From Candidatus Melainabacteria bacterium (GTDB lineage: Bacteria > Cyanobacteriota > Vampirovibrionia > Obscuribacterales > Obscuribacteraceae): DNA of 64,000 nt. Of this stretch, positions 1 through 64,000 are shown piece by piece. The position numbers and the translations under genes are program-made. A model generated the notes under the pieces. It was not told the DNA's origin. It made no database searches and saw nothing but the letters and a program-made list of their open reading frames with translations. The stretch is from the NCBI GenBank assembly GCA_003963305.1, contig RXJR01000001.1, forward strand, positions 496,001 through 560,000, read 5' to 3'. Numbering within the stretch: position 1 is the stretch's first letter; every line of letters begins with the position of its first letter.

Positions 1-2
1 CG

Positions 3-1181
3 CGAGGCGAAGCTGCCGGTCTTCTCTACCGCCTCAATCAATATGTAACACATCAGACTATTCAAGACACGACTGAGCAGGCACTGGCAGCGGCAGAAAC
101 GCCACAGCCAGCAGCTGGAGCGCCGCCGTCAAATGGAGTGCCGCCGACACAGACAGCAGCCGGCATGCCACCCCAGGTAGGCTACAGCGGCACTCCTCCT
201 TATGGTGCTAATGGTTACGGCTATCCGCCCCAGCAGTTCCAGGCGAGAGTCAGTCAACAGGTAGCTGCCAGTCCACCACCCATCTATCCACCCCAGGCTC
301 AACCACAGTATCTGCCACCGCCTCAATACCAGCCGCAATACCCACCTGCTGCGCCATACCAGACCGGCGCTTATGCACAGCCTGTGCCCGGGTATCCACC
401 GCTGCAAGGTGGCTATGCCCAGCCAGCACCATATCCGCCACCAGGCGCACCGCTGCAAGGACGCGTCACAACGGTCGCTTCCGGCACACAGTTTCAGGCA
501 ACACTAAAAAATGGTCTCGACTCCGAAACAACTGTAGTTGGTGAACCGGTAGAGGCGACGCTCGCAGCGCCTATTCTGCAGGGCGGAGTGGAAGTAGTTC
601 CGGCAGGCAGCAAAGTGCTTGGCAGCGTCACAAATGTGGTGTCGGCAAAGCGTTTCAAATTTGGAGCCAACGGAAAAATCGACATCAAATTCACTAGCGT
701 CGAAACGCCCGACGGTCGCAAAATTCCTCTCAGTGCTTCTATCGACGAAAACTCTCTCAGCTTGAGCGGAGGCACTACCGGCGGACGCGTAGGCAAAAGC
801 CTGCTCACAACAGGAGTTGGTGCCGGTGGCGGCGCCGCTCTGGGCACCGCTCTTGGTGCTATCGTCGGAGCTACCGGTGGCGGGCAAGTAGGTCGCTCAA
901 CCGGTATGGGAGCCGCCTTTGGCACCGCCCTTGGTGGCGGAGTAGGGCTGGTGGGAGCCGGCGTACGCAAGGGCTCCGAAATCAAAATCAAAGCGGGCTC
1001 TTCCTTACCGGTCAAACTTACCGACAACATGCAAGTGACTGCTGCGATGCCGGTTTATGCACCTCCACCGCAGTATGGTGGCTACCCTCAAGGATACGCA
1101 CCGCCGCAACAAGCCTACCCCGGTCCGCAGTATCCGCTGCAGCAACCACCGGCTGGCTACTATCCTCCACCTCAGCAGTAA
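3..1181 (+). CDS. Proline-rich protein with glycine-zipper region, 5'-truncated by window edge
   Basis: The frame is open to the left edge, so the true start lies outside the window; an internal GTG at 138 is only one possible start. The visible part has three sections. First is a helical stretch rich in Gln and Ala, then about 120 residues rich in Pro, Tyr and Gln (PPQ/YPP repeats). Third is a folded-looking domain (from about base 460) of beta-type sequence that ends in a Gly/Ala segment with GxxxG spacing, typical of membrane-inserting glycine zippers. A second Pro/Tyr-rich tail closes the protein. It probably acts at the cell envelope, but no enzyme motif is visible. The gene converges with uppS, with about 110 bases between the stops. 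Function unknown. Confidence 0.8.
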   Translation, partial: RGEAAGLLYRLNQYVTHQTIQDTTEQALAAAETPQPAAGAPPSNGVPPTQTAAGMPPQVGYSGTPPYGANGYGYPPQQFQARVSQQVAASPPPIYPPQAQPQYLPPPQYQPQYPPAAPYQTGAYAQPVPGYPPLQGGYAQPAPYPPPGAPLQGRVTTVASGTQFQATLKNGLDSETTVVGEPVEATLAAPILQGGVEVVPAGSKVLGSVTNVVSAKRFKFGANGKIDIKFTSVETPDGRKIPLSASIDENSLSLSGGTTGGRVGKSLLTTGVGAGGGAALGTALGAIVGATGGGQVGRSTGMGAAFGTALGGGVGLVGAGVRKGSEIKIKAGSSLPVKLTDNMQVTAAMPVYAPPPQYGGYPQGYAPPQQAYPGPQYPLQQPPAGYYPPPQQ

Positions 1182-1293
1182 CGAGGGCTCAAGACTTTCT
1201 GCGCGCTCGAGAGTCTCGCCACCGGCCCGGCGCCTTTGCTACTGGTCCCGCGTATTGCTCCGGCCCAGCCCCTTGCTGCTGTCTCCAGCGTGT

Positions 1294-2142
1294 TTACGTG
1301 CCCCAGCGTCTCTGGCGCGAGCAAAATTCAACAATAGCCTTATCGAAAGCCTCAGGCGTAAAATCCGGCCAGAGAATAGGCGTCACATACAGCTCAGTGT
1401 AAGCCGCCTGCCACAACAAATAATTGGACAGGCGCATCTCGCCACCCGTCCGAATTAGCAAAGCCGGGTCAGGCATTCCGCTCGTATATAAGTGAGCGCT
1501 GATCAACTCATCTGTAATTTCTTCCACCTGCAGCCGCCCAGCAGCAATCTCGCGACCAATTTTCTTGACCGCTTCGGTGATTTCCAGACGAGAGCCATAA
1601 TTGATCGCTACTTGCAAGCACAGACCTGTGTTGTTGCTGGTCTTCTCCATGGCTCGGCGCATCGATGCCTGCAGATTTTCAGGCAATTGCATGAGATCGC
1701 CGAGAAAAGTCAGCCGCACATTGTTCTCCGACAATTCCTCGAGTTCGGTAACCAGGACGTTTTGAAAGAGGTCGAGCAAAAATCCGACTTCTTCTTTACT
1801 ACGCTGCCAGTTTTCACTCGAGAATGCATAAACAGTCAAAAACTTGAGACGCAGCCGTCCAACATGACGCACGAGCTCTTTCAAAGTCTTTACGCCCGCT
1901 TTGTGACCCATCATGCGAGGCTGATGGCGATCTGCGGCCCAACGTCGGTTGCCGTCCATAATAATGGCGACGTGGTCAAGCGGCAAAGCGCCGCCGTCTT
2001 GCACCTTTTCGACATTGGGTTTGTTGTCAGGTTTCTGTTTTGATGGTGCCTTAGCCAAGCCCCTGCCCATCTCGATTAGTTCCGATGTCATTGTAACCGG
2101 CTCAGCAAAACCATGCTTTGTCTGGTGAACAGACTGTTTCAA
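1294..2142 (-). CDS. uppS: Isoprenyl transferase (undecaprenyl diphosphate synthase)
   Basis: Cis-prenyltransferase of 282 codons that condenses isopentenyl diphosphate onto farnesyl diphosphate to make the C55 lipid carrier for peptidoglycan and surface glycans. The family signature HVAIIMDGNRRWA is at residues 57-69, with catalytic Asp63. The C-terminal motif RTGGEMRLSNYLLWQ and the following ELYVTPILWPDF segment are complete. The TTG start at 2142 has a TAGGAT ribosome site. An ATG at 2091 would still keep the whole domain, because the first ~55 residues are low-complexity and not needed by the family. The gene is divergent from the HAD phosphatase. The assignment to the family is secure; the chain length of the product is inferred. 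Confidence 0.93.
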   Translation of the reverse strand: MKQSVHQTKHGFAEPVTMTSELIEMGRGLAKAPSKQKPDNKPNVEKVQDGGALPLDHVAIIMDGNRRWAADRHQPRMMGHKAGVKTLKELVRHVGRLRLKFLTVYAFSSENWQRSKEEVGFLLDLFQNVLVTELEELSENNVRLTFLGDLMQLPENLQASMRRAMEKTSNNTGLCLQVAINYGSRLEITEAVKKIGREIAAGRLQVEEITDELISAHLYTSGMPDPALLIRTGGEMRLSNYLLWQAAYTELYVTPILWPDFTPEAFDKAIVEFCSRQRRWGT

Positions 2143-2283
2143 AAAAATCCTAGAATAAAGAATCTCTCAACTCGTGTATCTAAAAGGCTTCCCGAGCCTC
2201 CAGCACAACAACATGCTCAATACGACGATTTACAAGGTGCGACAGCTCTGGACATTAGCGATGCCAATTAATATTCTTGGTGC

Positions 2284-2769
2284 ATGGTATTCCTTCGCCC
2301 GACCTATCTAATCGACGGTGACGTCACCGATATCGACCTCGACCAGCTCACACGAGACGGCATCAAAGGCATTATTTTCGACCTCGACAGCACCATCATG
2401 GCGCCGCATTCGGGCAAAATTACAGCCGAAACCGCCACATGGCTGGAACTCGCTCGCGAAAACTTCAAGCTTGCCGTCGTCAGCAACAACAAGAACGATC
2501 CATATATACAAAAGGTGCAAGAGCATCTCAACATGACAGTGCTTGGCAGGGCGGCAAAGCCAAGTCGGAAACTGTTTCTTCGCGTGCTTGACGAGTTCGA
2601 ACTGCCCGCAGACCAGGTGGTTGTCGTAGGCGATCGCCCCCTTACCGATGTCTGGGGTGGTCACCGCGCCGGTATGAAAACGATCCTCGTCTGGCCGCTC
2701 AAGACAATGAACGAACCGTCTTACGTTCTCTTTTTCCGCAAACTGGAAAGATGCTTTATCAAGCCGTGA
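2284..2769 (+). CDS. YqeG-family HAD phosphatase
   Basis: HAD-superfamily phosphatase of 161 residues, the usual length of the YqeG/IIIA group. The nucleophile loop is FDLDST with Asp33 and Asp35. A Ser/Asn motif (VVSNN) follows near residue 67, and the metal-binding VVVGDRPLTDVWGG loop lies near residue 115. The family dephosphorylates small phosphorylated compounds; some members act on phosphatidylglycerophosphate, so a lipid role is possible but unproven here. An in-frame stop at 2269 fixes the ATG at 2284 as the earliest ATG start. No strong ribosome site is visible. It is divergent from uppS. Confidence 0.88.
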   Translation: MVFLRPTYLIDGDVTDIDLDQLTRDGIKGIIFDLDSTIMAPHSGKITAETATWLELARENFKLAVVSNNKNDPYIQKVQEHLNMTVLGRAAKPSRKLFLRVLDEFELPADQVVVVGDRPLTDVWGGHRAGMKTILVWPLKTMNEPSYVLFFRKLERCFIKP

Positions 2770-2870
2770 GATGAAACTCTCCGCTTGAAAATAGTTTCAG
2801 ATTGAGTTAGTTTGGAGTTGCGCAAACGCTTCTCTGGACGTTTGAAAACCGGTAATCATGCGGGATTCCG

Positions 2871-4745
2871 TTGAATAGGCCAACCACATATACCCTCATA
2901 TCATTTTCGTGCGCGCTAGCATGTTCAAACGCTATAGCGCAGGATCTTGGCGCTCCATCAGCCTCAACAAGCAAACGATCACTGGCCGCCAACGGCACTC
3001 TCATTGCGCCTGCACCGAACATGGTGCTACCGAAGAGCGTTGCGCTGCCGAAGAGTGCGCCGGTGCCGCTAAAACGATCACTGCGCAAAAAGGCCCGGGC
3101 GGCATATCCAAGCAGCCACTACCAGAAGGCCATGTACTTCAAACAGAAGGGCGACAAGTCACACGCCCTCGTGGAATTTCTCAAAGCCACTCAAGAAAAT
3201 CCTCGTTTGACTAAAGCTTTTTACGAGCAGGCTCTGATCTTCAGAGAAAGAGGCTATCTCAAACTGGCACAATCGGCATTAGAACAAGCTCTTGCCCTGA
3301 AGCCGGATTATCACGAAGGGCGCATCCTACTTGCCACCATTCAGATTCAGCAGGGCAACGTCGGAGGAGCAATGCAACAGCTCGGGCAATCGCTGGGCAT
3401 CAGCGTAGCTCCCAAAACCAATGAGGAGGAAGAATTACCTCAATCAACAGTTTTGCAGTCCTTGCATACGCTTTTGCCAGAGAATGTCGCTGAAGGCATC
3501 GGCAAACTGACCGTTGGAAATTCTGGCAAATCTGACAATTCCATCGACAAAGCCGCAGACAAAGCTGAACAGAAGGGCAACACAAAAAAATCCCGCAAAA
3601 ATAGCAAACCCAAACCTGAGAAAGTTCAAGAAGACACAGTTCAAATCATGGAGCCCAAAAGAAGCGACAATAGCGCAGCTTCTTTAGTGGCGCAGCTACC
3701 CAACGCCCTGCCCAATACGCTGCGAATGTTCTTCCCTGACAACGAAAAAAATGGCTCCTCCACACCATCAGACTCGGCTGGGTGGAGCGGCGATTCAAAT
3801 TCAAAAGCAGACACAGTTCAGGAAGCGGCGAACCTTGACGCTGCACATCTTCCGTCTTTGCCGCCGGGAGAATCAAAGCCTGACAAAAGCGCCGGAAACG
3901 GCACGTCAAAATCTCACAAACGCGCGAAGAAGAACTGGTTTTCGCGCATCATGACGGCACTAGATACCAGCCAGGAAGAACAAAACCAGGCACCGCCCGC
4001 ACCACCACCTATCGTAGCCGACGACGACTCCAAACCCGGAGACGCCATAGTCAGAAGCATACCACCCCTCAAGCCGGAGCCACCGCCCGTGGTTCCAACA
4101 CAAGTAGAGACATTCGAAAAGCCTGACCAGCCCCGACAAATTGTCGAAAAGGTAGCAGCTCTGGCTAACGCGGCAATTTCAAGCGCAGCCAAAACCAACT
4201 TCCAATTTCCAAATCTTGCCAATTTAAATTCAACTCTGTTGAACACACACAACATCGGCAACGAGAACAAAGATGAGGTGGCAGCGCAGCCTGTACCTGC
4301 ACCTCCACTGAATGAAGAGCCCAAACCTTACAAACCGATCATTGCACCAAATAGCGATGATCCATGGTCGGTGAGACTACGTTATCTGGCAGATCACGGC
4401 ACGGGCACTCTGAAAGAGGGTGAGGCTTTCATGTTCTCGGAAGAGACCGGCGAAGCGACACTGTTTCTGGCCGACGGACAGACAGTTCGCCGCACCATAT
4501 ACCTGCCGCGCGATGCGCAGGAAGTCGTGAAACAGCGGCGTCCAGATATTTTGACCCCGGACGATTTGCTCTACAATTTGTCTCTGCTGGCCAAGCTGAT
4601 GCCAAAAGCAAGTGAGACCGAACCCACGGGAACTAACGGCAAAACACAGCAAACATTAGTGCCTCAGCCGCCTTTCGAAGTCAACGACTTGATGGGCAAA
4701 TCTCAACGGTTCTGGGGCTGGATGAAAGACGCGCTCAAGCTCTAG
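2871..4745 (+). CDS. Exported TPR and proline-rich protein
   Basis: A TTG start opens a 624-residue protein with a signal peptide (hydrophobic core LISFSCALAC, likely cleavage after AIAQ). Residues about 80-170 hold two to three tetratricopeptide repeats (YFKQKGDKSHALVEFLKAT, YLKLAQSALEQALALKPDY), a protein-binding scaffold. A long linker rich in Lys, Pro, Ser and Asn follows. A C-terminal ~110-residue domain (DPWSVRLRYLADHGTGTLKEG onward) looks folded and is followed by a basic C-terminus. It is probably an exported or periplasmic scaffold. Its stop overlaps the convergent hydrolase stop by 11 bases. No catalytic motif was seen and the function is unknown. Confidence 0.82.
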   Translation: MNRPTTYTLISFSCALACSNAIAQDLGAPSASTSKRSLAANGTLIAPAPNMVLPKSVALPKSAPVPLKRSLRKKARAAYPSSHYQKAMYFKQKGDKSHALVEFLKATQENPRLTKAFYEQALIFRERGYLKLAQSALEQALALKPDYHEGRILLATIQIQQGNVGGAMQQLGQSLGISVAPKTNEEEELPQSTVLQSLHTLLPENVAEGIGKLTVGNSGKSDNSIDKAADKAEQKGNTKKSRKNSKPKPEKVQEDTVQIMEPKRSDNSAASLVAQLPNALPNTLRMFFPDNEKNGSSTPSDSAGWSGDSNSKADTVQEAANLDAAHLPSLPPGESKPDKSAGNGTSKSHKRAKKNWFSRIMTALDTSQEEQNQAPPAPPPIVADDDSKPGDAIVRSIPPLKPEPPPVVPTQVETFEKPDQPRQIVEKVAALANAAISSAAKTNFQFPNLANLNSTLLNTHNIGNENKDEVAAQPVPAPPLNEEPKPYKPIIAPNSDDPWSVRLRYLADHGTGTLKEGEAFMFSEETGEATLFLADGQTVRRTIYLPRDAQEVVKQRRPDILTPDDLLYNLSLLAKLMPKASETEPTGTNGKTQQTLVPQPPFEVNDLMGKSQRFWGWMKDALKL

Positions 4746-5571
4746 TGTGCGTCTCGGATTTTCTGTGGTCCCTTAAGTAGCGCGAAAGCCAGTCGTTAAA
4801 CTGTTGTGGATACTGGTCCATCATGTTGTGACCAGCCCATTCGAAAACGTGCAATGTCGAGCCCGGAAGCGCACGATGCATTTTTTCAACGAAATAGTGG
4901 GGTGCAACCGGATCCCACCGACCCACGGCAAAGTGCACGGGGCATTTGACGTCTAATGCGCGGGAAACATAGTCGAGCTGACCGAAATTGTTCACGATTT
5001 GAGTGAGTGCGTTACGGTGAGTGCTGATCATAGTTTTAGGGCGCCATGACATAGCTTCATGCAATGCTGTGCCGCGCAATTTTTCGTACGGCGAATTCAG
5101 AAACAGCCTGAATGCCATCGATATTGGTGGCAATACTCGACCGGGCATCCCTACGGCAAATACCTGCTGAAACAGCTCAGGCTGGCGCTCCGCCAGCGTC
5201 AATGAAATAATTGCGCCCAGCGAATGCCCTATAAAAATACAGGGAAACTCAATATCTAAGTCCTTAAACGTTTCAAGAACGTCCTCAATATGTACTTCAA
5301 TGTCAGTATGTTCACCCGGGTCATGGGTCAATCCGTGACCACGCAAATCAGGAACGAAACAGCGGTATCCCCTTTGCACCAGCATGTCCACTTGCGGCTT
5401 CCACATCTCAGCACCAGATCCGGTGCCGTGAATGAGAATCACATCCGAGCGGTTACCTTTGTTGAAATCTAGGTGACCAGCGGTCGTTACGTGCAGCTTC
5501 ACGGAAAAATTATGGGGTGATTCGCTCGACGACTGGTCGATGCTCGGGATTCGGTTGATAGAGCGGATCAC
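4735..5571 (-). CDS. Alpha/beta-fold hydrolase
   Basis: Soluble alpha/beta hydrolase of up to 278 residues. The oxyanion HGTGSG loop is at 48-53, the nucleophile elbow is GHSLG with Ser117, and the acid (GRWDPVAP, about residue 226) and His (WAGHNM, about 254) are present. The triad is therefore complete. The substrate (ester, lactone or lipid) cannot be told from sequence. The ATG at 5571 overlaps the upstream glycosyltransferase by 62 bases. A GTG at 5502, eight bases past that gene's stop, would start just before the conserved core and is a credible alternative. Cotranscription with the MGDG-synthase-like gene suggests a lipid-related role, by inference only. Confidence 0.88.
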   Translation of the reverse strand: MIRSINRIPSIDQSSSESPHNFSVKLHVTTAGHLDFNKGNRSDVILIHGTGSGAEMWKPQVDMLVQRGYRCFVPDLRGHGLTHDPGEHTDIEVHIEDVLETFKDLDIEFPCIFIGHSLGAIISLTLAERQPELFQQVFAVGMPGRVLPPISMAFRLFLNSPYEKLRGTALHEAMSWRPKTMISTHRNALTQIVNNFGQLDYVSRALDVKCPVHFAVGRWDPVAPHYFVEKMHRALPGSTLHVFEWAGHNMMDQYPQQFNDWLSRYLRDHRKSETHTRA

Positions 5572-6718
5572 AATAGCTCATGATTGCTCTGGCAATGTCA
5601 TAGACAGCGCCGGCACGATCGAGACACAAATTAGTAGGCAGCTTAACCTGCGTTCGATCTTCGACGGGAACGAGTTCCTCGACGATCTTGATGATATCTT
5701 GCTTCTGCTGCACCGCTTGCGCCAGTCCATTCTCGATCAAGATCTTAGCTGTTCCTAATTCTTGCGGCATCGGCTTAGTTAACATGTCCAGCGCCATAGG
5801 CAACCGTTTAGCAACAGCTTCAAAAGTCGTTAAGCCACCAGACTTGGTGACCATCAAATCTACCGCACTCATCAAATCAGAGATCTTGTCGTGAAACGGC
5901 AACACTGCAGTAGGAATGTCAGATTTACGAGCTTCGCGTTTAGCTTTTTCGTATAGAGTGCGATTGTGACCGCAGAGAAAAATCACCTGGATCTGTCGTT
6001 TTACATGAGCAAGCTCTCGATAAATTTCCATCATATTGCCGCCGCCGGCCCATCCGGCATTGATACAGACGGTCAATCTATCGCGATGAAGTCCGAGATG
6101 ATGCCTGAATTCTTCGCGCCCCATAGATGGAGGTTTCAGGAAATCCGGATTGATCGCCATGCCGAGTGCTCTGATCCGCTCCGCCGGAACCCCCCAGGCA
6201 ATCAACTGCTGGCGACCGAGTTCGTTTGGCACTATCGTCAAATCGGCCGAAGGACAAGCCCATCCGCGCCAGAAATCACCATTTGGATCTGTAACGACGG
6301 TGACCAATTTTGAAGTGCGATTAAGCTTGGTTTCCTGAAGCGCCCGGGCGATGAACTGATTCGTCATCGGATGAACTGAGACAACCACATCTGGTTCTGC
6401 CGCAATTAATACTTTCTCGACATACTGCCCGCAGAGCTTGTAGCCAAACTCAGAATCATTCGGCTTGAAGGCGTTGATGAACCAGTAGTACCACTGCATC
6501 GCCTGCTGATTGTGACGCAACAGGTAGTTATAAAAATCCACAAACTTACGATTAAGCGGGTGACTGTGCTCAACGATGTTCTCGGCTACTATTTCGAATT
6601 CGTGACCAAGTGCGTCATGAGCGGCAATCTCTCTGATGCCTGCTTCGATCGCCTCTGTAGCGCTTCGATGCCCGCCCCCAGTGTCGGAGAAAAAGAACGC
6701 GATCTTGAATTTCGCCAT
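5510..6718 (-). CDS. MGDG-synthase-type glycosyltransferase (GT28-like)
   Basis: A 402-residue GT-B glycosyltransferase. The N-terminal motif FFFSDTGGGHRSAT (residues 8-21) is the signature of the monogalactosyldiacylglycerol synthase N-domain, shared with processive diacylglycerol glucosyltransferases (UgtP) and related to MurG. The C-domain carries GWAGGGNMMEIYRE and the donor-binding VTKSGGLTTFEAVAKRLPM. The likely reaction is transfer of galactose or glucose from a UDP-sugar onto diacylglycerol at the inner membrane. No transmembrane helix is present, as usual for this family, which binds membranes peripherally. Donor sugar and anomer cannot be read from the sequence. It is followed by an overlapping hydrolase gene. 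Confidence 0.87.
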   Translation of the reverse strand: MAKFKIAFFFSDTGGGHRSATEAIEAGIREIAAHDALGHEFEIVAENIVEHSHPLNRKFVDFYNYLLRHNQQAMQWYYWFINAFKPNDSEFGYKLCGQYVEKVLIAAEPDVVVSVHPMTNQFIARALQETKLNRTSKLVTVVTDPNGDFWRGWACPSADLTIVPNELGRQQLIAWGVPAERIRALGMAINPDFLKPPSMGREEFRHHLGLHRDRLTVCINAGWAGGGNMMEIYRELAHVKRQIQVIFLCGHNRTLYEKAKREARKSDIPTAVLPFHDKISDLMSAVDLMVTKSGGLTTFEAVAKRLPMALDMLTKPMPQELGTAKILIENGLAQAVQQKQDIIKIVEELVPVEDRTQVKLPTNLCLDRAGAVYDIARAIMSYCDPLYQPNPEHRPVVERITP

Positions 6719-6819
6719 TGTTTCTAAAGAATCCCCAATGCAGCCAACTGGCTATTTTGTTCGAGGCACGGTAGGATACTGCACTAGTTCTGTTCCCTAT
6801 TTATGCAAATCCTAGCCTA

Positions 6820-8202
6820 ATGTACCATTCTGCAAACAAATCCACCATGCGCAACGCGATCTTGTCTTTTGCATGCGCCACCTTATTCGGAGCCGCTCCA
6901 TCGACTGCGGCAAATGCAGAAGCTACTTCTGTAGCGGCAAGCCAGCCTGCCCTTTCGAGCAATCTAAGCTTCGTTCAAAACGAATTCCCCACGCTGCCTG
7001 TTAAGAAAGCGCTTAAGAAGAGACCGACCAGGGCGGAGATCTATCAATGGGACGATAAGCCGCTGGGGAACCGCGCTCCATTCCTCTTCGTGCACGGTTT
7101 GAGAGGGGAGTACTATCGCTCCTTCCGCTGGGCAAAAATTATCAAGAAATTTACGAGCAGTCCGGAATTCGACAGTCGGTACAAAGTCTACTTAATGCGA
7201 CATGACTCGCTCGCCACGGTTCGCTCAATTCCAGACTTTCAGCAGTCTATCGCCACACTCTATAACGCCTGCCAGAAGCGCCCTATAACCGTTCTGGCGC
7301 TCAGTATAGGCGGCAACTTAGTCTACGAGGCTATGCACGACAAGGCGACAGACAACGCTATCAGACTTGCTTTCACATTGGGGACGCCATTCAGAGGGTC
7401 ACCCATATTCTGCATGGACTGGCTGCAATACAGCGTCTATAAGAATCTTTCTTTCCCATGGACGCGCATAGATCACTCACTTGCATATCGATTCTATTTC
7501 CACAAGAACAATGGTCTGGTGCGAGATTTTGGCTGGGACAACACAGATCAATCGATTCCAGACGTCGGATCTTTCCGCTCGCTGTTGCCGTTCGGTCCTA
7601 AGGGCGATTTAACTGTAGAGAACGATGTCAACAAACGGCTGGCCGATTTGAACAATCAGCCGTTTGATAAGAAAAAACTGATTACTTACAGCGGCTATCT
7701 CCTCAACCCGTACATGATGCCTGACGCGAAACGCAAAATTGATACAACCTTGACGGCACCATACACCTTGCTCTCGGTAAAAATCCCATCGCACCTTGGT
7801 CGCGAACATCCTGTGCTGAAGCTGCTTAACCGCGATATGGGCACTGTAGTTGCCGACAAGAAGGTGCGGACTAAAACCGGCTCGAATTTCGTATACCAAC
7901 TGAACGACGGTATCACGCCTGTATCGAGCGCAGTTTTCTTGCCCCCTGACGCCTGTGCGAGCTCCGCACTGGTACACGAAAACGAATTGCCCAAGCTAAA
8001 AGCATCGACAGACGTCTACCTGGCTCGAGTCTTTCGCAATATCGACCATTTGACTTTTATCGACGGCTACAGACCGTTGAATGCATCGTCAGAGATCCGC
8101 GACGAAATGGACCCGGGCGCCGGCACCAAGCAGATTTTCGATTGGATGCTGTCCGACCTTTTGCAGTTTGATCAGACCAGCAATAAAATCGCACACGAAT
8201 AG
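6820..8202 (+). CDS. Exported alpha/beta hydrolase, lipase-like
   Basis: A 460-residue protein with an N-terminal signal peptide (core AILSFACATLFGAA). A second ATG at 6847 would give a more standard signal sequence, so the start is uncertain by nine codons. The hydrolase core has the oxyanion loop FVHGLRGEYYR near 90-100 and a nucleophile elbow LALSIGGNL, with Ser162 and Ala in place of the first Gly of GxSxG. A late Asp-His pair (NIDHLTFIDG) could complete the triad. It resembles exported lipases or acyltransferases in layout. Expected location is the periplasm or outer surface. A weak stem-loop follows at 8232-8250. Confidence 0.8.
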   Translation: MYHSANKSTMRNAILSFACATLFGAAPSTAANAEATSVAASQPALSSNLSFVQNEFPTLPVKKALKKRPTRAEIYQWDDKPLGNRAPFLFVHGLRGEYYRSFRWAKIIKKFTSSPEFDSRYKVYLMRHDSLATVRSIPDFQQSIATLYNACQKRPITVLALSIGGNLVYEAMHDKATDNAIRLAFTLGTPFRGSPIFCMDWLQYSVYKNLSFPWTRIDHSLAYRFYFHKNNGLVRDFGWDNTDQSIPDVGSFRSLLPFGPKGDLTVENDVNKRLADLNNQPFDKKKLITYSGYLLNPYMMPDAKRKIDTTLTAPYTLLSVKIPSHLGREHPVLKLLNRDMGTVVADKKVRTKTGSNFVYQLNDGITPVSSAVFLPPDACASSALVHENELPKLKASTDVYLARVFRNIDHLTFIDGYRPLNASSEIRDEMDPGAGTKQIFDWMLSDLLQFDQTSNKIAHE

Positions 8203-8231
8203 TTGTTGCACTGCGAAAGAAAAACTCTTCC

Positions 8232-8250
8232 CTCTTTCGCAATGAAAGAG
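8232..8250 (+). terminator. Weak stem-loop after the lipase-like gene
   Basis: CTCTTTC pairs with GAAAGAG around a 5-base loop (gcaat), 30 bases after the stop at 8202, followed by ATATTT. The stem is short and AT-rich, so termination is only likely, not certain. Confidence 0.45.
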
Positions 8251-8258
8251 ATATTTCA

Positions 8259-8288
8259 TTGACGTCTGGTTGCATCTTAGGCTAGTAT
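8259..8288 (+). promoter_or_regulatory. Predicted sigma-70-type promoter of the aspS leader
   Basis: TTGACG (8259-8264) and TAGTAT (8283-8288) are separated by 18 bases. They match the -35 box at five of six positions and the -10 box at four of six. A start near 8295 would place a 5-bp GC hairpin (GCCCC/GGGGC, 8297-8309) at the 5' end of the transcript, ahead of the leader peptide. By-eye prediction. Confidence 0.55.
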
Positions 8289-8333
8289 TCGAGAACGCCC
8301 CTCAGGGGCAGAGTATCTATGTAGGACCGAACT

Positions 8334-8444
8334 GTGAAAGTGCACATCACTAGCGCAAAACTCGGCGAGCTGCCAGAAACGGCAGCCATAGTTGCTCCTG
8401 CATCATTCAATAATAATAACAATAGCGACGATAACCGCCTCTAG
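8334..8444 (+). CDS. Asn-rich leader peptide of the aspS attenuator
   Basis: A 36-codon ORF starting with GTG at 8334, seven bases after an AGGA ribosome site (8323-8326), and stopping at TAG 8442-8444. Its C-terminus reads FNNNNNSDDNRL: five consecutive Asn codons (8409-8423), then Ser, Asp, Asp and Asn just before the stop. Its 3' end overlaps the first arm of a hairpin series that ends in an intrinsic terminator ahead of the aspartyl-tRNA synthetase gene. This is the standard layout of ribosome-mediated transcription attenuation, as in trp and his leaders. A ribosome stalled at Asn codons would leave the antiterminator free. No ATG lies upstream in frame except one followed at once by a stop (8319-8324). 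Confidence 0.85.
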   Translation: MKVHITSAKLGELPETAAIVAPASFNNNNNSDDNRL

Positions 8445-8514
8445 CGGTCGGATTGCTGGCGTTATAAACCCCAAACAATATTCCGACCGCAAGACACAGA
8501 GCTTGCGGTCTTTT
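8434..8514 (+). promoter_or_regulatory. Transcription attenuator of aspS (three exclusive hairpins)
   Basis: Three alternative pairings are visible. Protector: ACCGC (8434-8438) with GCGGT (8444-8448), spanning the leader stop codon. Antiterminator: GCGGTCGGA (8444-8452) with TCCGACCGC (8482-8490), nine perfect pairs. Terminator: GACCGCAAG (8485-8493) with CTTGCGGTC (8502-8510), nine perfect pairs, then TTTT (8511-8514). The antiterminator shares its 5' arm with the protector and its 3' arm with the terminator, so only one state can form at a time. A ribosome held at the Asn run (8409-8423) would free 8444-8452 and allow read-through; one reaching the stop codon would mask it and permit termination. 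Confidence 0.88.
8485..8514 (+). terminator. Intrinsic terminator of the aspS leader
   Basis: Nine-base-pair GC-rich stem (8485-8493 with 8502-8510), eight-base loop and TTTT at 8511-8514, ending 15 bases before the aspS start codon. It is the terminator arm of the attenuator. Confidence 0.88.
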
Positions 8515-8529
8515 GCTTATGAGGTCATC

Positions 8530-9837
8530 ATGCAAACAGTAGAAATTCAAAGTCAACAAATACAGCTGCACGTTGGTGAAAGAGTCGAACTAAAAGGGCA
8601 CGCACAGGCGGTTCGAGACCTGGGCAACCTGATGTTCATCACCGTGCGCGACCGCACGGGCTGTGTTCAAGTTGTGCTTGATGACAAAGCATTGATTTCA
8701 AAAGCAAGCGGCATTTCTGCAGAAACCGCCGTCGTAATCAAAGGCGCCGTCGTTCAATCGCCTCAGAAGAATGCACCAGTCGAGGTTCGCGCTGACTCGA
8801 TCGAGTTGCTCTCAGGACCGACAGAAGTGCCGCCGGTGGAAATTTCCAAACAATCGAAAATGGATACCTTGTCTCTAACAGCGATGTTGGACTACCGTCC
8901 TCTGACCCTGCGAAGTCCTAAAGTACGCGCCGTCTTCAAGGTGCAAGCGGCAATAGGGCGAGCCTTCGCGAACTTCCTGACCAGCGAGGATTTCGTTGAA
9001 ATTCACTCGCCGAAAATTGTTTCAACAGGAACCGAGGGTGGTGCCAACTTGTTTAAGCTGGACTATTTCGGCAAACAAGCATTTCTTGCGCAAAGTCCCC
9101 AATTCTACAAACAGATGATGGTGGGCGCCTTTGAGCGAGTGTTTGAAATTGGTCCGGTCTATCGTGCCGAAGAACACGACACAACCAGGCATCTCAACGA
9201 GTACATCAGCCTGGACTTCGAGATGGGATTCATCGAGAGCGAACAAGACCTGATTGCCATGCAAATCAGGCTGATGCAGCACATCTTCGCTCATGTAGAA
9301 GAAACGTGCGCTGCCGAATTAGCGATGTTTGGCGCGACGGTGCCCAGATTTTCAACTATCCCTCAACTGAAATTGCATGAAGCACAGGAGCTTCTGCGGA
9401 ATAAGTTGAATTGGAAACCGAGCGCCGATACGACCGACCTCGACCCTGAAGGTGAGCGACTCTTGTGCCAATACTTCGCAGAGAAGGAGAATTCGGATCT
9501 CTTGTATTTGACGCACTACCCTCGCAGCGTACGTCCGTTTTACGCCATGCCGACGGCAGAAGGTCTGAGCCACAGCTTCGACTTGCTCTACAAAGGACTG
9601 GAGGTAACAACGGGCGGGCAGCGCCTGCACAGAGCCGACGAACTGATCGAGTCTATGCAATCGCGTGGACTGGAGCCGGAGAATTTCGCCGATTACTTGC
9701 AATGCTTCCGCTACGGCATGCCACCACATGGCGGTCTTGCGATCGGACTGGAACGGCTGACCAAGCAGCTTCTCGGGCTACCGACAGTTAAGTTGGCGGT
9801 CCTCTTTCCGAGAGACAGAAATCGACTAACGCCGTAA
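8530..9837 (+). CDS. aspS: Archaeal-type aspartyl-tRNA synthetase, probably non-discriminating
   Basis: Class II synthetase of 435 residues. It has an N-terminal OB-fold anticodon-binding domain (about 1-105) and a catalytic domain with motif 2 (VYRAEEHDTTRHLNEY) and motif 3 (GLAIGLERL, 402-410). It lacks the GAD insertion and the ~590-residue length of bacterial AspRS, so it is the archaeal/eukaryal type. From memory, the Thermococcus enzyme uses Trp26 and Lys85 to reject tRNA(Asn); by hand alignment these are Gln26 and Asn81 here, with Pro83 nearby. That suggests charging of both tRNA(Asp) and tRNA(Asn), and the Asn-codon leader upstream agrees. The ATG at 8530 has a GAGGT ribosome site; a longer frame to 8392 would run through the attenuator and is rejected. 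Confidence 0.92.
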   Translation: MQTVEIQSQQIQLHVGERVELKGHAQAVRDLGNLMFITVRDRTGCVQVVLDDKALISKASGISAETAVVIKGAVVQSPQKNAPVEVRADSIELLSGPTEVPPVEISKQSKMDTLSLTAMLDYRPLTLRSPKVRAVFKVQAAIGRAFANFLTSEDFVEIHSPKIVSTGTEGGANLFKLDYFGKQAFLAQSPQFYKQMMVGAFERVFEIGPVYRAEEHDTTRHLNEYISLDFEMGFIESEQDLIAMQIRLMQHIFAHVEETCAAELAMFGATVPRFSTIPQLKLHEAQELLRNKLNWKPSADTTDLDPEGERLLCQYFAEKENSDLLYLTHYPRSVRPFYAMPTAEGLSHSFDLLYKGLEVTTGGQRLHRADELIESMQSRGLEPENFADYLQCFRYGMPPHGGLAIGLERLTKQLLGLPTVKLAVLFPRDRNRLTP

Positions 9838-9864
9838 TGCACTTCGTTGTGAGGTTTCACGCAG

Positions 9865-9895
9865 ATGAGCCGGTATTCTCTGAATATCGGCTCAT
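9865..9895. terminator. Strong stem-loop between convergent genes
   Basis: ATGAGCCGGTATTC (9865-9878) pairs with GAATATCGGCTCAT (9882-9895), 14 pairs with one G-U and a three-base loop. It lies between the convergent aspS and phosphatase genes. Neither side has a T-tract, so it may act as a bidirectional block or an mRNA 3'-end stabiliser. Confidence 0.5.
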
Positions 9896-9992
9896 TGCGC
9901 ATAGCCTGCCAGAAAGACACAACGTCAACAGCGGTCAAGACGTGATCAATAACACCAGGGCACAAGAACTTCATGTCTTCATGGGCCAGGCA

Positions 9993-10928
9993 TTAGTGCC
10001 TCAAGATGGAAGCGAAACCGCCGAAATCAGGTGCAGGAAGACGTGCCGGGCGCCCCAGCATTGCAGAATACTCGAAAACGGCGCCCTTAAGCGAACCGAG
10101 AAAGGTCTTGAAGCCCATCGAAGTCATCTCCTGATAAGCACGATTAGCGTCCCAGCCCTCTCGAGCCATACGATAGACCGCAACCATTGTACCGGTACGG
10201 TCTTCGCCCATCTGACAGTGCACGAATACGGGACCATTATTGTCGACTGCGCTCAAGAATTTTTGAAACTGCTGCTTAGTCGGCGTTTCGAATAATGCCA
10301 TCGGAATATTGATGTAGTTGAGCCCGGCGCGTTTTGCAGCTCCGGCTTCTTGTGCGACGAGAATCGGTTCATTTCGCAGATTGATGATCGTCTTCACGCC
10401 CGCGGACTTCAAAACTGATAGCGCCGGTACCGTAGGCTGCGCACCGCGAATTAAATGAGGTGAGACCACAGACATATTGGAAATCATTGAGGCAGCCTCT
10501 TTCAACGCCGGGCTCGCATCTCGAGGAATGTTCAGCGGACGCGGCAGCTGCATGCCACGAAGAGGTGCGAATGAATTGTTGGCTCGATGAAATGGCGCCA
10601 GAGTAGCGCCATCGGCTTGTACAGATGCTGCGGACGCAACACTGGAGGGCTCAGAGACGGGCGCCGCAGCTTCACGTTCGATTGTTTCACCGAGAGGCTT
10701 GCCATAGTCTGGTCCGGCAACACTCTGGTCATCCAGACTGGGAGCAGGAACACGCCTCTGCGTTGGGACGGATGAAGATGCCGGCAAGGACATGTCTAGA
10801 ACAGGCTTTTGAGCTTGCAGATTTGTTGATGGAGCGGTTGGAGAATTGGCAGCCGAAACTGCTGTCACCGCGAGAAACGAAGACAAGCTCAGAGCTTTCG
10901 CACAACTTACAATGCTCGGCTTGCTCAT
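9993..10928 (-). CDS. Exported dual-specificity/tyrosine phosphatase
   Basis: A 311-residue protein with a signal peptide (LSLSSFLAVTAVSA) and a ~100-residue linker rich in Pro, Ser and Ala. The C-terminal cysteine-phosphatase domain has the P-loop HCQMGEDRTG, with Cys238 and Arg244 fitting CX5R. The preceding VKTIINLRNEP segment is typical of this fold. The family hydrolyses phosphoprotein or, in some members, inositol phosphates or lipids. A secreted member could act on surface phospho-sugars or on host or neighbour proteins, which is inference only. The ATG is at 10928, and the 5' region is shared with the divergent thioredoxin-like gene. Confidence 0.85.
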   Translation of the reverse strand: MSKPSIVSCAKALSLSSFLAVTAVSAANSPTAPSTNLQAQKPVLDMSLPASSSVPTQRRVPAPSLDDQSVAGPDYGKPLGETIEREAAAPVSEPSSVASAASVQADGATLAPFHRANNSFAPLRGMQLPRPLNIPRDASPALKEAASMISNMSVVSPHLIRGAQPTVPALSVLKSAGVKTIINLRNEPILVAQEAGAAKRAGLNYINIPMALFETPTKQQFQKFLSAVDNNGPVFVHCQMGEDRTGTMVAVYRMAREGWDANRAYQEMTSMGFKTFLGSLKGAVFEYSAMLGRPARLPAPDFGGFASILRH

Positions 10929-11242
10929 AGCGCAAAAAAACCTCTCAACTCACCTACTGACGATCAGTGTTCATCAAAGTTTCCTGGCAGTTATGCCGGC
11001 CGCGTCTTGTTCAGCGGCGGCGTTAGTTTCAGATCATTCCGGCACGAACAGAACAACCGCAGACTATGAGTGAATGTTAACCGACGTTGGATACGCTTTA
11101 ATTTTGCCTTTGGACATCGTTCGCTTATACTTCTGTTAAGCGAGATTTTCAGGATTCCTTTATATTTTTCTCGCCGCAGCTCTCCATCCCGAGAGCGGCT
11201 CAGGCATCCCTTTTTCCACTGTTGAAAGGAGGGTTCGAATCT
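10929..11242. other. Divergent intergenic region with promoter
   Basis: These 314 bases hold no convincing ORF. A possible + strand promoter is TTGCCT (11104-11109) and TATACT (11126-11131) with a 16-base spacer. An inverted repeat CGCTTA/TAAGCG (11122-11127 and 11137-11142) overlaps that -10 box and could be a repressor site. The ribosome site AAAGGAGGG lies at 11226-11234. Confidence 0.45.
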
Positions 11243-11497
11243 ATGCGTGTTGAACTTCTGTATGCTCCAGGATGCACGAGCTTTGCAAAAGCGCGGAAGA
11301 CCTTGGAAATGGCGATCGCCGACGAGCGACTACCGATTCCCATCGAGATGGTGGAAGAAGCCGGACAAATCGGAGGTTCACCGACAATTCGAATCGATGG
11401 AAACGAAGTCAAATCAGCACGTCATCACTTCGAGCACCTGTGCAGCCTGCTGTCAGGGCGCTGGCGAGAAATAAATCACGAACCGTTAACCTCCTGA
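11243..11497 (+). CDS. Small thioredoxin-fold protein with a single active-site Cys
   Basis: An 84-residue protein. The ATG at 11243 lies nine bases behind a near-perfect ribosome site (AAAGGAGGG), so the longer frame from 11222 is rejected. The sequence starts with a beta strand and LLYAPGCTSF, which corresponds to the CxxC loop of thioredoxin-like proteins but keeps only the first Cys. GSPTIRIDG supplies the cis-Pro motif of the fold. Members of this group are often annotated as thioredoxin-like or alkylmercury-lyase-like proteins. With one loop Cys it cannot work as a classical two-Cys oxidoreductase, although a Cys at HLCSLL could substitute. A clear terminator follows. Confidence 0.78.
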   Translation: MRVELLYAPGCTSFAKARKTLEMAIADERLPIPIEMVEEAGQIGGSPTIRIDGNEVKSARHHFEHLCSLLSGRWREINHEPLTS

Positions 11498-11540
11498 ACA
11501 GCTTTACAGATCAAACAGTTTTACCCCCCTCCTCCCTCGA

Positions 11541-11566
11541 AACCCGGTCCACAAGACCGGGTTTTG
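11541..11566 (+). terminator. Intrinsic terminator after the thioredoxin-like gene
   Basis: AACCCGGTC (11541-11549) pairs with GACCGGGTT (11555-11563) around the loop cacaa, followed by TTGCTGTTG. Nine pairs, GC-rich. Confidence 0.8.
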
Positions 11567-11708
11567 CTGTTGCACCGTATTTAGTACCAGCGTCACCTTA
11601 AATCGATTTCAGCCAACAACCTTTAGATGTAACTAGGTTAAGGCGGCGCGTGCCCGTGGTCGGTATTATTGACAAGCTTATCTGCGAGTCGCTAAACCCA
11701 ACGGTGCC

Positions 11709-13160
11709 ATGCTTTTTAACTCACTGAAGTACGCGATATTTTTGCCAATCGTAGTGGCGCTGTTCTGGGCAAGTCCTCAGAAGTGGCGCGTGCCGATTTT
11801 GCTCATCGCCAGTTACATCTTCTACATGAGCTGGCGCCCGGCATTCATCGTACTGATCATCGCGCTTACGGTAGTGAATTACCTGCTGGCAAATGCCATC
11901 TGGAAAAGTGAAAACAGAAAAAAATTCTGGCTCACCGTTTCAGTCGTTCTTAATCTTGCAACGCTGGCTTTCTTCAAATATGCATATTTCTTCGACGACC
12001 TGGCAGCCAGCTGCCTGGCGCCGCTTGGTATAACGGTTAGCAAGCTACCGTTTGATATCATCTTGCCCCTCGGCATCTCCTTTTTCGTCTTTGAATTCAT
12101 TCACTACTGCACTGACGTCTATAGAGGCAATGAACCAATCAAATCGTTCTTTGCCTTTGCACTTTTCGCCAGCTTCTTTCCAACTCAGATCGCCGGTCCC
12201 ATCAAACGCTTCCAGGACTTCATTCCGCAGTTCATGTCACCTGCGAAATTTTGCCTTCAGCATTTCGATGATGGAATTGCCCTGATTCTGCTGGGACTGT
12301 TTAAGAAGGTTTTGATCGCCGACAATCTAGCCTTCTTTGTTCAGGGCGGGTTCGCCCATCCAGAACTGTTCCACGGGCTCGATCTGTGGATTTTTACCTA
12401 TGCATTTGCCTTCCAGATCTACTTCGATTTCTCCGGCTACACAGACATCGCCCGCGGTTCAGCGATGCTGTTCGGATACAAGGTGCCAATCAACTTCAAC
12501 CTGCCGTATCTGGCGACGAGTATCGCCGAATTCTGGCACCGCTGGCACATTTCACTCTCAACATGGCTGAGAGACTACCTGTTCATTCCACTGGGCGGTT
12601 CCCGTTGTTCTAAATGGATGAACGCGCGTAATCTAGTAATCACCATGACGCTCGGCGGACTCTGGCACGGTGCGGCGATGCACTTTCTCTTGTGGGGTCT
12701 TTTTCACGGCCTTCTGCTGGTTGCCCACAAAGAGTTCTCAACTTTCAGAGAATCCGTCAAAGCAGTTTCCGCGGCCTTCGATACCGGGCTGGGCAAAGCA
12801 TTTTCAATGCTTCTGACTTTCCATACAGTATGCATCGGCTGGGTTCTCTTCCGTGCTGAAGATATTGCAAGCTGCGGACAAATTCTCGAGAAACTCTTCT
12901 TCATCGATGCACTGAAGGCGCACGCCTCACCGCTTGCTATGAGTCTTCCAGCAATCAACTATCCGCTCATTTATCCGGCCATTTATTTCGTGCTTCCGAT
13001 TCTGGCCATAGCCCACATACTTATGGGCAAAATCGATAAAACCAATCTGGTCGAAAACTCGCCCAAGCTAGTCAAAGCAGCATGGTGTGTAGCGATGATC
13101 TTACTCATCGTGATCTTTTCGCCAGACAAATCTCCTCGCTTTATTTACTTCCAGTTCTAG
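11709..13160 (+). CDS. MBOAT-family membrane O-acyltransferase (AlgI-like)
   Basis: A 483-residue polytopic membrane protein with about ten hydrophobic segments. Family signatures include FDFSGYTDIARG, the AEFWHRWHISLSTWLRDYLFIPLGG block near residue 275, and the catalytic-His motif LGGLWHGAAMHFLLWG near residue 320. AlgI and DltB relatives move acyl groups across the inner membrane onto extracellular polymers. The downstream gene codes for an SGNH-like partner, the usual two-part arrangement. A TTGACA at 11669-11674 could be a -35 box, but the matching -10 is poor and no ribosome site is visible before the ATG. It is the first gene of a three-gene operon. Confidence 0.9.
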   Translation: MLFNSLKYAIFLPIVVALFWASPQKWRVPILLIASYIFYMSWRPAFIVLIIALTVVNYLLANAIWKSENRKKFWLTVSVVLNLATLAFFKYAYFFDDLAASCLAPLGITVSKLPFDIILPLGISFFVFEFIHYCTDVYRGNEPIKSFFAFALFASFFPTQIAGPIKRFQDFIPQFMSPAKFCLQHFDDGIALILLGLFKKVLIADNLAFFVQGGFAHPELFHGLDLWIFTYAFAFQIYFDFSGYTDIARGSAMLFGYKVPINFNLPYLATSIAEFWHRWHISLSTWLRDYLFIPLGGSRCSKWMNARNLVITMTLGGLWHGAAMHFLLWGLFHGLLLVAHKEFSTFRESVKAVSAAFDTGLGKAFSMLLTFHTVCIGWVLFRAEDIASCGQILEKLFFIDALKAHASPLAMSLPAINYPLIYPAIYFVLPILAIAHILMGKIDKTNLVENSPKLVKAAWCVAMILLIVIFSPDKSPRFIYFQF

Positions 13161-13169
13161 GAAGCACAG

Positions 13170-14390
13170 ATGGTTCAGGCTCTTCCCAAAGCTCCAACAC
13201 AAGTAAAACCGGCTGCACCAGCGAAGTCGGCTGGTGGCAAGCACTACTTGAGCTATGGATTGCTGGCACTGGCAGCTCTCTTTATTCTGGATCTATCCGC
13301 CCGCTTGTCATATCAATACTGGAATATCGACCGCTTCGACTCGCCCAATAAGAGCTGGATATGGTGGGCGGTCAGCGATTTTCACAGACAACCACAGACA
13401 CCAGATATAGTGCTGCTTGGATCTTCACTGATGCTGGAGGCGCTTAATACAGGCGACGCGACATATTTGCACAAAGCGCAGAATGTCTCACTGCACCACA
13501 CAAGCTCCTGCCTGCAAGATGACTTACAAGCAAAACTCGGCTACAAGCCTCACACATTCTCATTCGCCATTGCCGGGCAAATGGCATCAGACGCATACGC
13601 GATTGCGTCAACCCTGCTGCGGGGAAAAGACAAACCAACCACAATCGTCTATGGAATAGCTCCACGCGATTTCATGGACAACACGCTGACAAACGTGACA
13701 ACGACCGAGACATTCAGATATCTGGCTCGAGTCGGAGATCTTTCGAAAACATTCGCAGCTGCCAAGCCATCATTCTTTGAGGTCATGGACCGCGGGCTGG
13801 AAAACATAAGCTTCATCTATAAGCACCGGGTAGATCTGCTGTGCATGCAGCAGCATGCATTCAAGTCGTTGCTGGAAGGCATCGGTCACCGCAACCTGGA
13901 CACATACAAGGTGCCGTTCGAATTACGTCGAATCGCTCTTAAGGATCTGCTCGAAGATGTAGCCAGCAACGAGACAATGGTTTGCCCCTATGGCGATCCG
14001 CCAGTTCCTTATCTAGATAATCTCGCTGAATACAGGCAGCGCTACGCGCACATGAATGCCAGGATGTTCAAAAATCAACTGGGTTATCTGGAGCAGCTGT
14101 TGCAGTATGGCAAGGACCAGAAAATCAACGTCGTTCTGATCAACATGCCTCTTACGTCCGACAACGTGGCGCTGATGCCGCCAGGTTTCTACCAGAACTA
14201 TCTAACGCAAATACAAACTCTGTCGGCGAAATACGATAGCAAGTTGATTGACATGAACTTACCCGGTACTTTCAATCGAGGATATTTTGCCGACTCCGCA
14301 CATCTGAATGGTCTGGGGGGAATGCGCTTCTTCGATCTGCTCAGTCAGGCACTGGTAGCCAATCATGTCGAGTTGCGAAAATCAAAATGA
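13170..14390 (+). CDS. SGNH-like membrane-anchored protein paired with MBOAT
   Basis: A 406-residue protein with one N-terminal membrane helix (about 26-43) and a large extracytoplasmic domain. DIVLLGSSLMLEA (Ser85 or Ser86) looks like the nucleophile block of SGNH hydrolases. The C-terminal DSAHLNGLGG (Asp375, His378) matches the DxxH block, with the NMPLT segment between. This layout resembles AlgX/AlgJ and DUF1574-type proteins that finish transfer of an acyl group delivered by MBOAT partners. It starts nine bases after the MBOAT gene and overlaps the next gene by four bases (ATGA), so the three are almost surely cotranslated. The acceptor polymer is unknown. Confidence 0.82.
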   Translation: MVQALPKAPTQVKPAAPAKSAGGKHYLSYGLLALAALFILDLSARLSYQYWNIDRFDSPNKSWIWWAVSDFHRQPQTPDIVLLGSSLMLEALNTGDATYLHKAQNVSLHHTSSCLQDDLQAKLGYKPHTFSFAIAGQMASDAYAIASTLLRGKDKPTTIVYGIAPRDFMDNTLTNVTTTETFRYLARVGDLSKTFAAAKPSFFEVMDRGLENISFIYKHRVDLLCMQQHAFKSLLEGIGHRNLDTYKVPFELRRIALKDLLEDVASNETMVCPYGDPPVPYLDNLAEYRQRYAHMNARMFKNQLGYLEQLLQYGKDQKINVVLINMPLTSDNVALMPPGFYQNYLTQIQTLSAKYDSKLIDMNLPGTFNRGYFADSAHLNGLGGMRFFDLLSQALVANHVELRKSK

Positions 14391-17095
14391 TTGAAACCAG
14401 GGAAGATACCAACGCCAAAGCATCCGCCACTACATACAGTGACGGAGCGACTGCCCCATTTCAAAAGAACACAAATTTAGACGGTTGGAAATTCAATGCG
14501 CTGGGGCTCAGCATATGCTTTATCACGGGTCTGGTTCTGTGTTTGCGAACCAACTTCTCGCATGCAGCTCTCGACGTAGCACCGATGTTTGATTCAGGCA
14601 AATACATCTCAAGCACTCAGATGGTGATGAATGCAACAACATTCATTCACCATTTCACGCTACAGGAATGGCAAACGATTTGCAGCGCCTTGAAAGAACC
14701 GCTAATGATGGATGGTCCCGTATTGCCGTTGCTGGGCGCAGCCTGGTTCAGTCTCATCCACAAAAGTCCAGATCTGTTCGACATGAGAGCTGCGCTTGCT
14801 TTGCAAGCTTTATTGCACGCGGCATCTGCGTGCTGCATGTACTTAGCGGCCCGACGTCTGCTGCGCAACAACAGATGGGCGTTGTTCGCAGGGCTCCTCT
14901 GGGCGGCGTTTCCGTCGGCTGTACTCGGTGCGGGCAGGTTCATGACCGAGAACATCACATCTACGTTGCTGCTTTCCGCTGCGTGCCTGGTTCCCTCCAG
15001 GCTTTCGGACAGATATCTGCGCAGCTTCGCCCTGAGCTGTATAGCAGCCACAGTGGTGCTGCTCAAAGCAGCTCTCTTGCCGGGACTTCTGGCAGGATTT
15101 ATCGTCGTAGCTTTTATTCTCTGGAGAGATAGCGAAGCTGATGCAGCGTGGACGTGCAAACGGCTGTTAGTACATGCGATGTCCGCAGCGATCGGGTTGA
15201 TGCTTGTTCTCGCACCATGGTTATTGTTCACGAAAGAAGCAACCGGTAGCTATTCAGTCACGGCTCAGCGCGAGCCGGTTTTGAACATCGTCATCGGTGG
15301 AAATAGCGAAAACGACGGCTGGTCGGAAAATCCAGAAACCGGTTTCGTCAAGCTATTCGACACCGTCAATGGTGATAAAGGCGGCACCTTTCTTGGTATA
15401 TGGCAGGCGAACTTTTCTCGCCTCTCGAACATAGCCATACGCCGTGTCGCCCGACTCTGGAGCTGCCCATGGAACGACTGCCTGAGCAAATTCCTCGGCA
15501 TGCCTCTGCCTGCGCAATGGATCTGGCATCAAATCATTTTGTCCCTCGCAGCGTTTGGGGCACTTTTGATCATGTTCAAGAAGAGTCCAAATGAAAGCAA
15601 AACTCACGGCAAGACGGAAGACCAGAGTACAGACAAACTAGTTCGCCCGGTCATTTATCTGAGCGCTACACTCCTTGTCAGCCACCTGATCTACATGATT
15701 TTCAACGCCAGTCCCCGGCAAGCCTTCACTTCAATGCCCTTTATCGTTTTACTGGCCAGCTATGCGCTGTACCAGACGGTGAAATCGACAAAACAAAGAA
15801 AAGTCGTTGGCGGCTATCTGTTACTGGCAGTTTCTATCTGGATTGCGCTATGCACATTCGACTTTCATAGCATCATGCAATCATGTCAGTTGGAGCAATT
15901 TACAGAGTTTGTAATCTGGTTGCTATTTGTCTGTGCGGCGGCAGCGATGAGCACGGCTGTCGTTGCTGTTACAGGCAATAAGAAAGCGTTTCCTCTCAGT
16001 CTCTGCTTGCAAATTATTCCAGCGGCAATTATTTGCAGTGCTTTTGCTACCACGGCCAGAAACGTTCCAGAGTGGCAGTGTCAATTGAAAGGGAACACAA
16101 TCGCCAATCGATCCGTACAGCTCACTTCGCCCGACAAAGCCGATTGGGCAATGCTCGTAATCGACGGAGACACTTCGATAACTCATGCAGTAATTGAAGT
16201 AAACAAAACCAAATTAGGCGAAACACTTGCACCTCTATCGACGTTCACATCCGACAAGAATTTGATGGTCAACTACTCAGTATTTGGCGGAGTCAGCAAC
16301 AAGAACCCCGAGCAGATGAGACAATGGCGTGGAGTGGTCGTGCCGCTTTCCCTCCTTAAGAACGGCGAGAATTCGATATCGATATCGTCACCAGACGGGC
16401 ACGCCACCATATATGGTTCATTTATACGCACCGAAGACGGTAAGCTGGTTGCCCCCACACTAAATGGATTCAGCGGCTGCAAGCTGCTCAGTGAAACTCA
16501 ACCCAAGTTAGACGCGAGATATTCAGAACCACTGACTGCATCTGCTGCGAAGGGTAAATGTTGGCTGACTAAAGACAGCAAAGATTCATTCAATGACTTA
16601 TCACCAGACTTTGGAAACCAGGCCGGGCAATATCGCCTCTTCTTGTGCCTGGGCGCCAATCCGTCAAAAGGTGGGGGTTCTACAGCGAAAGTGCTGCAGG
16701 ACTCTGTGCTGGAATCATCTCCGATAATAATTTCAGCGCAAAATCCGTTCGTAAAACGTTATGCCGTACCTCAAGGACTGGGCCAGTCAACTTTCATCAA
16801 TGTGACTGTAAGCGGCACATTCGCAGAAGAAGCAGTCAGCGTTCTCTCCAAAGTAGATGTGCGCAACATGACAAATTTAGGTTCCGATCTAAATCTTCCA
16901 AACAGCATAAAAGCAATCACCGGAAAAGAATTCAAACTCTCTGGAAGCCTCAGCAGAGAATCTCTAAACCAGCCCAACGAATTCTTCGAAATCAAACTCG
17001 AGTCGAAGCAACCTGTACATCTCGATAATTTATCGTTGAAGCTAGCTGCGGATGAACGTCCAGACTTCGCAAAATCGAAAGTTGCAATTTACTGA
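14387..17095 (+). CDS. GT39-like polytopic glycosyltransferase with C-terminal extracytoplasmic domain
   Basis: A 902-residue membrane protein. After one helix, the first periplasmic loop has DVAPMFDSGKYISS (Asp69 and Tyr73), as in ArnT/PMT-type lipid-linked sugar transferases. About ten more helices follow to residue ~560. The last ~330 residues form a soluble domain with no motif I recognise, rich in beta-type sequence. The expected role is transfer of a sugar from a polyprenyl-phosphate donor to a lipid, protein or glycan on the outer face of the inner membrane. The four-base overlap with the SGNH-like gene links glycosylation with O-acylation. No clear terminator is seen after it. Confidence 0.8.
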   Translation: MIETREDTNAKASATTYSDGATAPFQKNTNLDGWKFNALGLSICFITGLVLCLRTNFSHAALDVAPMFDSGKYISSTQMVMNATTFIHHFTLQEWQTICSALKEPLMMDGPVLPLLGAAWFSLIHKSPDLFDMRAALALQALLHAASACCMYLAARRLLRNNRWALFAGLLWAAFPSAVLGAGRFMTENITSTLLLSAACLVPSRLSDRYLRSFALSCIAATVVLLKAALLPGLLAGFIVVAFILWRDSEADAAWTCKRLLVHAMSAAIGLMLVLAPWLLFTKEATGSYSVTAQREPVLNIVIGGNSENDGWSENPETGFVKLFDTVNGDKGGTFLGIWQANFSRLSNIAIRRVARLWSCPWNDCLSKFLGMPLPAQWIWHQIILSLAAFGALLIMFKKSPNESKTHGKTEDQSTDKLVRPVIYLSATLLVSHLIYMIFNASPRQAFTSMPFIVLLASYALYQTVKSTKQRKVVGGYLLLAVSIWIALCTFDFHSIMQSCQLEQFTEFVIWLLFVCAAAAMSTAVVAVTGNKKAFPLSLCLQIIPAAIICSAFATTARNVPEWQCQLKGNTIANRSVQLTSPDKADWAMLVIDGDTSITHAVIEVNKTKLGETLAPLSTFTSDKNLMVNYSVFGGVSNKNPEQMRQWRGVVVPLSLLKNGENSISISSPDGHATIYGSFIRTEDGKLVAPTLNGFSGCKLLSETQPKLDARYSEPLTASAAKGKCWLTKDSKDSFNDLSPDFGNQAGQYRLFLCLGANPSKGGGSTAKVLQDSVLESSPIIISAQNPFVKRYAVPQGLGQSTFINVTVSGTFAEEAVSVLSKVDVRNMTNLGSDLNLPNSIKAITGKEFKLSGSLSRESLNQPNEFFEIKLESKQPVHLDNLSLKLAADERPDFAKSKVAIY

Positions 17096-17304
17096 TTTCT
17101 GAAACCATATTCATGATATATTGATGCCCTGGCAACTTCTGACGCGTTACGGCAAACCCCGTATACGGCTCAGGTTCACATTGGTATCAATTGGCATACT
17201 ACAGCACAATTCAGTGCCTGCTTGCGAATAGATACCAAAGATCATACGATCAGCTGCAGTTACTCGAACATATAACTCTGAGCATCGCTCATGAAGGAGG
17301 AACA

Positions 17305-17727
17305 ATGTCTGTCACATTGACAAAAGAAACAACCGAAGCCGCCGTCAAATTTTTTGAAGCAAAACTGGCTTATGAACAGGGTCCGGTTGGATTGAATCAT
17401 CTGATCCAGAACAAAGAGAAGGTACAAGTCATCGACTTGCGCACACCAGAGCTGTTTAAGAAAGGTCATGTTCCAACAGCTGTAAACGTACAATACGACG
17501 AACTCGAAGCATATTTGCCCAAACTCAACAAAGACGTAAATACCATCGTCTACTGCTATGACATCACCTGCCACCTCTCTGCAAAAGCAGCTCTATTGCT
17601 CGCTCAGAAAGGATACAGAGTGCAAGAACTGGTTGGCGGATTCAATTCATTCGCCGAAAAAGGTTTTGAAGTAGAAGGCAAGGCTGAGGCTTCAACCTGT
17701 TCATCAACAAAGAACTCCTGCGGCTAA
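17305..17727 (+). CDS. Rhodanese-like sulfurtransferase domain protein
   Basis: A 140-residue single-domain rhodanese. The ATG at 17305 has a strong AAGGAGG ribosome site (17294-17300); the longer frame from 17191 is not needed. The core motifs are VIDLRTPELFKKGHVPTAVNV and the active-site segment YCYDITCHLSAKAA, where the first Cys is the expected persulfide carrier and a second Cys ends the loop. QELVGGFNSF completes the fold. The tail adds Cys residues (STCSSTKNSCG). It could shuttle sulfur or act as a thiol sensor; no partner gene is adjacent. The 200 bases upstream hold no ORF. A terminator lies at 17787-17814. Confidence 0.87.
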   Translation: MSVTLTKETTEAAVKFFEAKLAYEQGPVGLNHLIQNKEKVQVIDLRTPELFKKGHVPTAVNVQYDELEAYLPKLNKDVNTIVYCYDITCHLSAKAALLLAQKGYRVQELVGGFNSFAEKGFEVEGKAEASTCSSTKNSCG

Positions 17728-17786
17728 TCAAGCATGTCTGGTGGCAGATGATGCGTTAAACGGTCTCGCGCCGCCTCAAACATTCC

Positions 17787-17814
17787 GAAGAGCTCGGCTA
17801 CGGTCGAGCTCTTC
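17787..17814 (+). terminator. Intrinsic terminator after the rhodanese gene
   Basis: GAAGAGCTCG (17787-17796) pairs with CGAGCTCTTC (17805-17814), ten perfect pairs with an eight-base loop, followed by TGCTTT. Confidence 0.75.
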
Positions 17815-17979
17815 TGCTTTGAGGAACTCACTCATTTGGTCAGAACTGTTCAGCTCTTATGAATCGAACCGCTCTTTTCCCAGCCTGGAACTATAGTTGC
17901 AGCAATCCGTCCAATCCCTTTCAAAGAAGAATATTGTGGAAACGCTGATGCGAAGGCGAACGGCGTTCGAGGAGAAGAT

Positions 17980-18177
17980 ATGGACGAAGTGAGCAAATCT
18001 CGAACCGGGCAGTGTCAACCAAAGCCAACCAGAGAAGAGCGAGATGAAGCATTCTCGATGGGAGCTGGGCGAAAAGCAGTTGAAGAACCGAAAAAAGATA
18101 TCAAAAAAGACGAACAGGGATTATCCGCACCCGTTGGTTTAGAGTGCGAAACTCGTGGTGATGACGAAGCCGACTAG
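17980..18177 (+). CDS. Small charged hypothetical protein
   Basis: A 65-residue ORF rich in Glu, Asp, Lys and Arg, with no hydrophobic segment. It starts with ATG behind a GAGGAGAA ribosome site (17968-17975), which is the main reason to accept it. It has no recognisable domain and is probably disordered. Its TAG stop overlaps the TAG of the convergent 65-residue gene within the palindrome CTAG (18174-18177). Confidence 0.5.
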   Translation: MDEVSKSRTGQCQPKPTREERDEAFSMGAGRKAVEEPKKDIKKDEQGLSAPVGLECETRGDDEAD

Positions 18178-18371
18178 ACCGTCGCGCCACCGGAACCTGG
18201 TAACGGACTTTCGTCGTTGAATTTGTCCAATTCTTTCTGCAGTTTCGCGATCGCGGCTTCGAAATTTGGCAGGCATTTCGAATGAACAGGATTGTCTCCA
18301 AATTTGGTTCCATGAGCATCTCTTTCGCGCTGCAGCAGTTCCAAAGTATTTTTGAGATACATTCTGTCCAT
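18174..18371 (-). CDS. Small helical hypothetical protein
   Basis: A 65-residue ORF with start ATG at 18371 behind a CGGAGAA ribosome site. The frame is open further upstream, but no comparable site was found there. The sequence is amphipathic and helical (YLKNTLELLQRERDAHG, FEAAIAKLQKELDKFN), suggesting a small coiled-coil or helix-bundle protein. No family was recognised. It is convergent with the 17980 gene and divergent from the SDR gene. Confidence 0.5.
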   Translation of the reverse strand: MDRMYLKNTLELLQRERDAHGTKFGDNPVHSKCLPNFEAAIAKLQKELDKFNDESPLPGSGGATV

Positions 18372-18511
18372 AATTTCTCCGCCGTTAAGATGAGCGTCTC
18401 TATCAAAGCATGAATTTGAGTAGTAGTCATCAACTTTCCGCCTTGCATGAAGCGCTTGACGCATAGCACGTCGGCAAATTACGATCTGCTCTTCCTTATT
18501 TGGGTCGAACA

Positions 18512-19309
18512 GTGAAAGAAAGAGAATTTGCCAACCAGGTCGCAATCGTCACCGGCGGCGGCACAGGTCTTGGCAAAGAAATGTCTCTTAAACTGGCAAG
18601 GGAAGGCGCGAAAGTCGTTATTGCCAGCCGCAGTATGGAACATCTACAATCCACAGCCAATGCCATTGCTGCTGAGGGCGGAACTGTTCTGGCAGTGCCC
18701 ACCGATGTGAGAGACCATAGTCAAGTTGAAACACTCGTCAAAACAACTGTCGAAAAGTTTGGGCGGATTGACATTCTAATTAACAACGCAGCTGGAAATT
18801 TTCTGGTACCTTCCGAAAAACTGACGCCAAACGGCTGGAATGCCGTGGTGAGAATCGTTCTCGATGGCACCTGGTTTTGCAGCAGCTTAGCCGGCAAACA
18901 GATGATTGAGCAAAAAAGCGGCTGCATCCTCAACATCATTGCTACCTATGCCATGACGGGATCACCAGGCGTGGTGCATTCTGCGTCTGCAAAAGCTGGT
19001 GTATTGGCGATGACACGCACGCTTGCCGCAGAATGGGGACACTACGGAATCCGCGTCAACGCACTGGCTCCGGGAGCTATGGTGACTGAGGGAGCGTCCA
19101 AAAATCTGATGTTCGACAACGAGCAAGCACAGAAAGTGATCGAGAAGAATGTTCCGCTGGGACGGCTGGCAACGGTAGACGAAATTGCCGACCTCGCTTT
19201 GTTTTTGTGTTCATCGAAAGCTGGCTACATTACAGGCGATGTAATGACGGCAGATGGCGGAGCCTGGATGAAAAGCAAGAGTTTTCTGGATATGCTAAAC
19301 GGGGGATAG
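18512..19309 (+). CDS. SDR oxidoreductase resembling 2,4-dienoyl-CoA reductase
   Basis: Short-chain dehydrogenase/reductase of 265 residues from the GTG at 18512; a TTG at 18500 adds four. The NADP(H)-binding TGGGTGLG lies near residues 14-21, followed by NNAAGNF. The usual YxxxK is replaced by SASAK in HSASAKAGVLAM, with Ser at the Tyr position. This pattern, with NNAAGNF, is characteristic of 2,4-dienoyl-CoA reductases (mammalian DECR type), which help degrade unsaturated fatty acids. A role in beta-oxidation is inferred, and no other fatty-acid gene is nearby. The next gene starts two bases after its stop, so the two are probably cotranscribed. Confidence 0.87.
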   Translation: MKEREFANQVAIVTGGGTGLGKEMSLKLAREGAKVVIASRSMEHLQSTANAIAAEGGTVLAVPTDVRDHSQVETLVKTTVEKFGRIDILINNAAGNFLVPSEKLTPNGWNAVVRIVLDGTWFCSSLAGKQMIEQKSGCILNIIATYAMTGSPGVVHSASAKAGVLAMTRTLAAEWGHYGIRVNALAPGAMVTEGASKNLMFDNEQAQKVIEKNVPLGRLATVDEIADLALFLCSSKAGYITGDVMTADGGAWMKSKSFLDMLNGG

Positions 19310-19311
19310 CA

Positions 19312-20055
19312 ATGCTTAAAAAGAGAATTTGGCTGACTTTGTGCAGTGGTATTTTGCTGGCCAACTGCGCACCAGCAATGGTGCAGGCTTTGTCTCCAGC
19401 AAAACCATCGGCGCTCAAGAATGTGACCCTTACGGTTTCACCTGGAACTGTCGCCAAAAAGGTGACAGTAAAAACCATGCCGGCAATCGCCAATGACCCA
19501 AGCGGCCCGCCTTTTATGAACGGCGAACCAGAGCACTTTTATGTTCAATTCGACAGCGACAAAGTGCCTGACTACACAGGGCTTGGCGATCGGATGCTGG
19601 TCGTTTACCCGTTGGCCGAGTACGGCAAGTTATTTAAAGGGAAAGAAAAAGCTCAATTTGATAAAACAGTCTGGAATCTACAAACAGTGATTGCCAAAAA
19701 AGAAGACGGCGGCATGAAAGAACTACCGGCGCTGCCAGCTATAGAAGCTTATCAAGTATTTCACACACACGTAAAACATCTGCTTTTCAAGCAAGGCAAA
19801 GGCATCGCCTACGTGACCGCATATGCGCAAGATGAAGCACCGATCAATAACGGAGACTTCTTCTACACATACCAGGGTATTACAGATGATCTGAAGTACT
19901 ATGTTTCACTTTCAATTCCAGTCAAGGCGAACGGCTTTCCAAAAGACTGTCCATCGAAAAAGGCAAAAGCCTTTCTAAGTGCTCTGCCGTCAAGTAGCTT
20001 CACTCCGAACCTGGACGAGATCGATAAAGTAGTTCAGTCAATCTCAGTCAAATAA
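19312..20055 (+). CDS. Exported hypothetical protein
   Basis: A 247-residue protein with a signal peptide (KKRIWLTLCSGILLANCAPAMVQA). LLANC resembles a lipobox but has Asn rather than a small residue before Cys, so a normal signal-peptidase cut after VQA is more likely. The mature part has alternating beta-type sequence and no catalytic motif I recognise. The ATG at 19312 follows a GGGGGAT ribosome site placed at the end of the SDR gene. Function unknown; operon context gives only a loose link to the SDR. Confidence 0.75.
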   Translation: MLKKRIWLTLCSGILLANCAPAMVQALSPAKPSALKNVTLTVSPGTVAKKVTVKTMPAIANDPSGPPFMNGEPEHFYVQFDSDKVPDYTGLGDRMLVVYPLAEYGKLFKGKEKAQFDKTVWNLQTVIAKKEDGGMKELPALPAIEAYQVFHTHVKHLLFKQGKGIAYVTAYAQDEAPINNGDFFYTYQGITDDLKYYVSLSIPVKANGFPKDCPSKKAKAFLSALPSSSFTPNLDEIDKVVQSISVK

Positions 20056-20088
20056 ACTGCTACTGAATATTTGAGCCTTGATTCAATC

Positions 20089-20138
20089 GCGATATCGATC
20101 GCAATATCTATCAGCTTTTCTTGCTTGATCGATATCGC
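20089..20138. repeat. 12-bp perfect inverted repeat in convergent intergenic region
   Basis: GCGATATCGATC (20089-20100) and GATCGATATCGC (20127-20138) are exact complements with a 26-base spacer. The right arm lies in the last codons of the minus-strand zinc-finger gene. It could be a bidirectional terminator lacking T-tracts, or a protein site. The arm itself contains the smaller palindrome GATATC. Confidence 0.6.
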
Positions 20139-20875
20139 TTCTGCTTGTCGGCCAGATAGTTCGGCTCTTCCAGCTGCTTTGTAATCTGGAAAGTACTGAA
20201 GCGACAGCTGTCAGAGCAGAAACGTCCCTTCGGCGTGCGCGGAAAGAAATATTCGCAACGCCCTATATCTGAGGCAACTCTTTCATGCTGTACAAGCAGC
20301 TCAATTTCGTCGCGCCACCTCTTTTCAATATTGAGCGGAAAAGCCGCTTCCTCTGCCACGCTTGAATCGTCGCGATAAAGTCCACGGCATCGGTCGATTC
20401 GCGGAGCGTCATCAGCGCCACCATCTACGATACTACTAAAAAATTGTGCGAATTGTAAAAGCAGAGTGCGTCTCAAAATGTCGAGCAGTGAATCCGCATC
20501 CAGGTTGCGCAAACATACATCTGAGTTAACGCCTCTGCCGGAGCGCGCACTAACATCGTCAACTGTGCACGGCGAAGCGATCAGAGCAGGCAGGCGATCA
20601 TCAGGCTTACTATCGGAGCGACGCTCGAACTGCATTCGACACTCCTTCAGCTCTTCGTTCAACCAGGCGAAATCAAAGTTTTTTTCAAAGTGGGCATCGC
20701 CTAGCTGCAGGCGCATGCGGCGTAGTGAAACGCTGAACTGCTCCAGTGCCTCGGGACCAGGCTCAACCGCATGCCCAAACACATCAGTCAGCCAGCCCAG
20801 CATCATGGCTCTGTCTTTCCACTCAACCTGCTCGTTAAGAGCTTCGTACCAGGTCACGACGCGCTTTTCAGCCAT
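20111..20875 (-). CDS. CGNR-like zinc-finger protein, putative regulator
   Basis: A 254-residue protein from ATG 20875, which has an AAGGAGA ribosome site. The longer frame to 20932 would code through an 18-bp operator-like palindrome and is disfavoured. The C-terminus has a zinc-finger-like block RCEYFFPRTPKGRFCSDSCR, with three well-placed Cys plus further candidates, similar in form to CGNR fingers of small transcriptional regulators. The N-terminal ~180 residues are helical and could bind a ligand. It is divergent from a MATE exporter with the palindrome in between, so regulation of the exporter and of itself is a reasonable inference. The exact family needs a profile search. Confidence 0.65.
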   Translation of the reverse strand: MAEKRVVTWYEALNEQVEWKDRAMMLGWLTDVFGHAVEPGPEALEQFSVSLRRMRLQLGDAHFEKNFDFAWLNEELKECRMQFERRSDSKPDDRLPALIASPCTVDDVSARSGRGVNSDVCLRNLDADSLLDILRRTLLLQFAQFFSSIVDGGADDAPRIDRCRGLYRDDSSVAEEAAFPLNIEKRWRDEIELLVQHERVASDIGRCEYFFPRTPKGRFCSDSCRFSTFQITKQLEEPNYLADKQKRYRSSKKS

Positions 20876-20909
20876 GGCAGAAATGATCTCCTTGCCAACA
20901 ACGATTAAT

Positions 20910-20927
20910 CGTGGTAACGTTACCACG
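20910..20927. promoter_or_regulatory. 18-bp palindromic operator candidate
   Basis: CGTGGTAACGTTACCACG is a perfect palindrome in the divergent region between the zinc-finger gene and the MATE exporter. A related half-site, CGTTATACCAC, follows at 20934-20944. Perfect symmetry plus a repeated half-site is typical of a dimeric regulator's operator. Confidence 0.6.
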
Positions 20928-21001
20928 TTCAATCGTTATACCACATTTTTGCGGGCTGGGTCCAGATTTGGTCCCAGACTACAGGTTGTCTTGGAGGAGA
21001 A

Positions 21002-22462
21002 ATGAAAGAGCTCGAGGACGAAAAAACACACCATCCAAACGAAACAGAAGTGGAATGCAAGGCTATCGGCAAAACGACATATCTAGACGAAAGCAATATG
21101 ACTCTGTCTGGCGCATTGCGGCTTTCGCTGCCGCTAGTAGCGACATCATTTGTTTTTTGTTTGATTGGCGCCGTCGATATGACCATTGCAGGTTGGCAAA
21201 GCGCCGCCGCACAAGCCGCTGTAGGCATTGCCGACCAGTGCATATTCGCGACGATGTTGATTGGCACTGGTTTAGCCGCGGCAACTGGTTGCTTCGTGTC
21301 CCAATCACTGGGGGCAAACCAGCCATCAAGAGCACGCCAGTACGCAATCGATGGGCTTCTCCTGGCGCTTTGCATCGGGATACTCGCATCTATCTCATGC
21401 TACGTGGGAGCCCAAGCACTGATTGAATTTTCAGGCTGCACAATGGCAACGAAATCAGTTGCACTGCCATATCTGCAAACCTGCGCCTTTGGCAATTTAC
21501 CGTTCACAATCGTCCTTGTCCAGGCAGCCATTCTGAGGTCGATGGGTCACACCGCACAATGTCTCAAACTCTGGAGTCTAATCGGAATCATCTCAATTGC
21601 CGGCGGACTTTATCTTTTTTACGGCAATGAAACCACAATGACAAACTCACTGACATCACTGGCAGTGGCGTGGGACATCGGAGCTGTAGCTGGTGTGGGA
21701 CTTGCAGCACACTTCCTTGGGAAGACATTGTTCACTAGAAACCCAGTCATGGAAAGCGGTCAATGCCTGGCCAGGTTGAAGAATTTCTACAGCGTTGGTG
21801 TTCCCGTACTTCTATCGGAAGCTTGCTGCCTGTTGTCACTTGCCGCTATATATGCGCTCCTGGGCCGGTTGCCCGACAGCGAAAGACTGCAAGCAGCATA
21901 TACAGTCGCTTTGAAAATCGAAGAGACATTTGGAATTCTTCCACTACTTGCGTTATCGACGGTGTGCGCCACTCTAGTAGGACATCAAGTTGGAGCAAAA
22001 CGACTCATTCAAGCAAGAAGGCTTGGATGGCAACTAACAGTCGCCGCAGCACTGGGGATGTTAATTTGCGGAAGCGTGATTAGCAACGCTGGTCTGCCAT
22101 TAGGTGCACTCTTTACTGCCGACGCCTCGGTTTTGAAACAAGTCTTCATCAGCACAGCGTCGGCCAACATATCACTGCCTCTGATTGCCATAAGCTCAAT
22201 ACTCATTGCCGCACTGGAAGGCGCAGGTGAAACGAATCTCTCACTCATTGCCCAGTTCACAGGATACATTCTATGTCGACTGCCACTGGCATATTTTTTC
22301 GCAGTCACACTCGAATTTGGCTACAGCGGAATCTGGCTTGCCATCGTCATATCCCGAATTGTAATAGGGATTCAATCTCTAATCATGTACAGGACAAAAT
22401 TCTCTGGCTACACAACAGCGCGTCTGGTCGAATCAAAAAGTACGCCGAACTCTGCGAAATAG
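21002..22462 (+). CDS. MATE-family multidrug/metabolite exporter
   Basis: A 486-residue protein with twelve predicted membrane helices in two related halves. The first half has the family pattern LSLPLVATSFVFCLIGAVD and a segment resembling GxG(L)AAATGxFVSQSLGA. It exports drugs or metabolites using a Na+ or H+ gradient across the inner membrane. The ATG at 21002 has an excellent ribosome site (TTGGAGGAGA). The first ~35 residues are hydrophilic and unusual in length. The 3' end overlaps the convergent helicase gene by 55 bases. The substrate is unknown; control by the divergent zinc-finger protein is likely but unproven. Confidence 0.9.
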   Translation: MKELEDEKTHHPNETEVECKAIGKTTYLDESNMTLSGALRLSLPLVATSFVFCLIGAVDMTIAGWQSAAAQAAVGIADQCIFATMLIGTGLAAATGCFVSQSLGANQPSRARQYAIDGLLLALCIGILASISCYVGAQALIEFSGCTMATKSVALPYLQTCAFGNLPFTIVLVQAAILRSMGHTAQCLKLWSLIGIISIAGGLYLFYGNETTMTNSLTSLAVAWDIGAVAGVGLAAHFLGKTLFTRNPVMESGQCLARLKNFYSVGVPVLLSEACCLLSLAAIYALLGRLPDSERLQAAYTVALKIEETFGILPLLALSTVCATLVGHQVGAKRLIQARRLGWQLTVAAALGMLICGSVISNAGLPLGALFTADASVLKQVFISTASANISLPLIAISSILIAALEGAGETNLSLIAQFTGYILCRLPLAYFFAVTLEFGYSGIWLAIVISRIVIGIQSLIMYRTKFSGYTTARLVESKSTPNSAK

Positions 22463-25400
22463 ATATACGTCTCAGCCTCTATCCCGGTTAATCGATTCAA
22501 ATCGCGAGCGTATTCAGTCAGCTGTTCATGGTGTTTTGCGGCTTGCTGAACCATTTTCTCTTGTTGAAATTTGTCCGTTTTGTAATCAACAATAATCCAC
22601 TTTCCAGACTCATCTTCAATTAAAAGATCCGGACGTTTGGTGGAAGAGTTTTCATCGTCCAACAGCAGATACGGAATTTCATGAAAGTGTCGCCTGGATG
22701 TCTTAAGCAGTGATGATAGTTTGCTGTCTTGAAAAACTGCCAGAAGTCGCTCACCCTCGGAAACCAGGCGAGCCAGGGAATCCGGATGAGCAACCACGTC
22801 GCCCTGTGCAAAAGCCAGCGACTCAATCACCTCTCTGGTCAAGCCGGTTGGAACAGAAGTAACATGCTCCATAAGAGCATGAAAGAAAGTACCAGATACG
22901 GTGGCGCCAAAAGGTTTGACATCATTGCTCGGAGTGACACGCGACCAGTCAGCCCAAACTGCCGGAGCTTCAATTTGCATGGCCGGCAGCGCCTCAATCA
23001 AACTGTAATCGATTTTTTGTCCGCCTTCCGTTCTGCCCAGAGCTGGCTCACGGTCTAGATTCGGAGCAACAGAGCACTGAACCGTGAATCGGGCAGAATG
23101 CCCTGGTGAATTCAAATTGTGAACTGTCGCAGCTTCAAAATCGATGCTTTCCAGTTGCAATGACTCATGAATCCACTTCAAAAAGGATTGCGAGGCTTTC
23201 GCCTGAGGCTGAACGAAAAGCGCTAGATGATCGCGCGCCCGCGTCATTGCTACGTAAAGAAGGCGCTTCTTCTCGGCCAGCTCGAACTCCGAATCGAGCA
23301 AGTGAGTGAGCCTGTACCAGCTTGGCTTGGTATCGTCTTCAGTATCGCGAGAAGTATTTATTGAAATTCCAAAATCGCGGTGAAACTTAAGCTTAGTAGC
23401 CTTGCTGGTGGCAGGCGTACCGAGAACCGGAAGCGCGACGGCAGGGAATTCCAGACCCTTGGAACTATGAATAGTCATCAGTTTCACAACATCGCCAGTG
23501 TCTAAAGGTGCATCTGATTGCTTCACTTTGAACTCTCGCATCAGCTTCAAACTGTCGGCAAACTCGGCACATGAGAGAGACTCGTTTTCCGTGGCCAAAT
23601 GAACAACCTTCCAGAGATTGCGAGAGCGCTGATGACCGTTGGGCATTGTCATCAAAACGAGATCATAGCTCGTACTGAGCACAATACGACGCAACAATTC
23701 CGAAACCGGCATAACCGCGGCATCTTTAATCCAATTAGCGAGACTGACCTTGGCGTTAGCAATGCTCTCATAGCCTGGCTTGCGCAGCTCGACTGTGTCT
23801 TTGAGCCGCTGCCAGAGAGACCTGCCGCCGCTTCTATCAGAAGCAATCAAATGCAAGATGTCGTCTGTGATACCAAACATGGGCGAGCGCAAAATACCGA
23901 TCAAAGCGTGATCGTCCTGGGGATAGGCGAGGAAAGAAAGCAGGTTTTGCACATCATAGATTTCCTGACGTTCAAGAAACCCGCGCCCGCCGAGAGTTAC
24001 ATAGGGAATCTTTTGTGCAGCCAGAGCGATTTCGATATCGGCGAAATCCTGATTGCGTTGAACCAGTACCGCAAAATCACCAAACTGGATCGGTCTTACG
24101 CCACCACTCTTCAAAGATACTGGCGTCTCATTTTTTACATTTGTGCTGATCCAACTTGCTACAGCCTGTCCCTCAATAGCCTTGAGCTCTGCTGCTTTGA
24201 GCGCATCCCCTGAGCTGTCGTACTCAGGAAGGACAATTACTTGAACTCGCTCGGAATCATCGACTTCCGAACGAGCCGCAGTCAATGCTTCAAAACGCGC
24301 TTTATAGACTTCGTCGGCATCATCCATGATGTTTTCAAACATGGCATTTATAAAGCCGACTACCGATGGATGACTGCGGAACGATTGAGACAGACTCAAA
24401 ATCGAATCAGGATCAGCGCTTTGAAATTCCAGTTTCCAGGAGTTGAAGGTGGCGACGTCGGCGCCCTGAAATTTATAAATAGACTGTTTGTCGTCACCAA
24501 TCAAAAACAGATTGGTGGTGTCGCTGGCGAGCAGCTTAATCATGCGCGATTGCATGACATTTGTATCCTGGAATTCGTCGACGAGAATGGCACGCACCGT
24601 CTGGTGATAGTGCTCTTTAGCAGGCGACTTTTCTCGCTCCAGCGCCGTCACGGCTAACTCGATCAAGTCGTTGTAGTCAAGTTTGAGAAGAGAGCGCTTC
24701 TCAGCCTCGTAGTGCGACATTGCACGCTTTGCCAGACGGACGAAAAGCACAATCAAACGAAAGGCTTTGAAATCTTCCTCATTCAGAGCGCCTGGAATTT
24801 TCTTCGTCAGATCAGAGGCAATAGTCTGCACTTCCTTCATTGCCCCTTTGATTTCGTTGGCGTCTCCATTCTTGGGACCATAACGACCAACTTTAATCGA
24901 GGCAATCTGGCAGAATTTCGACCAGCGTTCATCATGCTCGCCGGCGCCAGACATCAAGTCATGAGTCAACTGCACCATAACACCGCGCAATCGCTCCAGT
25001 TCATTGGCGGCATCGCGCCATGGATTCTGCTCGACATACGCGAAAGCACGCTTGAAGAGCTTGTCACACAACGCCGATTCGATAGAACGTTTCTGAAACT
25101 CCTGCAATCGCTGTTCGGCATACGCAATGAGCTTTGGTTCACTCAACTCACCAATAGACTTAAGCGCTTCCTTAAACTGTGTCGAAGACTTCATGCACTG
25201 CTGCATCCAGAATCTCAGGTCTTCGATATTTTGCTGCAGGAGCAATTCCAACTCCTCTGCGCCGTCATCAATAACTTCGCGGAATGCATGGTCCATGGCA
25301 TTGCGCAACAACTGCGATTGACCGACATCATCGACAATCTCGAACTGCGGGTCAATTGCAGCATCAACAGGAAAAGCCTTGAGAATTGATTCACACAGAG

Positions 25401-25713
25401 AATGAATGGTGACAATGCGAGCCCCGTCAATCTCTGTGTAACATTGATTCCATCTGGCTCGTTCTTCAAGATCAGGTGTAATCTGTAGTTGCGCGATCTT
25501 GGCTTTCAAGCGGGTGCGCATTTCAGCAGCAGCTTTGCGAGTGTAGGTTACTGCCACTATATTCGACACCGACATCTCCGGGTTGCAGCGCAAGAGCTCA
25601 ATGTAGCGCTCAACCAACACGTGAGTCTTACCTGAACCAGCACCGGCGCTGACGAGAACATTGCGGTCGATGCTGTTGACGGCTTGCTGCTGCTGTTCGG
25701 TTAAACCCGCCAC
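22408..25713 (-). CDS. addA: AddA-like UvrD-family helicase-nuclease
   Basis: A 1101-residue superfamily 1 helicase with a C-terminal nuclease. The N-terminal Q-motif LTEQQQQAV precedes Walker A GAGSGKT (24-30). The Walker B segment VDEFQDT, the GDDKQSIYKFQGAD motif and the late LMTIHSSKGLEFPAV motif are all present. The C-terminal PD-(D/E)XK nuclease shows DLLIEDESGKWIIVDYKTD. It matches AddA/RexA, which with AddB resects double-strand breaks to load RecA. The GTG start shares one base with the AddB-like stop, so the two are coupled. A recA gene lies 6 kb away. Confidence 0.9.
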   Translation of the reverse strand: MAGLTEQQQQAVNSIDRNVLVSAGAGSGKTHVLVERYIELLRCNPEMSVSNIVAVTYTRKAAAEMRTRLKAKIAQLQITPDLEERARWNQCYTEIDGARIVTIHSLCESILKAFPVDAAIDPQFEIVDDVGQSQLLRNAMDHAFREVIDDGAEELELLLQQNIEDLRFWMQQCMKSSTQFKEALKSIGELSEPKLIAYAEQRLQEFQKRSIESALCDKLFKRAFAYVEQNPWRDAANELERLRGVMVQLTHDLMSGAGEHDERWSKFCQIASIKVGRYGPKNGDANEIKGAMKEVQTIASDLTKKIPGALNEEDFKAFRLIVLFVRLAKRAMSHYEAEKRSLLKLDYNDLIELAVTALEREKSPAKEHYHQTVRAILVDEFQDTNVMQSRMIKLLASDTTNLFLIGDDKQSIYKFQGADVATFNSWKLEFQSADPDSILSLSQSFRSHPSVVGFINAMFENIMDDADEVYKARFEALTAARSEVDDSERVQVIVLPEYDSSGDALKAAELKAIEGQAVASWISTNVKNETPVSLKSGGVRPIQFGDFAVLVQRNQDFADIEIALAAQKIPYVTLGGRGFLERQEIYDVQNLLSFLAYPQDDHALIGILRSPMFGITDDILHLIASDRSGGRSLWQRLKDTVELRKPGYESIANAKVSLANWIKDAAVMPVSELLRRIVLSTSYDLVLMTMPNGHQRSRNLWKVVHLATENESLSCAEFADSLKLMREFKVKQSDAPLDTGDVVKLMTIHSSKGLEFPAVALPVLGTPATSKATKLKFHRDFGISINTSRDTEDDTKPSWYRLTHLLDSEFELAEKKRLLYVAMTRARDHLALFVQPQAKASQSFLKWIHESLQLESIDFEAATVHNLNSPGHSARFTVQCSVAPNLDREPALGRTEGGQKIDYSLIEALPAMQIEAPAVWADWSRVTPSNDVKPFGATVSGTFFHALMEHVTSVPTGLTREVIESLAFAQGDVVAHPDSLARLVSEGERLLAVFQDSKLSSLLKTSRRHFHEIPYLLLDDENSSTKRPDLLIEDESGKWIIVDYKTDKFQQEKMVQQAAKHHEQLTEYARDLNRLTGIEAETYIYFAEFGVLFDSTRRAVV

Positions 25714-28700
25714 TATTCAACACCTCCAACTTCAGACTCAGGTCGCTCACCTGTCATTTCTTTGACCCGACAAATGGTGCGATGATCACAGGTAAGGCAA
25801 ACACTCTTGTTGGTCGGAGAGACTGAAAAATCTCCCGACGCAATGCCATTAACGATGCGCTTCACATGCTCCTCAGTCACCTGCAAAAGATTGATCGGTG
25901 TTTCATCACCGGAGCCATAACTGGAGCGCCTTTTTTTCCGACCATCGAAAAAGTGAGTACCAATTGGTGCTGCGGCCTGAACGCTAAGATATTTCGCCTC
26001 CACCGCTTTGGCGCCCGGTAGAATACATTGCTCGACAGCCAGTGCATAAAGCGGCAGCTGAATATTACGTCCTTCAACTACATCAGCGTCTGTCACGGGC
26101 GAAGAACCCTTTTTATAGTCTACGACTCTGATGCGCGGCTGTTCCTGCAAATCTTCGGCGATGTCGACGCGATCAATTTTGCCGAAGATAGCTATTGGTT
26201 TGTCGCTGCCGGAAGCAATCATAAGGGGCGGATACGACTCATCACCATCGAAACCGAATTTAGCTTCCACCAGTGTTGGCGCGTATTTGTCGGGGTCTGT
26301 TTGAGCGCTGGTCAACTCGAATTCGAAGAAACGCTGCAGGCGAAACTTTAGTTCGTTTTTCTGATACTGCCAGAATTCACTGCGCCGCAATTCACGTTTC
26401 TCCTCCAACCAGAGGAAAGCAGCATCAACTGAGCGGTCGAAGATTTCTCTGACCGCATCATGATCGGCCCAGGAAAGGTTCATGCTTTTGCTTTGCAGCT
26501 CAATATAGAAAAGTTCCAGAGCCTTGTGATACATCTCTCCGATTGCCTTGGCATCGAGCTCGTCTTCGGGCTCCATGTGAGGTGCGGCTTTGAGAACTTG
26601 TGAAATCCAATAGCGAAATGGACACTTGCCATATTCGTTCAGCTTCGAGGCGCTCCATCGCAGCGGCACCGCCACTGAAATCGCTCTTGTTTTGACGTAA
26701 TCAGTCAAATAGCCGTTGAATGAACTGGCAGCATAATTACCGGCGCGCGCCATTGCCACCGAAAGCGGTGCGCCCAGCTTATCACGCAAAGTCTCAACAT
26801 CCGGGTGAGCGGGCAGCTCGTGCGAAGCTAATTGTGGTCCTAATTTCCAGCCATGATGCGCGATCAGGTCGCGTGCCGACAGCGGCGCCAGATTGGATTC
26901 TGCAAAAGGCGCAATCGCGGGAGTCTCGTGCTCGAAATCTGAATTGCCCTCCGTCAAGAAAAACGATGGCGTCAATTCCTCACCACTCATATCTGAAAGC
27001 GGGCAAGAGAGATAAGCTTTTGCCTCGGCCCGCTGCACAAGCGAATTGAACAGAGCGAATTCAAAGGCTGGGTGAAAACGTGGATTTTGAATATTGACGT
27101 CGAAGGTTGCCCATTTCGCCACTTCATCACTGCTGACGAATCCCCGCTGGCTCGAGCGTTTTGGAAACTCGCCGTCAGCAAGCCCGGCAATAAAAACTTC
27201 TTTTACCAGCAAGTTCGGCGCCAGGTCTGCTCCACAGATCACTACACAATTGGCAGTGCGTGGAGTACGCCGGAAATTGCTTCTTTCGATAAGATTGCCC
27301 AGGCGCCCAAGAAGCCGTTCTACCGACTGTTCCTGTTCACCGAGGATGTTTTCCTCATGAACCAGAGAGGCGACGACACGACGTATCTCAACAAGCGCCC
27401 TCTGCTCTTCTAAAACATCGAATAGTTCCCGCTCAAGATTGGGCTCTGGATTGACAAGGCACTTTTCAATCACGTCTTCTATCCAGCGCACAAATTCATG
27501 ATAAGTTGCCACGGTTGGAGGCGTGACAATATCGAAAAAACGAAACAAGATGCTGCGAGCGTCAGCACGCGGTGCATCAAGACAGTGCCAGACATCTTCC
27601 CATTGCGAACGAGACCCAACCACGTTCATGCGCAATGAGGCACGATCTAGTCCCTCTATGTCACGACGCGTCAGTCCTATGTTCTTTCGATTGAAGTAAG
27701 GGCTGTTCAAGAGCGCTAGAGTGTCGGCACGCAGAAACTTATTGAAAGCCAGGTTGAAAAGCTTATTCAAAAACTGCACCAGGGGCAGTGCATTGAGAGT
27801 AATTGCTTCATCAATGTGATAATTCAGCCCGGCTGAATCAAACGCACTTGCTATGGCAGCTTTGTAGCTGCGGATATTGCGTGAAACAACAAGATAATCA
27901 CTGGCTTTGCGCCCGGCTTTGACGATTCCGTTTTTGATTTGACGAGCGATGTATTCCATCTCGAATTGCCGGTCGATGGCTCGGAACTTCTGACACTGTC
28001 GGGTTACGGTTACCGGAGCAGACATCTCCATAGTATTGACGGTCGAGCCGAGAGTGCGCAGCAAATCGTTGTAGCTGGCTTCTTTCCAGACATACTCTTG
28101 CGCCAGGTCTGCTTCAGGCGGCAGATAGTCAAAACAGATTTTCAAAGCTTCGCTGTGGCGCGCCAACCCGGCTAAAACCTGCAGTTGCAAGCTGTTGAAT
28201 CGGTCGAAACCATCGACTGCAATAAGACCTAGATCCATTGCGAAACTGTTCGAATAGAGAATCTCGCGAGCACGAAATGCCAGACCCTTTTCGTCATCGA
28301 AGCCGCACTGCGCCAATTCTGATTTATAGGCAGAATAGATTTTCGCCAGCTCCATATAGCGAGAATCAGATTGAGAAGTTCTCTCCAGTCGCCGTATCAC
28401 GTCATCCGGAGTGAGCGCTGCACGCTCAAACTCATCAATCAGATCAAGAATCGACTGGTGAGTGCCGGTAAAATTTACCATTCCGGCAATGTGCTTTAAT
28501 TCACCGGCTTCATTTAGACGCACCATGCATCTCGAGACAATCGCCGGGCGCACATTTTGCGGGATAACGCGAAAAGCCGTGCCGGAACGCCTCAAAACAA
28601 GCTCACACAATTTTTGAAAGTTGACTACCTTCAGCCCGACCAAACCGGACTTACCCGATTCGACGGTCCGTGACTGCAAAACCTGGTGCAGCCGCCGTTC

Positions 28701-28922
28701 CAATAACTGCTGATAACGCCTGGATGGAACGAGAATTATCGACTCTCTGAAAAGATTGGACTGACAGTATTCGATGATTTGATCGAGCAGCGCGAGCGTT
28801 TTTCCGGCTCGATAGGGTCCGATGATCAAATCAGCAATTGCAGTTTTGCCTTCGGTTGATAAGACAGAAGTGCTGATAGCGGCTATGGATTGGGTCGGAT
28901 GTGCCGGAATAGACACGATCAA
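25713..28922 (-). CDS. addB: AddB-like nuclease/helicase subunit
   Basis: A 1069-residue partner of AddA. The N-terminal ATP site is GPYRAGKT (35-42). The C-terminal PD-(D/E)XK nuclease has KIDRVDI and RVVDYKKGSSP. Four Cys in the AddB iron-sulfur arrangement are visible: one in KCPFRYW (about 767) and three in CLTCDHRTIC (1042, 1045, 1051), which would bind a 4Fe-4S cluster bracing the nuclease. It starts with TTG at 28922 behind a GGAGAAAT ribosome site. The protein scans for recombination hot spots (chi) in characterised systems; the local chi sequence is unknown. Confidence 0.87.
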   Translation of the reverse strand: MIVSIPAHPTQSIAAISTSVLSTEGKTAIADLIIGPYRAGKTLALLDQIIEYCQSNLFRESIILVPSRRYQQLLERRLHQVLQSRTVESGKSGLVGLKVVNFQKLCELVLRRSGTAFRVIPQNVRPAIVSRCMVRLNEAGELKHIAGMVNFTGTHQSILDLIDEFERAALTPDDVIRRLERTSQSDSRYMELAKIYSAYKSELAQCGFDDEKGLAFRAREILYSNSFAMDLGLIAVDGFDRFNSLQLQVLAGLARHSEALKICFDYLPPEADLAQEYVWKEASYNDLLRTLGSTVNTMEMSAPVTVTRQCQKFRAIDRQFEMEYIARQIKNGIVKAGRKASDYLVVSRNIRSYKAAIASAFDSAGLNYHIDEAITLNALPLVQFLNKLFNLAFNKFLRADTLALLNSPYFNRKNIGLTRRDIEGLDRASLRMNVVGSRSQWEDVWHCLDAPRADARSILFRFFDIVTPPTVATYHEFVRWIEDVIEKCLVNPEPNLERELFDVLEEQRALVEIRRVVASLVHEENILGEQEQSVERLLGRLGNLIERSNFRRTPRTANCVVICGADLAPNLLVKEVFIAGLADGEFPKRSSQRGFVSSDEVAKWATFDVNIQNPRFHPAFEFALFNSLVQRAEAKAYLSCPLSDMSGEELTPSFFLTEGNSDFEHETPAIAPFAESNLAPLSARDLIAHHGWKLGPQLASHELPAHPDVETLRDKLGAPLSVAMARAGNYAASSFNGYLTDYVKTRAISVAVPLRWSASKLNEYGKCPFRYWISQVLKAAPHMEPEDELDAKAIGEMYHKALELFYIELQSKSMNLSWADHDAVREIFDRSVDAAFLWLEEKRELRRSEFWQYQKNELKFRLQRFFEFELTSAQTDPDKYAPTLVEAKFGFDGDESYPPLMIASGSDKPIAIFGKIDRVDIAEDLQEQPRIRVVDYKKGSSPVTDADVVEGRNIQLPLYALAVEQCILPGAKAVEAKYLSVQAAAPIGTHFFDGRKKRRSSYGSGDETPINLLQVTEEHVKRIVNGIASGDFSVSPTNKSVCLTCDHRTICRVKEMTGERPESEVGGVE

Positions 28923-29014
28923 GATTTCTCCACTGCTGGATACGCTGTAAATGCAGTCAGCAGCGCTGATCTGCTTTGTGCTTTTTACTTTGTGTTTGTA
29001 GATTCAGTCTGCTT

Positions 29015-30031
29015 TTAGTGCAGAAATTCGCGCAAATGAGCCTGACAGGTTCGTCGCAACTTTTGCATTGCTTTGATTTCAATCTGTCTGACTTGCTCAC
29101 GGCTCATGTTCAATTGACGACCCAGCTCTTCCAGGCTGAGGGAGCGATCATTGTTGAGCCCATATCGAAACTGAATTACTTCTTTTTCGCGGTCTGTCAA
29201 TTCGTTCAACACATCATGCAAGTGCCTGCTCAAGAGCCTTGCAGCTGTGGCTTCATCAGGCATCGGTGCATCAGCATCTTCGATGATGTCAGCGAGCGTG
29301 CCATCAGAGTCGTCGCTGCAAGCAGAGTCGAGCGACAACGGCAATTTTGCTGAATCGAAAGCGAGCGAAATTTTGTCTTTCGACAAACCTGATGCTTCAG
29401 ATAATTCTTCCGGCGTCGGAAAGCGCCCCAACTCCTGCGCTAAGGCAGTAGCTGATCGCTTCAATTTTGTAATTGCTTCATTCATATGCACCGGCACTCG
29501 AATGGTTCGAGATTTATTTGCCAGTGCCCGAGTGACAGCTTGTCTGATCCACCATGTTGCGTAGGTGGAGAATTTGTTGCCCTTTTCCGGATCGAATTTT
29601 TCAACAGCACGAATCAGACCCAAGCTTCCTTCCTGAACCAGATCTTGGAAGCTCAAACCATGGTTTCGATATCTTTTTGCAATACTCACAACCAGGCGCA
29701 GGTTTGCCTGTATAAGCTTGCGTCGCGCGATCGCATCTCCAGCCTGCACTGCTCTGGCCAGCTCAATTTCTTCACGACCGTTGAGCAGCTTGTGCCGAGA
29801 TATCTCCTTTAGATATATCCTGACCGAATCCTCCTCTACAGAACGGTGCGCTAAAACTGGGCGCTCATTATCTAATACGTCATCTGACGATAAAAGTTCA
29901 AATGCAGATGATTTTTCTTCTTGAAGATCGGATGATTCTTCTTCGAACTCTTCGTCGCTCACGCCTTCTACGACAGTGAACTCCTGCTCACTGTGATCAT
30001 CTATTTTTGCCGCTCTTGCTCTCGATTTCAT
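29015..30031 (-). CDS. RNA polymerase sigma factor of the sigma-70 RpoD/SigA family
   Basis: A 338-residue sigma factor with regions 1.2 ([14 protein letters not shown]), 2 ([23 protein letters not shown] and [14 protein letters not shown]), 3, and 4 ([14 protein letters not shown] and the helix-turn-helix [18 protein letters not shown]). The first ~65 residues are acidic and poorly conserved, and region 1.1 is short. The length and the NLRLVVSIA signature fit a group 1 or 2 factor of cyanobacterial type. With one such gene in view, whether it is the housekeeping or an alternative factor cannot be told. The 333 bases upstream separate it from tRNA-Arg. Confidence 0.93.
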
Positions 30032-30364
30032 CAGTTAGTAATTCAATTTGACGACACGCCTGGTAATTCCTTTTATATGGTGGCATGAAGTCGTCTTAGC
30101 TTCCAGTGCCGTTCTTTTCATCACAGATATCTAGAAGATAAAGAAAGACGCTTTAAAAAGCAACAAGAAATTAGGCACCATAGGTGGAGTCACCAGAAGC
30201 ATATACACAAAGATCAGAATCGATGAACAGGAGATGTCTAAAGCGCATTGCATTCGACCGATCTGATCAATGTCAAATCAGTTGAAATTATTTCCAGAAA
30301 ACAAAAAAACAGTGCACACTGCCAGGTGCCATGTTTTATATACAACTGCTATTGCAAAAAAATT
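30032..30364. other. Intergenic region upstream of sigma factor
   Basis: No convincing ORF. The tRNA-proximal end carries a minus-strand terminator (30302-30322). The remainder probably holds the sigma-factor promoter; I could not pick a single convincing -35/-10 pair. Confidence 0.4.
30302..30322 (-). terminator. Terminator downstream of tRNA-Arg
   Basis: On the minus strand a short stem (GCAGT/ACTGT, loop GTGC) is followed by seven T residues, 40-60 bases after the tRNA 3' end. The stem is short but the T-tract is strong. Confidence 0.55.
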
Positions 30365-30438
30365 CGTGCCCGTTGAGATTCGAACTCAAGGCCTTCGGCT
30401 TCGGAGGCCGACGCTCTATCCAGCTGAGCTACGGGCAC
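30365..30438 (-). tRNA. tRNA-Arg (anticodon CCG)
   Basis: A 74-base cloverleaf on the minus strand. The acceptor GTGCCCG pairs with CGGGCAC. The D-arm is GCTC/GAGC, the anticodon stem TCGGC/GCCGA encloses the loop CTCCGAA, and the T-arm TTGAG/CTCAA encloses TTCGAAT. The anticodon CCG reads the Arg codon CGG. The discriminator base is G and CCA is not encoded. It sits between the Crp/Fnr regulator and the sigma-factor gene, on the same strand as both. Confidence 0.95.
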
Positions 30439-30471
30439 TCAGAAGACCTATTATATACGCTGTACGGATAA

Positions 30472-31164
30472 TTACGGATGCCGAATCATGTCTTCAAGAG
30501 CATCAAGGTTGTGAATTGTCACGCGCTTGGACTCCATCTCGATCCAATTACTGGTTCGAAACCTGTTCAAAATCTGAGTAACTGTGACCCTCGATGATCC
30601 AACCAGGTCTGCTATCTCCTGGTGCGTCAAAGGGAATTCTACTTTTATGCCGTTGGGAGTAACCCTGCCGTGACTCTCTGCCAGGCTCACAAGCAGACGC
30701 GCCACGCGACTGGGTACTTGCCTGAAAACCAGGTCTTCAATGCGAGCCTGTGCCTGTTTCAATCGCATGCCGATAATCTGAATCAGGCGCAAACCAAATT
30801 CCGGATTTTCACGAATCAAAGTCTGGAATGCTTCCCGGCTGATCTGATAAATGCGTGAGTCTTCAAGCGTCTCAGCGTAGCTGTCATGCTCACCGGCTTC
30901 CCATGCGGCTTCACCAATCAAGTCACCGGGTCCGAGCAGGGCCAGAATAACTGTTTTGCCTTCAGCTGACAGGCGAGTCAGACGCACTCGCCCCTTTTCA
31001 ATAAAGTAGATGGCATCAGAGGCGACACCGGGAGAAAAGATCACATGATGCTTGGGCAGGTCTTGCTCTTCCAGGATGCCTAGCAAGCGACCCAACTCGA
31101 CCGGGTTAAAGGACTCAAAAATCTCGCTTTGCCTCAAGCTAAAGAGCTTTGGAGCAGTTTTCAT
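30472..31164 (-). CDS. Crp/Fnr-family transcriptional regulator
   Basis: A 230-residue regulator from ATG 31164, with a GGGGGAA ribosome site; a GTG at 31182 would add six residues. The N-terminal cyclic-nucleotide-binding-like beta-roll (about 20-125) includes FSPGVASDAIYFIEKGRVRL and GPGDLIGEAAW. A long dimerisation helix follows, then a winged helix with the recognition segment THQEIADLVGSSRVTVTQILNRF. No N-terminal Cys cluster is present, so oxygen sensing through Fe-S is unlikely. The beta-roll lacks an obvious full cAMP-binding RxA/S pair, so another ligand is possible. The 5' leader is long and contains a foldable element (31212-31260). Confidence 0.9.
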   Translation of the reverse strand: MKTAPKLFSLRQSEIFESFNPVELGRLLGILEEQDLPKHHVIFSPGVASDAIYFIEKGRVRLTRLSAEGKTVILALLGPGDLIGEAAWEAGEHDSYAETLEDSRIYQISREAFQTLIRENPEFGLRLIQIIGMRLKQAQARIEDLVFRQVPSRVARLLVSLAESHGRVTPNGIKVEFPLTHQEIADLVGSSRVTVTQILNRFRTSNWIEMESKRVTIHNLDALEDMIRHP

Positions 31165-31602
31165 AGAGCCGCTTCCCCCCACGAGTCCATATCAAGCGCC
31201 TGGCTGCCGAGAACTCGTACCTGGCTGTGCATTCCGAGGATTTGAACTCGGAGACGAGTTTTAACGTATTACCGTTAGAAGCTAGCTAATGAATAAAAAT
31301 TGTTGGCTAGCAACCTTTTTATACCCTCGACCATTTCTTTGTAACACCGTACAAAATCAAGCCGGATCTATCGAGTTGGTATCAAAAGGCATATGCGGAA
31401 ACCCTACACAGCATAATGGTGCCACTTTTAATTCGCGTGTAAGGCGCGCATACCGCTATAATCTGGCTGTGTATGTGCACAGAGCTTGCACTAGATTGTT
31501 CGAAAATCAGCGTTTCAAATTCTGCCTTAACGCTCGCTGGCGTTTTTAGGTCGGGCACGGCATGGCGCCAACGCTTAATTCAACACGAGGAGAAGAACTA
31601 CA
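31165..31602. other. Divergent region between crp-like gene and recA
   Basis: 438 bases without a real ORF. It holds a nested stem-loop (31212-31260), a good -10 box TATAAT at 31457-31462 with no clear -35, and a small hairpin AACGC/GCGTT with a following T-run near 31529-31550, inside the presumed recA leader. I found no recognisable LexA box of the Gram-negative, Gram-positive or cyanobacterial type. Confidence 0.4.
31212..31260. other. Nested stem-loop with T-arm-like core
   Basis: Outer arms AACTCGT (31212-31218) and ACGAGTT (31254-31260) enclose inner arms TCCGAG (31233-31238) and CTCGGA (31247-31252). On the minus strand the inner loop reads TTCAAATC, similar to a tRNA T-loop, and the element would lie in the crp-like 5' leader. 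On the plus strand it is followed by TTAA, so it could also be a weak terminator. Confidence 0.5.
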
Positions 31603-32757
31603 ATGGCGTTAGTCACGAAAGAGAAAAATGGTAAATCAACAGCCGATAAACACGATATAAAAGGCTCTGTTGGCGAAGTACTCAAAAATAAAGATGAAAA
31701 CAGCAAAGTGATATCACCAGAACGAAGCAAAGCACTCGGATTAGCACTTGATTCGATCAAAAAGGCTTATGGAGACGGCTCCATCATGCGCCTGGGCGAT
31801 TCAAGACAGGCTGGCATCGAGACTGTACCGACAGGCGCGCTGTCACTGGACGTCGCTCTTGGTGTCGGCGGTCTGCCGCGCGGCAGAATCATCGAAATCT
31901 ACGGACCGGAGTCTTCAGGTAAGACGACTCTCGCCCAACACGTTGCTGCTGAAGTGCAGAAACTGGGCGGCATCGCAGCTATAGTCGACGCCGAACACGC
32001 GATGGATCCCGAATATGCCAGAGCACTTGGAGTCAATGTTGACGAGCTTCTGATCTCGCAACCTGACACCGGCGAGCAAGCGCTCGAAATCACCGAACAG
32101 CTGGTTCGTTCAGGCGCAGTTGATCTCGTTATCGTTGACTCAGTTGCGGCACTGGTGCCGAAAGCTGAAATCGAAGGCGAAATGGGCGACAGCTTGCCTG
32201 GTCTGCAAGCTCGTTTGATGAGTCAGGCGTTGCGCAAACTGACAGCCGTAGTCAGCAAAACAAACACAATCGTCATCTTCATCAATCAGCTAAGACAAAA
32301 AATCGGTGTCATGTATGGAAATCCAGAAACTACCACCGGTGGAAACGCTCTTAAATTCTACGCTTCAGTTCGTCTCGATATTCGCAAGATCGAAACGCTG
32401 AAGAAAGACAGCACCGAATATGGTAACCGCGTTAAAGTCAAAATCGTCAAAAACAAAGTGGCACCACCATTTAGAATTGCCGAATTCGACATTATTTACG
32501 GACGCGGCATCAGCACCTCCGGCTGCGTACTCGACATGGCTACCGAGCTTGAAATCGTCAAGAAATCAGGCGCCTGGTTCAGCTACAAAGACGAGCGCAT
32601 CGGACAGGGACGCGAAACTACTCGCAACTTCCTGGAAGCAAACCCAGCCATGCTGGCCGAAATCGATGCGAAAGTTAGAGCCGCTCTGTCAGCGAAGAAT
32701 CCTCCCAGCTCCGGAAAAGCAAAAGCCGAAGCGAAAGACGACGCTGACGCTGAATAA
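31603..32757 (+). CDS. recA: Recombinase RecA
   Basis: A 384-residue RecA that forms filaments on single-stranded DNA, drives strand exchange and triggers SOS cleavage. Walker [10 protein letters not shown] is at 101-109, the [22 protein letters not shown] block carries Walker B and loop L1, and [27 protein letters not shown] is complete in the subunit interface and loop L2. There is an extra ~40-residue charged N-terminal extension compared with E. coli RecA. An excellent GAGGAGAA ribosome site precedes the ATG. A strong terminator follows directly. Confidence 0.98.
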
Positions 32758-32773
32758 ACAAAAAGATGAATCG

Positions 32774-32800
32774 AAGCGGCAGAGAAATCTGCCGCTTTTT
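32774..32800 (+). terminator. Intrinsic terminator after recA
   Basis: AAGCGGCAGA (32774-32783) pairs with TCTGCCGCTT (32788-32797) around a GAAA tetraloop, with a T-run to 32800. It ends only three bases before the lnt start codon. Confidence 0.9.
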
Positions 32801-32802
32801 CT

Positions 32803-34353
32803 ATGATCAAGCCGCCGTTCGAACCAAATATTCTTCTGCTCCTGGCCGCCTGCGGGCTAGTTTTAGGACTGTCCGCGCCGGGGTTTGGACAGTGGTATCT
32901 GGCATGGTTCGGTCTTGTGCCACTACTTCTAGCAGCCACATCCAGCAAAGGACTGTGGCAGGCGCTCTTGCGTGGATTCAGCTTCGGTCTTAGCTACAAC
33001 CTCACCTACCTGAACTGGTTTCTCAACTTGCAGCCGCTTGACTGGCTTAACTTCAACGGCTGGCAAGGTTGGCTGCTAGCCGGCACCGCCTGGGCATTTG
33101 TGGCGACGATACAGGGGGTCATAGTCGCAGTCTTCGCTGCGGTAATCAGCAAACTACCGTTGACTGGAAGTATCATCCCCACCAGGCTGGAAAATTCCTG
33201 GCGTCTGCCGGCACTAATTACGGTGCCGGTGGTCTGGGTGTTGATCACTTTCTTCCTCGGTAATGCGCACGATCTGCTGGGGGTGCCATGGTCGATGCTC
33301 GAGTATTCCCAGTACAAACAGCTGCCTCTCATTCAGATTGCAAGCATCATAGGCGGTGTCGGGTTGGGATGTCTGATTGCCTTGAGCAACACAACGATTG
33401 CATCGTACATTGCCACCAGTAGCGAGAAGTTCAAGGGCAGTTCGCTCAAAGCAAAAGATAAGCGCACCGCCATCATTCACATTGTCGCTCTAGCGGCCAT
33501 TCTGCTTGGCACCATCGCCTACGGCTTTCAAAGGCTTTCCGCGGCCAACGCAGAAGAAACTCTCACCGTCTCGGTTTTGCAGGGCAACATCAACATTGAG
33601 ATGGAGCGCACTAAGCATCGATACAGCTTAGACGAACTGCTGATTCGCTATGCAAGAATGCTTGAGCAATGCCCTCAGGGTTTGATCGTATGGACAGAAA
33701 ACGCCCTGCCCGCTTATCTCATCGATCAGGTCGGCGCTGTCGCTGACCTGGCTGGGTTCGCTAAACGGCACCAGTGCGACATGGTAATAGGAGCCATGTA
33801 CCATGACCACGATCACACACCCTTCAATTCCGCCTATGGTATTACAAGCAGTGGCGAGCTGGTCAACGAAGTTTACAGCAAGCGCTATCTGGTGCCATTT
33901 GGAGAATACACTCCCGCCTCAGTTCGCAACCTGCCTGAATGGATATTGCGCTTAACAAACACTCCAGCAGGCGGCGGTTTCGGTTCAGGCAAGACGGCTG
34001 TAGCTCTGCCGTTAGCATGCGGACAGGTGGCCCCCTTGATATGTTTCGAAACGTTATCACCAGAACTGTGTGCCTCAAGCGTCAGAAAAGGCGGACAGCT
34101 ACTCGTCAATATCAGCGACCTGGCGTGGTTTCATCGATCGATGATCGGCGAGCAAATGATCGCCTTTTCAGTTTTCAGGGCAGTCGAGAACAGACGCAGC
34201 TTTGTTTTTGGAGCCAATACGGGACCCTCTGCTATCATTGACCAGAACGGCAGGATAAAAGAGCTGTCGGGACAGGAAAAAGATCTGGTCCTTACTGGAA
34301 AGGTAACCCTTTCGACTGAGCTGACCCCTTTTACTCACTGGTTCATCTTTTAA
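32803..34353 (+). CDS. lnt: Apolipoprotein N-acyltransferase
   Basis: A 516-residue inner-membrane enzyme that adds the third acyl chain to lipoproteins. Seven to eight N-terminal helices are followed by a periplasmic nitrilase-type domain. Its catalytic triad Glu299 (WTENALPAY), Lys360 (SKRYLVPFGEY) and Cys414 (LICFETLSP) matches E. coli Glu267-Lys335-Cys387. Its presence implies triacylated lipoproteins and a diderm envelope. The ATG at 32803 sits directly after the recA terminator with no visible ribosome site. Transcription may rely on read-through, or translation may begin at a later codon. Confidence 0.95.
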   Translation: MIKPPFEPNILLLLAACGLVLGLSAPGFGQWYLAWFGLVPLLLAATSSKGLWQALLRGFSFGLSYNLTYLNWFLNLQPLDWLNFNGWQGWLLAGTAWAFVATIQGVIVAVFAAVISKLPLTGSIIPTRLENSWRLPALITVPVVWVLITFFLGNAHDLLGVPWSMLEYSQYKQLPLIQIASIIGGVGLGCLIALSNTTIASYIATSSEKFKGSSLKAKDKRTAIIHIVALAAILLGTIAYGFQRLSAANAEETLTVSVLQGNINIEMERTKHRYSLDELLIRYARMLEQCPQGLIVWTENALPAYLIDQVGAVADLAGFAKRHQCDMVIGAMYHDHDHTPFNSAYGITSSGELVNEVYSKRYLVPFGEYTPASVRNLPEWILRLTNTPAGGGFGSGKTAVALPLACGQVAPLICFETLSPELCASSVRKGGQLLVNISDLAWFHRSMIGEQMIAFSVFRAVENRRSFVFGANTGPSAIIDQNGRIKELSGQEKDLVLTGKVTLSTELTPFTHWFIF

Positions 34354-34364
34354 GGTTTTTCGTT

Positions 34365-35024
34365 TTGAAATCAACACAGCTCCAGCGCAAGACAGCCCCT
34401 GGCCTGATTGCCACTTTGACATTCGTTGCCCTCCTCTCCAGTTACAGTGCAGGCTGGGCAAAAGATTCAAAAGAAACTCCTGTGAACGTCAGCGCCGACG
34501 CCAAAGCCGGCACTGCAGGCGAAAACGAAGATAAGAAGAAGCATCTGGCTCGCTCGACCTCATGTTTCGAGGTTGCCGCACCGAGAGAAGTCATATGGCT
34601 GACATTGACCAACTTTTCAAAGTATCCTGACCTTTTCAAGCGCATCAAAACATGCCGAGTGACTAAGCGAGAAGGCGATCTCGTATTCATCGAAAGCATG
34701 ATGAAATCCCAACTGTTCATTAAACCGTGCCAGCACACCATCAATGACCTTGGCAAGGGTCCCGGAACGCTCAAATGGAAGCTCCTCGATGGTAACTTCA
34801 AGTCCGTAGAAGGCATCTGGACGCTGGAGCCAGTCAAAGACGGCGACCACACCAGGGTCACTTACACAATCGAAGTCGATCCGGGCATCGTGCCGCAGGG
34901 AATCTGCTCGATGTTCATGAAAGCCATTCAGAAAGAAGCTGTCGCATCGGTCACTTCAGTATCTGAATCATTTTTTGCAGAGCGCCGTGCAGCCAATGAG
35001 CGCTCAACTAACAACAAAGGTTAG
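34365..35024 (+). CDS. Exported SRPBCC/START-like protein
   Basis: A 219-residue protein starting with TTG, 11 bases after lnt, so probably cotranscribed. A signal peptide (LIATLTFVALLSSYSAGWA) precedes the SRPBCC fold. The fold shows FEVAAPREVIWLTLTNFSKYPDLF at its start and a long C-terminal helix (FMKAIQKEAVASVTSVSESFF). This fold binds hydrophobic ligands such as lipids or polyketides. An exported member next to lnt may carry lipids across the periplasm, which is inference only. No catalytic residues can be assigned. Confidence 0.8.
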   Translation: MKSTQLQRKTAPGLIATLTFVALLSSYSAGWAKDSKETPVNVSADAKAGTAGENEDKKKHLARSTSCFEVAAPREVIWLTLTNFSKYPDLFKRIKTCRVTKREGDLVFIESMMKSQLFIKPCQHTINDLGKGPGTLKWKLLDGNFKSVEGIWTLEPVKDGDHTRVTYTIEVDPGIVPQGICSMFMKAIQKEAVASVTSVSESFFAERRAANERSTNNKG

Positions 35025-35104
35025 AGAGTTACTTTCCGCTTCAAGGCTCCAGACTCCGTTTCAAGGACCGGACTGGACTTGTGACATCTAAACCCGAACT
35101 GGAC

Positions 35105-35467
35105 CTAAGCAGGACTGACAGGCTTACCAGGACGGACTACTGAGCCTTTGCCAACTTTCATAGCCGACTTAATTTCAACGACCACAGTATTGCCCGAAAC
35201 AGACTTGAGGCGCCCCATGGCAACCTCGCCCCATCTCTGCGATGAAGGTGTCATTCCTTCGCCTTGCTGCATGATCTTGATGCTGTCATCGCGCGTATTT
35301 TTCTTTTCGAACTGACCTTCAATTTGCACAGTCACTTCGGTCGCACCCATCTTGACTTTGGGTCCGGCTTGCAAAGTGCCCTTACCGCAAGGGGTCCAGA
35401 TCTGGTTGAGAGTATTAGTTCCCGCGCCCCACTCATAGAGTGTTACCGGTTTGCCAAGCCTGATCAT
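35105..35467 (-). CDS. Hypothetical protein, all-beta
   Basis: A 120-residue protein from ATG 35467, which has a GAGGTG ribosome site; a TTG at 35479 adds four residues. The sequence is almost all beta type (GKPVTLYEWGAGT, EVTVQIEGQFEK, GNTVVVEIKSAMKVGKGSVV) with no signal peptide or membrane helix. I do not recognise a family. It follows the NDUFA9-like SDR gene on the same strand with 63 bases between them. Confidence 0.6.
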   Translation of the reverse strand: MIRLGKPVTLYEWGAGTNTLNQIWTPCGKGTLQAGPKVKMGATEVTVQIEGQFEKKNTRDDSIKIMQQGEGMTPSSQRWGEVAMGRLKSVSGNTVVVEIKSAMKVGKGSVVRPGKPVSPA

Positions 35468-35530
35468 CGCGCACCTCAAACAGTAGATTCACCGCCCAAA
35501 AAAATAGCACAATACCGCTCGCCGTGTCGC

Positions 35531-36436
35531 TTAATACGTATCCATAATCCGTTCGAAACACTGATCGAGAGCAATCGGTTTTGCGGAAAAGCTCGTCTCG
35601 AGGGCATTGCTGTCAGTAAAAGAATTGGCCATGATCAGTTTTACAACGTCCTCATTGATAGCAGAACCAGGCACAAGCCTGGTTAGAGCCGCCGATGCTT
35701 TGGCAACCGTGGGTGTCGGTACGTTAAAGGTGGGGCCTCCGATGCCAAGCTCAGCTCTCACCTTTTCCATAAATTGCATCATGCTGTAAGTTACCGGCCC
35801 ACCAAGATCGTACGTCTGCCCGGCGCAATCTTTTCGATAGATGCTGTCGACAATACAGTCGGCAACGTTGTCGACACAGACAGGCTGAATCTGGTTCATC
35901 CCACTACCCAGAACCGGCATGCACATGCGAAATTTTATCAGCGGCATCAGTACATCAAGAAACGGAAACCTCTCACCGAACATGTAAGAAGGTCGAAACA
36001 CCGTCCAGTAATGCTCAGCCTCTTTAACAATCTTCTCTGATTGCCACTTAGTATTGAAGTAAGTGCTGGCAGCAGTGCTTGACGCACCCAGACAGCTGAC
36101 ATGAATGAAGCGCTGCACCCCGCGTCGCTGCGAAGCGTTAACGAGATTCTGCACAGCATTGACATGCAGATCCTGCAAATCAACATTTTTGCTCGGGCGC
36201 ATCGAACCAACGATGTTGATGATGGCAGTGCAATCGACCAACGACGAGAGAACGGCTTCTTTATCAGTAACGTCGGCCACTGAAATATCCACGCCGCGAT
36301 GACGGAGGTTTTGTATAGATGCGTCTTTCCAATCACTTGAACCGCGAATAAAAAGCTTGGTCGGATACTTCTTATCGACCAGACGCCTCAACACCTGGCC
36401 GCCGAGCAAGCCAGTAGCACCAAGCAGAAGTATCAT
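35531..36436 (-). CDS. NAD(P)-binding SDR resembling complex I NDUFA9 subunit
   Basis: An extended-type SDR of 301 residues. The N-terminal nucleotide site is GATGLLGGQV (residues 6-15). The segment RRGVQRFIHVSCLGAS and the ESW-like FNTKWQSEKIVKEA are typical of NDUFA9/NmrA-like proteins. Lys is present in the active-site region but the Tyr of YxxxK is not clear, so it may bind NAD(P) without catalysis. Related proteins act in complex I assembly or in quinone, carotenoid and chlorophyll pathways. No complex I gene is in view. The ATG at 36436 has only a weak CAGGA site. Confidence 0.82.
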   Translation of the reverse strand: MILLLGATGLLGGQVLRRLVDKKYPTKLFIRGSSDWKDASIQNLRHRGVDISVADVTDKEAVLSSLVDCTAIINIVGSMRPSKNVDLQDLHVNAVQNLVNASQRRGVQRFIHVSCLGASSTAASTYFNTKWQSEKIVKEAEHYWTVFRPSYMFGERFPFLDVLMPLIKFRMCMPVLGSGMNQIQPVCVDNVADCIVDSIYRKDCAGQTYDLGGPVTYSMMQFMEKVRAELGIGGPTFNVPTPTVAKASAALTRLVPGSAINEDVVKLIMANSFTDSNALETSFSAKPIALDQCFERIMDTY

Positions 36437-36463
36437 ACGACTAAGTCCTGATAGGGTCTCAAA

Positions 36464-38131
36464 CTAGGGCCACATTCCACCGACACGCCCGCCGCCGATA
36501 CCCATCCTTATGCCACTGCCACCGATACCATAGGAACTGCCATAAGGTGAGAAGCCATTACCGAACCCGTTCATACCCATGCCTCCCATACCGCCCATTC
36601 CATATGGATTGTAGCCATAGTTGGGTTGTACGACACGGCGCCCGATCACCATTCCGCTGGTTGGATCAATCAAGTTGCCGGAATTCGGGTCCATCAATAA
36701 GCCCGTTTGAGGATCGGTCATGAGATTCCCAGACATGCCGTAACCGGTGCTGAAACCACTACCGCCACCAAGCATGTTGCCCAGCGAATTCATGATCTTC
36801 GATAGCCCGCCGGAGCGCTGCGGTGCAGGTTTAGGCATATTACCGGCGCTGGCCATGTCGGGGAAGTCTGGATCGATATCAGCATCAGGAGACTGAGCAA
36901 CGCGTTGATTTTTCACCATACTCGGTGCCGAAATAGGAATGATGCTGACGAGATGACTGACACGGTCCGGCAAAGGCTTGCCCTGCCAGGTCACCTTGTC
37001 TTTCGGAATGATATTAGTTTCCAACCTGTCAACCCGCACGGGCAGTGGGTCTTTCGTGTAAGTCTTATTCAAGACTTCCTGCTCGAGTGCCGTTACTTGT
37101 TGATTCAACCCCAGACCGGAAGACATATCCGGCACCGACTGTGGTGCAGGCTGATAAGCGGTTGACGGGCTCTGATAAGCCGTGCGAGGTGGAGTGCTGC
37201 GCTGATAGCCACTGCCTCCAAAACCGTAAGATCCCGAAGCACCGGAAGAACCGGTTGAACTGCCACCAAAACCATATGCGCCGCTGGCGCTTGGTGAGGA
37301 ATAAGCCGATGATGAGCCGCGACCGTAGCTGCCACTGCCTGTGAACGGAACATCTTGATCGTCTGAATTGCCGGAACGATTGGAGCGATTGAAGGCGCTG
37401 TTCAGATCGTTGCGGAGGTCACGCCCACTGAAGCTGCGTCCGTCCGCTCCCGGCGTTGATGAAGGAGCTCTGTGCTGCGCCGTAGGTGGTGGCATAAACG
37501 TATCATCATCGTCAGCCCAATCGGCACCGGCGGGCACCTGCTTGGTTATATCCACGCCGGTTCTGCTTTTCAGGGCGTCAACCCGATCGCTCAGGTCGGT
37601 ACTGCTTGATGGTTTACCGAATACTTTCGTCTCCAGCCGCGCCAGACGTTGATCGACTGGCTCAGAAGCAAACTCTTTACCGAGAAGCCGCTGCTCCATT
37701 GCTGAAACTTGAGGGTATTTAGTGCCGTCAGCAACAGCCTGAGGTGGACGCGACTTGCTCGGTGGAGCCATCGGCACGTCTTGCGCGTCACCGGCCGCGG
37801 TTGTGTTGCTGCCACTTGCAGCCGCGGGCACGTCGGGCACGCTGTTCAAGCCGGGAACAGCCTGAATCAACTTGGAAAGCCTTTCGCCGTCAGGACCGCT
37901 TTTGGCTTCACCGAAAACCATCTTCTCAATGCGTTCAAGACGCTGCGGAAGAGGGTCTTTCGGATAAGTATGCTCAAAAAACTTCTTTTCCAGCTTCGGT
38001 ACATTCGGGTCGGCACTATCGGCATCGGCGGCGAAGCAAGGCATTGAAGCTTGCCAGAAAGTAGCGACAAGCGCAAACTGCATTGCCAGTCCAATCGTAC
38101 GAGCTAATAGTTTCTGATTCTTACCCTTCAT
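36464..38131 (-). CDS. Exported protein with three ~50-residue repeats and Gly-rich tail
   Basis: A 555-residue protein with a signal peptide (AMQFALVATFWQASMPCFA). Three divergent ~50-residue units share the pattern hxxLExxhhxxxYxxDPLPxRhxRLExxhFG: VPKLEKKFFEHTYPKDPLPQ, VSAMEQRLLGKEFASEPVDQ and VTALEQEVLNKTYTKDPLPV. They are separated by linkers rich in Ser, Gly and Tyr. Near the C-terminus lies a short repeat of the type DPxTGxLhDPxSG, then a Gly/Tyr/Asn/Met-rich tail. This looks like a surface or periplasmic architectural protein of a repeat family I cannot name. It lies downstream of nothing on its strand and has a 369-base upstream gap. Confidence 0.78.
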   Translation of the reverse strand: MKGKNQKLLARTIGLAMQFALVATFWQASMPCFAADADSADPNVPKLEKKFFEHTYPKDPLPQRLERIEKMVFGEAKSGPDGERLSKLIQAVPGLNSVPDVPAAASGSNTTAAGDAQDVPMAPPSKSRPPQAVADGTKYPQVSAMEQRLLGKEFASEPVDQRLARLETKVFGKPSSSTDLSDRVDALKSRTGVDITKQVPAGADWADDDDTFMPPPTAQHRAPSSTPGADGRSFSGRDLRNDLNSAFNRSNRSGNSDDQDVPFTGSGSYGRGSSSAYSSPSASGAYGFGGSSTGSSGASGSYGFGGSGYQRSTPPRTAYQSPSTAYQPAPQSVPDMSSGLGLNQQVTALEQEVLNKTYTKDPLPVRVDRLETNIIPKDKVTWQGKPLPDRVSHLVSIIPISAPSMVKNQRVAQSPDADIDPDFPDMASAGNMPKPAPQRSGGLSKIMNSLGNMLGGGSGFSTGYGMSGNLMTDPQTGLLMDPNSGNLIDPTSGMVIGRRVVQPNYGYNPYGMGGMGGMGMNGFGNGFSPYGSSYGIGGSGIRMGIGGGRVGGMWP

Positions 38132-38500
38132 TTTCGTCGTATGTCGAGAGATGAACAGAGCCGGGACCTCTACTAAAGATTACTCACTTCCAGGCATTGG
38201 ATCATTGGTCAGAAGTCATGAACGCTTATTTTGGTCGGCTTTCTCTGTCATCTTACCACGCGTCAAGTGCCACAGATTCCTGGTTTTCACCAGGTTTTCC
38301 AGCTTCCATAACGGTGCAAAGAGAGAGCTAATCTCAGCAAAATTTGGTAACCGGGTTAAGTTAACAGACGAGCTATCTATTCCATTGTTTCCGATGTCAA
38401 GACAGGCAATCCCGGCGCAATTCAGATTATGCTATGGCAGGAACAATTGATATCGCTGCATGGAGCAGCGCTATACGCGATTCGCCCGGAGAGGATAAAC
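38132..38500. other. Divergent intergenic region, repeat protein / hutH
   Basis: 369 bases without a credible gene. The only clear signal is the CCGGAGAGG ribosome site of hutH just before 38501. A short palindrome, AACCGGGTT, lies near 38350. No confident promoter. Confidence 0.4.
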
Positions 38501-40120
38501 ATGGCAACACGCTCTGCTACTAGTGGTGGAAAGACCAAAAACGCGATTCTTCTGGATGGGCACAAACTGACTCTAGAAGACCTGGAGGCAATCGCTAAAA
38601 ACCGCATCACGGTAAAGCTTTCCGACCAGGCCATCAAACAACTCAACAAAAGTCGCGCCGTTGTCGAAGAAATGCTCGAGAGCAGACAGGTGGTCTACGG
38701 CATTACCACTGGATTCGGCAAATTTAAAGATGTCTACATCGACCCCGAAGACAGCATGCAGATGCAGAAGAATTTCCTCGTCAGTCACGCTACAGGCGTC
38801 GGGCGGCTGCTCGAACGTGAAATAGTCAGGGCTTCCGTTGCTTTGAGGGCAAATGCCCTTGCTAAAGGCTTCTCCGGCATTCGCGTCGAAGTTGTTGAAC
38901 TGCTGGTGGAGCTGCTCAACACCGGCGTACACCCTTGCATTCCGGAGAAAGGCTCGGTCGGAGCAAGCGGCGATCTCGCACCGCTGGCTCATCTTGCTCT
39001 GGTTCTAATTGGTGAGGGCGAAGCTGAGGTGAATGGTGTTGTTTTGCCCGGCTCTGAGGCTCTGGCCAGTCGAAACCTTGAGCCCGTAACGCTTCTGGCC
39101 AAAGAAGGCCTGGCTCTCACCAACGGCACTCAGATTATGGCGGCCATTGGCAGTCTGGTAGTTCTCGAGGCCGAACGACTGGCAAAAATGGCTGACATCA
39201 TCGGCGCTATGTCACTGGAAGCGCAGCTGGGATCGAGAAAAGCCTTTTCAGAGTTAATTCACAACACTCGCCCCCATCCAGGACAACTGGCTTCGGCAGC
39301 CAATCTTCGTAAGCTTCTTCAAGATTCGGCTTTGATGGACAGTCATGCCAATTGCCCGATGGTGCAGGATGCGTACTCTCTGCGCTGCATGCCGCAAGTG
39401 CATGGAGCATCGCGCACAGCATTCGCGCACGCCCGCCACGTGCTGGAAATAGAGATTAATTCAGCCACCGATAACCCGCTCGTTTTCGATGATTGTGTCC
39501 TATCCGGAGGAAATTTCCACGGGCAGCCTCTGGCGCTCGTGATGGATTACGTGGCAGTGGCATTGGCAGAACTGGCAAATATCTCTGAGCGCCGAACAGA
39601 GCGCCTGGTTAATCCGGCGCTGTCGAACGGGCTGCCGGCTTTCCTGACTCGCAGAGGCGGGCTCAATTCAGGTTTCATGGTCGCCCAATACACAGCAGCG
39701 GCTCTGGTTTCCGAAAACAAATCTCTAGCGCATCCGGCCAGCGTAGATTCGATTCCGACATCAGCCAATCAGGAAGATCACGTCTCTATGGGCACAATCG
39801 GAGCGCGCAAAGCGCGTGAGATCATGAAAAATCTCCGTCACGTACTGGCCATCGAATTGCTTTGCGCCTGTCAGGGACTTGATTTGAGAACCAGTGCGTA
39901 CGTAACGACAGACGACAACGACATGCCTACTTTTTGCCATGATACTGCCGGCATGCATCCCGGCACAGGTGTGAGAGTGGCTTACGATTTTGTTCGAAAA
40001 CATATTTCTCACCTTGCTCAAGATCGCGATCTGAGCGTCGATATCAAATTTGCCGAACAACTGATTGCATCCGGAAGTCTTCTGGAAGCGGTTGAAGACG
40101 AGATAGGTCCTCTCAACTGA
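38501..40120 (+). CDS. hutH: Histidine ammonia-lyase
   Basis: A 539-residue aromatic amino-acid lyase from ATG 38501, which has a CCGGAGAGG ribosome site; the longer frame to 38429 has none. The self-forming MIO cofactor comes from Ala155-Ser156-Gly157 in GSVGASGDLAPLAH. Other signatures are YGITTGFGKF, QDAYSLRCMPQVHGA, NSATDNPLVF, SGGNFHGQPLA and SANQEDHVSM, all of HAL rather than plant PAL type. It deaminates histidine to urocanate and ammonia. No hutU, hutI or hutG gene is adjacent, so the role may be nitrogen release or making urocanate, or the rest is elsewhere. Substrate assigned by motif only. Confidence 0.92.
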   Translation: MATRSATSGGKTKNAILLDGHKLTLEDLEAIAKNRITVKLSDQAIKQLNKSRAVVEEMLESRQVVYGITTGFGKFKDVYIDPEDSMQMQKNFLVSHATGVGRLLEREIVRASVALRANALAKGFSGIRVEVVELLVELLNTGVHPCIPEKGSVGASGDLAPLAHLALVLIGEGEAEVNGVVLPGSEALASRNLEPVTLLAKEGLALTNGTQIMAAIGSLVVLEAERLAKMADIIGAMSLEAQLGSRKAFSELIHNTRPHPGQLASAANLRKLLQDSALMDSHANCPMVQDAYSLRCMPQVHGASRTAFAHARHVLEIEINSATDNPLVFDDCVLSGGNFHGQPLALVMDYVAVALAELANISERRTERLVNPALSNGLPAFLTRRGGLNSGFMVAQYTAAALVSENKSLAHPASVDSIPTSANQEDHVSMGTIGARKAREIMKNLRHVLAIELLCACQGLDLRTSAYVTTDDNDMPTFCHDTAGMHPGTGVRVAYDFVRKHISHLAQDRDLSVDIKFAEQLIASGSLLEAVEDEIGPLN

Positions 40121-40232
40121 TCTGTTCTTTATTGTTGAAAGTTCGTTGATCATTTGTTGAAAATTCGTTGAAAGAAGAATCTGGCGCGAAATACGCCTGC
40201 TCAAGTCAGCGACCGAGTGGCATAATGGCAAA

Positions 40233-41765
40233 ATGAACATGCCAAATTTTAGACCAAGGCTGAAGCTCATTCACAGCGCACTGATACTCGTGTCAGTGCC
40301 CCTGCTATTTGGATTCATCATCGCCTGCGGTCTCAATTCAGAGCTGCAACAATCATTCTTGCAACGACGAAACATTGAGCGCAGCGCCATTTCGTCAGTA
40401 TGCATAAGCAAACTTGCAGGAGATTGCCTCAACTTCAAAAGCAATCTGTTGGCAGCGGAAAACAATTTCCAGATCGACAAACTTGAAAAAGACAGACTGA
40501 ACAACTCTGTTAAACAGCTGCATGCCGATGTAGATAAACTCATAGAGCTGAGCAAAAGCAACAAAAATTATGAAGAGATGCTGTCGGACACACTGCCTGT
40601 AGCAACTGAATCACTGAAGACAATCGATCAAATTTCGATTCAATCGAACCAGGCAAATAGCGACAAAAACAAGCAACTTGCAATCGAACTGGAAAAGGCG
40701 ATCGAGAGCTTGAATAAGTTGGTTGAAAAACATGCTGCCGCACTGCCAACCGACCCGAATGCAGCCAAACTGCACGACAGAATGGTGCAACAGTTTCTAG
40801 CCTGGCTTTTGGCGGCAAATATTCTGGTCTGCCCCCTGATTGTTTTATACTTCAGCCAAAATGTAGTACGACGGCTTCTCGTGCTGGTATCGAATGCGGA
40901 GCGGTTGGCGCATAATAAAGAGTTGCTCGAGCCCGTCGGTGGAGACGATGAAATCGCGCACCTGGACAAAGTTTTCCGCCTCATGGCCAATACCATCACA
41001 AGCACGAGAGCTGAGCGAGAGGAAGCCGAACGTGTAAAGAAAGAGTTCGTTGCGATGATCGGTCACGATTTACGCACGCCACTGAGTTCGGTGCAAGGAA
41101 CACTCACACTCCTGGCAGATGGCGTATATGGCGAGATCTCGGAAGTGGGAATAAAAAAAGCACGAGTGGCTGAAAAAAGCATCGAGAGAATAACTCATCT
41201 AGCAAACGAACTGCTCGATATAGAGAAGATCGAAAACAGCAATTTGAAAATCGAGCTTGAGCCTGTCTCTCTTCAGTCCGCGGTCAACCGCTCAATCGCC
41301 AATCTGGAAGGATTTGCCGTCTACAAGCAAATCGCAGTCGATTTTGCCGGCACCGATCTGGAAGTCATGGCTGATGAAGACAGGCTCACTCAGGTGCTTG
41401 TCAATTTACTCTCAAACGCCATCAAATTCTCACCAGACGGCAGCAAAATAACCGTTACGGTCAAACAGATTGATAACGGAAAAATAGAACTGCGTGTCAA
41501 CGATCAAGGCAGAGGCATTTCGCCGGACAAGAAAGAAGAAATATTCGCCCGCTACAAACAAGTTGATAAGACAGACGCTAAAAATGAAAGAGGAATCGGA
41601 CTGGGACTGGCAATTTGCAAGGCGATCGTGGAGAATCACGGTGGAGGAATTGGAGTCGACCCAAACCCGAACGGCGGTTGCTCTTTCTGGATTACGCTCA
41701 CTCAAGCCGCTCAGCAATCGATTAAAGTTGAAAGTCGTGAAACGGTTATGCAGAAACCAGTGTAG
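40233..41765 (+). CDS. Membrane sensor histidine kinase
   Basis: A 510-residue kinase. A first helix (about 11-30), an extracytoplasmic helical sensor region (about 31-185) and a second helix (about 188-210) precede a HAMP linker (RRLLVLVSNAERLAHN). The dimerisation domain has MIGHDLRTPLSSVQG with phospho-acceptor His278. The ATP-binding domain has the N box (VNLLSNAIKFSPDG), the G1 box (VNDQGRGISP) and the G2 box (ERGIGLGLAICK). The sensor region is helical with no known ligand motif. Its response regulator follows 57 bases later, so the two form a standard pair. Confidence 0.93.
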   Translation: MNMPNFRPRLKLIHSALILVSVPLLFGFIIACGLNSELQQSFLQRRNIERSAISSVCISKLAGDCLNFKSNLLAAENNFQIDKLEKDRLNNSVKQLHADVDKLIELSKSNKNYEEMLSDTLPVATESLKTIDQISIQSNQANSDKNKQLAIELEKAIESLNKLVEKHAAALPTDPNAAKLHDRMVQQFLAWLLAANILVCPLIVLYFSQNVVRRLLVLVSNAERLAHNKELLEPVGGDDEIAHLDKVFRLMANTITSTRAEREEAERVKKEFVAMIGHDLRTPLSSVQGTLTLLADGVYGEISEVGIKKARVAEKSIERITHLANELLDIEKIENSNLKIELEPVSLQSAVNRSIANLEGFAVYKQIAVDFAGTDLEVMADEDRLTQVLVNLLSNAIKFSPDGSKITVTVKQIDNGKIELRVNDQGRGISPDKKEEIFARYKQVDKTDAKNERGIGLGLAICKAIVENHGGGIGVDPNPNGGCSFWITLTQAAQQSIKVESRETVMQKPV

Positions 41766-41822
41766 GCAAAACAGAAGCTTGAACAACGCAGAAATTCAGA
41801 CCCCGTCTAAGCAAGGTGAGTG

Positions 41823-42509
41823 ATGGCAAAAATTCTTGTGGTTGAAGATCACAAAGAATTGTCCGACCTGATCAGAGACTCTCTGACCGCCAACGAATGC
41901 CTGGTAGACTGCGTTCAAAGCGGACCGGAGGCACTCAATCAACTTCGCCTGTACGAATATGACCTGATCATTTTGGATCTCAATTTGCCCGGTCTGAGCG
42001 GCATCGACGTTTGCAGAACGTTCAGACAGCATGGGGGCAACACGCCTGTGCTGATGTTGACGGGAAATCGCACCATCGATGACAAAGAGTTGGGTTTTGA
42101 AGCCGGTGCAGATGATTATCTATGCAAGCCATTCCACTTTCGAGAACTGGTCCTGCGTGCCAACGCGATGATACGTCGAGGTGTCGGTCAGGCAGCAAAC
42201 AGCAGCATATTGACAGTTGGAAACATCAGTCTCTATATCAAAGAACACCGCATTACGAAAAACGACATCGAAATAAATTTGCTTCCCAAAGAATTCGCCT
42301 TGATGGAATTTTTTGTCAGACATCCCAATCAAGTCTTCAGTGCAGAAGCTCTCATTCAGCGTGTCTGGCCTTCGACGACCGATTCTTCACCAGAGACGAT
42401 TCGGTCATACATAACTCGCCTGAGAAGCAAATTGGGAGCGTCCGAAGACGATCCCGTCATTGCCACTGTCCATGGTGTAGGCTACAAGCTCGTCACTTCA
42501 CACCCATGA
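41823..42509 (+). CDS. OmpR-family response regulator
   Basis: A 228-residue regulator with receiver domain (acidic pocket VEDH, phospho-acceptor Asp52 in LIILDLNLPG, Lys in YLCKPF) and OmpR winged-helix DNA-binding domain (LTVGNISLYI to HGVGYKLV). The ATG at 41823 is used rather than the GTG one codon earlier. It is the partner of the kinase just upstream. Target genes are unknown. Its 3' end overlaps the convergent TadC-like gene by 17 bases. Confidence 0.93.
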   Translation: MAKILVVEDHKELSDLIRDSLTANECLVDCVQSGPEALNQLRLYEYDLIILDLNLPGLSGIDVCRTFRQHGGNTPVLMLTGNRTIDDKELGFEAGADDYLCKPFHFRELVLRANAMIRRGVGQAANSSILTVGNISLYIKEHRITKNDIEINLLPKEFALMEFFVRHPNQVFSAEALIQRVWPSTTDSSPETIRSYITRLRSKLGASEDDPVIATVHGVGYKLVTSHP

Positions 42510-43416
42510 TCGGTGCCAGCATCATATAAGTCGTGTAGATCGCCGGTCCTAACATTGGTACGAGAATCAATGGCATGACAAATATCATGATCACGGGCAC
42601 CATTTTCACAGGCACTTTCGCCGCCTCTTCTTCCTTTTTGCGCTTCAAACGATCTCGAATCGCTTGCGCCTGTTGTTTGAGCGGAAAGGAAATGTCGGCG
42701 CCCTTCTGCTCAGCTGCGACCAGTGCTGCGGCAAGACTGCTCAACTCATCAACACCACAGCGATCTGCCATGTTGCGAAAGGCTGTTCCGGCAGTCTTGG
42801 CAAAGACCTTGACCTCCTGAATCAACTGTTGCATCTCGGCACTGATGATGGGGCAAGTGTCCTCAGTCTCCTTGCTGATCTTCTCAATGGCACTGAGTAA
42901 ACCAACACCGGCTTGAGCACAAACAAGCATCAGGTCTATTACCACCGGTAGTTCGCGCAAAATTTGCCCCTGCCGATTTTTGGCTCGGGAAGCCAGGAAA
43001 AAATTCGGCAGCAGCCATGACATGACAGCAGCAGGAGCAGCAAGCAAGAGAGCCGCAGCATTTCCGGGTGCGCAAAAAATACAGAACAGCAAACAGCAGC
43101 CCGTCACTAAAACGCGTATGCCCGCATAGGTAGCCAGGTGCGCCTCGCTGCGGTAGTTGGCGACTGTCAACAATGCCAGGGTACGCGCATCCATGACTGC
43201 AGGAAAGGCGCGTAATGTGGCGTCGCCGATGGCACGACAGAAAAGCAGTATGGTCGAGTCTTTTGGCTGGATAGTAGCCAGTTCGACTGCCGCCCTACGG
43301 GGGCGCACGCGCACTGCATAACTCTCGACATACTGAACGAAAAGCGGCTGCACTGCAAGCAGCGCGGCCGCCAGGACAACAGCGAACAACAAAAAGCTAA
43401 GACTGAAATACCACAT
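42493..43416 (-). CDS. TadC-like type II/IV secretion membrane protein
   Basis: A 307-residue protein of the T2SS F-family (GspF/TadC). It has an N-terminal helix, a pair of central helices and a C-terminal pair (VPVIMIFVMPLILVPMLGPAI), with the conserved cytoplasmic domain LPVVIDLMLVCAQAGVGLLSAIEKIS and FRNMADRCGVDELSSLAAALVAAEQKGADI. It works as the inner-membrane platform of a Tad/Flp pilus or similar machine. No ATPase or pilin gene is adjacent, so the other subunits must lie elsewhere. The ATG at 43416 has a short spacing to an AAAAAAG-rich leader. Confidence 0.85.
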   Translation of the reverse strand: MWYFSLSFLLFAVVLAAALLAVQPLFVQYVESYAVRVRPRRAAVELATIQPKDSTILLFCRAIGDATLRAFPAVMDARTLALLTVANYRSEAHLATYAGIRVLVTGCCLLFCIFCAPGNAAALLLAAPAAVMSWLLPNFFLASRAKNRQGQILRELPVVIDLMLVCAQAGVGLLSAIEKISKETEDTCPIISAEMQQLIQEVKVFAKTAGTAFRNMADRCGVDELSSLAAALVAAEQKGADISFPLKQQAQAIRDRLKRKKEEEAAKVPVKMVPVIMIFVMPLILVPMLGPAIYTTYMMLAPIMGVK

Positions 43417-43592
43417 CTTTTTTCCTCGAATTGGAAAGCTCTGGGTGCTTTTCGCATCGTAGAAAAAGGATGCTGAAGGATTGCTTCAGACTTGTTGAGT
43501 TTTCGTTGAACAGCTTCTATGCGGGGCGCAGAGAATCCATTTCGGGATCTCCAGGCCTAGTAAGAATCCATCCTTCTCGCCGAATAGCTGGA

Positions 43593-43718
43593 TTATTGTT
43601 TGCCAGCTTCTTCTTTTTTGACTTTCAACTTCTTCCAGTAAACGGCAAGACCGATGATCGCCAAAGGCATCGCTAAGACGCATGTCAAAACTAATGGGCT
43701 GTTAAATGGTTCCGGCAT
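43593..43718 (-). CDS. 41-residue single-helix membrane protein
   Basis: A short ORF with ATG at 43718 behind a strong GGGGAGA ribosome site (seven-base spacing) and TAA at 43593. The peptide has a short polar N-terminus (MPEPFNSP), one hydrophobic helix (LVLTCVLAMPLAIIGLAVYW) and a positively charged tail (KKLKVKKEEAGKQ). The charge pattern places the tail in the cytoplasm. Such small bitopic proteins often modulate larger membrane complexes. It lies about 175 bases upstream of the TadC-like gene on the same strand. No homologue can be named from sequence alone. Confidence 0.6.
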   Translation of the reverse strand: MPEPFNSPLVLTCVLAMPLAIIGLAVYWKKLKVKKEEAGKQ

Positions 43719-43877
43719 GATTTTGATCTCCCCTTAAAAACAACTTCAGAAACTAGAGAACTTCTAACAACTCTACATCATCAAGCTACCCCACTCAACA
43801 CTAAACGACATGAGGCAGTAAGCTTGAAGCAAACTCTGCCAGAAAACATCAACCGGAAGCTTATTCAGGAGGTTGTC

Positions 43878-44309
43878 ATGAACGTGTTATTTGTATGTCT
43901 TGGAAACATTTGTCGCTCGCCCATGGCAGAAGGCATCCTCAAGCAGCTCTATAAAGAGCGGGCAATCACAGGCAATGTCGAGTCTGTCGGACTTATGGAC
44001 TGGAACGCCGATAAAGCGGCCGATTACCGCGCCATCGCCGTTGCTCGAGAAAATGGACTTGACATTACTTCGCATCGAGCCCGTCAGATCCGGAAAGATG
44101 ATTTGGATCGCTTCGACATCATCTTGGCTATGGACGGGCACAATATTCGACTTCTGGAAAAAATTGCCAGCCCTGAGCACAAAAATAAAATCAGGCTTTT
44201 GCGGGGAGTCGGCGACATTAAAGATCCGTATCAGGGGACCGAAAAGGAATTTCGCGAGGCATTCAAGCTCATTAAAGAGTCTATTGAAAATTTAGTTGAA
44301 AAGTATTAG
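43878..44309 (+). CDS. Low-molecular-weight protein-tyrosine phosphatase
   Basis: A 143-residue phosphatase from ATG 43878 with a CAGGAGG ribosome site. The N-terminal P-loop is VCLGNICRSP, with nucleophile Cys7 and Arg13. The general-acid Asp is in DIKDPYQG near residue 115. The domain is complete and of normal length. Bacterial members often reverse tyrosine kinases that control polysaccharide export; no such kinase gene is in view. A signal or membrane segment is absent, so it acts in the cytoplasm. Confidence 0.92.
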   Translation: MNVLFVCLGNICRSPMAEGILKQLYKERAITGNVESVGLMDWNADKAADYRAIAVARENGLDITSHRARQIRKDDLDRFDIILAMDGHNIRLLEKIASPEHKNKIRLLRGVGDIKDPYQGTEKEFREAFKLIKESIENLVEKY

Positions 44310-44442
44310 CACCGAATGTGATACCTGGCAAGAATTTGGGCATAAGGACAAAATTTTGGTCAGCAGATTAGCCGCTTCAACCAGTGTTTCCGCTGGATGA
44401 ACTGCAGCAGATTGACCAGGCACAAATAAACGGGTCAGAGTT

Positions 44443-45609
44443 TCAGCCGCGAATAATTCGCGCCATACACTCAGCTAGTTCCTCAGGTGTACAAACGAGG
44501 ATGTCCATCCCGGCTTTCCGGCATTTTTTTGCCGTCTGCTTGTTGTACTCGGGACGGGCATTGAAGCCAAGCGCTCCCAGCCCGATCATGCGGATGCCGG
44601 ACTGAGACATTGCCAGCACCTGTCGAACCAGATCGTTTTCGGGACGCCCCTCGTAAAAGTCAGTGATCAAAACGACAATCGTTCGAGCCGGTTCTCGTGC
44701 CAGCTGTTGACTGTATTGCAAAGCAGATGTGATATCAGTACCGCCACCCAAATTTATGGACAGAAGAACGTCTACAGGTTGCCCCACCTGACCGGAAAGA
44801 TCAACGACCTGTGTATCGAATAAAACCAGTGATGTTTTTATCGATGGCAGTTCAGCAAAAATAGAAGCCATGATGGCGGAGAAAATTGCCGAATCAAGCA
44901 TCGACCCAGACTGATCGACAGTGACTATTATGTGCCAGGGGCGCTTTTTGCGTTCAGCGGCGAAAAAATACAATCTATCGACAAGCAATCGTCTGTGCTC
45001 AGCACTGTAATTATGCAAATTGCGTCGTATTGTCGTTTTCAAATCCAGATTTCGATAGACCTTGCGAGGCGAATGCCGATCGCGACGAATCGCACCCGAG
45101 ATTGCCTGTTCAATCTGTAAACGCAACTTCTCCTTCACTTGATTGACGACTTTATCGATCAGTTTTCTTGCCAGAACGCGAGTCTCGGGATTAAGCAAAT
45201 GCTTGTGCGTCAGCAAAGTTTTGACAATGTCGACGTTGGGCTCGACTTTATCCAGCAGCTTTGGCTCATTGAGGATCTCATTCAAACCGCGCCGTTGAAT
45301 GAGCTCTTTTTCCAACACTTCCCGTGCTTTATGCGGAAAAAGTTCCGTTACCTGGTCAACCCAGTTGGGCACAGTCAACTGAGTGCGTCCTCTACCGCCC
45401 TGGCGAGACTTTGCCTTGCCGCCCCGATCACCGACCGCACCCGTGCCGGCACTTTCACCATCATCGCCAAACAAGTAACCCAACAGAGGAGCAACAGCAG
45501 AGCAATCATCATCACCACTACATGCGATACCATGCTGCTCGGCTGATTTACCGAGCACCAGCCGCCAACGGGCGAGAGTATGTCGTTCGCTATCGTTCAG
45601 ATCTGTCAT
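44443..45609 (-). CDS. VWA-domain protein of the MoxR-DUF5682 operon
   Basis: A 388-residue soluble protein and the last gene of a five-gene operon. The C-terminal von Willebrand A domain has a complete metal site: DQSGSM (232-237), Thr291 in GGGTD and Asp317 in ITDF. The N-terminal ~230 residues are helical (LRLQIEQAISGAIRRD, ETRVLARKLIDKVVNQVKEK). VWA proteins of this kind usually work with a MoxR-type ATPase as a metal-dependent partner or chaperone for a target. The ATG directly abuts the DUF5682 stop, which implies translational coupling. No signal peptide. Confidence 0.88.
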   Translation of the reverse strand: MTDLNDSERHTLARWRLVLGKSAEQHGIACSGDDDCSAVAPLLGYLFGDDGESAGTGAVGDRGGKAKSRQGGRGRTQLTVPNWVDQVTELFPHKAREVLEKELIQRRGLNEILNEPKLLDKVEPNVDIVKTLLTHKHLLNPETRVLARKLIDKVVNQVKEKLRLQIEQAISGAIRRDRHSPRKVYRNLDLKTTIRRNLHNYSAEHRRLLVDRLYFFAAERKKRPWHIIVTVDQSGSMLDSAIFSAIMASIFAELPSIKTSLVLFDTQVVDLSGQVGQPVDVLLSINLGGGTDITSALQYSQQLAREPARTIVVLITDFYEGRPENDLVRQVLAMSQSGIRMIGLGALGFNARPEYNKQTAKKCRKAGMDILVCTPEELAECMARIIRG

Positions 45610-48099
45610 TTAAAAATCCCATTTAGACATTATTTGGGCAACGCGACTGTCGATTTCGACTATCATGGCGGCGCCTTCAAGCGAGGTGCGCAATTCCATT
45701 ATCGAATCCGAATCCTTCAGACCATAAAGCTTTGCCACGGTATCTGCAACGCTCTCTTTCTGCGAATCATGCAAGCGTTCAAAGGCAGCGCGCATTTTAG
45801 GAGCCATAGTCAAGAAGGGCTCCCACTCAGAGACGCGCAGCAACTCATCTACAGCCGCGATCAGAGAACTGGCTCCCAACATTATTGAAGTTCGCGAAGC
45901 TGCCATGATTCCATCCAGGAAATCACCAGCCGTAATCATAATTTCGACAGGCGCCTTTGCCAGCGCTGATAATTCCCGCGCCAGATCTTCTGTCGAGTTG
46001 ATTCGCATTTCAGTCAGCACGCCCAAAAACACACCACGCAGAAAAGGCACGTCACAGAGATTGGCGGCATTCCTCACGTGCTCGACAAAAAGATCCTTAT
46101 CAAGTTCGGGTCGATCTCCACGCTGAACTATTTCTGCGATAGTGAGCAGCCCAGACACAACAGCCGCTTGCTGCTCTTCAGGCACGGCAATTGTTTCAAT
46201 GACTGAAAAACAAGCCCGGTCAAAACAACGCTCGAGCAAATCGTCGACAAATCCTTTGCGCAGGTTTCGATAAATCGCGTATCGTTCCAAAATGACCAGG
46301 TTAGATAGCGCTTGTGCCAGTGAAGGGAATCTGTTGTCGCTGTCTATAGCGCTGCCCAACACCTCCTCCACTTCTTGAATAATGTTGGGCAGGTCCATGT
46401 GAATAGCGTCAACGAGCAACTTGCTCGCTTGACCAGCATTAGTCTCCTCAAACGCCATCATCTCGCGAAAGCGGGCCATCGCGGCTGATTCGATTGTGTC
46501 ACCATAAAGGTTGCGTTCAATCAATTTAGCTTCGACGTTGGGCGACCACTTCAAGCCCCAGCGTTCCATAAAGAGAGTGCCGCCTGCAAAATCTCCTGAT
46601 GGCGCTTCAAGAAGATTAGCCAACCCGATCTCGAGCCAACCGACTCGATGAAGAAAAATCGATTGTTTATTCTCGAGTTCTTTTCGCTTGTCAATCTTGA
46701 GCTTGATCAACTGCTCTCTTGCCATACATTCATCCAGTTTCAGATCATTCATCTGCTTATAGAAATCGTCGACTATCGGCAGCTGTCCAAGAGCATCTGT
46801 GACGCGCCCAATCCTGGTGCCGATGTCGGCATGTGTCATGGCTTTGAGCAAGTGCCCACCCACATCGTCAGGGTCGCCTTTGCAACAACAAGTTATGACG
46901 GCGTCATGAATGTCATCCAGTATCGGAGTGGCCCGGCCGCGCAAACGAGCCAGCATCTCGGCATGCTGACAGGTAGAAATTGCATCAGCCGAAGATAACG
47001 GCTCGCCCTCTTTGCGCGCTTGCTTGAGAATCGCCACAACGTGCTCTATCAACAAGTCGCGCTCCCGAGAATGACTGCGCAGATCCCAGAGCGTTTGATA
47101 GAACTGAGGCGCGCGATTACCCGCACCATAGCCAGACAATTCAGAGAAACGGAAGAAGGAATACGGCACAACCGTTTTATAAACTGTTCCAGCCGGACAC
47201 TCCGGTGGAGCAAGGCTGTCACAAGCATCCAGAAAGAGATGAAAGCCGCCGCAGATCACCATACACTCTTCCGGCTTCAAATTTTCAGCTTGCATTGTCT
47301 CTCGAATCGTCTTGAGCATGAAGCGCTCACGGGCGAGCGTACCGTCGAGTTCCATCTGCTCAGGACTGGCAGTAGCTCTAGAAGCTGCGCAAAACGTAGC
47401 CACCTCGCGCCGAAAAAATTCCATATCATCCTGGAAGTCACGAATCTCAAAAAGACTGTCCCAGGCTTCATTGAATGTGCGATATCCGGCTACACCAGCG
47501 AGGCGTTGATAGAAACTGCTTTCAAGCATCAAATTTTCCGATCGATTTTTTCCTTCCGGCGCTTTATTTTTGTCGTCGGGCTGCTCATCAGCCGCAGTGT
47601 CAGCGGCATCGGGGACTGCACTGGCAGGCTTAATCAGGGCATAGTGCGGAAGGTCCATAAATTTCACAGCGATTCCAAGCTTTTTGGCAAGCAACATCGC
47701 TACGTATTCGGGTGAATATGGAAGCAGCGGATACCAGGAAGCGAATCGGGCTGGAATATCAGGAGAGGCGCTGACGATGCCTGAAAGACCAAGCACGTTG
47801 TCATCATCACGATAAGAAGTGTAGATTGCAATCGGCGGTCTGGTAGCTGCATCAACAACATAGCGAATCAACTCATTGGCTTCAGCCGGTCCTTCGATGA
47901 AAAGCATCTTCGGTTTGCGGCGCTGAATAGCGTCTTGCAAATACTTAGCCACAGTCGGCGAGTGGTGCCTTACCGGAAACCAGAAAAGGGATTCGGACAG
48001 CACGCGGTCAACAGAATTTTTGATGCCCTGCACATCAATTTCAATCTGCTCGGCAACAACAGCAAGCGCATCATCAGTGGTGTCAGGAGAAATCTTCAT
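45610..48099 (-). CDS. DUF5682-family protein
   Basis: An 829-residue protein with the N-terminal ESLFWFPVRHHSPTVAKYLQ and MLFIEGPAEANELI segments that I recognise as DUF5682. These look like a TraB/ChaN-type fold built around His and Glu residues (RHHS, EGP and a later ICGGFHLFLD), which could form a metal-binding or hydrolytic site. The C-terminal half is helical. No transmembrane helix is evident. The ATG overlaps the MoxR stop by four bases (ATGA). The family has no settled function; its constant company of MoxR and VWA genes suggests a chaperone-like or conflict-related machine. Confidence 0.85.
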   Translation of the reverse strand: MKISPDTTDDALAVVAEQIEIDVQGIKNSVDRVLSESLFWFPVRHHSPTVAKYLQDAIQRRKPKMLFIEGPAEANELIRYVVDAATRPPIAIYTSYRDDDNVLGLSGIVSASPDIPARFASWYPLLPYSPEYVAMLLAKKLGIAVKFMDLPHYALIKPASAVPDAADTAADEQPDDKNKAPEGKNRSENLMLESSFYQRLAGVAGYRTFNEAWDSLFEIRDFQDDMEFFRREVATFCAASRATASPEQMELDGTLARERFMLKTIRETMQAENLKPEECMVICGGFHLFLDACDSLAPPECPAGTVYKTVVPYSFFRFSELSGYGAGNRAPQFYQTLWDLRSHSRERDLLIEHVVAILKQARKEGEPLSSADAISTCQHAEMLARLRGRATPILDDIHDAVITCCCKGDPDDVGGHLLKAMTHADIGTRIGRVTDALGQLPIVDDFYKQMNDLKLDECMAREQLIKLKIDKRKELENKQSIFLHRVGWLEIGLANLLEAPSGDFAGGTLFMERWGLKWSPNVEAKLIERNLYGDTIESAAMARFREMMAFEETNAGQASKLLVDAIHMDLPNIIQEVEEVLGSAIDSDNRFPSLAQALSNLVILERYAIYRNLRKGFVDDLLERCFDRACFSVIETIAVPEEQQAAVVSGLLTIAEIVQRGDRPELDKDLFVEHVRNAANLCDVPFLRGVFLGVLTEMRINSTEDLARELSALAKAPVEIMITAGDFLDGIMAASRTSIMLGASSLIAAVDELLRVSEWEPFLTMAPKMRAAFERLHDSQKESVADTVAKLYGLKDSDSIMELRTSLEGAAMIVEIDSRVAQIMSKWDF

Positions 48100-49244
48100 T
48101 TTAATGCAGCCAGCATCTCATCATGAAATTCCTGCCATTCTTTATTGCCTGCGGCACGCTTCTTCGCGACCAATACAACATACTCTTTCAGCACAGCCAG
48201 GTCTTCCAGATTCTCTTTCACGATCGAACCAGCCAGGTTGCGAGCAACATGACGGGGTGTAATTTGACCCGAACCAAAGAATCGCGCATGCAGTGCTGCG
48301 TCAAGTGCGATACTGATAGCTTCTGCGGTCGACAGAGTCGTCGATGGTTTCTTCAAACTGACACCATCTGCTGTTTTACCGTCTCGAATTTCCCGAAAAA
48401 TCGTAGTTAAGAGCTCGACCACAGGTTCAGGCACACGCACAGGCATGTCATAACGCTCGAGAAGCTCGGTCGAACGCTGTTGCACAACCTGAACTTCAGT
48501 TTTCTGATCGGCGATAATCGGAATATAAATGTAGTTGAAACGTCTCTTCAACGCGGCGGAGAGTTCGTTGACGCCCTGGTCGCGGGTGTTAGCGGTAGCG
48601 ATAATGTTAAAACCGCGCTGTGCCCAAACCATGTTAGCGTCAGGCAACTCCGGAATAGCAACAGCTTTATCCGAAAGGATGGAGACGAGAGCATCTTGCA
48701 CGTCGGGAACACAGCGAGTAATTTCCTCGAATCGCAACAAGCTTCCATCTCGCATCGCCACCATTGTCGGAGAGGGAATCAAGTTTTGCAGGTTTGGTCC
48801 TTCGGCGATGACACGGGCAACATTCCAGGAGTATTTGATATGCTCTTCGGTAGTACCGGCGGTGCCCTGAATAGTGAGAGTAGAATTGCCACTGATGGCT
48901 GCGGCAAGGTGCTCAGAGAGCCAGCTTTTCCCCGTACCGGGCTCGCCGACTAAGAGCAAAGCGCGCTCGGAGGCAAGGGTAACAATCGACCGCTCGACGA
49001 TACTATCGTCTCCGAAAAATTTTCTCGTGATAGGAACATCAACGCTCTTTCCACCAATCTTGGCCTTCAATGTTTTTCCGCCGACGATATAGGTGAGCAC
49101 CGAGCGCGGTGAGAGAAGCCATGGTTTTGGCGGCGCATCAGGGTCGTTTTGTTTGAGAGCTTCGAGTTGATCTGCATGACGAATCTCAGCCGGTTCCCGT
49201 ACTTGATCCGGCTTATCGTCGCCGTTGCCACCATTCTTTGCCAT
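48096..49244 (-). CDS. MoxR-family AAA+ ATPase
   Basis: A 382-residue ATPase with Walker A GEPGTGKS (100-107), Walker B LLRFEEIT in which Glu replaces the first Asp of DExx, and sensor 1 FNIIATANTRDQG. The MoxR-type arginine finger region and lid helices follow. MoxR proteins partner VWA proteins to remodel or mature target complexes. It has a near-perfect AGGAGG ribosome site and lies nine bases downstream of the 373-residue gene. The first ~75 residues, with KIGGKSVDVPITRKFFGDD, form an extra N-terminal segment typical of the DUF5682-linked branch. Confidence 0.9.
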   Translation of the reverse strand: MAKNGGNGDDKPDQVREPAEIRHADQLEALKQNDPDAPPKPWLLSPRSVLTYIVGGKTLKAKIGGKSVDVPITRKFFGDDSIVERSIVTLASERALLLVGEPGTGKSWLSEHLAAAISGNSTLTIQGTAGTTEEHIKYSWNVARVIAEGPNLQNLIPSPTMVAMRDGSLLRFEEITRCVPDVQDALVSILSDKAVAIPELPDANMVWAQRGFNIIATANTRDQGVNELSAALKRRFNYIYIPIIADQKTEVQVVQQRSTELLERYDMPVRVPEPVVELLTTIFREIRDGKTADGVSLKKPSTTLSTAEAISIALDAALHARFFGSGQITPRHVARNLAGSIVKENLEDLAVLKEYVVLVAKKRAAGNKEWQEFHDEMLAALK

Positions 49245-49253
49245 GAAAACCTC

Positions 49254-50375
49254 CTAAAACTTCATCACTTTTAAAAGAGCTGCCGGATCAACATTTCTAT
49301 CGCTGATATTCATATACTCCGGTCCTTTCGACCCGAAAATAGAGAGCGGCTGCAATGTCAATCGGCACCGCTCGTAGTGCAACAAAGCAAACATTGGTGG
49401 CGGAACTTTTACCGTTAACATTCTGTGCAGAGTATCATCAAGCTCCACACCATCCGCACCCCTGGGCACTACCCCTCTGAAAATGACATTCTTGTACATG
49501 ATCGGATAGGTGTGCTTAAAATCGTTTCCGTCCTCTATAGGCAAATCAATTTTCCAATCGTGCAACACGATTTCTTCTTGCAATTCGATATCCAGATCGA
49601 GAGGACCGGGGGGATGCGATTGAAGGCGCTCCAGGGCAGCCAATGGGTCCCAGGTGGCTGTGTATTGCGCCCAATCCTCAAAAATATCTCCTTTAGAAAT
49701 CGTGCTTTTTTCAAGCAAACTCAATCGCCCGGTGCCTGACTTTTCCAGGGCGACACCAGCATCTTTGATCAAAATTTTTGTGCCCTTCATAAAATCGATA
49801 GCCTTGAATTTTTGCTTTTGCGGCAGATGCAGATAGCCTTCAGCAGGAACACCCGCCTCTGGTTTGATTGGAAAAATCGAAGACCAGATCAATTTCTGCC
49901 CGATTGGCAGGTGAGCACTATCTGTGCTCAAAACTCTCAAGCGAAAATCAAATGCGCAGAAAGTGTTCGGTACTATTTTTTTGCTTACGCCCAGGCAGAC
50001 GACCTCCATTTGCCCAACTGGCGTCGAAGAAGGCGTCCAGCTCAAACGCTCGAATTCTGAGTCATTGCCTTCCTTCAGCGCGATGGCGAGGCCTCGACTG
50101 ATCAGCCAGGCCCGATTGAGGAAAAAAGCAAAACGTTGCCGCGAAAAATCTTCCTGATTTTTTGTGTAGCGGGTCAACTCTTCACAAGCCACCCTGAGCG
50201 TGCTTCCTAAGCGCAGTAAGCCCAGCCTGGAGGCTTCCTGAAACGACACATTCAAGGTTTGTCTCGTCGAGTCGGAAGCGGTCGTCAAACCTGTAAGCAG
50301 CAGGTCTTCGATGGCTTTGGAAAGTTCCTCAAGCAATGGCGCTAACTTCTGCTTATCGACCTGCCCGATCTTCAT
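49254..50375 (-). CDS. Hypothetical protein of the MoxR-DUF5682 operon
   Basis: A 373-residue protein with no signal peptide. The N-terminal ~120 residues are helical (LAPLLEELSKAIEDLLLTGL, ASRLGLLRLGSTLRVACEEL). The rest is mixed alpha/beta with a block YERCRLTLQPLSIFGSKGPEYMN. In operons of this type a SWIM zinc-finger gene often stands in this place, from memory; here the CxCxnCxH motif is absent, so it may be a diverged or replaced component. It begins three bases after the 110-residue gene and is cotranscribed. Function unknown. Confidence 0.72.
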   Translation of the reverse strand: MKIGQVDKQKLAPLLEELSKAIEDLLLTGLTTASDSTRQTLNVSFQEASRLGLLRLGSTLRVACEELTRYTKNQEDFSRQRFAFFLNRAWLISRGLAIALKEGNDSEFERLSWTPSSTPVGQMEVVCLGVSKKIVPNTFCAFDFRLRVLSTDSAHLPIGQKLIWSSIFPIKPEAGVPAEGYLHLPQKQKFKAIDFMKGTKILIKDAGVALEKSGTGRLSLLEKSTISKGDIFEDWAQYTATWDPLAALERLQSHPPGPLDLDIELQEEIVLHDWKIDLPIEDGNDFKHTYPIMYKNVIFRGVVPRGADGVELDDTLHRMLTVKVPPPMFALLHYERCRLTLQPLSIFGSKGPEYMNISDRNVDPAALLKVMKF

Positions 50376-50378
50376 GAT

Positions 50379-50711
50379 CTACAGATCCTCACTTTCAGAA
50401 AGTACCTGTTGCAGAAGCGTCATCTCGCGTTCCACAGCTTCCAGTGTCACCAACCTCTCAAAAACTCTAAGACTTGCCTGCGCGCGCATCAGGGCTCGCG
50501 CCGAGCCGCGATCATCGTTGCGAACTTTCTCGATCAAATCCTCCAGACGTCCTGCCAAATGCGCCGCTCCGATACGATCCAGTTCTTCATGCAGAGCCGA
50601 TAAAACCTGCAGCTGGTCCGGGCCGCAAGAGCGAAGCCCACGAATCGCCAGGTCTTCAAAGCTATGCTGCAATCTTTCGATTGTCTGCACGACTTCTTGC
50701 ACTTCCTGCAC
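50379..50711 (-). CDS. Small helical protein leading the MoxR-DUF5682 operon
   Basis: A 110-residue protein starting with GTG at 50711 behind a GGAGG ribosome site. It is nearly all helix with heptad-like spacing (VVQTIERLQHSFEDLAI, LSALHEELDRIGAAHLAGRL, LVTLEAVEREMTLLQQVL), suggesting a coiled-coil or adaptor. Its stop is three bases before the ATG of the 373-residue protein. It is the first visible gene of the operon; the promoter should lie in 50712-50870. No family recognised. Confidence 0.68.
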   Translation of the reverse strand: MQEVQEVVQTIERLQHSFEDLAIRGLRSCGPDQLQVLSALHEELDRIGAAHLAGRLEDLIEKVRNDDRGSARALMRAQASLRVFERLVTLEAVEREMTLLQQVLSESEDL

Positions 50712-50878
50712 TAATGCTGCCTCCGCACATTTCTGAACATCGCTGCTTCCCGGCGCAGCTAGAGTTTCTCAAATACTTCATAGCGGCTGCCCGCTTGACC
50801 TTCTGAGAATAGATACCCAGCAGATGGGGATAACAAGCGCCTCCGGTAACGTTTAATTTTGCCCCGCCAATAGCAAAA

Positions 50879-50899
50879 CCGAGCCCTGAAAGGACCCGG
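50879..50899 (-). terminator. Intrinsic terminator after the aminotransferase operon
   Basis: On the minus strand CCGGGTCC and GGGCTCGG (forward 50892-50899 and 50879-50886) form an eight-pair stem with two G-U pairs, loop TTTCA, followed by TTTTGC. It separates the aminotransferase transcript from the DUF5682 operon. Confidence 0.7.
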
Positions 50900-50956
50900 C
50901 TTTACGGTTGTTGCTGACAATTTCAAGTCACAAGACGCTGGTTATCACGGAAGCTT

Positions 50957-51151
50957 CTAAAGAGCTTTCAGGACCGGCAACTTTCTAACATTTGAGAAGC
51001 TCTCGGTGGCTTTTACTAGAGCCGACGACCTGGTCTGTCTTTCCAGTTCGAGAAAACGTCTCATCTGAGCCATGGCTTGCTCCGTATCACCAGATTTGGT
51101 GCTGCGACGAATTTGGCTATTGAGAAAGCTCGAGGTTTCTGTGTTAAACAT
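50957..51151 (-). CDS. Small hypothetical protein after aminotransferase
   Basis: A 64-residue ORF with ATG at 51151, 11 bases after the aminotransferase stop, with an AAGG-type ribosome site. The sequence is polar and partly helical (TEQAMAQMRRFLELERQTRSSALVKATESF). No domain recognised. Support comes from spacing, the ribosome site and the terminator just after it. It could still be a chance ORF. Confidence 0.45.
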   Translation of the reverse strand: MFNTETSSFLNSQIRRSTKSGDTEQAMAQMRRFLELERQTRSSALVKATESFSNVRKLPVLKAL

Positions 51152-51162
51152 TGCCTTATTCC

Positions 51163-52503
51163 TTATTTCGCTCTTTTCTTACGTTTTTTCGTAACAACTT
51201 CAGGCTCTGGATCACCCATGTCAACAAGGATGGATTCGAGTGTTTGAATCATGAACTTGATCTGGGCCTCAGTGATAATCAGAGGCGGTTCAATTCGAAC
51301 AGTACGGTTGGAGTTCATAGTTGCCGCAACCAAAACACCGCGATGGAACAATTCAACTTGAACCTTTTCACGAACTTCTTTCGACTGGAACTCCAGACCG
51401 ATAAGCAGACCGCGACCACGTACTTCGGCAAGGTGCTTGGGGTATCTTTCACACAAGTTATTCAACTCGCGCATGAAGACATTGCCCATAACTGCGGCAC
51501 GAGCAGGAAGATGCTCTTCCATCAACACTTCGATACAAGCAGAGGCAGCTGTACAAGCGAGCGGATTGCCACCGAAAGTAGAGTTATGGATGCTTGGATT
51601 CGGCTCCAGTACCTTCCAAATTTTCGAAGTCGACATGAAGCAGCCAATTGGCATCACTCCGCCGCCCAGAGCCTTGGCCAGACAGAGAATATCCGGCACA
51701 ACACCCTCATGTTCACAAGCGAACATGCGACCGGTGCGACCCATACCAGTCTGTACTTCGTCGAGGATAAGAAGTACGCCTTTTTTCCTGGTCAATTGAC
51801 GAACTTTGCGCAAGTAACCAACAGCAGGAACGTTGATACCACCTTCACCTTGAATCGGTTCGATGATTACAGCAGCAGTGTTCTTGCCAATCGCTTCTTC
51901 TAAAGCTTCGATGTCACCGAACGGCACATGAGTGAATCCATTCAAAAGCGGTTCGAATGGTTTTCTGAACACGTCTCTGCCTGTAGCAGAGAGAGCGCCC
52001 ATGCTGACGCCATGGTAGGCGTTGCGAGTGGAAATCACTTCAGTTTTACCGGTATAAAGTCGAGCCAGTTTGAGAGCACCCTCAACGGCTTCGGTACCGC
52101 TGTTGCAGAAAAACGAATACTTCAAATCACCAGGCGCGATAGCTGCGAGCTGTTTGGCAAGATGGGCAGCCCAGGGATTGAGCAGGTCCTGACTGTGCAA
52201 ACAGACTTGATCCAACTGCGCTTTCACTGCTGCGATGACACGCGGGTGACGATGTCCGACGTTGAAAATTCCGTAGCCACCGAGACAATCCAAATATTGT
52301 TTGCCGTGGTTATCGTATGTATATACACCTTCGTCACGGAACTCTACGGCACCTTCAGCACCGCACAACTTCTGACCGTAGGCGTGGTTCAAGTGCTCGA
52401 TTGAATTTTCGAGAGCTTGACCGGCGATAACTTCATAGTGATCTGAACCACGTTGTACTTTGGGAAATCTTTTGACCGAATCTTCTTTTCTATAAAGAGC
52501 CAT
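51163..52503 (-). CDS. Class III aminotransferase, putrescine-aminotransferase-like
   Basis: A 446-residue PLP enzyme of fold type I. Motifs include GIFNVGHRHPRV, SFFCNSGTEAVEGALKLAR, AVIIEPIQGEGGINVP, LILDEVQTGMGRTG and the PLP-Lys277 in LCLAKALGGG, then STFGGNPLACTAA. The spacing and the segments YGIFNVGHRHP and HSQDLLNP resemble YgjG-type putrescine aminotransferase, though ornithine or other omega-amine acceptors are possible. The basic C-terminal tail (KKRKKRAK) is unusual. An AAAGGA ribosome site precedes the ATG. It is likely cytoplasmic and may act in polyamine breakdown. Confidence 0.9.
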   Translation of the reverse strand: MALYRKEDSVKRFPKVQRGSDHYEVIAGQALENSIEHLNHAYGQKLCGAEGAVEFRDEGVYTYDNHGKQYLDCLGGYGIFNVGHRHPRVIAAVKAQLDQVCLHSQDLLNPWAAHLAKQLAAIAPGDLKYSFFCNSGTEAVEGALKLARLYTGKTEVISTRNAYHGVSMGALSATGRDVFRKPFEPLLNGFTHVPFGDIEALEEAIGKNTAAVIIEPIQGEGGINVPAVGYLRKVRQLTRKKGVLLILDEVQTGMGRTGRMFACEHEGVVPDILCLAKALGGGVMPIGCFMSTSKIWKVLEPNPSIHNSTFGGNPLACTAASACIEVLMEEHLPARAAVMGNVFMRELNNLCERYPKHLAEVRGRGLLIGLEFQSKEVREKVQVELFHRGVLVAATMNSNRTVRIEPPLIITEAQIKFMIQTLESILVDMGDPEPEVVTKKRKKRAK

Positions 52504-53383
52504 ATAAATAACCAGTCCTTTGCTGGGATGGGCGTGACGAGACGAACTGTTCGCAAACAGGTCGATGTATAAGACGCAACAACGAGCACCATGCTCAGTG
52601 TCACAACCACTGACCTTGTTGTTCGAATAGTTAAGAGCAGATAGCTACGCGACTATCATTTAGCGGAAACGGCAACTCACGCTAATGAAAATTTGAGTGA
52701 ATACTGCGAATTGGACGCATATTAAGTCTCAGCCTTATGGTGGGCTTCCACTGACCTAGAAATCTCCCGGAGTTCAGCACTAATTGCAGTGCCTTTGCTA
52801 TTCCAAGAACCTTCTATCTACTCTAAATGTACACTGCATGGACCATTGCGGACAATGTGCAACCTGTCCAAAAAACGGTGCGATAAATTAGCCAACCTGT
52901 CTAAGGCTTTTCCAGAATGAGGGTAGAAATAAGTCCCAAAATCCCCGCAGGACTGGGGAATAGGCACTTCTTGACATCAGCATCGTTTTTTCTCACTCTA
53001 AAAAGCTACTGCTCAGTCAAATCACGAAAATTGGCTTTTTAAGCCATTTTTCGCTCCATCATACTTAGACGATAAGCTACGCATCTCCGGCACGTCCCAT
53101 GCAGCCCGATCAGTGTCCTATATTCAAACCGGATCCACCCTGCTTCGACCAAATCCAGCCCATGTGTCAACCGGATCCAGCTAGATTTCAAAACCGACGC
53201 AAGATCATTACATTCAAGAAATAGCTCAAAAGCACTCTGTGACACAATTTTCAAGTAAATAGTGGCAATCAGAGCAGTCTATTTCGGCGCGGCAAGGCGC
53301 ATACAGTTTATTATGTACCTCTGGCGGTCAGTGAGATGCCCTTTTGACAACCAGCCCTATCGGCACAGAAAAGAGGATGTGTG
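52504..53383. other. Long intergenic region with repeats and a stem-loop
   Basis: 880 bases without a gene I can support; a 71-codon minus-strand ORF at 53039-53254 has no ribosome site. It holds a stem-loop TGGCTT/AAGCCA with flanking A and T runs (53026-53053, a possible bidirectional terminator). Two direct copies of AACCGGATCCA lie at 53127-53137 and 53169-53179. Two copies of AACCTGTC lie at 52861-52868 and 52894-52901. A CATTG/CAATG inverted repeat lies near 52841-52856. Confidence 0.5.
53026..53053. terminator. Possible bidirectional stem-loop terminator
   Basis: TGGCTT (53032-53037) pairs with AAGCCA (53041-53046) around a TTT loop. AAAA flanks the left arm and TTTTT the right arm, so a transcript from either side would end in a U-run. 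Short stem. Confidence 0.45.
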
Positions 53384-55570
53384 GTGAAGCGACGTTCAAT
53401 TTTTCTAGCATTATCGCTTTGTATTGCAACCATAAGTGGCTACAACACAGTCGCTATGGCAGGTCAGCAACAGCCGGCACCGCAGCCGAACGGGCAGATG
53501 GACAAAGCATTGCTGGACCGGTATTACCAGGGCGTTACCTACATGAAGATGGGTGACCTGGAAAAAGCACTGGCTGCGTTCAGCCAGTGTGCTCTCAGCG
53601 CGCCTCAAGATCCACTGGTACACCTCAGCCTTGGTGCCGCATTACAACAACACGGCGACATCGACAATGCTATCTCAGAGTATCGCCGAGCCATTCTCTT
53701 GCGACCATCAGATGCATTCGCCCATGAAACTCTTGGCGTATTGCTGCAGGGGCAAGGTCAAATCAATGAAGCCATAGAACAGTATCAGCAAGCCATCCAG
53801 TTGCGCCCTGAAGTGGCTTTGATGAAACTCAACCTGGGTATTGCGCAACGAGTGGCGGGCAACGGCGATGCGGCTATCAGCGCCTTGAAACAAGTGCTGG
53901 CGGCTTATCCTGAACACTTGAAAGCGCGATCACAACTGGCAGCTGCATATCAGGACAAGGGCGAATATCAACTCGCCATCAACGAATACAAACAGATTAC
54001 AGCTCGCGAACCGAATAACTTCACGATGCAGTACAACCTCGGCAACTGCTATCTAGCGCTCAAAGACTACGATAATGCAGCCGTGGCATTCGGACGCGCA
54101 ATTTCTATCGACCCGAAAGTAGCAGCAGCGCACGCTCTACTCGCGCAAGCGCAAAGCAAGACGGGTAAATATGGAGAAGCGACAGCGGAGTTGAAAACCG
54201 CGATTCAACTGAAACCAGACCAGTCAGACTGGCACGCACAGCTTGGCGATGTATATACAAAACAGAAAGACTACGCTGCCGCCATCAGTGAGTATCGCAA
54301 TGCTCAAAAATTGAACCCGCGCGAAGTTGATCCCGCCTACAGCCTGGGATATCTCCTTGAACTGACTGGTGACAATGCAGGCGCGGCAGAAGCGTTCGAA
54401 CATGTGCTGGCGCTGAACAGCAATCACGTAAACGCGCACTACAACCTGGGAATTATCAAGCAAAAGCTGGGAGATCAGGCCAAAGCCGAATCAGAATTCA
54501 GAACGGTATTGAATTTCAATCCCAACGACGGGCAGGCACTGATTAACCTCGGACGCTCGTATCTCCTTGCCGGAGACTTGAACCAAGCAGTCGGATTCTA
54601 TCGCCAGGGGCTGAGCCTTGAGCCGACCGACGCCGGAGCATTCCAGGAGTTGGGCAACGCACTGATCAAATTGAAGGACTACACAGGCGCCAGATCAGCG
54701 CTCGAATCAGCGCAATCGCTATCTCCATTCGACAAAAATACGATGCTCGGTCTCGTCAATCTGGATATCGCCGAAGGCAACAAAGGCAAGGCAGAAGCCG
54801 GATTGCGACAGTTGCTCGAGCGCAATCCCAACGACATAAAGATCATGGAGATGCTTGCAGACAACTTGCAGGACCAGGGAAAAACCGTCGCCGCTATCGA
54901 AGTTTATCAACAGATCGTTCAGTTGAACCCTCGTTCTGCTGATGCTTTCAACGATTTGGGATTGGCTCTTCAGCGCAACAAGGATAATTCGGGCGCCGTC
55001 GCCCAGTATCGAAAAGCGCTGGAACTAGATCCAAAACACGTCGAAGCGCACATCAATCTCGGCAACATTTACCTGGCACAGAAATCTTATACTGAGGCCG
55101 GTGTGGAATATCAAAAAGCGCTGGAATTAAGCCCTGACAATGTTCTTGCTCACTACAATCTCGGTCTGGTGTTAACCAGCCAGGAGAATATTGATGGAGC
55201 GATGAGTCAATATCGCTCCGCGCTGAGAATTGATCCAAACTACGCCAATGCCTATTTTGCTCTCGCGTTGCTCTATCAATCGCAGAACAACGTTTCAGAA
55301 GCGACCACTGCATTTCATAAGTATCTGGATTTAGACCCGACCGGACCATACAGCGAACAAACAAAAACGGCCCTGGCGCGCATCAATCAAACCACAACGG
55401 GATCGGAGCAGCCAGCGCAGATCAACAACGCCGGGGATAACCAGGCTGTTCAACAAATGCAAGTCGCGCCTCAAAGTGTTCAGCAATCCGCGCCACAGGT
55501 AGCACCACAGAGAACTCCACCAATCAACAGCATCCAAACCTCCACTGAAATTCCCGAGGGCTCTCTGTAG
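53384..55570 (+). CDS. Exported multi-TPR protein
   Basis: A 728-residue protein from GTG 53384 (or the GTG one codon earlier), with an AAGAGGAT ribosome site and a signal peptide (FLALSLCIATISGYNTVAMA). From residue ~45 to ~670 it is built of about 18 consecutive 34-residue tetratricopeptide repeats (for example AISEYRRAILLRPSDAFAHE, AVAQYRKALELDPKHVEAHI), forming a long superhelix for protein binding. The C-terminal ~60 residues are Gln/Pro-rich and disordered. It is probably a periplasmic or outer-surface scaffold. The NlpC-like gene starts eight bases after its stop, so the two may act together on the cell wall. Confidence 0.9.
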   Translation: MKRRSIFLALSLCIATISGYNTVAMAGQQQPAPQPNGQMDKALLDRYYQGVTYMKMGDLEKALAAFSQCALSAPQDPLVHLSLGAALQQHGDIDNAISEYRRAILLRPSDAFAHETLGVLLQGQGQINEAIEQYQQAIQLRPEVALMKLNLGIAQRVAGNGDAAISALKQVLAAYPEHLKARSQLAAAYQDKGEYQLAINEYKQITAREPNNFTMQYNLGNCYLALKDYDNAAVAFGRAISIDPKVAAAHALLAQAQSKTGKYGEATAELKTAIQLKPDQSDWHAQLGDVYTKQKDYAAAISEYRNAQKLNPREVDPAYSLGYLLELTGDNAGAAEAFEHVLALNSNHVNAHYNLGIIKQKLGDQAKAESEFRTVLNFNPNDGQALINLGRSYLLAGDLNQAVGFYRQGLSLEPTDAGAFQELGNALIKLKDYTGARSALESAQSLSPFDKNTMLGLVNLDIAEGNKGKAEAGLRQLLERNPNDIKIMEMLADNLQDQGKTVAAIEVYQQIVQLNPRSADAFNDLGLALQRNKDNSGAVAQYRKALELDPKHVEAHINLGNIYLAQKSYTEAGVEYQKALELSPDNVLAHYNLGLVLTSQENIDGAMSQYRSALRIDPNYANAYFALALLYQSQNNVSEATTAFHKYLDLDPTGPYSEQTKTALARINQTTTGSEQPAQINNAGDNQAVQQMQVAPQSVQQSAPQVAPQRTPPINSIQTSTEIPEGSL

Positions 55571-55578
55571 TTATCCTG

Positions 55579-56367
55579 GTGGCACGCTTAACCAAAAACA
55601 TTCAGCTACTTGCGTGCGCGAGCGCAATCTTTGCCTTACTCACTGGCGCACCAGTCAATGCAGATGCACCGGATAGTCTCGGCGCAAGCACTTCTTCAAC
55701 AGCCGACCAAATCGTAATAGATGCCGAAAGCCTGCTGCGCTCTGTCAGTGACGTGCACTACGAACACTTGCATGCGCCAGCCAGTAACCAGGTAACAGGC
55801 AACATAGCCCACAACGACTGCTCTGGATTGGTCAGCTATTTACTGGCGAAACACGCACCGGCTCAGTACGCAGCTATATCGTCCGAGCAGCCACAAAAAG
55901 AGTACCCTCAAGCAAAGACCTACGCGAAGTTTTTCACAGAACTAGAATCAACTCGAGCCGGTTGGAAAAAGGTGCTGAACATCAACCACGTGAAACGAGG
56001 CGATTACATAGCCTGGGCCAAACAAGTAGTGGCGGGTCAGAAGTCTGGAAACACTGGTCACGTAGCCATTGTAGCCGCACCGCCAGGCGACGTTCGCGAA
56101 ACCACCGTCAATGAAAAACGCGTTCTTTATGTCGAGATCAAAGTAATTGACAGTTCGTCAGTAGATCATTTCGCGCCCGACCTGCTGCCACCAAATGCGG
56201 GGCAAAAACATCGAGATGGAATAGGCGAAGGATACGTTCGAATTATAGTGGACACCGAACATAAGCCTGTTGGCTATTGGGAAGGAACCTTCTGGAACGA
56301 AGGCGGTAAACCGATAAGCGGTCCCTCTTACACCCCAATAATTGGGTTTGCCCGCCTGGTAAACTAA
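55579..56367 (+). CDS. Exported NlpC/P60-like cysteine peptidase
   Basis: A 262-residue protein starting with GTG, eight bases after the TPR gene, with a signal peptide (LLACASAIFALLTGAPVNA). The NlpC/P60 core is HNDCSGLVSYLL with catalytic Cys81. GNTGHVAIVAAPPG has His161, and a polar third residue is expected in the following VEIKVIDSS strand. Such enzymes cut peptide cross-links in peptidoglycan. The protein lacks an SH3 or LysM binding domain, so targeting may come from the neighbouring TPR protein, an inference from the tight spacing. The ribosome site is poor, again suggesting coupling. Confidence 0.82.
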   Translation: MARLTKNIQLLACASAIFALLTGAPVNADAPDSLGASTSSTADQIVIDAESLLRSVSDVHYEHLHAPASNQVTGNIAHNDCSGLVSYLLAKHAPAQYAAISSEQPQKEYPQAKTYAKFFTELESTRAGWKKVLNINHVKRGDYIAWAKQVVAGQKSGNTGHVAIVAAPPGDVRETTVNEKRVLYVEIKVIDSSSVDHFAPDLLPPNAGQKHRDGIGEGYVRIIVDTEHKPVGYWEGTFWNEGGKPISGPSYTPIIGFARLVN

Positions 56368-56384
56368 CCAACGCTACATGCGTT

Positions 56385-57185
56385 TCAGTCTTGTTCAGGC
56401 AACTTCAATTTTGACTCTTCCCTGTCAGGCAACTTCAATGTTGCTTCAGGAGTGGACAGCGTTTCAAGTGGCGCGGCTTTTGTCGCCGGACTTTCCAACT
56501 TTGCTGATTGAACCGGCGGGAGCAGTGCAGAGTTACTGGAAAGCCCAAGGAAATGCGCCCTTCTCCTTTCAATCTGCTCAGCAATGTCCTCTGCTTTAAA
56601 ATGAGAATACTGCTCCGGAACGTTGATTGAATGCAGCTTTATACCAACAATCCTGTAGAAGAAACGAACTAGAGAATTGTAGAGAAGAAAGAGCTTCATC
56701 GGCAACGACGCCTGCAACGCCCAAACGTTTTTTGCATCCAGACCCACAAATTTGTAGATGAAGGTATACGCGCGTACTTCTTTTAAATTGTTCCAGTCAA
56801 TATGACAGTGAGTTATAAGCCCATGAAGAGTGATTCCTGTTGCATCAACTTTCATCAAAGGCTCGACATTTTTATTGAACCGGCGCACCACCCACAAATA
56901 CATCGCGACCATGTAGAGAATCATGAAAGCCGCTAAAAAATACAGATGCATGGAGGCGACGCTGAGAGCATAAATGCCAATCAACGGCGCTGCAAAAAAC
57001 ATGCGCCTGTTTAACTTTTTAATGGCCTGATTTCGATCGTTATAAAGTATAAAAGGCTGAGTAAAGTCATCCGGGTCGCCTGCCACGCCGCTCACTTCGA
57101 GGTGTGACGTATCTTCCTTGGCCCATTGGGCGGGTAGATTTCCATCGTCTTGCACTGAAAGCCCTCCAGAGACGAGGCCGATCAT
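56385..57185 (-). CDS. STM3941-like membrane protein
   Basis: A 266-residue protein with two transmembrane helices (about 61-77 and 80-98) and a cytoplasmic PH-like domain (MKVDATGITLHGLITHCHIDWNNLKEVRAYTF). This arrangement resembles the STM3941 family and bacterial PH domain proteins, which have no settled function. The last ~60 residues are Pro/Glu/Lys-rich and disordered. The gene is convergent with the NlpC-like gene and divergent from the next. ATG at 57185; no clear ribosome site was picked out. Confidence 0.75.
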   Translation of the reverse strand: MIGLVSGGLSVQDDGNLPAQWAKEDTSHLEVSGVAGDPDDFTQPFILYNDRNQAIKKLNRRMFFAAPLIGIYALSVASMHLYFLAAFMILYMVAMYLWVVRRFNKNVEPLMKVDATGITLHGLITHCHIDWNNLKEVRAYTFIYKFVGLDAKNVWALQASLPMKLFLLYNSLVRFFYRIVGIKLHSINVPEQYSHFKAEDIAEQIERRRAHFLGLSSNSALLPPVQSAKLESPATKAAPLETLSTPEATLKLPDREESKLKLPEQD

Positions 57186-57279
57186 AACTTATCGAAGAAA
57201 AACTCCATAGTACCCCTATACTGTAAATAACGTCAGAGTTCCATGTGCAAGATTGAAGCACGCAAGATTTGAGGCGCGG

Positions 57280-58539
57280 ATGAAACGTAACAGCCTGTCC
57301 AACCTGATTTTTACCGCGCTGATGCTCTCGACCAGCTTAAGTATTGGTCTGGGTCCGGCGACAATCAATCCAGCCTCGGCGCAGCAACAGCTCGTGGCAA
57401 TGGCCGACCCATCGGCAATGGTGGTGCTCTGTTTTCGCATGAGTCCGCGCACCACAGATCAAGACAAGCAATTCGTCGTCAATTACCTGATGCAACAAGG
57501 GCTCTACAACGTCGGATTCCGACCGAACGGATATGAGTGTACCGGGCAGGGCACTTGCGCAGACGCCATGCGAATCATGAAATCGCAGCTTTATGTGGCG
57601 CAACTGACCTTGAGCAACCAGATGATTCTGGCTTATCGATTTGATCCGCTTCCCCAGAATCCACTCCCGCTGAACAATAAGGCCCGTTTCGCATCTGTGG
57701 CAGATGCTACCGGTTTCACAACCGGGGCCATGGGCGGGTCATCAACAGGATTCGGCTCAGGCACGGGCACGGGCATGGGATACGGTGGGCAGCAAAGCGG
57801 CAATCAACAGGGAGGCTATCAGCAGGGCGGCGCCTATCAATACGGAAGCGGCCAGGGCGAACTGGGCAATGGCATGATTGGCGGCTCACAGAATCAAATG
57901 GGCTCACAATACGGCTCGCAATATGGCACACAAAGCTCCTCACCTTACGGCAGCACCACTGGATACACGGGATCAGGCGGCGGCGCAGGTTCGAAGCCCA
58001 TCTGGAACAAGGAAAACGGAACTCTGAGTCCAACAGGACAGGGTATCCCACAACTCTACGGCAACAACACTACCGGCGGAAACAGCACTGCTAACGGTCT
58101 GGGCAGTATGAGTAGTGGAAACTATGCTAACAACAGCTCAACAAACTATGGAAATACAGGAACAGTCGGCCCTGGTCCGATCTGGAACAAAAACAACGGC
58201 ACACTGAGCCCGACCGGTCAGGGCATTCCAGAACTTTATGGCAATTCCACGACCGGTAACGGTGCCGGCAACGGATTAGGAAATCTCAGCACAGGCCAAT
58301 TCGGAAATTCCAACGGCGGTGGTTTAGCAGGAAGCAGCAACAGCTCAAGCACCCCGGCATACAATCCGAATGCCCCGGCATACAATCCGAATGCCCCGGC
58401 ATACAATCCGAATGCCCCGGCATACAATCCGAATGCCCCGGCATACAATCCGAATGCCCCAGCAACCAATGCAAACGCCCCGGCATACAATCCAAACAAC
58501 GGGTTGTCTGATCCAAACGTCGCCGGTCCTCTTCAATAA
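57280..58539 (+). CDS. Exported Gly/Asn-rich protein with tandem repeats
   Basis: A 419-residue protein from ATG 57280; a TTG at 57253 is less likely. It has a signal peptide (LIFTALMLSTSLSIGLGPATINPASA) and a ~100-residue N-terminal folded part with Cys pairs (VLCFRMSPRT, YECTGQGTCADAMRIMKSQLY). Residues ~155-260 are Gly/Gln/Ser/Tyr-rich. Two copies of a ~54-residue unit then follow, each with PIWNKxNGTLSPTGQGIPxLYGN. Near the end, AYNPNAP is repeated five times, then ATNANAP and AYNPNNG. It is probably a surface or matrix protein; function unknown. Confidence 0.8.
   Translation: MKRNSLSNLIFTALMLSTSLSIGLGPATINPASAQQQLVAMADPSAMVVLCFRMSPRTTDQDKQFVVNYLMQQGLYNVGFRPNGYECTGQGTCADAMRIMKSQLYVAQLTLSNQMILAYRFDPLPQNPLPLNNKARFASVADATGFTTGAMGGSSTGFGSGTGTGMGYGGQQSGNQQGGYQQGGAYQYGSGQGELGNGMIGGSQNQMGSQYGSQYGTQSSSPYGSTTGYTGSGGGAGSKPIWNKENGTLSPTGQGIPQLYGNNTTGGNSTANGLGSMSSGNYANNSSTNYGNTGTVGPGPIWNKNNGTLSPTGQGIPELYGNSTTGNGAGNGLGNLSTGQFGNSNGGGLAGSSNSSSTPAYNPNAPAYNPNAPAYNPNAPAYNPNAPAYNPNAPATNANAPAYNPNNGLSDPNVAGPLQ
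58352..58477 (+). repeat. 21-bp tandem repeat array (five exact units plus one diverged)
   Basis: Five exact copies of a 21-base unit (phase starting ccccggcatacaatccg) occupy 58352-58456. A diverged sixth copy spans 58457-58477, and a partial seventh follows. The exact identity points to recent slippage or gene conversion. The unit length keeps the frame, so copy number can vary without breaking the protein. Confidence 0.92.
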
Positions 58540-58574
58540 CCAGGAAGAGAAGAAATCCCGCCGCAACAGTCAGG

Positions 58575-61229
58575 CTAGCCAGAGCGCATGATCTCAGTTT
58601 CTTTCATCGAAGCCCTGGACTCGATCATCTTCTTGAGAGTGGGATGATTGTTCAACTCCGGATCTTCCCGAATCACTTCAATGGCAGCATGACGAGCTTC
58701 TTCTAGAATTTTTGCGTCGTTGACCAGATCGGCTAGAAGCATCTCAGGCAAGCCACTTTGACGAAATCCCAGAAATTCGCCCGGTCCACGAATTTCCAGA
58801 TCCTTCTCAGCGATGACGAAGCCATCGTTAGTCTGCGTCATAATCTCAAGACGCTGGCGCGTGGTATCAGATTTGGCATCAGAAACAAGATAACAGTAGG
58901 ATTGCTCCGCACCTCGTCCGACTCTGCCGCGCAACTGATGCAACGCTGCCAATCCAAAACGATCGGCATTCTCAATTACCATAACAGAGGCATTCGGAAC
59001 GTCCACACCGACTTCGATGACGGTAGTACAGACGAGGATATCGAAATCTCGATCGCGGAATTTCTCCATAATCTCGTCTTTTTCTTGTGGTTTCAACTTG
59101 CCGTGCATGAGACCGAAACGCAAGTCGGGATATTTCTCCCGCAGCTTTTCATACTCCTGAGTAGCGGCTTTTGCCGAAAGAGTCTCGGATTCTTCAATCA
59201 ATGGAAAGACAATGTAGACCTGCCTTCCAGCCGCAATTTCCTCATGGATTTTGTTCCACAACTCAATCTTACGCCCAGGGGTAAACAGTTTCGTTTCAAT
59301 AGGTTTGCGCCCCGGGGGCATCTCGTCGATTTCTGAAACGTCGAGGTCTCCATGCATCGTCAGTGCGAGCGTCCGCGGAATCGGAGTTGCAGTCATCGTC
59401 AGTAACTCTGGGCTTTGACTTTTCGCCTTCAGACGAGCACGTTGCTTAACGCCAAAGCGATGCTGCTCATCAATGATAATCAGTCCAAGATTTTGAAACT
59501 CGACATTATCCTCAATCAAGGCATGCGTTCCGACAGCGATATTAATCTGCCCATTCAAGAGCTCGCCCCGCACCTGGCGCCTTTCTTTTTGCCCCTGCTT
59601 GCCGACCACCAGTGCGCACTTTAGACCTAAAGGCGTAAGCAAACGTTGAAACTGCCGGTAGTGCTGTTCGGCGAGAATTTCAGTCGGTGCCATCATGGCA
59701 CATTGGTAGTTATTCTCTATCGCAATCAAAAACGCCATCAAGGCAACAATCGTCTTACCGGAGCCCACATCACCTTGAACCAGCCTGTGCAACGGTTTCG
59801 TGGAAGCCAGATCAACGGCAATCTCTCTAAAAACACGATCCTGCGCATTGGTCAATTTAAATGGCAAAGAGGCGCGCAACCTCTCAACCAGACCATCCGG
59901 CTTGAATTCAAGCTTGAGAGCCCCTTCGGACTGTTCGAACTTATGCCTGCGATGGGCAAGCTCGAGTTGAATGGCGAAGAACTCATCAAAAACCAGTCTG
60001 TAGCGGGCGCGATCTTTACTTTCCGCATCATCGGGAAAGTGGATTGTTCTCAAAGACCAATCCAAATCCGCCAGATCAAATTTCTCTTTCACTTCTGGAG
60101 GCAGAGGATCTGATACTACAGGCAGTGACTCAAGTGCATTGTGAATAATGTTGCGCATGTAGCGCAAACTCATGCCTTCGGTGAGTGGATAAACCGGCAC
60201 AAGCCGCCCGGCATGGATGCTGCTGGACAGGTCGGGGCTGTCACTGTCTTCGCCCTCGCCATCACCAACCTGCCCAAGCAATTCGATTTCTGCATTCTTT
60301 AAGACAAGTTTGTTGCTGTAATTGTCTCGTTCTACAACACCAGACGCGAGAACTTGCGAGTCACGAGGATATTGTCCCTTAAATCGCTCAAGTAGATATT
60401 TGTTCTGCTTACCGCCAATAAACCTCGTCACAGCGATGGTTCCAGTACCATCATTGATGGAAATAGTAACGATTGAAATATTTCCACGTTTTGCCTGATA
60501 GGCGCCCACGGATCTGATAACACCATATATGGTGACTTCTTGCCCGGGTTTCAATCCGCGAATGAAAACACGATTCTGAAAATCCAAATGACGGCGCGGA
60601 TAGTGTCTCAACAAATCACTGACTGTGGCGATGTTGAGCTTACCCAGAACGGCAGCAGCCTTCGGACCAACTCCTTTGACAAATTGCACCGGCACCTGAC
60701 TGGGATCGGCAACAGAAAACTTTGGTGGCGCGGACTTCTCCTTCGCCTTACCTGCAGTTTTACTTGCATCCACAGCAGTTTTACTTTTGTTCACTGCAGG
60801 CAGTTCGGAGCCTGTTGCAGGCAAGTCGCCAGCCTGCCGCGGCTCCTGCACTTGCCTGGGCTGCTTTTCTTGAACGGCAGATATAGAATCCGCCAATTTT
60901 TGAGTCAGTTCGTCCGGCGACTGGAAAGCGTCTTCAGCAACATCCCAGAGCGGTTTGAGCAAATCCTCCGCCCGCTTGATTATCGAAATACGCGTGGAGA
61001 CGTCCAGGTTGGGATATTGACGAAACAACCCGCGCACCGTCGCCCATATCGGATCAGTTGGATATCTTCGGCATAGACGATCGGCTGTAGTTCTCATGAA
61101 CTGCGAAAATGTCGAGTGTCGCCCCTGAAAATCAGAATAGTAAGTGCGACGCTCAACATTAATTGCGCGCCGCAGGGCTGAAAGCTCAGCCTCTTTTGTT
61201 TCTTTGACACCGCTCACTATGGCAGCCAT
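58575..61229 (-). CDS. recG: ATP-dependent DNA helicase RecG
   Basis: An 884-residue helicase that reverses stalled forks and branch-migrates Holliday junctions. The wedge/OB domain starts at VKGVGPKAAAVLGKLNIATVSDLLRHYPRRH. The helicase motifs GDVGSGKT (Walker A), DEQHRFGV (DEAD-like), TATPIPRTL and the late QLRGRVGRG are complete. The ~185-residue N-terminal extension with VERRTYYSDFQGRHSTFSQF resembles that of cyanobacterial RecG and supports the proposed lineage. The ATG at 61229 is preferred to a GTG at 61235; neither has a strong ribosome site. Confidence 0.95.
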   Translation of the reverse strand: MAAIVSGVKETKEAELSALRRAINVERRTYYSDFQGRHSTFSQFMRTTADRLCRRYPTDPIWATVRGLFRQYPNLDVSTRISIIKRAEDLLKPLWDVAEDAFQSPDELTQKLADSISAVQEKQPRQVQEPRQAGDLPATGSELPAVNKSKTAVDASKTAGKAKEKSAPPKFSVADPSQVPVQFVKGVGPKAAAVLGKLNIATVSDLLRHYPRRHLDFQNRVFIRGLKPGQEVTIYGVIRSVGAYQAKRGNISIVTISINDGTGTIAVTRFIGGKQNKYLLERFKGQYPRDSQVLASGVVERDNYSNKLVLKNAEIELLGQVGDGEGEDSDSPDLSSSIHAGRLVPVYPLTEGMSLRYMRNIIHNALESLPVVSDPLPPEVKEKFDLADLDWSLRTIHFPDDAESKDRARYRLVFDEFFAIQLELAHRRHKFEQSEGALKLEFKPDGLVERLRASLPFKLTNAQDRVFREIAVDLASTKPLHRLVQGDVGSGKTIVALMAFLIAIENNYQCAMMAPTEILAEQHYRQFQRLLTPLGLKCALVVGKQGQKERRQVRGELLNGQINIAVGTHALIEDNVEFQNLGLIIIDEQHRFGVKQRARLKAKSQSPELLTMTATPIPRTLALTMHGDLDVSEIDEMPPGRKPIETKLFTPGRKIELWNKIHEEIAAGRQVYIVFPLIEESETLSAKAATQEYEKLREKYPDLRFGLMHGKLKPQEKDEIMEKFRDRDFDILVCTTVIEVGVDVPNASVMVIENADRFGLAALHQLRGRVGRGAEQSYCYLVSDAKSDTTRQRLEIMTQTNDGFVIAEKDLEIRGPGEFLGFRQSGLPEMLLADLVNDAKILEEARHAAIEVIREDPELNNHPTLKKMIESRASMKETEIMRSG

Positions 61230-61358
61230 ATGCACTCAGGATATCCGACAATACACCACGCAACCGCCCAGCATATCTGGACACTTCCGCCTCATTAAGA
61301 CTAAGAGACGGAGCGTCCAAATACACCTAAAAAATTGGCAACAAGCAAAAAATTCTCG

Positions 61359-62942
61359 TTAAACAGCTACGAGCTTCTTTTCTTGTCGACGAGGCAGTTC
61401 ATAATTCATGATGTCCATCAACAGCTCCATTCTAGTTCCGCTGCATAGCAGTGGAATCAGGTTCGGAAGACTGTAGTAGTCACCTTTGAACGTGAATGTA
61501 TCGACTTCGACATCCATGCTTTTCAAGCTGCTCTCCACAGCATCGCTGCAGGTACCCACATTCACAATAATGACTGAGGGCGTCAGATGCATCGATTCAG
61601 CGTAGTCCTGGATGGCATTCGCAAAATACGGTTTCGCATTTTCGCCTTGATCAGTGATCATGACAATCTGTTCAACCGCAAATTTATTGCGGCGCATAGC
61701 TTCAAGCGCCACACCGCAAGACGTATTGCCACCAGCCTTGATGCCCTTAAAAGCACTTTCCCAGTGGGAAAGTTCTTTTCCTCTGGCCTTGATTTCGTAC
61801 GCCATAGAGTCAAACGCATAGACGTACAAATCTGAGGCACAAATAGGTGCAACCAGGCTTGCAACTTGTTTTCCAACTTCGATAGCCAGCTCCATCGAAC
61901 CGCTTTTATCAACAAACAAAGCAGTGGACTTTTTAATTGTGCCTTTTGTTTTGACCTGGTGGTCTCCGACAGCCTCCACTTTGCGGACCATTTCGTCATC
62001 CAAATTAGCAGCCTTCATAGCCTGTCTTGTTTTCAAAGCAGATACGCGTTTATCAGTCTTGGCACTTTCCAACTTTGACTCGATTAATTTGCGCAGATCA
62101 ACGTTACCCATCGCACCGCGCTTTTTCAAACTAGCCATGTTGTTAATCACTTCCTGCGGAGTCATGACAGAAACGATTGCAACAAGTGCAGCCGGAGTCA
62201 TGTTCTTCACGACAGAAGAAGCAATCTTGTATGGAATCTTATTTTCCACAATCATACGTGCCTGTTCCGTCGGATCACTGCAAGCAGCGATTTTCTTCAG
62301 AACATAAAGTCGACTGTCTTCCGGCGGTTTTTCATCGAACAGAACTTTCTGAGCATAGTCACCAGGCTTTATACGCAAAGTTGCGTACAAAGTCTTAAGC
62401 GACTTACGAGCATAAAGTGCAGCCGAATCGAAGCCTCTCTGATCTCGTTCACGAGCATCGAGATACTGCTTAACAGCATTACGAAACGAACGAGGAACAG
62501 ACGCAGCGATACCCGGCACGAAAGTTTTGCCGGCGCGATGCCCTTTTACAACTCGAACAACGCGTTCGACTTGATATGGTGGCATCTTTTCGAGCATGCA
62601 CAGTCCGCTGTCTCTGTAGTCATCAGAGAATTTAGACGTAACCATGAAGGCAACGAAAAGTTGTTTCAAATCGTGCACAGATCCATTATCGAAATACCAT
62701 GCAGCGAGATGTCCAAAGAACAACGGGTCGTTCTCGTGTACGTGTCGGAACAATGGAATATACGGCGCAACATCACGATGCGGCGTACGCAGCAAAGCAT
62801 TAAGAATGCTCAGCCTGTAGTCTTGTTCTGATGTGATTGCATTTCGTAATAGATGATCGAACATGTTACACCTGGCGAGCTCTCGTTGCCCGCGACGATT
62901 ACAAAAAACTTCCACTTCAGAATGGAAAGTTTTAGGTGTCAT
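61359..62942 (-). CDS. TROVE/Ro60-like RNA-binding protein with VWA domain
   Basis: A 527-residue protein, close to the size of bacterial Rsr (Ro60 orthologue). Residues ~1-325 form a helical, HEAT-like ring expected for the TROVE module (NKIPYKIASSVVKNMTPAALVAI, MASLKKRGAMGNVDLRKL). The C-terminal VWA domain has a metal site DKSGSM (345-350). Ro proteins bind misfolded RNAs and small Y RNAs and guide exoribonucleases during stress. The identification is by pattern and needs profile confirmation; a different TROVE-like VWA protein is possible. The ATG at 62942 has no good ribosome site and lies 16 bases after a foldable element (62958-63025). Confidence 0.78.
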   Translation of the reverse strand: MTPKTFHSEVEVFCNRRGQRELARCNMFDHLLRNAITSEQDYRLSILNALLRTPHRDVAPYIPLFRHVHENDPLFFGHLAAWYFDNGSVHDLKQLFVAFMVTSKFSDDYRDSGLCMLEKMPPYQVERVVRVVKGHRAGKTFVPGIAASVPRSFRNAVKQYLDARERDQRGFDSAALYARKSLKTLYATLRIKPGDYAQKVLFDEKPPEDSRLYVLKKIAACSDPTEQARMIVENKIPYKIASSVVKNMTPAALVAIVSVMTPQEVINNMASLKKRGAMGNVDLRKLIESKLESAKTDKRVSALKTRQAMKAANLDDEMVRKVEAVGDHQVKTKGTIKKSTALFVDKSGSMELAIEVGKQVASLVAPICASDLYVYAFDSMAYEIKARGKELSHWESAFKGIKAGGNTSCGVALEAMRRNKFAVEQIVMITDQGENAKPYFANAIQDYAESMHLTPSVIIVNVGTCSDAVESSLKSMDVEVDTFTFKGDYYSLPNLIPLLCSGTRMELLMDIMNYELPRRQEKKLVAV

Positions 62943-63348
62943 TCAGTTTAAAAATTCTGTCTGTATAAGTCGCAGGAGCATCAGACTTGAAAGGTTTGTA
63001 GGCTCCAGCCGTTGGGATACAGACATTGCATGGTGACGCACCGAGATTTATTTTTTGGCATTTGAGGAATCACCATCCTTAATCAAACTCAGTGTCGTCA
63101 GAAATTTGGCCTGTGCAAGTTGAAAGAGCAGTTTCTGAGCCGCTACACTCAGATATAGCGTGGTGGAGGAGTATCGCCCCCGACGTCGGTTATGAACCGA
63201 ATTCGCTTTTACACGAATCATGAATGTAAGCTCTTGCCGTTAGAGCACAGGCTAACAAAAATTATATACAAATCGTCGCGCGTTGTCATCAGCAAACCGA
63301 TCAATTTAATATTCGTGCACTACCATTGGTGGCACACTCAAACACTGC
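62943..63348. other. Intergenic region upstream of TROVE-like gene
   Basis: 406 bases without a supported gene. Near the TROVE gene is the folded element 62958-63025. Another small stem-loop, TCGGTT/AACCGA with loop ATG, lies at 63186-63200. No clear minus-strand promoter was found; a -35-like TTGATT occurs near 63078 on that strand. Confidence 0.4.
62958..63025 (-). ncRNA. Candidate structured RNA (Y RNA-like or leader element) upstream of TROVE gene
   Basis: A 68-base nested fold. The closing helix TGTCTGTAT/ATACAGACA has nine exact pairs. Inside is GGAGC/GCTCC (five pairs), and inside that CAGAC/GTTTG (five pairs with one wobble) capped by a seven-base loop. On the minus strand the closing helix is followed by AATTTTT, which could act as a terminator. 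The element lies 16-83 bases upstream of the TROVE start. In bacteria with Rsr proteins, Y RNAs are commonly encoded next to rsr. Strand and function are inferred; a 5'-leader riboswitch is an alternative. Confidence 0.45.
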
Positions 63349-64000
63349 TTATTTTGTGTTTGCTTTCCACTCATTCGTAAAGGATACAACGGCATCAAGA
63401 AGCGCCTTCAATTTTTTTGCACGCTGCATCACATCAGACGCGGTATCCATATCGTGATTCTGAATTGATTTAACACCAATGTTCGTAAGCAATTCCAGCT
63501 GTTGATCGACAGCAGATGCAAACTGATTACAGTCATTCAAAACCAGCACCAGATTCTGCTGCAAGAGCTCTTGAACCTTCCCGCTTGCCTGATTCGAATT
63601 TTGTGGTTGAGATGGTTGAGCAGCGGGCGCACCAACTGGACCTATCTGGGGAACAGGATATCCTCCCTGACGCCCGGCAGCCTGCTGGTTAGCAAAATAC
63701 TGCTGTGGACCAGTTTGACTTTGCATTTCTTGCGACTGTCGAAATGGGGGAGAGCCGAACGGTTGCCCCGGCGAAGCGGGTTGTTGCGGATAACCAGGCA
63801 TAACCGCTCCCTGTTGCGGTCCCGTTGAAGATTGCTGCTGTTGAGACTGGAAATTGGGTGGCTGCGGCTGACCGGGTGTTGGCTGGACAGGTTGAGGACG
63901 CGACGGATATTGCAGAGGCGCATTTGCCGGCGCCTGTGGCGGCAGCTGTGGATTTGGACCGGTTTGTCTTTGCATCGGAGCAGGCACCTGCTGCAACCCA
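63349..64000 (-). CDS. Proline/glutamine-rich protein, 5'-truncated by window edge
   Basis: The frame is open to the right edge, so the N-terminus is missing; a TTG at 63996 could be a start but is more likely internal. The visible part is ~150 residues rich in Pro, Gln and Ser (for example QPVQPTPGQPQPPNFQSQQ), predicted to be disordered, and then a helical ~85-residue C-terminal domain (VQELLQQNLVLVLNDCNQFA, LELLTNIGVKSIQ, MQRAKKLKALLDAVVSF). The Pro-rich style matches the first gene of the window. Function unknown. Confidence 0.75.
   Translation of the reverse strand, partial: GLQQVPAPMQRQTGPNPQLPPQAPANAPLQYPSRPQPVQPTPGQPQPPNFQSQQQQSSTGPQQGAVMPGYPQQPASPGQPFGSPPFRQSQEMQSQTGPQQYFANQQAAGRQGGYPVPQIGPVGAPAAQPSQPQNSNQASGKVQELLQQNLVLVLNDCNQFASAVDQQLELLTNIGVKSIQNHDMDTASDVMQRAKKLKALLDAVVSFTNEWKANTK

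Follow-up and report, generated by a model that had tools for sequence, protein, structure and literature searches.

The window, the whole 64-kb stretch analysed here (G000:C1:496001-560000), belongs to a 7.48 Mb assembly of the family Obscuribacteraceae (Candidatus Melainabacteria; Cyanobacteriota). It contains aspS2 (8530–9837, + strand), which encodes an archaeal-type aspartyl-tRNA synthetase of 435 amino acids (PRK05159, TIGR00458) related to AspRS2 of Thermus. All upstream elements are located on the same strand. A sigma-70-like promoter (8259–8288), recognized from its sequence and from relatives, consists of the −35 element TTGACG (8259–8264), a spacer of 18 nt and the −10 element TAGTAT (8283–8288). 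It is followed by a leader ORF of 36 codons (8334–8444) with a GTG start codon and a TAG stop codon (8442–8444), which is kept in relatives. Its translation is (M)KVHITSAKLGELPETAAIVAPASFNNNNNSDDNRL. The ribosome-binding site of this ORF is an AGGA (8323–8326) 7 nt upstream of the GTG and is a modest match. The control codons (8409–8435) read NNNNNSDDN and comprise five consecutive Asn codons (8409–8423), one Ser codon, two Asp codons (8427–8432) and a last Asn codon (8433–8435). Conceptual translation thus bears out the ORF described in the initial annotation, which had also credited it with its own ribosome site.

A short protector hairpin is formed by arms 1 and 2 (CCGC-CTCTA-GCGG, 8435–8447). 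Its core has only 4 pairs in the window; by-eye reading showed this hairpin in several relatives, and in others it is not evident. Arm 2 (GCGGTCGGA, 8444–8452) forms a perfect antiterminator of 9 bp with arm 3 (TCCGACCGC, 8482–8490). The terminator hairpin of arms 3 and 4 (8485–8510) has the form GACCGCAAG-acacagag-CTTGCGGTC, with a stem of 9 bp between 8485–8493 and 8502–8510, and is followed by a T-rich tail (TTTTGCTT, 8511–8518). Antiterminator and terminator are mutually exclusive because arm 3 is common to both. All three helices had been proposed before and are present at the locus, the terminator with a short T-tract.

The predicted energies are −14.6 kcal/mol for the terminator and −15.4 kcal/mol for the antiterminator (9 bp), and the 211-nt leader folds with a z-score of −3.0 relative to shuffles. 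Folded alone, arms 2–4 adopt the antiterminator. Folding from the Asn run onward yields a protector-type hairpin together with the terminator, as expected of an attenuator. Of the 93,621 nine-codon windows in the six frames of the 64-kb stretch, only this one holds such an Asn run, and a comparable run appeared in 0 of 3000 shuffles of the region. The decisive evidence that the leader is not a chance pattern is its conservation in relatives.

Conservation, covariation and aspS2 specificity of the leader

Thirty AspS2 loci of the Obscuribacteraceae were read, with orthologues down to 50% identity. A short Asn/Asp-rich ORF is located upstream of aspS2 in 30/30 of them (for example SANNNNNDRMDNHCLRSGRSRP, LTNNNNDDDNRPTRSSRFWC and INNNNNDDNNNHVLRLFPH), so that the search for the same leader at orthologues, recommended in the initial annotation, found it throughout the family. 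The three-arm architecture is present in nearly all 30 loci, including those with altered arms (L016, L017 and L019). At L007, L008, L016, L020–L022, L024 and L027 the arms were read by eye, the automatic finder being wrong or blank there.

The family leaders encode Asn by 105 AAT and 39 AAC codons and Asp by 38 GAT and 35 GAC codons. This alternation implies that the amino acids are kept and not the DNA, which excludes a mere DNA repeat. The density of Asn and Asp codons lies above all 60 dinucleotide shuffles at 27/29 loci, with a mean of 7.2 of 9 codons compared to 2.4. Asn accounts for 17.7% of the residues in leaders versus 2.4% in protein and Asp for 8.8% versus 3.5%, the P-values for leader composition being inflated by the choice of ORFs for their N/D content. 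Each family leader has one to four Asp codons beside Asn, and those of L006 and L030 are Asp-dominated. The latter (CNDDDDQSSS; genome G011) precedes the AspS2 that diverges most among those read in the family (50% identity), and its arms are different.

Genes of aminoacyl-tRNA synthetases are often autoregulated, and aspS2 has an upstream T-box in several Bacillota and one Chloroflexota genome. Autogenous control, in which AspRS2 or uncharged tRNA would bind the leader RNA in a ThrRS-like or T-box-like manner and the peptide would be incidental, is nevertheless very unlikely here: the conserved feature is in-frame codon content with synonymous change, no RNA domain besides the arms is conserved, and the Rfam scan of the window returned only a tRNA-Arg and no T-box (RF00230) match at the leader.

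The spacing of the elements is nearly fixed. The first Asn codon is found about 34 nt 5' of the arm-2 core and the stop codon 22 nt 3' of it (medians); in relatives this core is usually contained in CTTGCGGTC. Most relatives have their stop codon beyond arm 2, so that a terminating ribosome would cover arm 2 only partly. In the genus of the window, by contrast, the stop codon touches the edge of arm 2. A promoter resembling TTGAC-N17/18-TAnnAT is present at the equivalent place in 25/30 relatives.

Covariation was computed on 22 leaders (alignment A2), in which row L023 is off by four columns and lowers the counts. Terminator and antiterminator both covary, which answers the proposed covariation check for two of the three helices. 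Two-sided changes occur at 10/13 pairs of the terminator; its covariation is 0.363 compared to 0.151 in shuffled alignments (0/500 as high) and is far above that of slid controls. For the antiterminator, two-sided changes occur at 7/11 pairs and the covariation is 0.247 compared to 0.164 (0/500 as high), whereas its pair count alone is less striking, as it was equalled by 32/500 shuffles. In L016, L017 and L019, TTGCGGTC is replaced by forms of CTGGTGGTC and the replacement is compensated in other arms.

A covariance model of the leader gave matches with E<1e-5 in 40/50 family genomes. Eight loci were opened from genomes outside the model; AspS2 is present at 8/8 and an N/D-rich leader at 7/8, the assumed ORF start being misplaced at the eighth. 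A conserved Asn leader is absent at asnS, asnB, gatB and the bacterial aspS of the window genome (G000). An Asn-containing small ORF upstream of asnB in this genome (MLNNRHNR...) was rejected, since it was not seen in relatives. Outside the Obscuribacteraceae, AspS2 was detected in 1/291 other Cyanobacteriota genomes sampled.

Weak matches of the model elsewhere in the family turned out to be ordinary terminators or coding sequence, except for one upstream of trpE. Intrinsic terminators between genes are common, and these weak matches include plain ones, so that the aspS2 leader might be read as the ordinary terminator of an upstream transcript next to a chance Asn-rich ORF without any regulation. 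This explanation is extremely improbable: the leader is served by a conserved promoter of its own, and the N/D-rich ORF, the arms and their spacing persist in orthologues of only 50–64% identity.

The exceptional match revealed a classical Trp leader with alternative hairpins upstream of trpE in G000 (C24, L155 approximately 1695–1870, − strand), where the peptide MIQLETNLPGFKGWWRWSQQPGKLMPGW is encoded beside a shared-arm terminator. Leaders containing WW are found upstream of trpE in several relatives (WWRLSDTPGKQTPGW, WWRSSERPGKRLPGW and WWPWLNKPGKPLSAW); an example of a Trp leader at trpE is WWRWSQQPGKLMPGW. These Trp leaders indicate that ribosome-mediated attenuation operates in the Obscuribacteraceae lineage.

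The AspS2 enzyme and the predicted switch

In NCBIfam, AspS2 scores 546.6 bits with PRK05159 (cut-off 353) and 392.5 bits with TIGR00458 (cut-off 368.4), aspartate--tRNA(Asn) ligase, and both families may include discriminating enzymes too. The nearest solved structure is that of Thermus AspRS2 (1n9w/3kfu, E 6e-129). The two types of AspRS are marked by residues that we take to be W26/K85 in Thermococcus and H/P in Thermus. AspS2 of G000 has Q at aligned position 26 and N at aligned position 85 and corresponds to neither pair. In the Obscuribacteraceae enzymes read, position 26 is mostly Q, H or Y, and position 85, the anticodon-loop position corresponding to the Thermus Pro, is variable. None of the family enzymes read has the W/K pair found in Thermococcus. 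AspS2 is likely to be non-discriminating and would then also aspartylate tRNA(Asn).

The same genome encodes AsnRS (C21), AsnB (C9), GatB (C8), GatA (C9) and a bacterial-type AspRS (C42). Its tRNA-Asn(GUU) carries a U1-A72 pair, which has been named as needed for the GatCAB route (PMC4206432). This pair lends the route weak support, because it occurs also in relatives without AspS2. In G001, G003, G007, G024, G031 and G033, GatB was not found though GatA and a leader-controlled AspS2 are present, which may reflect an assembly gap or a real loss. A non-discriminating AspRS without GatB would be harmful, unless the absence of GatB is such a gap. These genomes and the variable loop residue would fit a real attenuator in front of an AspRS2 that is discriminating or otherwise employed and does not feed GatCAB. 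We consider this unlikely, as the Thermococcus pair is missing from the family enzymes read, G000 has both GatA and GatB, and the Asn codons point toward the supply of Asn-tRNA.

The preferred reading of the locus is a ribosome-mediated transcription attenuator that senses charged Asn-tRNA and controls an AspRS2 supplying GatCAB; on the sequence evidence we give it a probability of roughly 0.87. Several points weigh against it: the short T-tract of the window, the partial cover of arm 2 by a terminating ribosome in most relatives, the leader-bearing genomes in which GatB was not found, the variable loop residue, and the additional AsnRS, AsnB and bacterial AspRS, owing to which AspRS2 is but one of several sources of Asn or Asn-tRNA. 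Very probably, aspS2 is switched on when charged Asn-tRNA runs short. Ribosome stalling, read-through and the direction of the response are what we infer from the layout of the leader. Transcription would start at about 8296, with a ribosome translating the leader ORF behind the RNA polymerase. As long as charged Asn-tRNA(Asn) is plentiful, along with charged Asp-tRNA(Asp) to read the Asp codons, this ribosome would reach the stop codon and block the pairing of arms 2 and 3; arm 3 would be free to pair with arm 4 and transcription would end near 8514. With too little charged Asn-tRNA, the ribosome would stall on the Asn run, approximately 20–35 nt 5' of arm 2. Arm 2 would then capture arm 3, no terminator would form and aspS2 would be transcribed. 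The extra AspRS2 would provide Asp-tRNA(Asn) and GatCAB would amidate it to Asn-tRNA(Asn), which restores the sensed product.

The constant presence of Asp codons suggests that Asp-tRNA is sensed as well as Asn-tRNA. The sensing of Asn-tRNA put forward in the initial annotation is supported by the conservation of the leader and the covariation of its helices; it has to be amended in that Asp codons are always present and the switch may respond to Asp-tRNA in addition to Asn-tRNA. A stronger version, in which the same switch senses mainly charged tRNA(Asp), or Asp and Asn equally, and AspRS2 is regulated as an aspartyl-tRNA synthetase, is possible but doubtful. It would account for the one to four Asp codons in each family leader, for the Asp-dominated leaders of L006 and L030 and for the frequent DDN or DDDN of Deinococcota leaders (see below). 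On the other hand, the enrichment of Asn is stronger than that of Asp, the leader in the window opens its cluster with five consecutive Asn codons, and tRNA(Asp) is served by the second, bacterial AspRS.

For the attenuator responding to Asn-tRNA, the role of its target has to be modified as well. The suggestion that the AspRS feeds transamidation agrees with the presence of GatA and GatB. Because AsnRS and AsnB are encoded in addition to a bacterial AspRS, the AspRS2/GatCAB route seems to be a back-up source of Asn-tRNA that is induced on demand.

Putative control elements of aspS2 in other phyla

AspS2 is encoded in 94/111 Deinococcota genomes. In Thermaceae, Trueperaceae and Deinococcales, aspS2 is accompanied by miniature leaders with Asn/Asp codons beside alternative hairpins (L159–L190, L047, L049, L050, L052, L054, L068, L073 and L104). 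Their peptides include MRTDNNP, MRPRLLNNG, MRLPQGNDA, MCRCGNDDH, MNAFPRFDDDNLGCRLGA and MTNALALRTDDNSDSRPLGA, each ending at a stop codon, and DDN or DDDN is often present. Most have a G-rich arm 2, a C-rich arm 3 and a G-rich arm 4. The automatic search placed shared arms at 29/31 matched leaders, which is to be read as most of them, since some arms were misplaced (L159, L161, L172 and L190); it failed at L180 and L182, and L163 was unmatched. The shuffle test is weaker than in the Obscuribacteraceae (10/29 loci above all 60 shuffles) because these leaders are tiny.

In Thermaceae, the start codon of the leader lies only a few nucleotides 3' of a −10-like TAAACT, and the leader mRNA may have no 5' UTR. 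A T-tract is missing from some Thermus hairpins, which may act by termination or in another mode.

T-boxes (RF00230) are located upstream of aspS2 in clostridia, Paenibacillus and one Chloroflexota MAG. Upstream of AspS2 in a Bipolaricaulota MAG (L038), a T-box-like GGGTGGCACCGCGG is followed by a strong terminator; this element is below the Rfam threshold.

Obscuribacteraceae and Deinococcota each form a monophyletic group in the tree of AspS2 (100/99 and 100/100, respectively). With midpoint rooting they are separated by other lineages, including users of T-boxes, and two independent origins of the Asn/Asp leaders are favoured. We lean towards regarding the leaders as a widespread Asn/Asp-sensing class that arose independently in Obscuribacteraceae and Deinococcota, replaces the Bacillota T-box on the archaeal-type AspRS and reads both tRNA products.

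Comparison with known systems

Leader-peptide attenuators of Proteobacteria control trp, his, leu, thr, ilv, pheA and pheST. Others have been described in Actinobacteria (PMC1262725) and at hisS/hisZ in bacilli (PMC2965389). The aspS2 leader shares with known leader-peptide attenuators the clustered control codons in a short ORF, the antiterminator and terminator with a common arm, the T-tract and a promoter of its own. It differs from them in its control codons (Asn and Asp), in its target (aspS2 of a tRNA-dependent route) and in the phyla concerned, Cyanobacteriota (Obscuribacteraceae) and Deinococcota.

A limited search of the open-access literature found no prior report of such an aspS2 leader, and the claim of a system undescribed for aspS stands to that extent. 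As a statement about what exists in the lineage or at aspS it does not hold, given the Trp leader at trpE of G000 and the aspS2 leaders of Deinococcota. The locus appears to be a real, conserved attenuator of a known type whose specificity, target gene and phyla are new so far as the open-access literature shows.

The repertoire of leader peptides would gain asparagine, together with aspartate, in connection with tRNA-dependent amidation, and ribosome-mediated attenuation would extend to a lineage of Cyanobacteriota without photosynthesis and to aspS2 of Deinococcota. The presence of tRNA-dependent amidation beside AsnRS and AsnB is a puzzling redundancy; the leader suggests that AspRS2 is made when Asn-tRNA is short. 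As the laboratory genus Thermus is among the carriers, attenuation by the aspS2 leader is testable.

A non-discriminating AspRS2 and GatCAB are known from Thermus and Deinococcus (PMC4206432). As in these genera, an archaeal-type second AspRS is encoded alongside AsnRS and a bacterial AspRS; unlike them, G000 has AsnB too and the anticodon-loop Pro is not conserved in the Obscuribacteraceae. T-box control in the same pathway (Saad et al. 2012, listed in PMC4206432) is likewise a response to tRNA status at the RNA level. The T-box binds tRNA directly, whereas the Obscuribacteraceae leader would act as a translated ORF. With T-boxes on aspS2 elsewhere, this gene would be a plain example of one problem solved by distinct RNA sensors.
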